Shown here: positions 1 through 35,220 of the stretch, piece after piece
Layout: each line of letters opens with the position of its first letter
Numbering within the stretch: the first letter of the stretch is position 1
NCBI GenBank assembly: GCA_022562175.1
Contig: JADFPU010000007.1
Coordinates: forward strand, 1-35,220
Reading direction: 5' to 3'
Origin: Pseudomonadota bacterium
GTDB lineage: Bacteria; Pseudomonadota; Gammaproteobacteria; Eutrophobiales; Eutrophobiaceae
DNA: 35,220 bases
Made by a program: the position numbers and the translations under genes
The notes under the pieces: generated by a model
Seen by the model: only the letters and a program-made list of their open reading frames with translations
Database searches by the model: none
What the model was told of the DNA's origin: nothing

Positions 1-1
1 A

Positions 2-97
2 TATGCTATTGATTTCAACAGACGCATCGTCGGCAAGCCAACCTTCTTCACCGATCCGCTACGCAAACCCGTAGAGATCCAAACATATAAAATATAA
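2..97 (+). CDS. C-terminal end of an unidentified protein (truncated by window start): ...YAIDFNRRIVGKPTFFTDPLRKPVEIQTYKI*
   Basis: Open frame from base 2 to a TAA at 95-97; not in the ORF track because it has no start. Product not recognised. Confidence 0.55.
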   Translation, partial: YAIDFNRRIVGKPTFFTDPLRKPVEIQTYKI

Positions 98-240
98 ACT
101 GTATTGGGAATAACTTAAAGACAAAGTCCGGCATAAATAACTTTCCCAACGGACTCTGGCAACTTACCTATTAGTAACATTAAATTTATATTATAACTTA
201 TTGTTATTTATATATTTTAAATCAAACAATCAAGTAATTC

Positions 241-807
241 ATGAACTCGATTATTGAACATAAGGCCCAATGCAGACTGCGCTTAAAGCACGCCAGGGCC
301 AGCCTCTCCGATCAGCAGCGGCGGCAATTTGATCAGGCCATCACGGCGAAACTGTTGGCACAAGCTGAAATTCACGCGGCCAGCAGCCTGTTTTGTTTTA
401 TCTCCAGCGGTACGGAAGTCGCCACCCATGAACTAATCCGGACCTTGCAGGAGCAAGGCAAGACAATCGCCGTGCCGAAAATCATCAATTCACAGCAGAT
501 GATCGCGGTACAACTCGGCGCATGGGATGATTTAGAACCAGCCGAATTAGGTATTTTGACACCTAGCGCGTCCGATCCTGTGCAGGAAAATATAGATGTC
601 TGCATCACACCAGGGCTGGGGTTCTCACCTTCTGGTCAACGATTGGGCTTCGGACGGGGTTATTACGACAAATGGTTCTCAACAAACACGGTCAAACACA
701 AGATTGCCATCTGCTACACATGCCAGTTGCTGGAAAGCATACCCACTGAGAAAACCGATTGCCAGGTTGATATGATTGTGATGGAAGACCGAATTATTCG
801 ACTTTAG
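241..807 (+). CDS. fau: 5-formyltetrahydrofolate cyclo-ligase family protein
   Basis: 188 aa; motifs ITPGLGFSPSGQRLGFGRGYYDKW typical of the 5-FTHF cyclo-ligase (YgfA/Fau) family. Confidence 0.9.
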   Translation: MNSIIEHKAQCRLRLKHARASLSDQQRRQFDQAITAKLLAQAEIHAASSLFCFISSGTEVATHELIRTLQEQGKTIAVPKIINSQQMIAVQLGAWDDLEPAELGILTPSASDPVQENIDVCITPGLGFSPSGQRLGFGRGYYDKWFSTNTVKHKIAICYTCQLLESIPTEKTDCQVDMIVMEDRIIRL

Positions 808-1194
808 CCAACCTCTACTGCCGCTTTTTCCGTGCGACGAGCCCCCCAGAACCCGGCAAGTATTGAGCCTGTGATAATGACAGACGACTGTCGTGACAGG
901 CGGTTTTGTCAACTCATAATGCACCGCGCCGCACTGACATGTACCACTTATTGGATAGTAATTTTATTCTTTCATTATTTGTTTAAATCCGGCCCTTCGG
1001 AAAAATTTGAGGGTATCCACGAATTATTATTGCTCTCGCCAAGGCGCAACGATCACAAAGTTATAAAATATTGGTTTAAAAGCACATTACGATTTCTTGC
1101 ATGGCGTCAATGCGTCTCGGCGAGAAAAATTATAGCGTTACGGGCGGATACTGGTTAGTTCTCTATTCAAGGCAAACTTCACCCATAAAATCTA

Positions 1195-1992
1195 TCACAC
1201 ATCTACTACCGCCTGTTGCAGGATTGGGCCAATATCCGCATGCAAAACCAGATCCGCCATCTCATCCATGTCTGTCGGTTCACGATTAATAATCACCAAT
1301 CGTGCGCCGTTGCGCACCGCCAGTTGTGGAAAACCTGCGGCAGGGAATACCACCAACGATGAACCCATCGCGATAAACAAATCACAGGCAAGGGTTTCCT
1401 GATGGGCTCTTTGCATCTCTGTTTCGGGCATGGCTTGACCGAAGGAGATAGTGGCAGTTTTTATGATGCCCTGACAATCATCACAGTGTGGCAAGCTTTC
1501 GTCTTGCTGGAAGATGATGTAGACCTGTTGCAGTTCATAACGTTTACCACAATCGAGACAAGCAGCGTAAGTGGTATTGCCATGTAACTCGATGACCTGT
1601 TCGTCCGGCACACCGGCTTGTTGGTGCAGACCATCGATATTCTGGGTGATAACACAGGCGACTTTTCCAGTAGCAACCAGCTCAGCTACGGCTTTATGTC
1701 CGCTATTGGGCTCTGCATGACCGATCAGTTCATCCAGTTTTAATTTTCGGCGCCAGCTCTCACGTCGCATCTCCGCAGAAGCGATAAAGTCCTGGAAATG
1801 GATCGGTTGGTATTTGTCCCAGACACCGCCGGGGCTACGAAAGTCGGGAATGCCGGATTCCGTACTGATGCCTGCACCGGTGAAAACGACGGCACGTTTG
1901 CTGTGCTTGATTAACTGTCTTAACGCATCGACTTCTTTTTTATCCATGACAAGATCTTTCTTTTTCAGAATTCGATTTAGAAAGATTGACAA
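1195..1992 (-). CDS. SIR2 family NAD-dependent protein deacylase
   Basis: GAGISTESGIPDFRSPGG, TQNIDGLHQQAG, ELHGN, paired CxxC and GSSLVVFPAAGFP motifs. An internal Met, MDKKEVDAL, is a likely alternative start. Confidence 0.93.
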   Translation of the reverse strand: MSIFLNRILKKKDLVMDKKEVDALRQLIKHSKRAVVFTGAGISTESGIPDFRSPGGVWDKYQPIHFQDFIASAEMRRESWRRKLKLDELIGHAEPNSGHKAVAELVATGKVACVITQNIDGLHQQAGVPDEQVIELHGNTTYAACLDCGKRYELQQVYIIFQQDESLPHCDDCQGIIKTATISFGQAMPETEMQRAHQETLACDLFIAMGSSLVVFPAAGFPQLAVRNGARLVIINREPTDMDEMADLVLHADIGPILQQAVVDV

Positions 1993-2000
1993 CTTTTAAA

Positions 2001-2064
2001 CCACAGAGCACAGAGAAAATGATATCTTTTCAAGATATTTTTTGTCTTCTCCGTGTTCTCCGTG
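2001..2064. repeat. Dispersed inverted repeat CACAGAG..CACAGAG / CTCCGTGTTCTCCGTG, copy A
   Basis: CCACAGAGCACAGAG ... CTTCTCCGTGTTCTCCGTG; similar to copies at 7586 and 21520. Confidence 0.6.
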
Positions 2065-2116
2065 ATAATAAATGAGTTCTTAAGATATTATCTGTACGTT
2101 TTTTTTCAATCATCAA

Positions 2117-2353
2117 CCTAGAATCCGCAGTTGGACAGCGTGTAGAGTTGTTCTGTTTGTCTGGCTGGCGTAGTGAAAAAACGAGCTAATGACCGCTCCC
2201 TTAGTGAATTTTTTCACATAGCCAGGCGGGCAAACAGGGCTGCTATACATGCTGTAGCGCCTTCACCCATTCGGTGAATATAAATAATATGTAATTAGTT
2301 TTTGTTATCATCAACTTAAGTTCTACTCGTAGCGGTCAACTGCGGAATCTAGG
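2117..2353. mobile_element. MITE-like inverted-repeat element (family 3), 237 bp, with CTAG at each edge
   Basis: Outer inverted repeat CCTAGAATCCGCAGTTG (2117-2133) versus CAACTGCGGAATCTAGG (2337-2353), one mismatch. Inner inverted repeat CTGTTTGTCTGGCTGGCGTAGTGAAAAAA versus TTTTTTCACATAGCCAGGCGGGCAAACAG. Confidence 0.7.
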
Positions 2354-3685
2354 ATAAACTACGGCACCCCATAGATCATACTCTCCTGCGCTATCAATTT
2401 TTACCTTGACCAAATCTCCTGGCAGTAAATCATTATCACCACGAATAAAAACAATACCATCAATCTCCGGCGCGTCGGCATGGCTGCGGCCGATAATATC
2501 TTCGCCATCTACTTTATCGATCAGGACTTCCAGAGTCTGGCCGATCTTTTTCTGTAATTTATTTGCGCTAATAACCTGCTGTGCTTGCATGAAGCGCTCC
2601 CAACGTTCCTGTTTGACATCATCAGCAACATGCTCCGCTAACTCGTTGGCCCTGGCGCCTTCGACCGGAGAATATTGGAAACAACCGACCCTATCCAATT
2701 GCGCTTCCTGCAGAAATTCCAGCAATATTCCAAAGTCTGCGTCGGTCTCACCGGGGAAACCCACAATAAAGGTGGAACGTATACTGATGTCCGGACAGAT
2801 CTCTCGCCATGTCTTGATCCGTGCCAGGGTATTTTCTGCTGCGGCAGGCCGGCGCATTGCCTTAAGCACGCTTGGACTACCGTGCTGAAACGGCACATCC
2901 AGGTAAGGCAATAGCTTGCCTTCTGCCATCAACGGAATGATCTTATCGACATGGGGATACGGATAAACATAGTGCAGCCGCACCCAAACACCCAATTCCG
3001 CCAGTGCATGACACAAGCCGAGCAAATTGCCCTTTAGCGGCCGGCCCTGCCAGAAGCCAGTCTGATATTTAATATCGCTGCCATAGGCACTGGTATCTTG
3101 TGAGATCACCAACAGTTCTTTGACACCGGCCTTGACCAGGCCTTCTGCTTCATTCATTACCTCTCCGACTGGACGACTAACAAGTCTGCCGCGCATGGAA
3201 GGGATGATGCAAAAACTGCAATGATGATTACAGCCTTCAGAAATTTTCAGATATGAATAGTGACGGGGGGTTAGTTTGATGCCTTGCGCTGGCACCAGAT
3301 CAGTATAGGGATCATGTTCATTGTTCTGTGGTGCATGTTCATGCACCGCACTGACCACTTGCTCGTATTGCTGGGGCCCACTGACACTTAACACCTGCGG
3401 ATATTCATTACGTATCTTCTGTGCATATACTCCCAGACAACCCGTTACGATAACTTTACCATTTTCGTTGATAGCTTCACCAATCGTCTGCAGGGACTCA
3501 ATCCTGGCACTGTCAATAAATCCGCAGGTATTGACGACTACAATATCGGCATTGTCATAGCTGGAAACAATCTCATAACCGTCCATACGCAGCTGTGTCA
3601 AGATACGTTCGGAGTCAACTAATGCCTTGGGACAACCAAGACTGACAAAACCAACTTTTGGGGAAGACACGGTTACCTCTGACAT
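2336..3685 (-). CDS. rimO: Ribosomal protein S12 methylthiotransferase RimO (MiaB-like radical SAM)
   Basis: [33 protein letters not shown] (CX3CX2C), [18 protein letters not shown]-terminal TRAM-like region ending EYDLWG. Confidence 0.96.
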
Positions 3686-3836
3686 TAAAAAATTACTAAC
3701 CAGCCCGTGGGGTATCGGCGCTTAGTCGTTGTCGAAACTCCCTGACGTTCTGATGATAAGCTTTGCCACCAGCAAAATCGATAGAGTCATGATAACGGGC
3801 AAGGCAGTTAATACTCGTTAAACCAGCTAACGTCTA

Positions 3837-4904
3837 TCAGACAAGAGCCAGTGGGTTGTCAGGATCGATCGCATCGCGGAAAGGGATACGTCGGTCAATA
3901 TGTGTGATCTGGTATACCTTGCCTATCCAGTTATTAATCACTGCCTCAGCGCTATCATGCCAGGTATTATCAAGGGCCCCCAGGATTAATTTCTCAGGGA
4001 ATTCAGGTGGTTTAACAGCTTGTTTGCGTGCTGCATCGACGCGATCCCTATATTCCTCAAATATTGCCTTATTCTGCAGCGTGAAATAATTATCAGGAAA
4101 TACTGGATAATCATCACGTTCTGCAAAGATATAAGCGCCCACTTCACGCTTATATTCCTTTAACAGACTTACAACATCATATTCGGGATGCCCCTGAAAA
4201 AAAACAATGCGGAAACCATCTTCACTGACCGCCAGATGCACACATGCTTGCTCGCTTTGTACCAACACTTTCAAACCAGCGGCTTTAAACTGTTCAAAAT
4301 CAATCTGGTTAAAACGCGAATGTGGTACATCAAAACGGGTATTCATACCGGTAACCAGCGGATGTGTTATATCCAGCACTCTATGCGGATAGACACCCCA
4401 ACATTTATCCACCAGAGGGCGTCTTTTCTGCTTATAGCGAAACTCCAGTACGGCATGGGTCGCCAGACAAGAGCAAAGGGTTGACGTAACATTTTCATAA
4501 GCCCAATCAATCACCTCGTGCAGTGGTTGCCAGAATGGTTGCTCGGATAATTCCGAACCGATCACATTGGCGCCTGTGATGATCAAGGCATCGAGTCCTG
4601 ACTGTTTTATCTCATCGAAACTCATATAGTATTTATCTATATGTGCCTGCCCCGCTACACTTCGTTGCAGTTCATTGAGGGTGAAAGGGTGAACATAGAA
4701 TTGCGCAATCTGGTTGCTCTCACCTATTAATCGAAAAAATTGACGTTCAGTTGCTTCCAGGGCCTTGTCCGGCATCATATTGAGCAAACCGATATGCAGT
4801 TCACGTATGTCCTGATGTTCAGCCTCATCTTGCGGGATAACGGTTTCCCCTTCATCCCTTAATCTCAGGAAACTGGGCAAATCAGTATTGGCTACCAGGG
4901 GCAT
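3837..4904 (-). CDS. metA: Homoserine O-acyltransferase, MetA family (annotated as O-succinyltransferase)
   Basis: LHIGLLNMMPDKALEATERQF, TLCSCLATHAVLEF (Cys nucleophile), PHSRFNQI, FQGHPEYD motifs. Confidence 0.9.
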   Translation of the reverse strand: MPLVANTDLPSFLRLRDEGETVIPQDEAEHQDIRELHIGLLNMMPDKALEATERQFFRLIGESNQIAQFYVHPFTLNELQRSVAGQAHIDKYYMSFDEIKQSGLDALIITGANVIGSELSEQPFWQPLHEVIDWAYENVTSTLCSCLATHAVLEFRYKQKRRPLVDKCWGVYPHRVLDITHPLVTGMNTRFDVPHSRFNQIDFEQFKAAGLKVLVQSEQACVHLAVSEDGFRIVFFQGHPEYDVVSLLKEYKREVGAYIFAERDDYPVFPDNYFTLQNKAIFEEYRDRVDAARKQAVKPPEFPEKLILGALDNTWHDSAEAVINNWIGKVYQITHIDRRIPFRDAIDPDNPLALV

Positions 4905-4939
4905 ATCACACCTTTATATTCACTTTTAGTTTATTAAAT

Positions 4940-5782
4940 CTATCGATCAAGCACGTGTTCGATAAGATTTAGAAAATCAGCCTCATTCTGAACAACGGCA
5001 AGCTCATCAGTGGTGATATGATAACCATATTTATCCGTTATGGCCTGGTAACGTGGTATCCGAGCATAGAATAAACGTGGGAACACCCAACAAACAAAAT
5101 CATCCGGTTCTATCAAGGCAACATAATCAAGACTATGCTCCTGCATATAAACCGCCAATTGTTCATCTAAAAAATCTTCACGGTAATATAAAGGCTTCGG
5201 ATCCTTCTCAGCCCGTTTTATTAATTCCTGTTCATTTTCTTCTGTCGCCTTGATATAAAGAATCAGGTTGTGCTCGGCCAGGTTTCTAATAACTTCATCA
5301 CCCAGTTCACACAAACTGCCGCCAGCATCATTAACGAAATGATCATAGCCATAGATTTCTCCGGCTTTGCGTATATATTCCGGCACATCGTTCATGGCGG
5401 CGATTTCGGCGACACGATGCAGATCCTGACGGCGTTTAAATTCACGCAGCCCAAGACCGCCTGATTCAGGGTTGCCCACTTTACCGAGGAAACTGGAAAG
5501 CGGCTTTAAATTATCAATGCCTAAATTATTGCCAATATGGATGGAATCCGATCGCAACAAATCCTTCAAGAAAGGTATTTGCATAGCCTGATATTTAATA
5601 TTGTCCAGAATCGGCTCATCCAGATAACGCGTGCCGATACGATAGTCACCGGAGTAATGGAACCAATTATTTTCTCGCAAAATACAGGCGAGTCGCGTTT
5701 TTCCCACGCCAGACATGCCTAGCAGGGTAATCGCCTTGTTTTCCCAGTTATTAAATTGTTTACCAGACAGCTTCATGGTCAC
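4940..5782 (-). CDS. P-loop ATPase/kinase-like protein of unknown function
   Basis: Walker A-like GMSGVGKT near the N-terminus; 280 aa; 35 bp upstream of metA on the same strand. Confidence 0.8.
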   Translation of the reverse strand: MTMKLSGKQFNNWENKAITLLGMSGVGKTRLACILRENNWFHYSGDYRIGTRYLDEPILDNIKYQAMQIPFLKDLLRSDSIHIGNNLGIDNLKPLSSFLGKVGNPESGGLGLREFKRRQDLHRVAEIAAMNDVPEYIRKAGEIYGYDHFVNDAGGSLCELGDEVIRNLAEHNLILYIKATEENEQELIKRAEKDPKPLYYREDFLDEQLAVYMQEHSLDYVALIEPDDFVCWVFPRLFYARIPRYQAITDKYGYHITTDELAVVQNEADFLNLIEHVLDR

Positions 5783-5853
5783 TTCAATGCTTTGTAAAAA
5801 CTGCGCATCCTACCGCAAACTTTGCAAAACGAACACATATTTCCGGAAAATAG

Positions 5854-6969
5854 CTACTGACTGGCGTGACCAACGCGCTGCAGTTTTATCTCTACATGCA
5901 ATTTCCCGTAATGCATGATCTTCATCCAGGCTTTATCCTTGTCGATTGCGATCTGCACTTGCATAAATTGATGGGTGTCGGCCATGAACGTCATGACACC
6001 GTCGTCCATCGACAGCAGATTCAGGTGGATAGCTTGATCGTTGCCTCGAAAATCCGACAGAAAATCCAGCGTCACGTCACTTTTCTCCTCACAAAAAGTC
6101 CAGTTGTGATGACTGAAGCTATTATCGGCAGTGCCGGAGATGCAATTTTTTGACTGCCAGGTAAACTCTATGTCATAGGGTGTCGGCCCGACCGGTGTAT
6201 GCACGGCACGACCGCGCCATTTACCGAGCAGTTTTTTCAGGAAGCCTGTAGCGTTGTCCTGGCCTCCTGCTACGTCAGGCACAACACTGCCGGCAAATCC
6301 CGCTTCACTTTGTGCTAGTGCTTGCGGCGTTATGACCCTTGATCTCATTGTATCTTCAGCAAACAAGCCGATAGCCTTTTCGCGTTGGCGAGCTATGGGT
6401 GATGCTTGCAATAAATTTTTACTGCTTGGGAGTTGTCGATCTTCTGCTTTTCCCCGCTCTAGCACTGTTGCCATTTCAACCTTCGACACAGCTTGCTGCA
6501 TTCTGCTGTTAAACTGCATCACTATCTGCCTGTTTTTTTCTGCAGGAGCTGCTGGCGCCTCAAGCTGAGCTAATTCATCCGCTATTTGTTTCTGTGAGCC
6601 CTGAACTTTCCTGGTCGCAACTATCGCGAGCTTTACATCAGTATCGTCATCAATGCCCTTTGTTGATTGCAGAGATGCGTCCGGATCTGATCTTAAATAA
6701 GCTTCGCCTGTCTCATCTTGCAAACTAATCACCAGGGTGACACAAAGCGTCAACACAGCGGCCAGCGCAACCGGCACATGCCAGTTGGATGCAAATGGAC
6801 TGAAGGCAAGATATGGTTTGGACTTTACTGCTTGTCGTGATGCCGCCAGGATGACATCATCCAGATGCGCAGGCGGCAGCTCTTTTGAGGCAAGCTGGTA
6901 TGTCTTCGAGAGTTCGCTGTCACCCTGAAGATAGTCCTGCAGTTCCTGTTCATGTTTTTCCTGACTCAT
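5854..6969 (-). CDS. Putative membrane anti-sigma factor with C-terminal periplasmic beta-rich domain
   Basis: N-terminal QDYLQGDSELSKTYQ...PPAHLDDVILAASRQAV motif, single predicted TM (VPVALAAVLTLCVTLVIS), start overlaps the ECF sigma stop (ATGA-type 4-bp overlap, 6966-6969). Confidence 0.7.
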   Translation of the reverse strand: MSQEKHEQELQDYLQGDSELSKTYQLASKELPPAHLDDVILAASRQAVKSKPYLAFSPFASNWHVPVALAAVLTLCVTLVISLQDETGEAYLRSDPDASLQSTKGIDDDTDVKLAIVATRKVQGSQKQIADELAQLEAPAAPAEKNRQIVMQFNSRMQQAVSKVEMATVLERGKAEDRQLPSSKNLLQASPIARQREKAIGLFAEDTMRSRVITPQALAQSEAGFAGSVVPDVAGGQDNATGFLKKLLGKWRGRAVHTPVGPTPYDIEFTWQSKNCISGTADNSFSHHNWTFCEEKSDVTLDFLSDFRGNDQAIHLNLLSMDDGVMTFMADTHQFMQVQIAIDKDKAWMKIMHYGKLHVEIKLQRVGHASQ

Positions 6970-7535
6970 ACCTGCTCTCTCACAGCCTGCCGTAACTTAC
7001 TGATAGCATAGCGCAAACGACTCTTGGCCGTGTCTGCACTGACGCCGGTTATCTCTGCTATCTGCTGGATGGTCCTGCCAGCCTCCTCCTTCAATAAAAA
7101 CACCTCGCGTTGTGGTAATGGTAATGTCTCAAGAGTTTGCAGGATCTTGTCTGATTGCTGCCGCAACTCGGCCAGTTGCTCAGGTTGCTCTTGTGGCCGG
7201 ATGGCCAGAGAGTCTATGTACAAATTATCATCGTCAGGATGATGCTTGCTGGACGAGGTATTTTGCCGCCGATAATGGTCTATGATGCGGTTATGAGCCA
7301 TCTTATACAACCAGGTCGTGAACCTGGACTTCACTTTGTAACGACCACGGGCATTGATCAATTTAATCCAGACATCATGAAACAGTTCCTCGGCGATAGC
7401 CTCATTACCGCACTGCCTCAGTATGTATCTGTACAGACTTCCCTTGTGTCGTTGATACAGAGACTCAAAGGCGGAGGCATCGTTATTTCGATACTTCAAC
7501 ATTAATTCCTCGTCACTGTATTCCTTTCCCATCAA
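6966..7535 (-). CDS. ECF-type RNA polymerase sigma factor (sigma-70 family)
   Basis: Region 2 FESLYQRHKGSLYRYILRQ...FTTWLYKMAHNRIIDHYRR; region 4 LPLPQREVFLLKEEAGRTIQQIAEITGVSADTAKSRLRYAISKLR. Confidence 0.93.
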   Translation of the reverse strand: MMGKEYSDEELMLKYRNNDASAFESLYQRHKGSLYRYILRQCGNEAIAEELFHDVWIKLINARGRYKVKSRFTTWLYKMAHNRIIDHYRRQNTSSSKHHPDDDNLYIDSLAIRPQEQPEQLAELRQQSDKILQTLETLPLPQREVFLLKEEAGRTIQQIAEITGVSADTAKSRLRYAISKLRQAVREQV

Positions 7536-7585
7536 GAAAGTGTATTGATTTCCAGGTCTTTAAGTCAACGAACTTCAAGCAATTG

Positions 7586-7659
7586 CCACAGAGAACACAG
7601 AGAGCTCAGAGTTGTAAGCTTTTGCCTTTTTTTATTTCAGTGATCTCTGTGTACTCGGC
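7586..7659. repeat. Dispersed inverted repeat, copy B
   Basis: CCACAGAGAACACAGAGAGCTCAGAG ... GATCTCTGTGTACTCGGC. Confidence 0.6.
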
Positions 7660-7744
7660 TTTCGTTCCAGACGCGACTCTATCTCCTCCTTCCCTGGAGT
7701 CGTACCACCTACATCCCTGTTAGGTGTCTGTGGCTATATTAACT

Positions 7745-9553
7745 TCAGTTTGCTAATTGTGCGTTATGCTGAATAGCTTGTTGTGCAACCGTTAAAGAAC
7801 CGGCCATGTTTACCAGGGACAGAAACTCTCCTCGATAACCAAAGGGGTCGTCACCACGGGAGGCTTGCGCCAGTTTCATAATATCAGCATAACTGAAATC
7901 CCCCATCTGTATTCCACCACGTAAGGCCTGCGCGAAACCGGCAACAGCAGCCGAGAAACGAAATGCATTTGAAGTCATTCGCCTGTCAGCGATGATTTCA
8001 TCTTTCGTGATCGTCCACTCCAGTAATTTACTGGTATCGCCATCAGGCTTTTTATAGCGCAGGCGTAATAAGGCCAGTTCATCGTTGTATGACGCAGTCT
8101 TTGCTTGTGACTGGTAGCGCAGGGGATCCATCTTTACTGCTTTACTGCCGACCAGACTTATTTCATAGATGGCCGTGACAGTATGGCCAGCACCTATTTC
8201 TCCGGCATCGACTTTATCATTATTGAAATCTTGCCGGTTCAGTTTGCGGTTTTCATAACCAATCAACCGATACTCTGTGACGACTGCCGGGTTGAACTCG
8301 ATCTGTAGCTTGACATCCCTGGCAATGGTCAACATGGTCGAACTCATTTCATCGACCAGCACCTTTTGTGCTTCGTTCAAGGTATCGATATACGCATAAT
8401 TACCATTGCCTATATTAGCAATTTGTTCCATCAGGTGATCGTTGTAATTACCTGTACCAAATCCCAGTGTACTCAGGGCAATGCCCGTTTTACGTTTTTC
8501 TTCTACCAGGTTTTTCAACTGTTCAATATTGACAGTACCAACATTAAAATCTCCATCCGTTGCCAGTAATACACGATTTATCCCGCCTTTGATGAATGCC
8601 TGTTCAGCCATAGCATAAGCCAACTTAATCCCTGAGCCGCCATTGGTAGAACCGCCCGCAGTCAGTTGCTCCAGTGCAGCAGTAATCTTGCCTTTCTGAT
8701 CACCCGCTGTCGGTTCCAGTACTACACCGGACGCACCGGCATAGACAACTATTGAGACACTATCATCCGCGCTGAGTTGGGCAGTCAGAAGTTTTAGAGA
8801 AGATTTTAATAATTCCAGTTTATTCGGCGACTGCATGGAACCCGACACATCCACCAGAAATACCAGATTAGCCGGCGGCAGTTTATCTGTCGGCAGATCG
8901 TAAGCTTTTATACCAATGTGCAGTAAATGCGTATGTGCATTCCAGGGCGTTACTGCGATTTCCTTATATAAGACAAAAGGGTCTGATTTAGCAGCGTGAA
9001 CAGGATAATCATAGGAGAAATAATTGATCAGTTCTTCTGCCCGCACGGCATCATGTGCAGGGAGTCTGCCGGTATTTATCATTCTACGAATATTGGCGTA
9101 TGAACCAGTATCCACATCGATACTGAATGTGGAAACAGGATGCTCCCGCACCCGCTTGACAGCATTATCATCATAATGGGCATAGTTTTCCCGGTTAACC
9201 GGTTCAGATGCGGCCCTTATTGAATCAAGTCTATACGCGCCTGCGCTTATGGAAAATGCCGGACTGTTTGCAGCGACATCCTGCTCCATGGATATAACCG
9301 GAGCAATCTGGCGCGCTGCATACCATTCTTTGTTTGCCTGATGTTTACTATCACGGAAACGGTCTTCTGCCGGTACTATCACTGGTCCGGATTGCTTGCC
9401 GGCAACTTGTTTTACTAATTCATCATTTAATACGATACTCGATGGCTGTGTAGCAGTCTTTTCTGCCTGTCTTGCCTGTTGACCGGTCTGGGTACAGCCA
9501 ATAATAAATACCGTCATGGCCACGGCAATTGTTTTTATGATTGGATAATACAT
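7745..9553 (-). CDS. von Willebrand factor type A domain lipoprotein (YfbK-like)
   Basis: Start at MYYPIIK... rather than the longer ORF; lipobox FIIGC; STFSIDVDTGSYANIRRMI; MIDAS-like VFLVDVSGSM; long C-terminal DUF typical of YfbK-type proteins. Confidence 0.88.
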   Translation of the reverse strand: MYYPIIKTIAVAMTVFIIGCTQTGQQARQAEKTATQPSSIVLNDELVKQVAGKQSGPVIVPAEDRFRDSKHQANKEWYAARQIAPVISMEQDVAANSPAFSISAGAYRLDSIRAASEPVNRENYAHYDDNAVKRVREHPVSTFSIDVDTGSYANIRRMINTGRLPAHDAVRAEELINYFSYDYPVHAAKSDPFVLYKEIAVTPWNAHTHLLHIGIKAYDLPTDKLPPANLVFLVDVSGSMQSPNKLELLKSSLKLLTAQLSADDSVSIVVYAGASGVVLEPTAGDQKGKITAALEQLTAGGSTNGGSGIKLAYAMAEQAFIKGGINRVLLATDGDFNVGTVNIEQLKNLVEEKRKTGIALSTLGFGTGNYNDHLMEQIANIGNGNYAYIDTLNEAQKVLVDEMSSTMLTIARDVKLQIEFNPAVVTEYRLIGYENRKLNRQDFNNDKVDAGEIGAGHTVTAIYEISLVGSKAVKMDPLRYQSQAKTASYNDELALLRLRYKKPDGDTSKLLEWTITKDEIIADRRMTSNAFRFSAAVAGFAQALRGGIQMGDFSYADIMKLAQASRGDDPFGYRGEFLSLVNMAGSLTVAQQAIQHNAQLAN

Positions 9554-9652
9554 GCTGCTTCTCCTGTATTTAAGGTTTAATAAAATTATCCCGGCCCTAT
9601 GCCGATGATTCCTTAAACGCAGAAAAACCAAAAAGGAGTTAAACAAAATGAA

Positions 9653-9675
9653 AAAAGGGGCCATCAGCCCCTTTT
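9653..9675 (-). terminator. Intrinsic terminator downstream of pnp
   Basis: Minus strand AAAAGGGGC-TGATG-GCCCCTTTTTT: 9-bp arms followed by a U tract. Confidence 0.85.
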
Positions 9676-9702
9676 CACTTTCTGCTTTTAACTTTTCAGC
9701 TG

Positions 9703-11787
9703 TTATTCATCTACTGCCTTCATACTTAAACGCACACGTCCTTGTCTATCGATCTCAAGTACTTTTACCTTAACCATATCTCCTTCAGAAAGTTTATCGC
9801 TGACATTCTCCACTCGCTCCTCGGAGATCTGGGAGATATGCACCAAACCATCCTTACCAGGCAGGATATTGACGAAGGCACCAAAATCCATGAGTTTTTG
9901 AACACGACCTTCATAGATTCTACCGACTTCAATATCGGCAGTGAGTTCTTCAATTCTGCTTCGTGCCATATCACTGGCAGCCTTATCAACAGAGAAAATT
10001 TTGATATTACCACTATCATCAATATCAATCGTTGTGCCGGTTTCTTCTGTTATTGCACGAATTGTTGTGCCGCCCTTACCGATGACATCACGGATCTTGT
10101 CCGGATGAATCTTGATCATTGAGATTCTCGGTGCATACTCTGACATTTCAGCACGCGGCTCCTTAATGACAGCATTCATCTTTTCCAGGATATATGCACG
10201 TCCTGCCTTTGCCTGTTGCAGAGCCACCTGCATGATCTCCTTGGTAATACCTTCTATCTTGATATCCATCTGCAAGGCAGTGATGCCCTGTGCAGAACCC
10301 GCCACTTTAAAATCCATGTCGCCGAGATGATCTTCATCGCCCATAATGTCTGAAAGCACGACAAATTTATCGCCCTCTTTGATTAACCCCATGGCTATAC
10401 CGGCAACAGGTGCATCGATATTTACCCCGGCATCCATAAGCGCCAGACTGGTACCGCATACCGATGCCATTGAACTTGAGCCGTTTGATTCTGTGATTTC
10501 GGAAACAACGCGAATGACATACGGGAAAGATTCCGGATCCGGCATTACACCCAACATGCCCCGTTTAGCCAATTTGCCATGACCAATCTCGCGACGCTTT
10601 GGCCCCATCATCCTGCCTGTTTCTCCCACACAATAGGGAGGGAAGTTATAATGTAGCATGAAGGAATCTCTGCGCTCACCTTCAATTGCATCAACGATCT
10701 GTGAATCCCTGTCAGCACCTAATGTAGTCACCACCAGGGCCTGTGTCTCACCGCGGGTAAACAAAGCAGAACCATGAGTTCTTGGCAGCACACCGACTTG
10801 CACGGTAATGTCCCTGACTGCATCCGGCATCCGCCCATCGATACGGGTTTCCCCGGAAAGTATGCCGCCTCTGACAATATTACTCTCAAGCTCTTTAATA
10901 GTTGACAAGACAAGATCGTCAGACCAGCGCTGTTCATTCTCCTCAACAATAGAACCGGCAACTTCCTTACGTACCTCACTCAATCGCTCACTGCGGCTAA
11001 GCTTGTCCTGGATAGCATAGGCTTCACGGATCAGATCGCCTGCTTTCTTGTCAACCTCTGCCACCAGCTCGACATCCTTTTCCGGAGTTTGCCAGTCCCA
11101 GGACTTGACATTGGCTTGTTTCGCCAGGGCTTCGATATTTTCGATGACAATCTGCATTTGCTCATGACCATATGTGACCGCACCCAGCATCACTTCTTCA
11201 GACAGTTGCCTGGCTTCTGACTCGACCATCAGGACAGAACTCCTGGTGCCAGCAACGACCAGATTAAGTGCTGAATCATCCAACTCGGCAAAACTGGGGT
11301 TTAATATATAATTTCCGTCTTTGAAACCGACGCGTGCAGCGCCAATTGGACCATTAAACGGCACGCCCGACAGGGCGATGGCAGCCGAGGTGCCGATGAT
11401 GGCAGGGATATCCGGATCAACTGACGGGTCCAGCGACAATACGGTCGCAATGATCTGGATTTCGTTCATGAAGCCCTTTGGGAAAAGCGGCCTGATCGGA
11501 CGATCAATGAGACGTGAGGTCAGGGTCTCTTTTTCCGACTGTCTGCCTTCACGCTTGAAAAATCCACCCGGGATCTTGCCCGCAGCATAAGTACGCTCCT
11601 GATAATCCACCGTCAATGGAAAAAAAGGACGCCCTGCATCGGCCTCCTTTCTGGCTACGCATGTCACCAGTACAACGGTATCTTTTATGCTGCAAACCAC
11701 TGCACCTGATGCTTGACGGGCAATTCTACCCGTTTCCAATACAACTGTTTTGTCCCCATACTGGAACTCTTTTTTTACCACATTCAT
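9703..11787 (-). CDS. pnp: Polyribonucleotide nucleotidyltransferase (PNPase)
   Basis: Two RNase PH domains, KH ([22 protein letters not shown]) and S1 ([29 protein letters not shown]). Confidence 0.98.
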
Positions 11788-11922
11788 TGTATTACCCTGA
11801 TATTGGTTGTGAAGTAAAGCTGGAAATAGATTGGTATTTCAAAGATTAAGAATAAATAACTTGAAACCGTCGGAGTGCCATGCTGGCTTCAAGACTGGTG
11901 GATATTTGCTGATGACATCGAA

Positions 11923-12192
11923 TTATTTACGTAGCCCCAGACGTTTAATCAAGTCACGATAACGTCCGATGTCCTTGCTCTTTATATAATCCAGAAGTTT
12001 ACGCCGCCGATTGACCATGTGCAGCAGGCCCTGGCGGGAGTGATGGTCTTTTTTATGTTGCTTGAAATGTTCGGACAGATCGGTGATCCGCGCGGTAATC
12101 AACGCAACCTGCACCTCTGGTGACCCTGTATCTGTAGTGGAACGCTGAAAATCAGTTACGATCCCAGCCGTTTGTTGCTGACTTAATGCCAT
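11923..12192 (-). CDS. rpsO: 30S ribosomal protein S15
   Basis: [36 protein letters not shown]...[17 protein letters not shown]; start trimmed to MALSQ. Confidence 0.97.
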
Positions 12193-12310
12193 GTAGAAGC
12201 TCCTAAATTCACTATCATAAAAAACGCGCGTATTGTACCCATGCCACTGCATACGAACAAGACATAAAATCAATGAATCGGTAATTTATTGACACTTTAA
12301 CTGCAAGCCA

Positions 12311-12471
12311 GGAGCCTATCCGAGAATAGAAGCCGTAGCGAGGGAAAGCTGTTTTGAGTCAGATTTTTTCATAATGTGAGACGAATAGCACCGCTATTTA
12401 ACGAATATTATGGAAAAATATGGCCAACATCAGCTGTTCCGCAGGTGGCTTTCTATTCTCGGACAGGCTCC
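12311..12471. mobile_element. MITE-like inverted-repeat element (family 2), about 161 bp, between truB and rpsO
   Basis: GGAGCCTATCCGAGAATAGAAGCC versus GGCTTTCTATTCTCGGACAGGCTCC at the ends; inner near-palindrome ATTTTTTCATAAT...AATAGC-ACC-GCTATT...ATTATGGAAAAAT. Confidence 0.75.
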
Positions 12472-12496
12472 TAGTACTCCGTTAAGGTTGTACTAG
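12471..12496. mobile_element. Solo arm / remnant of the family-1 CTAG element: CTAG-TACTCCGTTAAGGTTGTA-CTAG
   Basis: Matches the left arm of the elements at 23269 and 27974 (one substitution), CTAG on both sides; its right CTAG contains the truB stop. Confidence 0.7.
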
Positions 12497-13410
12497 GACC
12501 GCAGCAGCCGTCTTGGCGCCACGCGGCCATCATCCAGGATTTCTGCCACGCCGAGAAAATCATCCTGTTCATTATAAACCCTTAACATGCCACTGGTGGG
12601 TGCATGGGGCACGATAACGGCCTGCCCGTCATATAAGTAATCAGCGACATCCTGGTTCAGTTCAACATGGGGCAAATGCCTTAAGGCAGTGTCAATGCTG
12701 AGCAGCTTTTCATCTAAAGCAGCAAGCCCCTGTTTTGCAAGCTCTTCGATCTCCGTCATGCTGATCATTTCGTCCTGCACGTAGGGACCGGCGCCGACAC
12801 GTCGCAAAGCGATCACATGCGCACCACAACCGAGTTGTTTACCAATATCTTCAGCCAGAGTACGGATATATGTACCCTTGCTGCAACGTACATCGATTTC
12901 AAACGTCTGCCCATCAAATTTAATCAGCTGCAGTTGATGTATTGTTAGCGGGCGAGCCTGCCGCTCTACCTCTATGCCCTGGTAAGCCAGCTTATACAAT
13001 CGCTGGCCTTTATGTTTCAGTGCTGAGAACATAGGCGGTATCTGTTCAATGTTGCCGCGAAATTTTTTTAATACATTCTCTAACTGTTGCCTGCTGAAGT
13101 CCGGCACCGGTTTTTCACTGATAATATCACCCAGCGCATCACCAGTCGTCGTTTCAACGCCCAGCTTACAAGTTGCCAGGTAATGTTTGTCCGCATTCAG
13201 CAGATAACCGGAAAATTTCGTTGCCTCGCCAAAACACAGCGGCAGAAGCCCTGTTGCCATTTTGTCAAGACTACCGGTATGTCCTGCCTTGCGTGCCTTA
13301 AAAAGGCTCTTTACCCTTTGCAATGCTTCATTGGAGGTAATGCCCATGGGCTTATCCAGTAATAAAATACCCTGGATATTTCTGCCCTTGCTGCGTTGTC
13401 GCCCTCTCAT
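12493..13410 (-). CDS. truB: tRNA pseudouridine(55) synthase TruB
   Basis: GILLLDKPMGITSNEALQRVK, GHTGSLDKMATGLLPLCFGEATKF (catalytic Asp), YEVDVRCSKGTYIRTLAEDIG-like motif. Start trimmed to MRGRQRSKG. Confidence 0.96.
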   Translation of the reverse strand: MRGRQRSKGRNIQGILLLDKPMGITSNEALQRVKSLFKARKAGHTGSLDKMATGLLPLCFGEATKFSGYLLNADKHYLATCKLGVETTTGDALGDIISEKPVPDFSRQQLENVLKKFRGNIEQIPPMFSALKHKGQRLYKLAYQGIEVERQARPLTIHQLQLIKFDGQTFEIDVRCSKGTYIRTLAEDIGKQLGCGAHVIALRRVGAGPYVQDEMISMTEIEELAKQGLAALDEKLLSIDTALRHLPHVELNQDVADYLYDGQAVIVPHAPTSGMLRVYNEQDDFLGVAEILDDGRVAPRRLLRS

Positions 13411-13472
13411 AAAATTAGTATACAAATCAATAATTAAAAATAAATATTCAGCGTCATCAGGCAATATCTTGC

Positions 13473-13859
13473 TCAGTCTAAAACCTCATTACTGCCTTCG
13501 TCTTCCACAGAATCCTTATTTAATGAATCTATAAGGGCAGATAAGCGACTACCTCGTTCGATGGAACTATCAAAGACAAACTTCAACTTTGGAACTACGC
13601 GCAAGGAAAGAACCTGGGCCAATTCATAACGAAAGTGTCCGGCCATGTCGTTCAATGTCTCGACCAGCTCCTCCACATTGGCCTCACCACCAAGACTGGT
13701 AACATAGACTTTGGCGTTTTTCAGATCCGGGCTGATATCAGCGCTGGCAATTGTGATCATACCAAGACGGGGATCCGTGATCTGGCGCTGGATTAACCCA
13801 GCTAGTTCTTTTTGCACGAGATCGGCAACACGCCGACTGCGACTGAATTGTTTGGGCAT
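13473..13859 (-). CDS. rbfA: 30S ribosome-binding factor A
   Basis: SRRVADLVQKELAGLIQRQITDPRLGMITIASADISPDLKNAKVYVTSL; position between infB and truB. Confidence 0.96.
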   Translation of the reverse strand: MPKQFSRSRRVADLVQKELAGLIQRQITDPRLGMITIASADISPDLKNAKVYVTSLGGEANVEELVETLNDMAGHFRYELAQVLSLRVVPKLKFVFDSSIERGSRLSALIDSLNKDSVEDEGSNEVLD

Positions 13860-13883
13860 TGTTGGCTAGTCCCGGACTGACTC

Positions 13884-16500
13884 CTAGAGTGTGCGTGCGA
13901 CTTCGATACGCTCGAAAACTTCGATCTGATCGCCCACTTTAATGTCGTTATAATTTTTCACGCCGATGCCGCATTCTGTGCCGGATTTAACTTCATTAAC
14001 ATCATCTTTAAAGCGTCGAAGAGATTCAAGCTCGCCTTCATATATCACCACATTGTCTCTCAAAACCCTGATAGGATTGGTTTTTCTGACCACGCCTGTG
14101 GTCACGACGCAACCGGCAATATCACCGTATTTTGGTGACCGAAACACATCACGTACTTCCGCATTACCAACAATCTGCTCGCGTATCTCCGGCGAAAGCA
14201 GGCCGTTAATGGCCATTTTTACGTCGTCTATGACATCATAAATCACGCTGTAGTAGCGTACATCAATACCTTCCTCATCAACCAGCTTTCTTGCAGACGC
14301 ATCAGCACGGACATTAAAACCAATCACAATGCCTTTTGAGGCCATAGCGAGATTAATATCAGAGCCGGTGATCCCGCCTACACCACTACTAACGATTTCT
14401 ACCATAACTTCGTCATTGGATAATTTTTTCAGGGTCTCCACAAGCGCCTCCGCCGATCCCTGCACATCCGTCTTAATCAACAGATTAAGCGTGGCAGCCG
14501 CTTCCTGCCCCATCTTTGTCATGATATTTTCGAGTTTCAATGCCTGTTGTCTGGCCAGCTTAACTTCACGGTATTTACTCTGACGGAGCGAGGCAATTTC
14601 CCGGGCCTTTTTCTCATTCGGCACGACCATCATTTCATCACCGGCATTAGGCGTACCTGACAGGCCCAGTACTTCTACCGGCGTTGACGGACCAACCTTG
14701 TCAACTTCCTGTCCGCTTTCATCGAGCATTGCCCTGACACGGCCAAATTCATGGCCACTGAGTATGACATTGCCTTTCTGCAACTCTCCATTTTGAACAA
14801 GGATGGTTGCAATGGGCCCCCTGCCCTTATCAAGTCTGGATTCAATGACGGTACCACTGGCCGGACCTTTTTCTACAGCCTTGAGTTCCAGTATCTCTGC
14901 CTGTAATAATATATTTTCAAGCAACTCATCTATACCTTCCCCTGTAACCGCAGAGACGTTGACAAATAATGTATCGCCTCCCCAGTCTTCCGGAATGACG
15001 TCAAACTTTGACAATTCCTGCTTCACCTTGTCCGGGTCCGCGTCTGCTTTATCTATCTTGTTGACAGCTATAATCATTGGCACCTTGCCGGCCTTTGCAT
15101 GTTTGATCGACTCTTCCGTCTGCGGCATGACACCATCATCTGCGGCGACCACGATAATAACGATATCCGTTACCTTGGCGCCACGGGCACGCATTGCTGT
15201 AAACGCCTCATGGCCCGGGGTATCCAGAAAGGTAATCCTGCCTTTAGAAGTAGCGACACTGTAGGCGCCAATATGCTGGGTAATCCCGCCTGCCTCACCT
15301 GCAGCCACATTGGTACGGCGAATATAATCCAGCAGTGAGGTTTTGCCGTGATCCACATGACCCATGATCGTCACCACAGGCATCCTGGTAACTTCATCGC
15401 CTTCAACTCTGAGCGCATTGGTAATTTCCACTTCCAGCGCATTCTCTTGCGAAAGCTTCGGCTTGTGGCCCATCTCTTCCACAAGAATCGCTGCAGTTTC
15501 TTGATCAATGCTCTGGTTAATCGTCACCATACTGCCAAGATTCATCATGGCCTTAACGACCTCAGTACCTTTTACTGACATGCGTTGGGCAAGTTCGGCC
15601 ACTGAAATGCTTTCCGGGATCTCAACTTCATGAACAATAGGTGCTGTCGGCTTTTCAAATACATGTTGCGAAGGCATGGTTACGACAGGCCTCGCTCGTC
15701 GCTTTTTCCTGCGGCGGCCGGATTTATCCGATGCGACATGCAATTCCTTGCGATGCAGATTAGCCGAGTCCTTATCGACAGCCGGCGCGGCAGGTTTCTT
15801 ATTCAGCAACTCCTCAATCGCAGCAGCCGGTGCCTGTAAAGCATTCTCGCTAGCCTGTTGTGGTTGCTGCGCATGTTCAGCCCCTGCAAGCTGCGCTGCT
15901 TCGACAGGCGCCGATATGTCGGTGACTGCCTCACCTGCTTCAACCATGCTGTCGCCGGTCTCAGGGGCTGGCTGTACTGTAGCTGCCGCAACCTTTTCCG
16001 CCGCAGCCTTTTCCGCCGCAACTTTTCCGCCGCGCCTTTTCCGCCGCAGCCTCCGCCGCCGCAACCTTGTCCGCCGCAGCCTTTTCCGCCGCAGCCTCCG
16101 CCGCCGCTACAGCCAGTTTCTGCTCTTCCTCCAGTGCTGCTTGTTTTGCAGCATCTTCTTCCAGGACACTGCGCTTTGCATAGGTCCTACGCTTGCGGAA
16201 CTCTACATTGATTATTTTTGAACGGGGTTTGCTGCGAGTTGAAGGGCTGCGAGTTGCAGGCAATACAGGCACCTTGAGTTCACTGATGGTTTTGCGGCGC
16301 AAGGTGATCTTTTTAGGTTCTGAAGAAGCGTCCTTACCATGCTTACGTCTGAGAAAACCGAGTAATTCAGCTTTCTCGGAATCTGTGATCATGTCATCCT
16401 CTGATTTACTTGACAGACCGGCCTGGACCAACTGATCCAGCAGGCGTTCAACCGGAATGTCTATGACATTGGCATATTGCTTGATTGTCACTTCAGGCAT
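13884..16500 (-). CDS. infB: Translation initiation factor IF-2; reading frame interrupted in the alanine/lysine-rich linker
   Basis: N-terminal IF2 module [29 protein letters not shown] (frame to 15961) and GTPase body [20 protein letters not shown] (frame 13884-16064) lie in different minus frames, joined across the 15-bp repeat at about 15988-16045. Confidence 0.93.
15988..16045. repeat. 15-bp tandem repeat (GCARCCTTTTCCGCC) in the infB linker; two of four copies are 14 bp
   Basis: Units 15988-16002 and 16003-16017 are 15 bp; 16018-16031 and 16032-16045 are 14 bp. Confidence 0.85.
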
Positions 16501-18022
16501 CGGTTACATCCTCATTGAGCTGTTGTTCTGCCTCAAACCAGGGAATACGAGCAGTCATAATCAATTTGCCAGCTGTCTCTTGGTCCAGATCTTCGATATC
16601 CAGTAGTTCATGAACAGACTGTTCAGCAAGGTCTTCCATCGTCACAATATCATGTCCAGCCAGTTCATAAGCCAGTGCCTCGTCCATCCCATCCATGTTT
16701 AACAAATCATCTGCGGGTTTCGCATCACCTAGCTTCTCTTCCTTGGCAATGGCCCTTGTCATCATCACATCACGCGCACGATTACGCAGTTCGCTAACCA
16801 GGTCACTATCAAATTCTTCAATTTCAAGTATTTCACTTTCCGGCACATAGGCGACTTCTTCAATACTGGAGAACCCCTCCTGCGCCAGAATATTTGCAAC
16901 TTCCTCATCGGCGTCAAGCTGCTCCATGAACAACTTCTGCAGCTCTTGTAACTCAGACTCATTTTTTTCATCGGCCTGTTCTATGGACATAACATTTAAC
17001 TGCCACTTTGTCAGTTCACTGGCAAGCCTGATATTCTGGCCACCCCGGCCAATCGCTTGTGACAGGTTTTCCTCTGCTACGGCAACGTCCATGCTGTGCA
17101 AATCTTCATCCACCAGGATTGAAGCCACCTCAGCAGGCGCCATGGCATTTATCACAAACTGGGCCGGGTTCTCATCCCACAGGATAATATCGACACGCTC
17201 TCCACCTAATTCGTTGGAGACTGCCTGTACGCGAGAGCCACGCATACCGACACAGGCGCCAATCGGATCAATACGCTGGTCTTTGGCACTCACTGCAATC
17301 TTTGCACGTGAACCCGGATCTCTTGCACCATTAATAATATCAATCAAACCTTCGTTAATCTCAGGTACTTCAATCTTAAAGAGTTCGATCAATAACTCAG
17401 GCGCAGTCCGGCTCAAAAACAGTTGGGGTCCTCGGCTTTCCGGTTTTACTTCGCGCAAATAGGCCCGCAGACGGTCACCCGCACGTACTGCCTCTCGCGG
17501 GATCATTTCATCACGCTGGATGATCGCTTCGGCATTATTACCCAGATCCAGTATGATACTTCCACGCTCAACGCGTTTGACTACACCACTGACCATTTCC
17601 CCGACACGATCCCGGTAGGTCTCAAGCACTTTATTGCGCTCCGCTTCCCGTACTTTCTGTACGATAACCTGCTTGGCGGTTTGAGCGGCGATGCGGCCAA
17701 ATTCGACAGAGTCCATCGGTTCCTCGATAAAACCACCCACTTCTATATCCTGCTGCTTTTGCCGGGCGTCTTCACAGCGTATCTGCCGTGTTGGAAACTC
17801 CAGCGGCTCAGCATCCGGGCTTTCTTCTACTACCTCCCAGCATCTGATGGTCTCATAGCTACCCGTTTCATGGTCAATTTTGACCCGCACCTCAATATCC
17901 TCACGATGGCGCTTCTTGGTTGCCATTGCCAGAGCAGCCTCAATTGCTTCAAAAATAATCTCTTTCGCCACGCCTTTCTCATTCGAGACGACATCGACAA
18001 CCATCAGGATTTCTTTATTCAT
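16493..18022 (-). CDS. nusA: Transcription termination/antitermination protein NusA
   Basis: S1/KH architecture: [55 protein letters not shown]-terminal helix-hairpin-helix repeats. Confidence 0.97.
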
Positions 18023-18073
18023 AAAATATGTTATTAGTTCAAGTCACATCCAATATCAAACTGTGCGATCCAA

Positions 18074-18523
18074 TTATGGCCACAGCTGCGCTTTTTCAAT
18101 CATGTCTGCCGGGATGTCAATCTCGTTTCCATCAGACAGCATGACAACTGATTGTTGATTTACCGCTTTAATTTTACCGGTAAAGTTCTTTCTGCCCTCA
18201 AGCTTTGCATACAATTTCACGCGTGCCTGCTGTCCGGTAAAACGCTTAAACTGCTCAAGTGTAAACAGTGGCCTTGCAATCCCCGGCGAGGAGATCTCCA
18301 GTCTGTACGCACCCTGTACGGGATCATTCACATCCAACACACCTGACACCTGTTCACTCACTCGTCCACAGTCATCGAGTGTGATGCCGGCTTCATTATC
18401 TATATAGACACGAAGCAGCGAACCACTTCCAGTTGAGCTGCTCTCAACGCCTAACAGCTCATAACCCATCGACGAAACGACAGGTCCAAGTAACTCGGCC
18501 AGGATTAGATTTTGTTTATACAT
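18074..18523 (-). CDS. rimP: Ribosome maturation factor RimP
   Basis: LLRVYIDNEAGITLDDCGRVSEQVSGVLDVNDPVQGAYRLEISSPGIARPL; start trimmed to MYKQNLILAELLG. Confidence 0.95.
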   Translation of the reverse strand: MYKQNLILAELLGPVVSSMGYELLGVESSSTGSGSLLRVYIDNEAGITLDDCGRVSEQVSGVLDVNDPVQGAYRLEISSPGIARPLFTLEQFKRFTGQQARVKLYAKLEGRKNFTGKIKAVNQQSVVMLSDGNEIDIPADMIEKAQLWP

Positions 18524-18647
18524 CCGCCTAAAACAAAAAATGGGCACAAGGCCCACTCACAAACAACACTAAAACTCTGGCAAGTATAGCCATTTTCACA
18601 CTGTCTGCCAATTTAATAAAAACCAACCATGTAACAATATATCCTAT

Positions 18648-18671
18648 GAAAAAGCCCCGCTTGAGCGGGGC
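18648..18671 (-). terminator. Intrinsic terminator/attenuator between tRNA-fMet and rimP
   Basis: Minus strand GCCCCGC-TCAA-GCGGGGC-TTTTTC. Confidence 0.8.
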
Positions 18672-18683
18672 CTTGTTAATAAT

Positions 18684-18760
18684 TGGTAGCGGGGGCAGGA
18701 TTTGAACCTGCGACCTTCGGGTTATGAGCCCGACGAGCTGCCAGACTGCTCCACCCCGCA
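18684..18760 (-). tRNA. metY: Initiator tRNA-fMet (anticodon CAU), metY-type
   Basis: 77 nt TGCGGGGTGGAGCAGTCTGGCAGCTCGTCGGGCTCATAACCCGAAGGTCGCAGGTTCAAATCCTGCCCCCGCTACCA; three G-C pairs in the anticodon stem next to CTCATAA, unpaired 1-72, encoded CCA; upstream of rimP-nusA as in E. coli. Confidence 0.97.
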
Positions 18761-18845
18761 ACAAAGGAGGCGCAGTCTACAATGCAAACCTGCGATTATC
18801 AAGAAGGCAAGCCTGTTATTACTGGCTGTGTATAGATAATTTTCA

Positions 18846-19937
18846 TCACACTGCCAGGCGCACCGGCAAACGCTGCGCACCCCATACGCCCGGCTCAGCT
18901 TCAAAAACACCCGGACACTGCCAGCCACACTGTCTACAACTGCCCGTTGCGTCAAGCCGCCATTGCTTTAATACATACCAGTCACGGGCAATTAACAGTT
19001 CACCGCAATGACTGCAATAGGTACTGCCACCCTTGATATCGTGCACGTTTCCGGTATAGACAAAGTTAAGACCATTATTACGTGCTATATCACGCGCTTT
19101 GCTCAGCGTTGCTGGCGGCGTATTGGAATGTTTCAGCATTTTCCAGTCCGGATGGAAGGCGCTAAAGTGCAGTGGCACATCTGCACCGAGATTGTCTGAA
19201 ATCCACTGTGTCATGGCATCGATCTCATCATCCGAGTCGTTTTCCCCGGGGATCAGCAAAGTAGTGATCTCAAACCAGACACTGGTTTCATGTTTGAGAT
19301 AAATGAGTGTATCGAGGACCGGTTGTAAGTGCCCGCCGGTGATATATTTGTAAAACTTCTCGGTAAATGCCTTGAGATCAATATTAGCGGCGTCCATGTA
19401 CTGATAAAATTCTCTCCTGGGCTCTTCACAGACATACCCGGCTGTAACCGCTACAGACTTCACACCGCGTTGATGGCAGGCTTTGGCAACATCGATGGCA
19501 TATTCATGGAAAACAACCGGATCGTTATAGGTAAAGGCTATCGACTTACAGCCTAAACGAACAGCGGCATCGGCCAGTGCCTCAGGACTGGCGGCATCGG
19601 CCAGCGTATCCTGGTCACGGGATTTACTGATATCCCAATTCTGACAAAATTTACAGGCCAGATTACAGCCGGCCGTGCCAAAGGACAGTACCGGTGTGCC
19701 CGGCAGAAAATGGTTCAATGGCTTCTTTTCAATAGGATCGACACAAAATCCACTGGATCGACCATAGCTGGTCAGAACTATTTCACCTTTCTCGCAGGCA
19801 CGTACGAAACACAAGCCACGTTGTCCGTCCTTGAGTTTACACGCCCGCGGACACATATCGCATTGCACCCGACCATCGTCCAGGGTATGCCAATAGCGGG
19901 TTGAGATTATTGTCTGTTCAGTTGCTAACATGATCAC
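18846..19937 (-). CDS. amrS: AmmeMemoRadiSam system radical SAM enzyme
   Basis: CDMCPRACKLKDGQRGLC, GCNLACKFCQNWDISK (CX3CX2C), FTYNDPVVFHEYAIDVAKACH, IDLKAFTEKFYK, C-terminal CSHCGELL...CRQCGWQCPG. Confidence 0.93.
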   Translation of the reverse strand: MIMLATEQTIISTRYWHTLDDGRVQCDMCPRACKLKDGQRGLCFVRACEKGEIVLTSYGRSSGFCVDPIEKKPLNHFLPGTPVLSFGTAGCNLACKFCQNWDISKSRDQDTLADAASPEALADAAVRLGCKSIAFTYNDPVVFHEYAIDVAKACHQRGVKSVAVTAGYVCEEPRREFYQYMDAANIDLKAFTEKFYKYITGGHLQPVLDTLIYLKHETSVWFEITTLLIPGENDSDDEIDAMTQWISDNLGADVPLHFSAFHPDWKMLKHSNTPPATLSKARDIARNNGLNFVYTGNVHDIKGGSTYCSHCGELLIARDWYVLKQWRLDATGSCRQCGWQCPGVFEAEPGVWGAQRLPVRLAV

Positions 19938-19998
19938 TGCATAAAATACCTGTACTACCTATACTATAGACAAGATTATATGAATAATTCACCACAGT

Positions 19999-21381
19999 AT
20001 GTCACTAATCAATAGCAACGTACGTTTAACAGAGAATCCAATTAAAATCCGGCCTGCAGCTGTTGCCGGCATGTTCTATCCTGCTGATCCTGCCGAACTG
20101 GAGCAGATGGTGACTAGCTATCTGGATAAAGCCGCTAGCGATACAGAAGTGCCGAAAGCCATCATTGCACCCCATGCAGGCTACGTCTATTCCGGTTCGA
20201 TAGCTGCAGCGGCCTACGCCAAGCTTATCCCCGCAAGGCATACGATTAAACGAGTGATACTGTTAGGTCCCGCACACAGGGTTTATGTAAAAGGACTGGC
20301 CCTTGCAAGTGCAACAAGCTTCTCAACGCCGTTGGGCGATGTGCCAATCGATACCGTGCTTACTGAAAAGCTGCTGCAACTCCCACAAGTATCGGTTATG
20401 GACAATGCCCACGCCCAGGAACACAGCCTCGAGGTCCAGCTACCATTTCTACAATTGATATTGGATGGTTTTACTCTGCTGCCACTGCTGGTAGGCGATG
20501 CCAGCACTGAACAAGTCTCACAGGTGTTAGAGGCCGTCTGGGGTGGAGACGAGACCCTGATTATTATTAGCTCGGACCTGAGTCACTACCACAGTTATGA
20601 AACAGCGCAGCAGATAGATGCCTCGACATCTGCCGCAATAAACGATTTTCGTCTGCATGACATCAGTCCGGAACATGCCTGTGGTTGTGTGCCAATGCGA
20701 GGTTTACTGCATATTGCCAAGCACAAAGGCATGCAAATAAGAACATTGGATGTCAGGAATTCAGGCGACACTGCCGGGACACATGATAGAGTCGTTGGTT
20801 ATGGTGCCTACTCTCTTTACCTTAAACTATCAGTGTCATCCAAACAACGGCAACAACTGCTGAACATAGCCAGGCAAACTATCGAGCAAGGATTTACATC
20901 CAATACGCCATTAAAACCCGATCCGGATCAATACGATCCTGGCTTGCGACAGCAACGGGCCACTTTTGTGACCTTAAAACTTAACCAACAACTGCGTGGT
21001 TGCATAGGCACCACTCAGGCAGTTTCGCCCTTGATTGTCAGTGTCGCTGACAATGCTTTTAAAGCGGCATTTCGTGATCCCAGGTTCAAACCACTGAGTC
21101 AGTCAGAATACGATAAAATTGATTTGAGTATCTCACTGCTGTCAGCACCTGCTGAACTCGAATTTTCCTGCGAAAATGACTTACTGAAGGCATTGCGGCC
21201 AGGCATCGATGGTTTAATCATCGAGAAAGGGTCACATAAAGCGACATTTTTACCTGAAGTCTGGCAGACATTGCCTGACGCCGAGGCATTCCTGACACAA
21301 TTGAAACTAAAGGCCGGCATTGATGATTGCGTAGCGCCTGACAGGGCCTGGCGATATATTTCTGAACACCTTGTCGAGTAA
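19999..21381 (+). CDS. amrB: AmmeMemoRadiSam proteins B and A fused (Memo domain + AMMECR1 domain)
   Basis: Memo: RPAAVAGMFYPADPAELEQMV, APHAGYVYSG, LLGPAHRVYVKGLALASATSFSTPLGD, HSLEVQLPFLQ, SSDLSHYHSYETAQ; AMMECR1: LRGCIGTTQAVSPLIVSVADNAFKAAFRDPRF. Confidence 0.94.
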   Translation: MSLINSNVRLTENPIKIRPAAVAGMFYPADPAELEQMVTSYLDKAASDTEVPKAIIAPHAGYVYSGSIAAAAYAKLIPARHTIKRVILLGPAHRVYVKGLALASATSFSTPLGDVPIDTVLTEKLLQLPQVSVMDNAHAQEHSLEVQLPFLQLILDGFTLLPLLVGDASTEQVSQVLEAVWGGDETLIIISSDLSHYHSYETAQQIDASTSAAINDFRLHDISPEHACGCVPMRGLLHIAKHKGMQIRTLDVRNSGDTAGTHDRVVGYGAYSLYLKLSVSSKQRQQLLNIARQTIEQGFTSNTPLKPDPDQYDPGLRQQRATFVTLKLNQQLRGCIGTTQAVSPLIVSVADNAFKAAFRDPRFKPLSQSEYDKIDLSISLLSAPAELEFSCENDLLKALRPGIDGLIIEKGSHKATFLPEVWQTLPDAEAFLTQLKLKAGIDDCVAPDRAWRYISEHLVE

Positions 21382-21519
21382 TGTCACAATTCTGAAGACA
21401 TAAGCCTAAGTCTTGATTCATAGTTAGTCTTTAAGGTCTGGAACCATTATTAAGGTCAACATATTAAACACAGACGTATACAAGGATGTATACGGTTGAA
21501 AACGTCTGGAACACGTTTT

Positions 21520-21590
21520 ACAGACACAGAGTACACGGAGATTAAAGAACAAATATCATCCTAACTCCGTGTACTCTGTGCCTCTGTGTT
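21520..21590. repeat. Dispersed inverted repeat, copy C
   Basis: ACAGACACAGAGTACACGGAG (21520-21540) ... CTCCGTGTACTCTGTGCCTCTGTG. Confidence 0.65.
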
Positions 21591-21731
21591 GAGATTTCAG
21601 ATTATCTGACAACTCTAAACAATGAATATTCCATTAAGATCCTACCTATGAGTCTTGACTAAAAGGCCGATTTTCTGGCGAATTTTCCACGTCACTATCA
21701 AGTTTCCCAGGCAACAGTCGCTTTATCCACT

Positions 21732-22994
21732 ATGCAAGTGAACTCGTTCAACCTGATTACAACGCTCCTGTCTGTTGATTCAAAGCCATCTTTCATGGCT
21801 TTCCAAATCGGTCAGGTATTAAACGCACTAGTGCTTGGCCGTAATGAGCAGGGCTTTCTGGAACTTAAAATCGGTGCACAGAAAATAACAGCAAATGCAC
21901 CACAGCCCTTGCAGGCGGGGCAATCGCTAAAATTGCTTGTTATTGAGAATAATGAGAATCTTGTCCTGCAGGTTCTCGGCAAAAATAACCAGCAAGCTAC
22001 CAAACAGCTGTTACAACAGTTGCTGCGCCATTCGCTACCACAACATAGCCCACCTACAACGCTGTTTGAAAAACTGAATGCTGTGCAATTACAGAAAAAT
22101 GCAACCACATTAAATTTACCAAAGGCTGTTGTCAGGCAGATCATAGAAACAATGGCAAACATTCCCTCCAAGCAATCCGTATCAACCAGCCAGGGATTAA
22201 AACAGGCATTGCAGGATTCGGGGTTGTTTCTTGAGGCTCGCCTTGGAAAATTATTACACAGCAAGCAACCTGTAGCTGAAGCAACGCAGAAAATTTTAAA
22301 ACAAGACTTTAAAGCCGGACTATTAAGCATAAAATATATCCTGGAGAAAAGTATCGCCGTCAAGCAACAAGTTGCTGTCAGCCTGGTTCCCCGTCAAGCT
22401 GTGGCAGACAAAACCGTCAGTAAAGAATTCTCCCAAACAGTCGATCTGTCCCAAGCAAAAGATAAGACAGTGAAAACCGGAAAAGCCGAGTTAGATATGT
22501 TGAATATTTCCAGAAAGGAAACAACGGAATTGATAGAGCTGAAACGTGTGGTTGATTCAGCGATAGCCCGCATACAAGTCAATCAATCAAGTGCAATCAC
22601 CACCGAACAATCCCAACCTCCAGTATGGCTGATCGATATACCCATTAAAGACAAACAGGAAATATCGTTAGCACAAATGCGGATCTCTTATGATCAACAT
22701 GCAGCAAAAGATGAGGCCGCTGAGCGAAGATGGAGTGCATCGTTAACGATAGAACTTGAGACGCTGGGTAAAATTCACGTCCGTGTCGTCCTCTCGGGCG
22801 ATGAAATATCCTCGTCTATATGGGCCGAAGACAATGCCACCTATCGCCTGATTGAACAACATATGCAACAGCTCACCGATAATCTGCATAGAGCTGGGCT
22901 GAACATCGACTGCGTGAATTGTTATCCCGGTAACGCCCGGCAAGCTTCACATGTTGATCACGCTTCACAAACATTAGTGAGCATCAGAATATGA
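21732..22994 (+). CDS. FliK-like flagellar hook-length control C-terminal (Flg_hook-like) protein
   Basis: C-terminal WSASLTIELETLGKIHVRVVLSGDEISSSIWAEDNATYRLIEQHMQQLTDNLHRAGLNIDCVNC resembles Flg_hook; ATGA overlap with the FlhB-C-like ORF. Confidence 0.75.
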   Translation: MQVNSFNLITTLLSVDSKPSFMAFQIGQVLNALVLGRNEQGFLELKIGAQKITANAPQPLQAGQSLKLLVIENNENLVLQVLGKNNQQATKQLLQQLLRHSLPQHSPPTTLFEKLNAVQLQKNATTLNLPKAVVRQIIETMANIPSKQSVSTSQGLKQALQDSGLFLEARLGKLLHSKQPVAEATQKILKQDFKAGLLSIKYILEKSIAVKQQVAVSLVPRQAVADKTVSKEFSQTVDLSQAKDKTVKTGKAELDMLNISRKETTELIELKRVVDSAIARIQVNQSSAITTEQSQPPVWLIDIPIKDKQEISLAQMRISYDQHAAKDEAAERRWSASLTIELETLGKIHVRVVLSGDEISSSIWAEDNATYRLIEQHMQQLTDNLHRAGLNIDCVNCYPGNARQASHVDHASQTLVSIRI

Positions 22995-23272
22995 CTGATC
23001 AGGAACAGAAACCCGACAAACAAGCCGTTGCCTTGTATTATGACCAGCTCACTGCTCCCAAGGTTACAGCAAAGGGAGCGGGGGATCTGGCAGACAAGAT
23101 TATTGCACTTGCACTGGAAAATGATGTGCCGATACGGGAAGAGCCTGAGCTGGTGCAACTCCTGGCGAAAGTTGAATTAGGTGATGAAATACCTGAGCTA
23201 TTATATGTTGCTGTTGCAGAGATCATCGCTTTTGTCTACATGCTGAAGGGCAAGGTCCATGAGCAATCCTAG
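22991..23272 (+). CDS. FlhB C-terminal-domain-like protein (stand-alone FlhB-CC / FlhX type)
   Basis: AVALYYDQLTAPKVTAKGAGDLADKIIALALENDVPIREEPELVQLLAKVELGDEIPELLYVAVAEIIAFVYML, colinear with FlhB/YscU after the NPTH cleavage site. Confidence 0.88.
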   Translation: MTDQEQKPDKQAVALYYDQLTAPKVTAKGAGDLADKIIALALENDVPIREEPELVQLLAKVELGDEIPELLYVAVAEIIAFVYMLKGKVHEQS

Positions 23273-23331
23273 TACTCCGTCAAGGTTGTATTGATGGGTT
23301 CAGCATCAATACAACCTTGACGGAGTACTAG
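23269..23331. mobile_element. Minimal 63-bp CTAG element (family 1): perfect 28-bp arms, 7-nt loop
   Basis: CTAGTACTCCGTCAAGGTTGTATTGATG-GGTTCAG-CATCAATACAACCTTGACGGAGTACTAG. Confidence 0.9.
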
Positions 23332-23355
23332 CAACAGACTTTCAAACGAAACGGG

Positions 23356-23892
23356 CTACTGTTTTTTTAGTTGTGCAGCGTTTTTCCTGGCCTTTTTTGC
23401 CCCTTCATCATCACCAACAAGCTGGCGGGCTTGAGCAATTATCTGCCAGTTAGCGGCTTGTAAAGAATAATTTCCGGCAGCGAGAGAATTGGATTTACTG
23501 GCAAGATTAATAGCCTGCGGCCAGTTACGTTGCTGTAAACGCAGCGCACCCAGACGATGCCACAGTAACGCATTCTTTGGTTGCAGGCGCAGAGCACGTT
23601 CCAATGTCGCGGCAGCGGATTCCCACTTACCCACATTCACCTCATGTCGGGCATTTTCCATCAAGGCAACGACCACCGTAGATATCTGCTGATGTTCCTG
23701 CGGTTGTATGATATCTGGACCGGACATCTCATCCAGCCTGGCGTCATCAAGCATGACTGCTGCCTCATCACCCCTTGCCGATGTGCTACGATCCACTACC
23801 GGGGCAGGGTCATCTTGTTTTGGTGTTGTTGTACAGGCTTGCGTAATTAACAGCATAGTCAGGAGCCAAAGATATTTTAGCGCTTTTTTCAT
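23356..23892 (-). CDS. TPR-repeat lipoprotein of unknown function
   Basis: Lipobox LLITQAC; TPR-like ATLERALRLQPKNALLWHRLGALRLQQRNWPQAINLASKSNSLA. Confidence 0.8.
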   Translation of the reverse strand: MKKALKYLWLLTMLLITQACTTTPKQDDPAPVVDRSTSARGDEAAVMLDDARLDEMSGPDIIQPQEHQQISTVVVALMENARHEVNVGKWESAAATLERALRLQPKNALLWHRLGALRLQQRNWPQAINLASKSNSLAAGNYSLQAANWQIIAQARQLVGDDEGAKKARKNAAQLKKQ

Positions 23893-23901
23893 GGACTGAA
23901 T

Positions 23902-26211
23902 CTAATGCAAGAGGCTGGTTTGATGATTAACACTGTTGTCATGGCAACCTTTCAACGGTATGGCGTTCGCTGTTTTGATATATGGCAGCCTGGCCAAATC
24001 AGTACAATACTTGCTTTGCTTTTTAGTAGCCACTTTTAGCCAGCTTATCGATTCAGGGGCTATCTGAGTTAGTGCTTGTACCTTTACCACCTTCATCATC
24101 TCTGCCCATAATTGCATCGCTCCCCCTGCTCCAGTGTATTTTGCCGGCTGATTATCATCACGTCCCAACCAGATCACAGCCAAAAGATCATCGCCAAAAC
24201 CAACAAACCAGCTATCTCGCAGATCATTCGTTGTTCCGGTCTTGCCGGCCAATGACTTGTCCTCGCCCATTGCCTTATGCAAGGATTTGCCCGTACCACT
24301 CCTGACAACCTCTGATAACAGGAAATTTGTCAAAAACACGGGTGCTGGATCCAGTGTCTGCCTGATTTGCAGAGCATACCGTTGCAGTGGCCGCGCCTGG
24401 CTATCCAGCACTGCTCTAATGCTGTTGAGTGGCACCTGGAAGCCACCATTCGCAATTGTTTGATACATTTGTGACACCTCAACCGGACTAAGTTCCAAGG
24501 CACCAAGTAACAAGGAAGGATAGGCTTTTATACTGGACTGTATACCTGTGTCTCGTAGCGTCTTGATCACATTAGCCAGGCCCACACTCATTCCTAAACG
24601 GACTGCTGCAAGATTATACGAGTTTTTCAGAGCATCAATGAGTGACACCTGTCCATGACTTTTGCGATCATAGTTTCTGGGCTTCCACACTCTGCCATCA
24701 GACTGTTTGATTTCAATGGGCACATCATCAATCAATGTCAGTATGTTATATTTTTCAGGCTTTGATAATGCAGCAAGGTATATAGCAGGCTTTATCAAGG
24801 ATCCGATTGGTCGCTTCGCATCCAGCGCCCGATTAAATCCGTTAACATGCTTATCTCGACCGCCTATAAGCGCGATAATTTCACCCGTGCCAATACGTAA
24901 GATAACAGCGGCCATTTGCAGGCTGGCTGTTTTCAGGTGTTTGCGCTTTTCAAGGACAGCAAGTTTTTTACTGGCAGCAGCCTCTGCTGCCTCTTGTATG
25001 TGTGGCACCAGGGTTGTAAATATACGTAGTCCCTCATTTTGCAGATCCTGTATTTTATAATCACGCAATAACTGCCGCCTGACAAGCTCAAGAAAAGCAG
25101 GATATTTAGACTGCCCCCAGGCTGGTTTTGCAGCAAGATCGAGTGCTTTAGATTGTGCAAGACCTGCTTTCTCTGCAGTGAGCAGCCCCTGCTCCTGCAT
25201 TAAACGCAAGACCAGATTTCTTCTCTGCAGTGCTCGCTGTGGATGTCGGCGAGGGTTATAATAAGAAGCGCCGCGAACAAGTCCCGCCAGTAAAGCCATC
25301 TGGTCAACACGTAATTCTTTTAAAGGCCTGGCAAAATAAAACTCTGCTGCCGTGCCAAAGCCGTGTATACCCCGGGCACCGTGCTGACCCAGGTAAATCT
25401 CATTGATATAGGCTGTCAGGATCTCTTGTTTCGAATAGCGCCTCTCCAGTAACAGCGCCATAATGACCTCGTTGATCTTACGCCAATATGACCTTTGCGA
25501 AGACAGGAAGAAATTTTTTACTAACTGCTGGGTTAAGGTACTGCCGCCCTGCGCGATTTCGCCCTTACGGATATTCGTAAACGCTGCTCTTAAAATGCCG
25601 CGAAAATCCAGCCCAAAATGACTGAAAAAATGCCTGTCTTCAACAGCAACAAGCGCTGCAATCAAAAATTGAGGCACCTCATGATAGCCAATCACCACCC
25701 TGTCTTCATTATGTTCAGGATATATCTTACCGATCAGTTGGGGTTCTAATCTGACAAGACTCAATGATGCACCTGAGTTTACATCACTCAACCTGGCGAT
25801 GTGATCACGCCTGAATACTACGTTAACTGCTTGCTGCATCTCTCGCTCATTCCAAAAACTGAATGATCGTTTAAGAAATTCCCGGGAATCGTGGGTTTTA
25901 CTGTACTGGCCGGGTTTCACCAGCAGATCTGATTGGTTAAAGCCGATGGATAGTAATTCGCCCTCCAGGGTTGTTAAGGACAGCTCCTGACCTGGATAGA
26001 TTTCCATTGGACTAGCATACACACGAGCCGGCAAAGACCATTTTTTGCCTTCAAATTCATGTTGAATGCGGTAATCCAGCCATAAAATACAGGCCGTGCC
26101 GACGCACGCAAGAATCACAAGCAACTGGAATTGCCACAGATTGCGAGTCTTTTTTTTTCTTGTACGGTTCCGTTTGCGTTGTCGCCTGCTTGTTGAAGAT
26201 CTTGATGCCAT
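23902..26211 (-). CDS. mrcB: Bifunctional penicillin-binding protein 1B
   Basis: N-terminal cytoplasmic basic tail + TM; GT51 motifs VEDRHFFSHFGLDFRGILRA, QGGSTLTQQLVKN; transpeptidase RPIGSLIKP, KTGTTNDLRDSWFVGF. Confidence 0.95.
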   Translation of the reverse strand: MASRSSTSRRQRKRNRTRKKKTRNLWQFQLLVILACVGTACILWLDYRIQHEFEGKKWSLPARVYASPMEIYPGQELSLTTLEGELLSIGFNQSDLLVKPGQYSKTHDSREFLKRSFSFWNEREMQQAVNVVFRRDHIARLSDVNSGASLSLVRLEPQLIGKIYPEHNEDRVVIGYHEVPQFLIAALVAVEDRHFFSHFGLDFRGILRAAFTNIRKGEIAQGGSTLTQQLVKNFFLSSQRSYWRKINEVIMALLLERRYSKQEILTAYINEIYLGQHGARGIHGFGTAAEFYFARPLKELRVDQMALLAGLVRGASYYNPRRHPQRALQRRNLVLRLMQEQGLLTAEKAGLAQSKALDLAAKPAWGQSKYPAFLELVRRQLLRDYKIQDLQNEGLRIFTTLVPHIQEAAEAAASKKLAVLEKRKHLKTASLQMAAVILRIGTGEIIALIGGRDKHVNGFNRALDAKRPIGSLIKPAIYLAALSKPEKYNILTLIDDVPIEIKQSDGRVWKPRNYDRKSHGQVSLIDALKNSYNLAAVRLGMSVGLANVIKTLRDTGIQSSIKAYPSLLLGALELSPVEVSQMYQTIANGGFQVPLNSIRAVLDSQARPLQRYALQIRQTLDPAPVFLTNFLLSEVVRSGTGKSLHKAMGEDKSLAGKTGTTNDLRDSWFVGFGDDLLAVIWLGRDDNQPAKYTGAGGAMQLWAEMMKVVKVQALTQIAPESISWLKVATKKQSKYCTDLARLPYIKTANAIPLKGCHDNSVNHQTSLLH

Positions 26212-26261
26212 TGAGATAATTCAGGCTTGTTTGAAAGAAATCATAGAATCATAGTAAACCT

Positions 26262-26286
26262 AAAAAAAAACCCCGCAATTGCGGGG
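26262..26286 (-). terminator. Intrinsic terminator downstream of the histone-like gene region
   Basis: Minus strand CCCCGCAATTGCGGGG followed by TTTTTTTTT (plus-strand A9 at 26262-26270). Confidence 0.9.
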
Positions 26287-26441
26287 CTTAATTTTCCTCT
26301 ATCAGCGTCTTCTCCCGACACAGCTTTCAAACTTCTGACTGCTCTGCCAGCTTCCTGGCTAATGCCTGACGCTTCTGCCTCCTGAGCTTTATCTCCGCCC
26401 TTACTTTTTGCTTACGCTGGACGGCAGACAAGATCAGCGAG

Positions 26442-26618
26442 CTATTTTTTTTTAGCCTTTTTCTTGGTAGCTTTCTTCTTTGCTACCTTCTTCTTTGCTA
26501 CCTTCTTCTTTACTACAGTCTTCTTTACTACAGTCTTCTTTACTACAGTCTTCTTCACTACAGTCTTCTTTACTACAGTCTTCTTTGCTGTCTTCTTCTT
26601 TCCAGTCTTCTTAGCCAT
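26442..26618 (-). CDS. Histone H1-like lysine-rich DNA-binding protein with KKTVV / KKVAK pentapeptide repeats
   Basis: MAKKTGKKKTAKKTVVKKTVVKKTVVKKTVVKKTVVKKKVAKKKVAKKKATKKKAKKK; start trimmed to MAKKTG; 15-bp DNA repeats TTCTTTACTACAGTC on the plus strand. Confidence 0.85.
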   Translation of the reverse strand: MAKKTGKKKTAKKTVVKKTVVKKTVVKKTVVKKTVVKKKVAKKKVAKKKATKKKAKKK

Positions 26619-26873
26619 AATTTTAGACTCCCCTAGAACTCGATTGGATGAAACAACATAAAGTACATTAAACACAACAATACAACTAGCTGTCCATTAT
26701 AGTAAGGTTTTCAATTTTTTAAAATATTTTTTTACTTAAATTTAAAAACCCTCATAAATAAAAAATAAACTGGTTTAGAACATTATCATTAGTAAAATAT
26801 TTTGTTGCAACATTTCAACAAGCATTAATAGTTTTACAGATCCCGACAAATCAACGTGTCATAGCAAAACTAT

Positions 26874-27527
26874 TTATTTCAAACCTGAACTAATGTCTTT
26901 CTGTATTTTATTAATGTCGCCCATGCCATTGATTCTAAGGTATTTAGGCGAATTTTCACTGTTCTGTTCATAGAGATCCGAATAATAATCGATTAATGGA
27001 ACTGTTTGCTCATAATAGACTTGCAGTCGTTTTTTTACTGTCTGTTCCTTGTCATCATCGCGTTGAATCAGCGCTTCTCCCGTCACATCATCTTTGCCAA
27101 ACTCTTTTGGTGGATTAAATTCAATATGATAGGTCCTGCTGGAAGACAGGTGCACACGGCGTCCACTTATTCTTTTAACTATCTCTTTATCATCCACCTG
27201 TAGTTCAACAACATAATCAACTCTGATATCAGTAAGTCTCATACCTTCTGCTTGAGCAATGGTCCTGGGAAAACCATCGAACAGGTAACCTCGCTGACAA
27301 TCACTTTGATTTATCCGTTCGTTGACTAACTTAAGAATTAAATCATCAGAGACCAGTTCGCCTGCATCCATGATCTTTTTTGCTACCTTGCCCAGACGTG
27401 TGCCGGCCTTTACCGCTGCTCTTAGCATATCCCCGGTTGATATTTGCGGGATATTGAATTTGTTTTTGATAAAGTCTGCCTGAGTACCCTTGCCCGCACC
27501 AGGCGGTCCTAACAATATGATTTTCAT
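26874..27527 (-). CDS. adk: Adenylate kinase
   Basis: [91 protein letters not shown]. Confidence 0.97.
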
Positions 27528-27593
27528 GGATATATAACTCCAGAAATATTACTATGTCAGCCTATAATATCAGCTTACTGTAGATTATTTAGT

Positions 27594-27977
27594 ATGAAAA
27601 TAGAACTCGATATAAATTTAGCCGGAAAAAACAGGATCGATGCATACACAAATGAGTTTATCAGCATTGCCAATATAAAATACCGAAGTAATTTAATCGT
27701 ATCTGCCGATGCAATCATTGAAAACTGGATTACACATGATTCCTCCTGCTTGACTAAACAGGATCTGGATCCGGTTATTTCTCTTTGCCCGGAAATTGTA
27801 CTGCTTGGAACTGGTTCACATTTACACTTTCCACCTGATGAAGTGATGGCAGACTTTAATCTCAGGCAGATAGGCTTTGAGGTGATGGATACCGGTGCTG
27901 CATGCCGCTCATATAATTTTCTGTTAGGAGAAGGCCGGCAGGTAGTCGCTGCATTGTTAATGTTCGAAGCATGCTAG
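27594..27977 (+). CDS. Mth938/NDUFAF3-like (DUF498) protein
   Basis: IVLLGTGSHLHFPPDEV...GFEVMDTGAACRSYNFLLGEGRQVVAALLM. Confidence 0.88.
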   Translation: MKIELDINLAGKNRIDAYTNEFISIANIKYRSNLIVSADAIIENWITHDSSCLTKQDLDPVISLCPEIVLLGTGSHLHFPPDEVMADFNLRQIGFEVMDTGAACRSYNFLLGEGRQVVAALLMFEAC

Positions 27978-28160
27978 TACTCCGTCAAGGTTGTATTGGT
28001 GGATTCAGTTGACCTGTCAGCGTTCATGGCAAGGCACGTCTCGCAGGCAATGGCACCGTCCTTCGCAAGAGAGGTAACGCCGCCATGGATGCTGACAGGT
28101 CAACCCTGCGGGCACCACTGTGATGCTGAAACCATCAATACAACCTTGACGGAGTACTAG
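27974..28160. mobile_element. 187-bp CTAG element (family 1) filling the convergent intergenic space
   Basis: Ends CTAGTACTCCGTCAAGGTTGTATTG / CAATACAACCTTGACGGAGTACTAG; inner nested inverted repeat TTGACCTGTCAGCGTTCATGG (28009-28029) versus CCATGGATGCTGACAGGTCAA (28083-28103). Confidence 0.9.
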
Positions 28161-29173
28161 TTTTCATTGAACAGTGCATCGACAGAAAAGCCTTCTCGTT
28201 CCAGTATCTGCCGCAAGCGTTTTATTGCTTCAATCTGGATTTGTCTGACACGTTCACGGGTCACGCCGAGTTCATTACCAATTTCTTCCAGGGTCGCTAC
28301 TTCTCTCCCATGCAATCCAAATCTACGCTCTACAACAGCACATTGCTTCTCACTAAGCTGATTTAGCCAAATATCGATATGTTTTTGTACGTCACTGTTT
28401 TGTAACAACAGGGACGGATCTATATTTTGCTCGTCGGGGATCGTATCCAGTAAGGATTTATCTGAATCACGACTCGTTGGCATATCAACGGATGCTACAC
28501 GTTCGTTCAAACCAAGCATGCGTTTAACCTCACCTATGGGTCGATCCAGCATCTCGGCTACATCTTCAGGACTCGGTTCCCGATCCAGAGTCTGTGCCAG
28601 CTTTCTGGCAGCACGAAGATAGATATTGATCTCTTTTACCACATGAATAGGCAGCCGCACAGTTCGAGTTTGATTCATCAATGCGCGTTCGATAGTTTGT
28701 CTGATCCACCAGGTTGCATAGGTGGAAAAACGAAAACCTCTCTCCGGATCAAATTTCTCCACAGCACGGATCAGTCCCAGATTGCCCTCTTCAATCAAAT
28801 CCAACAAGGCCAGGCCACGTTTCATGTAGCGCCTTGCAATTTTGACCACTAAGCGGAGGTTGCTCTCAATCATGCGTTTACGGGAACTCTCGTCCCCCTG
28901 TATGGACTTACGCGCATAAAAAACTTCTTCTTCTGCAGTCAGTAATGGAGAAAAACCGATTTCACTCAGATAGAGTCTGGTTGCGTCCAAATCGCCTTCG
29001 GTAACTGATACTGAGGTTGGCGATATACCGTCAGCCTTTTGCCGTTTTGAATCTGCATTCACAGCCAAATCAGAAACATCTTCTTCTTCCGGCTGTTCCT
29101 CCAGATGTAATTCTTCTGCGTCCAACTCGTCCATATCATCAATCTCGTCTTGTGGCGTCCGTTGATTTGTCAT
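28157..29173 (-). CDS. rpoS: RNA polymerase sigma factor RpoS
   Basis: [69 protein letters not shown]; synteny with nlpD-pcm-surE. Confidence 0.96.
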
Positions 29174-29189
29174 GACAGATTTTTTATCG

Positions 29190-30014
29190 CTAGGTACGTT
29201 TTTTCGGGAGATGATTCAGTGGATTAACCGGCTTGCCATCTTTTCGAATCTCGAAGTGCAATACAGGCCTGCCATTATTACCCAAGCCCATTGTCGCAAT
29301 CTTCTGCCCTGTAGAGACGCTTTCACCTTCTTTTACCAAAATATCATTATTGTGCGCATAAGCACTCAAGTACACCTCATTGTGTTTAATGATAATAAGC
29401 TTACCGTAACCTAAAAGTCCACTACCGCTATAAACAACTTCACCGGATTCGGCTGCCTTGATGGGCTGTCCTGCTTTTCCTTCTATATTCATGCCTTTTT
29501 TTGCTATCGGTGAATCCAGTTTCACTATCTTGCCCAGTGTTGGCCACTGCCAAACAAGCTTGCCCCTTAAGTTGAACTTTTTTGTTTCAGGAATTGCTGC
29601 AACTTTTTCAGGCGGCTTTTTTGTTTTAGCGTCATCAGTTTTATTTTTCTTTGACAGGATCGGCCCTGGCTGCAAGGATCGAGTCTGTGCTTGAGGTGGG
29701 GGTTTCAATCGAATCAACTGCCCCGGGAAAATGACATAGGGAGCAGACACACCGTTCCAACGTGCAACATTCTTATAATCATGCGCATATTTCCAGGCAA
29801 TGGAATATAAGGTATCGCCCTTCACAACTACATGAAAGCCTTTTTGCCGAACTTCAGCGAGCGGAGTTTGCCCAGGCTGATAAATTATTTTGTCTTGCCT
29901 GAGCTGATCTTTGGCTGTGCTGACGACCGGGGCTTTTACGCTTGTTGCACACCCGTAAATCAACAACACCAAAAACAACAGACTGCTGTGCTTGTTTGAC
30001 ACTGCCTTATTCAT
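29190..30014 (-). CDS. nlpD: LysM/M23 peptidoglycan-binding lipoprotein NlpD
   Basis: Lipobox LIYGC; Lys[29 protein letters not shown]23-like [39 protein letters not shown]. Start trimmed to MNKAVSN. Confidence 0.93.
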
Positions 30015-30028
30015 CAGTCTGGATATAG

Positions 30029-30691
30029 TTAGCCGATCCCTTCCAGCATTGGCACGAAACTGACCCAATCCAGCCGTTTTTCCGTAAACCCTTCATCTGT
30101 CCTGACAATAGTGACCAATTCCTGCTCGCCACTTCTCCCTACGGGGATGATCAGCCGTCCGTTGACTGCTAATTGTTCGAGTAATGTGTTGGGAACACCT
30201 GTTGGTGCAGCCGAGACAATGATTCCGTCAAAAGGCTGGTATTGCAACCATCCCAGGTTGCCATCTCCATGGCGGGCACTAATGTTTCTGCATTTCAGCG
30301 CATAAAACTTCTCTCGCGCTTTATTCAGTAATGCATCTATCCGTTCTATGCTGTAGACACGTTTCACCAAACGCGACAGTATCGCCGTCTGGTAACCACA
30401 GCCGGTGCCGATTTCCAGCACCTTCTCAGGGGTGCCTTCCTCAAGCAAGGCCTCGACCATACGGGCAACAATATAGGGCTGGGAAATCGTCTGATTATGT
30501 CCGATAGGCAGGGCGGTATTATCGTAGGCACGGCTGGCCAGCGCCTCATCAACAAAGATGTGCCTGGGTATTCTTCTAATGGCTTCCAGCACCTCATTGG
30601 AGCATATACCCATTTCCCGGAGTTGCTCTGCCAAACGATCCCGGGAACGTTGTGAGGTCATGCCTATACCCTGAAATTCGCTATTCATCAA
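30029..30691 (-). CDS. pcm: Protein-L-isoaspartate O-methyltransferase
   Basis: RIPRHIFVDEALASRAYDNTALPIGHNQTISQPYIVARM, VLEIGTGCGYQTAILSRL. Confidence 0.96.
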   Translation of the reverse strand: MMNSEFQGIGMTSQRSRDRLAEQLREMGICSNEVLEAIRRIPRHIFVDEALASRAYDNTALPIGHNQTISQPYIVARMVEALLEEGTPEKVLEIGTGCGYQTAILSRLVKRVYSIERIDALLNKAREKFYALKCRNISARHGDGNLGWLQYQPFDGIIVSAAPTGVPNTLLEQLAVNGRLIIPVGRSGEQELVTIVRTDEGFTEKRLDWVSFVPMLEGIG

Positions 30692-31439
30692 GCTTGATAC
30701 CTGTCACCCATTGCGATAGATCATCCAGAACACCATGGCGAGTCAAATCAAACTGTAATGGTGTCACTGAAATATTACCATGCTGGAGCGCATAAAAATC
30801 AGTACCCGGGCCGGCGTCCTCGCCAGAACCAACCGGCCCGACCCAATAGACCGTACGACCCCTCGGATCATTCATCTTCATAGCGGGTTCAGATTTGTGA
30901 CGATGACCAAGACGGGTGACTTGTAACGAACCAAGTTGTTCGTATGGCAAATCCGGTATATTGATATTTAATAATAAATCAGGTTCCAGCGCAGAATTAA
31001 GCATATTTTTTATTAACTGTATAACAACCCTGGCTGCTGATTCAAAATGCGTTGGATTGTCACCGGCGAGTGACACAGCTAATGCAGGGCGCCCCAAAAA
31101 TCTTCCCTCCATCGCCGCAGCGACTGTACCTGAATAAAGCACATCATCGGCGAGGTTTGCACCGGCATTAATGCCGCTGATCACCATATCCGGCTCTTCT
31201 TCCAGTAGGCCTGTTATAGCCAGGTGCACACAATCAGTCGGTGTGCCATTGACATAAATAAAACCGTCACTGGCTGTCCTGGCATAGAGTGGCGCGTCCA
31301 GTGTCAGGGAATTACTGGCGCCACTACGATCCCTGTCCGGCGCGACGACGGTGACTTTGCCAAGGCTCACAAGCGCCTCGGCAAGAACCTTTATCCCCGT
31401 TGACTGATAACCATCGTCATTACTGACTAAAAAATGCAT
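30681..31439 (-). CDS. surE: 5'/3'-nucleotidase SurE
   Basis: MHFLVSNDDGYQSTGIKVLAEAL, VVAPDRDRSGASNSLTLDAPL, GTPTDCVHLAI, SGINAGANLADDVLYSGTVAAAMEG. Start trimmed. Confidence 0.97.
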   Translation of the reverse strand: MHFLVSNDDGYQSTGIKVLAEALVSLGKVTVVAPDRDRSGASNSLTLDAPLYARTASDGFIYVNGTPTDCVHLAITGLLEEEPDMVISGINAGANLADDVLYSGTVAAAMEGRFLGRPALAVSLAGDNPTHFESAARVVIQLIKNMLNSALEPDLLLNINIPDLPYEQLGSLQVTRLGHRHKSEPAMKMNDPRGRTVYWVGPVGSGEDAGPGTDFYALQHGNISVTPLQFDLTRHGVLDDLSQWVTGIKLDE

Positions 31440-31490
31440 GCCTCTCTCGTTTCTCGTTAACGGCAACAAGTAATTGCTGTAATAATCGCT

Positions 31491-32393
31491 TCACACCAAC
31501 AAAAATTCCAGCAATGCTTTCTGTGAATGCAGTCGATTTCCGGCCTCTTCCCAGACAACACTCTGTGGGCCGTCAATCACATCAGCGCTGACTTCCTCAC
31601 CGCGATGTGCTGGCAGGCAGTGCATAAAGACAGCATCCCCGGCTGCCCGTGACATCAGTTCAGCATTCACCTGAAACGGCTTAAAGGCTTTCATGCGTTC
31701 AACAGCTTCCTGCTCTTGGCCCATGCTGGTCCAGACATCAGTAACAAGCAAGTCGGCGTTGTCGGCAGCGGCCTGCGGATCATCGGTGATGATAATATTA
31801 TCAGCGGCATCATTCAGTACTGAATCGAGGGGCTGATATGATTGTGGGCAGGCAATGCACAATTCAAAGCCGAATATCTTTGCCGCATTAATATAGGAGT
31901 GACACATATTATTACCATCACCCAACCAGGCGACCTTCTTGCCGGCGATATCGCCGCGTAATTCATAGTAAGTCTGCATATCGGCCAGTAACTGACAGGG
32001 ATGGTAGCTATCCGACAGACCGTTAATGACAGGCACATCCGAGTATTCGGCAAATCGAACCAGTTTTTCATGTTCGAATGTGCGGATCATGACACAATCA
32101 ACCATCTTTGAAAGCACACGTGCGGTATCTTCTGTTGGTTCACCCCGACCCAGTTGCGTATCATCCGGTGACAGGAAGATTGCATGGCCACCCAATTGGG
32201 CCATCGCCGCTTCAAAGGAGACACGTGTACGCGTTGAAGACTTTTCAAAAATCATACCCAATATGCGGCCATTAAAATTCGGCCGCATAGTCTTTTCCTG
32301 AAATTCCTTTTTTAATACACAGGCGCGCTTGATCAGTGCCTGCAATTCATCAAGCGTCAGATCGGTTAACGTTAAAAAATGACGTATTCCCAT
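31491..32393 (-). CDS. argF: Ornithine carbamoyltransferase
   Basis: [62 protein letters not shown]. Confidence 0.97.
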
Positions 32394-32399
32394 AGTTTG

Positions 32400-33575
32400 T
32401 CAGCCGCAAAGAAATTTCTGAATAAGTCCACAAACTGTATCGACTATTTGTTCAGCTTCTGCCTCACTGATAATCAAGGGCGGTAACAGGCGCACCACAT
32501 TCCCGACCGTGACATTAATCAGTAAATGTTGCGCCAGTGCCAGCTCCACCAGTTCGGTACAATCCTCGTGTAGCTCTATACCGATCATCAAGCCTGCCCC
32601 GCGAATATCTTTTACTCCGGCCAGCCCCGCTAATGTGCCGGAAAACTGTTCCAGCATATCCCTGCCCAGCACTGCAGCGCGTTGCTCCAGATTGTTATCC
32701 AGCATAAAATCAATTACCGCTAGCGCAGCACTCGATACCAACTGATTACCACCAAAGGTTGAACCATGGCTGCCCGGCAGCATGGCCTGCGACGCTTTTT
32801 CGTTCGCCAGACAAGCCCCAATCGGCACACCATTGCCCAGCGATTTAGCCAGCGTCATGATATCCGGTTTAATAGATTCATGTTGCCATGCAAACCATTT
32901 GCCGGTACGGCACATACCCGTCTGAATCTCATCAAGCACCAGCAAATAATCGTTTTGCCGGCATATCTCAGCGATTGATGGCAGGTAACCCGGTGTCGGA
33001 ATAACAATTCCGCCTTCACCGAGGATCGGTTCCAACATGACCGCAACGATCTGACTATCACTGTCTGCAAGCTCTCGCAACGCATCGATATTGTCATAGG
33101 GAATATGCTCAAAACCTGCCAATAAGGGAGAAAATCCATCTCTGATTTTTGCATTTCCGGTGGCACTGATGGTTGCCATGGTACGGCCATGGAAACTGCC
33201 CTGCATGACGACGATAACAGGCTCTGTAATACCTTTTTGATGCGCATATTTCCGGCATAACTTTATTGCTGCCTCGTTTGCCTCAGCACCGGAATTTCCG
33301 AAAAACACCCTGTCCAGACCTGAAAGATCACATAATTTCCTTGCCAGACGTTCCTGTAACGGGATTTCATACAGGTTAGAGGTGTGCAACAATTGCCCTG
33401 CCTGGTGCGCTACTGCCTGCTGAACAGCTGCATGTGCATGACCAAGTCCACACACAGCAAGACCACTCAAGGCATCGAGATAGCGCTGCCCGTGTTGATC
33501 GATTAACCAGGCTCCCGAGCCACTCTCAAATGCCACCGGCAATCGCTTGTATGTTGACATGACAGAACTATTCAC
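32400..33575 (-). CDS. argD: Acetylornithine aminotransferase family protein
   Basis: PLP class III motifs FFGNSGAEANEAAIKLCRKYA, LLVLDEIQTGMCRTGKWFAWQH, MTLAKSLGNGVPIGA. Confidence 0.94.
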   Translation of the reverse strand: MNSSVMSTYKRLPVAFESGSGAWLIDQHGQRYLDALSGLAVCGLGHAHAAVQQAVAHQAGQLLHTSNLYEIPLQERLARKLCDLSGLDRVFFGNSGAEANEAAIKLCRKYAHQKGITEPVIVVMQGSFHGRTMATISATGNAKIRDGFSPLLAGFEHIPYDNIDALRELADSDSQIVAVMLEPILGEGGIVIPTPGYLPSIAEICRQNDYLLVLDEIQTGMCRTGKWFAWQHESIKPDIMTLAKSLGNGVPIGACLANEKASQAMLPGSHGSTFGGNQLVSSAALAVIDFMLDNNLEQRAAVLGRDMLEQFSGTLAGLAGVKDIRGAGLMIGIELHEDCTELVELALAQHLLINVTVGNVVRLLPPLIISEAEAEQIVDTVCGLIQKFLCG

Positions 33576-33620
33576 GATCCATAACCTATAATTTGTGATT
33601 CAAATAATCTGTTTCCATCT

Positions 33621-33654
33621 AAAAAAGACAAACCCGGCGATATGCCGGGCTTGT
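33621..33654 (-). terminator. Intrinsic terminator between the UraH-like membrane gene and argD
   Basis: Minus strand ACAAGCCCGGCATATCGCCGGGTTTGTCTTTTTT. Confidence 0.8.
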
Positions 33655-33678
33655 GTGCCATTCCAGCAGATAGTTTAT

Positions 33679-34263
33679 TTATAACGGCAAGCCGTGCGCA
33701 TGCCCAACCATGCACATAAGCATTGGAATCGACAGAAATGTGTTGGTCCGGGAAGCCATCAAAGCCACCACCTTGCCTTTGGCTATTTCATCCGCCGATG
33801 CCTCGACAATGCCCAGTATTTTCTTTTGATTCGGCCAGATTAACACCCAGACATTAAACAGCATGATGGTGCCCAACCATGCACCTATGCCGATAACTTC
33901 AGCACCTGTCTGTAATGTAAAGGCATTAACAACCCCTATACGGGCAGATTCCAGCGCAGAGGCGCCCGTCAGCCAGGTTAACAACGCACTCCAACGAAAC
34001 CACAACAGGGCGCGAGGGGCCACGTACTTGTTGATAGCCGCCGGTCCAGGCCCATCGCTGTCAGCCGCCGCCTCGCCAACAGCAGGCACCTGTACAAAAT
34101 TAAAGTAATACAGTATGCCAATCCAGATAATCCCAAACAAGACATGTAACCAGACTATCAGTGACACTACATTTAGTGCAGTCCTTCCGACCAGCATGGC
34201 AATCACTACGGCAGTTACAAAACCAAGTATAATAGTGCCTGGAATCGACTTAAGTGGATTCAT
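33679..34263 (-). CDS. Multi-pass membrane protein resembling the membrane domain of urate hydroxylase PuuD
   Basis: WLHVLFGIIWIGILYYFNFVQVPA...VAPRALLWFRWSALLTWLTG...IGIGAWLGTIMLFNVWVLIWPNQKKIL; start trimmed to MNPLKSIPG. Confidence 0.75.
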   Translation of the reverse strand: MNPLKSIPGTIILGFVTAVVIAMLVGRTALNVVSLIVWLHVLFGIIWIGILYYFNFVQVPAVGEAAADSDGPGPAAINKYVAPRALLWFRWSALLTWLTGASALESARIGVVNAFTLQTGAEVIGIGAWLGTIMLFNVWVLIWPNQKKILGIVEASADEIAKGKVVALMASRTNTFLSIPMLMCMVGHAHGLPL

Positions 34264-34585
34264 AGTCTTTACTCCCCGTTTAGTTAAATGTGCAGCCTGA
34301 GCGCTGATTATACTGATGTCCTGGAAAGCTTTCATCTTCTGAATTCGATCAAGATGCTTGTCGATGGAAATCAGACATAAGAATGCCTGCTGAGTCATCA
34401 CGAAATAGCATTATAATCCCTAATTCATAATCAAGTTCAGCGAAAATCCCCTGTTGATTTTTTTGCACTGAAAAAGTTAAGGACTGGCCGCACTTATATT
34501 TCACCTTTCTGGCCACACGTTATACACTTAGCTGAAGTAGCTGACTAAAGCTTAGCATTCCCTTATTAATTAAGAGGTTATTTGG

Positions 34586-34921
34586 ATGGACATTATTGAA
34601 GAAATCAAAAACACGATTAGTGAAAACCCTGTTGTGCTTTTCATGAAAGGTTCACCTGAGTTTCCACAGTGCGGTTTTTCCATGCGCACTGTCGAAGCGC
34701 TAAAGGCATGTGATGTTAAATTTACCTATGTAGATATTCTCGCTGCACCAGAAGTGCGATCTAATCTCCCCACCATCTCAAACTGGCCGACATTCCCCCA
34801 GGTATTCGTCAATGGAGAACTGATCGGTGGCTGTGACATAGTCACTGAGCTGTATGAGAAAGGCGAACTTGAGCCAATTGTCAAGCAAGCTGCCAAAAGA
34901 GCGGAACTGGCTGATAGCTAG
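34586..34921 (+). CDS. grxD: Monothiol glutaredoxin, Grx4 family (CGFS)
   Basis: NPVVLFMKGSPEFPQCGFSMRTVEAL...WPTFPQVFVNGELIGGCDIVTELYEKGEL. Confidence 0.96.
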   Translation: MDIIEEIKNTISENPVVLFMKGSPEFPQCGFSMRTVEALKACDVKFTYVDILAAPEVRSNLPTISNWPTFPQVFVNGELIGGCDIVTELYEKGELEPIVKQAAKRAELADS

Positions 34922-34950
34922 CTCCGCCACGACTCCTTTGGCAAGGATTC

Positions 34951-35220
34951 TTAGTCGATTTCAACCCTGCTGGGCCAGCCCCCAAGTTGCTGCCAGCGGT
35001 TGATAATCCAACAGAACAAATCAGCGGTTTTAGCGCAGTCATATAGAGCTGAGTGTGCTTCCACACTATCAAAGTCGATTCCAGCTAAAGGGCACGCTCG
35101 GGACAGCACCGCTTGACCGAAGGCAAGCGCTCCTAACGTTGCTGCGTGGAATGTAGAAAAGGGATGGAAGGGGTTTCTTTTGATGCTGTTCCGCTCGACT
35201 GCGGCTGAGATGAACCTCAG
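34951..35220 (-). CDS. rnt: Ribonuclease T, C-terminal part (truncated by window end)
   Basis: Manual translation [89 protein letters not shown]; absent from the supplied ORF track. Confidence 0.9.

Follow-up and report, generated by a model that had tools for sequence, protein, structure and literature searches.

The window analysed here, the whole stretch of 35,220 nucleotides (contig C242 of an incomplete 2.75-Mb genome), carries three copies of a short palindromic element whose CTAG edges contain the stop codons of adjoining genes. This raises the question of how an element and a stop codon come to coincide so exactly, and whether, as a sequence-only reading of this DNA had proposed, such elements target pre-existing CTAG tetranucleotides and duplicate them. 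The copies and the stops concerned are:

12471..12496, no strand: the shortest copy, CTAG + TACTCCGTTAAGGTTGTA + CTAG, with one arm; both CTAG edges are kept despite an internal deletion
12493..12495, minus strand: TAG stop of truB (ORF 12493-13464, minus strand, NCBIfam), inside the right CTAG edge
23269..23331, no strand: 63-bp copy, two outer arms that form a perfect hairpin, with CTAG at both edges
23270..23272, plus strand: TAG stop of an flhB-like gene (ORF 22991-23272, plus strand, NCBIfam), inside the left CTAG edge
27974..28160, no strand: 187-bp copy, outer arms around a long hairpin and a second, truncated hairpin, with CTAG at both edges
27975..27977, plus strand: TAG stop of a Mth938-like gene (ORF 27594-27977, plus strand), inside the left CTAG edge
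28157..28159, minus strand: TAG stop of rpoS (ORF 28157-29173, minus strand, NCBIfam), inside the right CTAG edge

The existence of three family-1 copies with a common arm was confirmed: the arm TACTCCGTYAAGGTTGTA has five exact matches in the window (at 12475, 23273 and 27978 and, on the minus strand, at 23310 and 28139; chance expectation 0.01 with up to 3 mismatches allowed), and CTAG is present at 6/6 edges. The in-frame stop provided by the edge TAG was likewise found at all four gene contacts (truB, flhB-like, Mth938-like and rpoS). Because the gene opposite the edge at 23328-23331 (23356-23892, minus strand) has its own stop, 25 bp away, and the edge at 12471 adjoins another repeat, 4/4 refers to direct gene contacts, and is not to be read as 4/6 edges. 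The presumed depletion of CTAG holds in the window as well (26 occurrences versus 82 in shuffled sequences). The 187-bp copy (27974..28160) has a fold z-score of -13.8.

The window copies are shortened forms of a full-length element of about 261 bp, which was recovered from relatives and is a T-shaped palindrome composed of outer inverted arms of about 31 bp, a hairpin H1, a CCC..GGG mini-stem and a hairpin H2. The 26-bp copy at 12471 and a CTAG-arm-CAGTACTAG form (L002) look like internal deletions of this palindrome. Nineteen full-length copies from genus g15 were aligned without gaps (269 columns, including 4 edge bases per side; outer stem formed by columns 5-35 paired with 235-265), and strong covariation was found: 97% of pair cells are paired and two-sided changes occur in 25/74 pairs, values reached in 0/500 shuffles. 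Pairing amounts to 99.3% in the arms and 78.9% in the four edge columns, with the innermost edge pair complementary in 19/19 copies. Since the arm sequence varies among copies (e.g. CAACCTGATATTG, CCAGGTGATATTG, CCAGTTAATATTG), the arms form a near-exact palindrome within each copy yet differ from one copy to another. The few arm mismatches are G.T (9) and A.C (8), with no strand preference, and their near-equal numbers point to a DNA-level process and against selection on RNA. Template switching between inverted repeats homogenises arms and inverts spacers (PMC8604942). One full-length copy (L156:999-1267) has its H1 loop in the opposite orientation to that of every other copy, on an intact stem, and in a further copy (L146:1000-1268) the arms mismatch in part (TACCC..CCAGTTAA on one side, the CAACTTAA type on the other), as if two copies had recombined.

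When searched as a CTAG-free pattern, the arm identifies about 11 loci across the genome of the window (genome-wide counts rest on 344 kb, copy-bearing contigs included), and nearly all edges are CTAG; one locus has TTAG and one right end CCAG. Within the same family, genera g8 and g10 also carry the element, and it is abundant in g15, whose genomes carry tens of copies, many of them 85-100% identical. No gene was present inside any copy seen, and among 42 copies with two ends, 15 carry CTAG on both sides. A distant match pointed to relatives in Halomonas sp. PA16-9, Azotobacter chroococcum and a Pseudomonas aeruginosa plasmid, where the T-shape is the same, the length nearly equal and the arms different (GGYCTGTTGACG); the edges are TTAG/CTAG, CTAG/CTAG and CTAG/CTAA. 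Used as a pattern, the GGYCTGTTGACG arm has matches in 10/273 genera of the class, with YTAG at 16/30 edges. Given these YTAG/CTAG edges in other genera, the CTAG edge is a trait of a wider group and not of the window's own genome alone. Three element-carrying g15 genomes sampled contain 59 CTAGs in 320 kb (about 178 expected). CTAG is depleted about threefold in the other sampled g15 genomes, and in the sole g15 genome without a match (G014, L340-L343) it is extremely rare, with 5 occurrences in 80 kb versus 46 expected.

Further repeats were observed in the window and in related genomes. A second palindromic element (12308-12474, GAGCCTATCCGAGAATAG ... CTATTCTCGGACAGGCTC) has the edges CCAG and CTAG, the latter being shared with the 26-bp family-1 copy, whose left edge it forms; a further end of this second element occurs at G000 C73 (L350:20). 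A third element (2117-2353, CCTAGAATCCGCAGTT ... AACTGCGGAATCTAGG), with at least 5 repeats in the genome sample, has CTAG seemingly inside its terminal repeat, and its ends presumably recall IS1380-family termini. Yet another element, with TATACCCAAACTACTTGG ends (L072, L058, L066, L071 and L083, in g10 and others), shares with the T-shaped element an inner hairpin loop motif and the CCCTGYGGG stem; elements with different termini thus have inner parts in common. At L016:697-860 a family-1 arm is continued, beyond CTAGTACTCCGTCAAGG, by another palindrome (TCTCGCTAAGGCGCAAAG), at an ORF stop. The window also contains a low-complexity run (26420-26620), the minus strand of which codes for histone H1-like Lys/Ala/Thr/Val repeats.

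The origin of the edges was approached through empty sites, for which the joined flanks of filled sites were searched in related genomes. Twelve sites were resolved:

L153: empty site CTTG; edges CTAG/CTAG
L165: empty site CTCG; edges CTGG/CTGG
L161: empty site CTTG; edges CTGG/CTGG
L176: empty site CTCG or CTTG; edges CTAG/CTAG
L145: empty site CTAT; edges CTAG/CCAG
L174: empty site CGGA; edges CAGG/CGAG
L171: empty site ATAT; edges AGAT/ACAT
L159: empty site CCTG; edges TTAG/CTAG
L158: empty site TTAG; edges TTAG/CTGA
L081: empty site CTGG; edges CGTG/CTAG
L164: empty site CTCG; edges TTAG/CCAG, one base lost
L168: resolved site with a different length

The net gain beyond the element core is exactly 4 bp at 10/12 sites, and the two edges of a copy are more alike as direct repeats than expected by chance (129 matches versus 116.5 in permutations, p<1e-4) and, more weakly, as inverted repeats (p=0.01). 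From the exact 4-bp gain and the direct-repeat similarity, a 4-bp target duplication is likely. However, CTAG is present at none of the 10 alignable empty sites. At six of these the flanking identity is 93% or higher, and ordinary divergence would make all six differ with a probability of about 1e-5 (product of per-site values); the edges are 65% identical to the empty 4-mer, and the surroundings mostly 82-98%. The proposal that CTAG is targeted and duplicated is therefore upheld as regards a mobile palindrome, direct-repeat edges and filled sites longer by the element plus 4 bp, but not as regards CTAG being there beforehand. Relative to the empty sites the edges were altered, mostly towards CTAG, which seems to be a product of the insertion or to have arrived with it, rather than an earlier target that was simply duplicated. 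The empty sites belong to genera of the family other than the window's own (g15 and, in one case, g10), and from them we infer the same for the window.

Two ways of discounting the empty sites were considered. Excision footprints posing as empty sites were rejected because identical letters occur in 3 or 4 relatives and, at L176, because removing the element restores the coding frame. A hypermutable CTAG lost in all relatives is argued against by CTAT, CTCG or ATAT being common to three relatives; the aligned flanks contain only four CTAGs, conserved in 0/4 cases.

Stop codons were then compared between element edges and other CTAGs. In 344 kb of the window's own genome, with gene calls made as simple ORFs, stops occur at 6/16 non-coding element edges and at 16/77 other non-coding CTAGs (p=0.2). 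The enrichment at stops that had been anticipated is thus not significant, and the association is mostly the background of CTAG outside coding sequence. TAG stops as safe landing sites are supported insofar as edge stops are real and tolerated, but the enrichment is weak and copies also occur inside genes: the L176 copy breaks up a dehydrogenase-like gene at its start, and at L030 a long ORF continues into the element. In the window, rpoS ends at the same codon as in relatives lacking the element (TAG in 4/5, TAA in 1/5), and the C-terminal length of TruB equals that of relative G030 (RRLLRS versus RRLLKL). Existing stops were struck in g15 at L158 (TTAG), L162 (ATAG) and L156 (TGA). At L145, in a gene which we take by eye from its sequence to be hydantoinase B-like, the insertion turned GGC TAT into GGC TAG, a new in-frame stop that leaves the gene 9 residues shorter; the position is TAT in 3/3 empty relatives, which read on for nine more residues. 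The edges can therefore make stops as well as use them.

The reading we favour, and hold to be moderately probable, is that of a non-autonomous MITE-like element with a 4-bp duplication at CTNG/YTAG-like sites, followed by palindrome-templated homogenisation of arms and edges. The element would be mobilised by an enzyme that it does not encode, and its insertion leaves the 4-bp footprint, evident from length, at a loosely specified site. Both 4-bp copies would then be altered, most often into sequences able to pair with each other across the element, CTAG being the self-complementary one. The edge changes are seen directly against the empty sites; as their cause we infer, as the likeliest, template switching between the palindrome arms, which would also keep the arms complementary within each copy while they diverge among copies. 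TAG stops reach the edges by two routes, both of them observed, either through an existing YTAG/ATAG stop being kept or through an in-frame insertion near the 3' end that makes a TAG, and the surviving insertions would be those doing little harm. Duplication followed by such alteration is favoured by the direct-repeat similarity of the edges together with the weaker inverted-repeat one, and by changed edge bases formerly unpaired across the element, of which 14/23 are now Watson-Crick paired (1/3 expected; p=0.006, treating as independent linked edge positions that are not fully so); CTAG satisfies both relations. The inverted H1 loop of L156 is of the kind that template switching also produces. 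On the other hand, four edge changes to G opposite T (L161, L165) and the unpaired edge positions retained at L171, L174 and L081 speak against template switching alone.

The main rival follows from four sites (L153, L165, L161 and L176) at which both edges changed identically (CTTG to CTAG/CTAG, CTCG to CTGG/CTGG, CTTG to CTGG/CTGG and CTCG to CTAG/CTAG), for which edges travelling with the element would be the simpler explanation. CTAG (or CTGG, CCAG) would then belong to the mobile unit, or to a circular or single-stranded intermediate, and replace a CTNG-like 4-bp core, by analogy with core exchange by a site-specific recombinase or a single-strand transposase. At these four sites the CT and G of the target match the edges, and the short derivatives L002, L004 and L010 retain both CTAG edges; however, target letters are retained at L171 (ATAT to AGAT/ACAT) and L158 (TTAG to TTAG/CTGA), edge letters do not track the arm subfamily, and edge columns pair far worse than the arms, so that we regard it as rather unlikely. 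Faithful duplication of a pre-existing CTAG in the manner of an IS5-group YTAR element, with TAG stops as safe landing sites, accords with the copies having CTAG at both edges, the direct-repeat similarity and the YTAG edges in other genera (CTAG-free arm pattern), but is contradicted by the empty sites, above all the six best-flanked ones, unless all relatives lost CTAG independently, and CTAG itself is rare in g15; it is improbable. Strong folding (z about -14), copies adjoining the stops of convergent genes and the partial precedent of YPAL in Yersinia (PMC2229807) could suggest that selection retains the element for the structure it adopts in RNA, where it would act at the stop codon as a terminator or stabilise the 3'-UTR. 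This is very unlikely in view of arm mismatches without strand preference, of copies within genes and at gene starts (L176) and of the persistence of shortened single-arm copies. A broader formulation, according to which a widespread gammaproteobacterial T-shaped family has its 4-bp footprint rewritten to CTAG by insertion or by later palindrome-templated copying, and may thereby write an in-frame stop, is put forward tentatively, as possible rather than probable.

Under the favoured reading, a target-site duplication deduced from a filled site can mislead, as a palindromic element may have its edges rewritten once it has inserted. The copies, with arms complementary in each and different among them, preserve, in natural sequences, traces of bacterial palindrome homogenisation, and L145 is a case of an insertion shifting a stop codon. 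Culture experiments on these ideas are possible with the relatives in Halomonas, Azotobacter and Pseudomonas.

Several candidate parents and known systems were compared with the element. Some IS5-group elements duplicate YTAR-type targets; the 4-bp footprint and CTAG/TTAG edges are shared with them, but the empty sites here include CTTG, CTCG, CTAT, CGGA, ATAT and CCTG, only TTAG fits, and duplication of a YTAR target was not found for this element. Bordetella IS481 has a CTAG-like target; its parentage was rejected, as transposase genes exist in the genome and matching arms are absent beside them. No autonomous relative with the same ends was seen in the family genomes searched, and a scan of the genome contigs gave only two element loci. 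A RAYT/REPIN origin was rejected because the copy-carrying genomes G037, G026 and G041 (the first two copy-rich) have no Y1_Tnp match; no family arms lay near RAYT at the loci checked. Rfam gave one sub-threshold chance match only, a phage search nothing, and no earlier description of the arm sequence or of CTAG elements at stops was found in the literature searched.

The element is short, non-coding and multicopy, with arms 99.3% paired and insertion evidenced by 12 empty-relative sites, and with bacterial MITE-like repeats (ERIC/IRU, RUP, Correia/NEMIS) it shares shortness, lack of coding capacity, terminal inverted repeats, multiple and mostly intergenic copies and a target-site footprint; it differs from them in its nested T-palindrome of about 261 bp, in CTAG/YTAG edges instead of TA and in edges unlike the empty sites (PMC2229807). 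YPAL (RU-2) of Yersinia is also palindromic, with known empty and filled sites and targets in or beside dyad symmetry, but its duplications range in length between 3 and 26 bp and it has internal inverted repeats, whereas here the footprint is a near-constant 4 bp and the arms are terminal (PMC2229807). REP/REPIN sequences with RAYT are likewise palindromes scattered through the genome that carry a conserved tetranucleotide at the foot of the stem, but are 20-40 bp long with one-sided GTAG/CGTC tags, in contrast to about 261 bp and symmetric YTAG here (PMC2817692, PMC3733652). In its T-shape, the element is reminiscent of the parvovirus terminal repeat.
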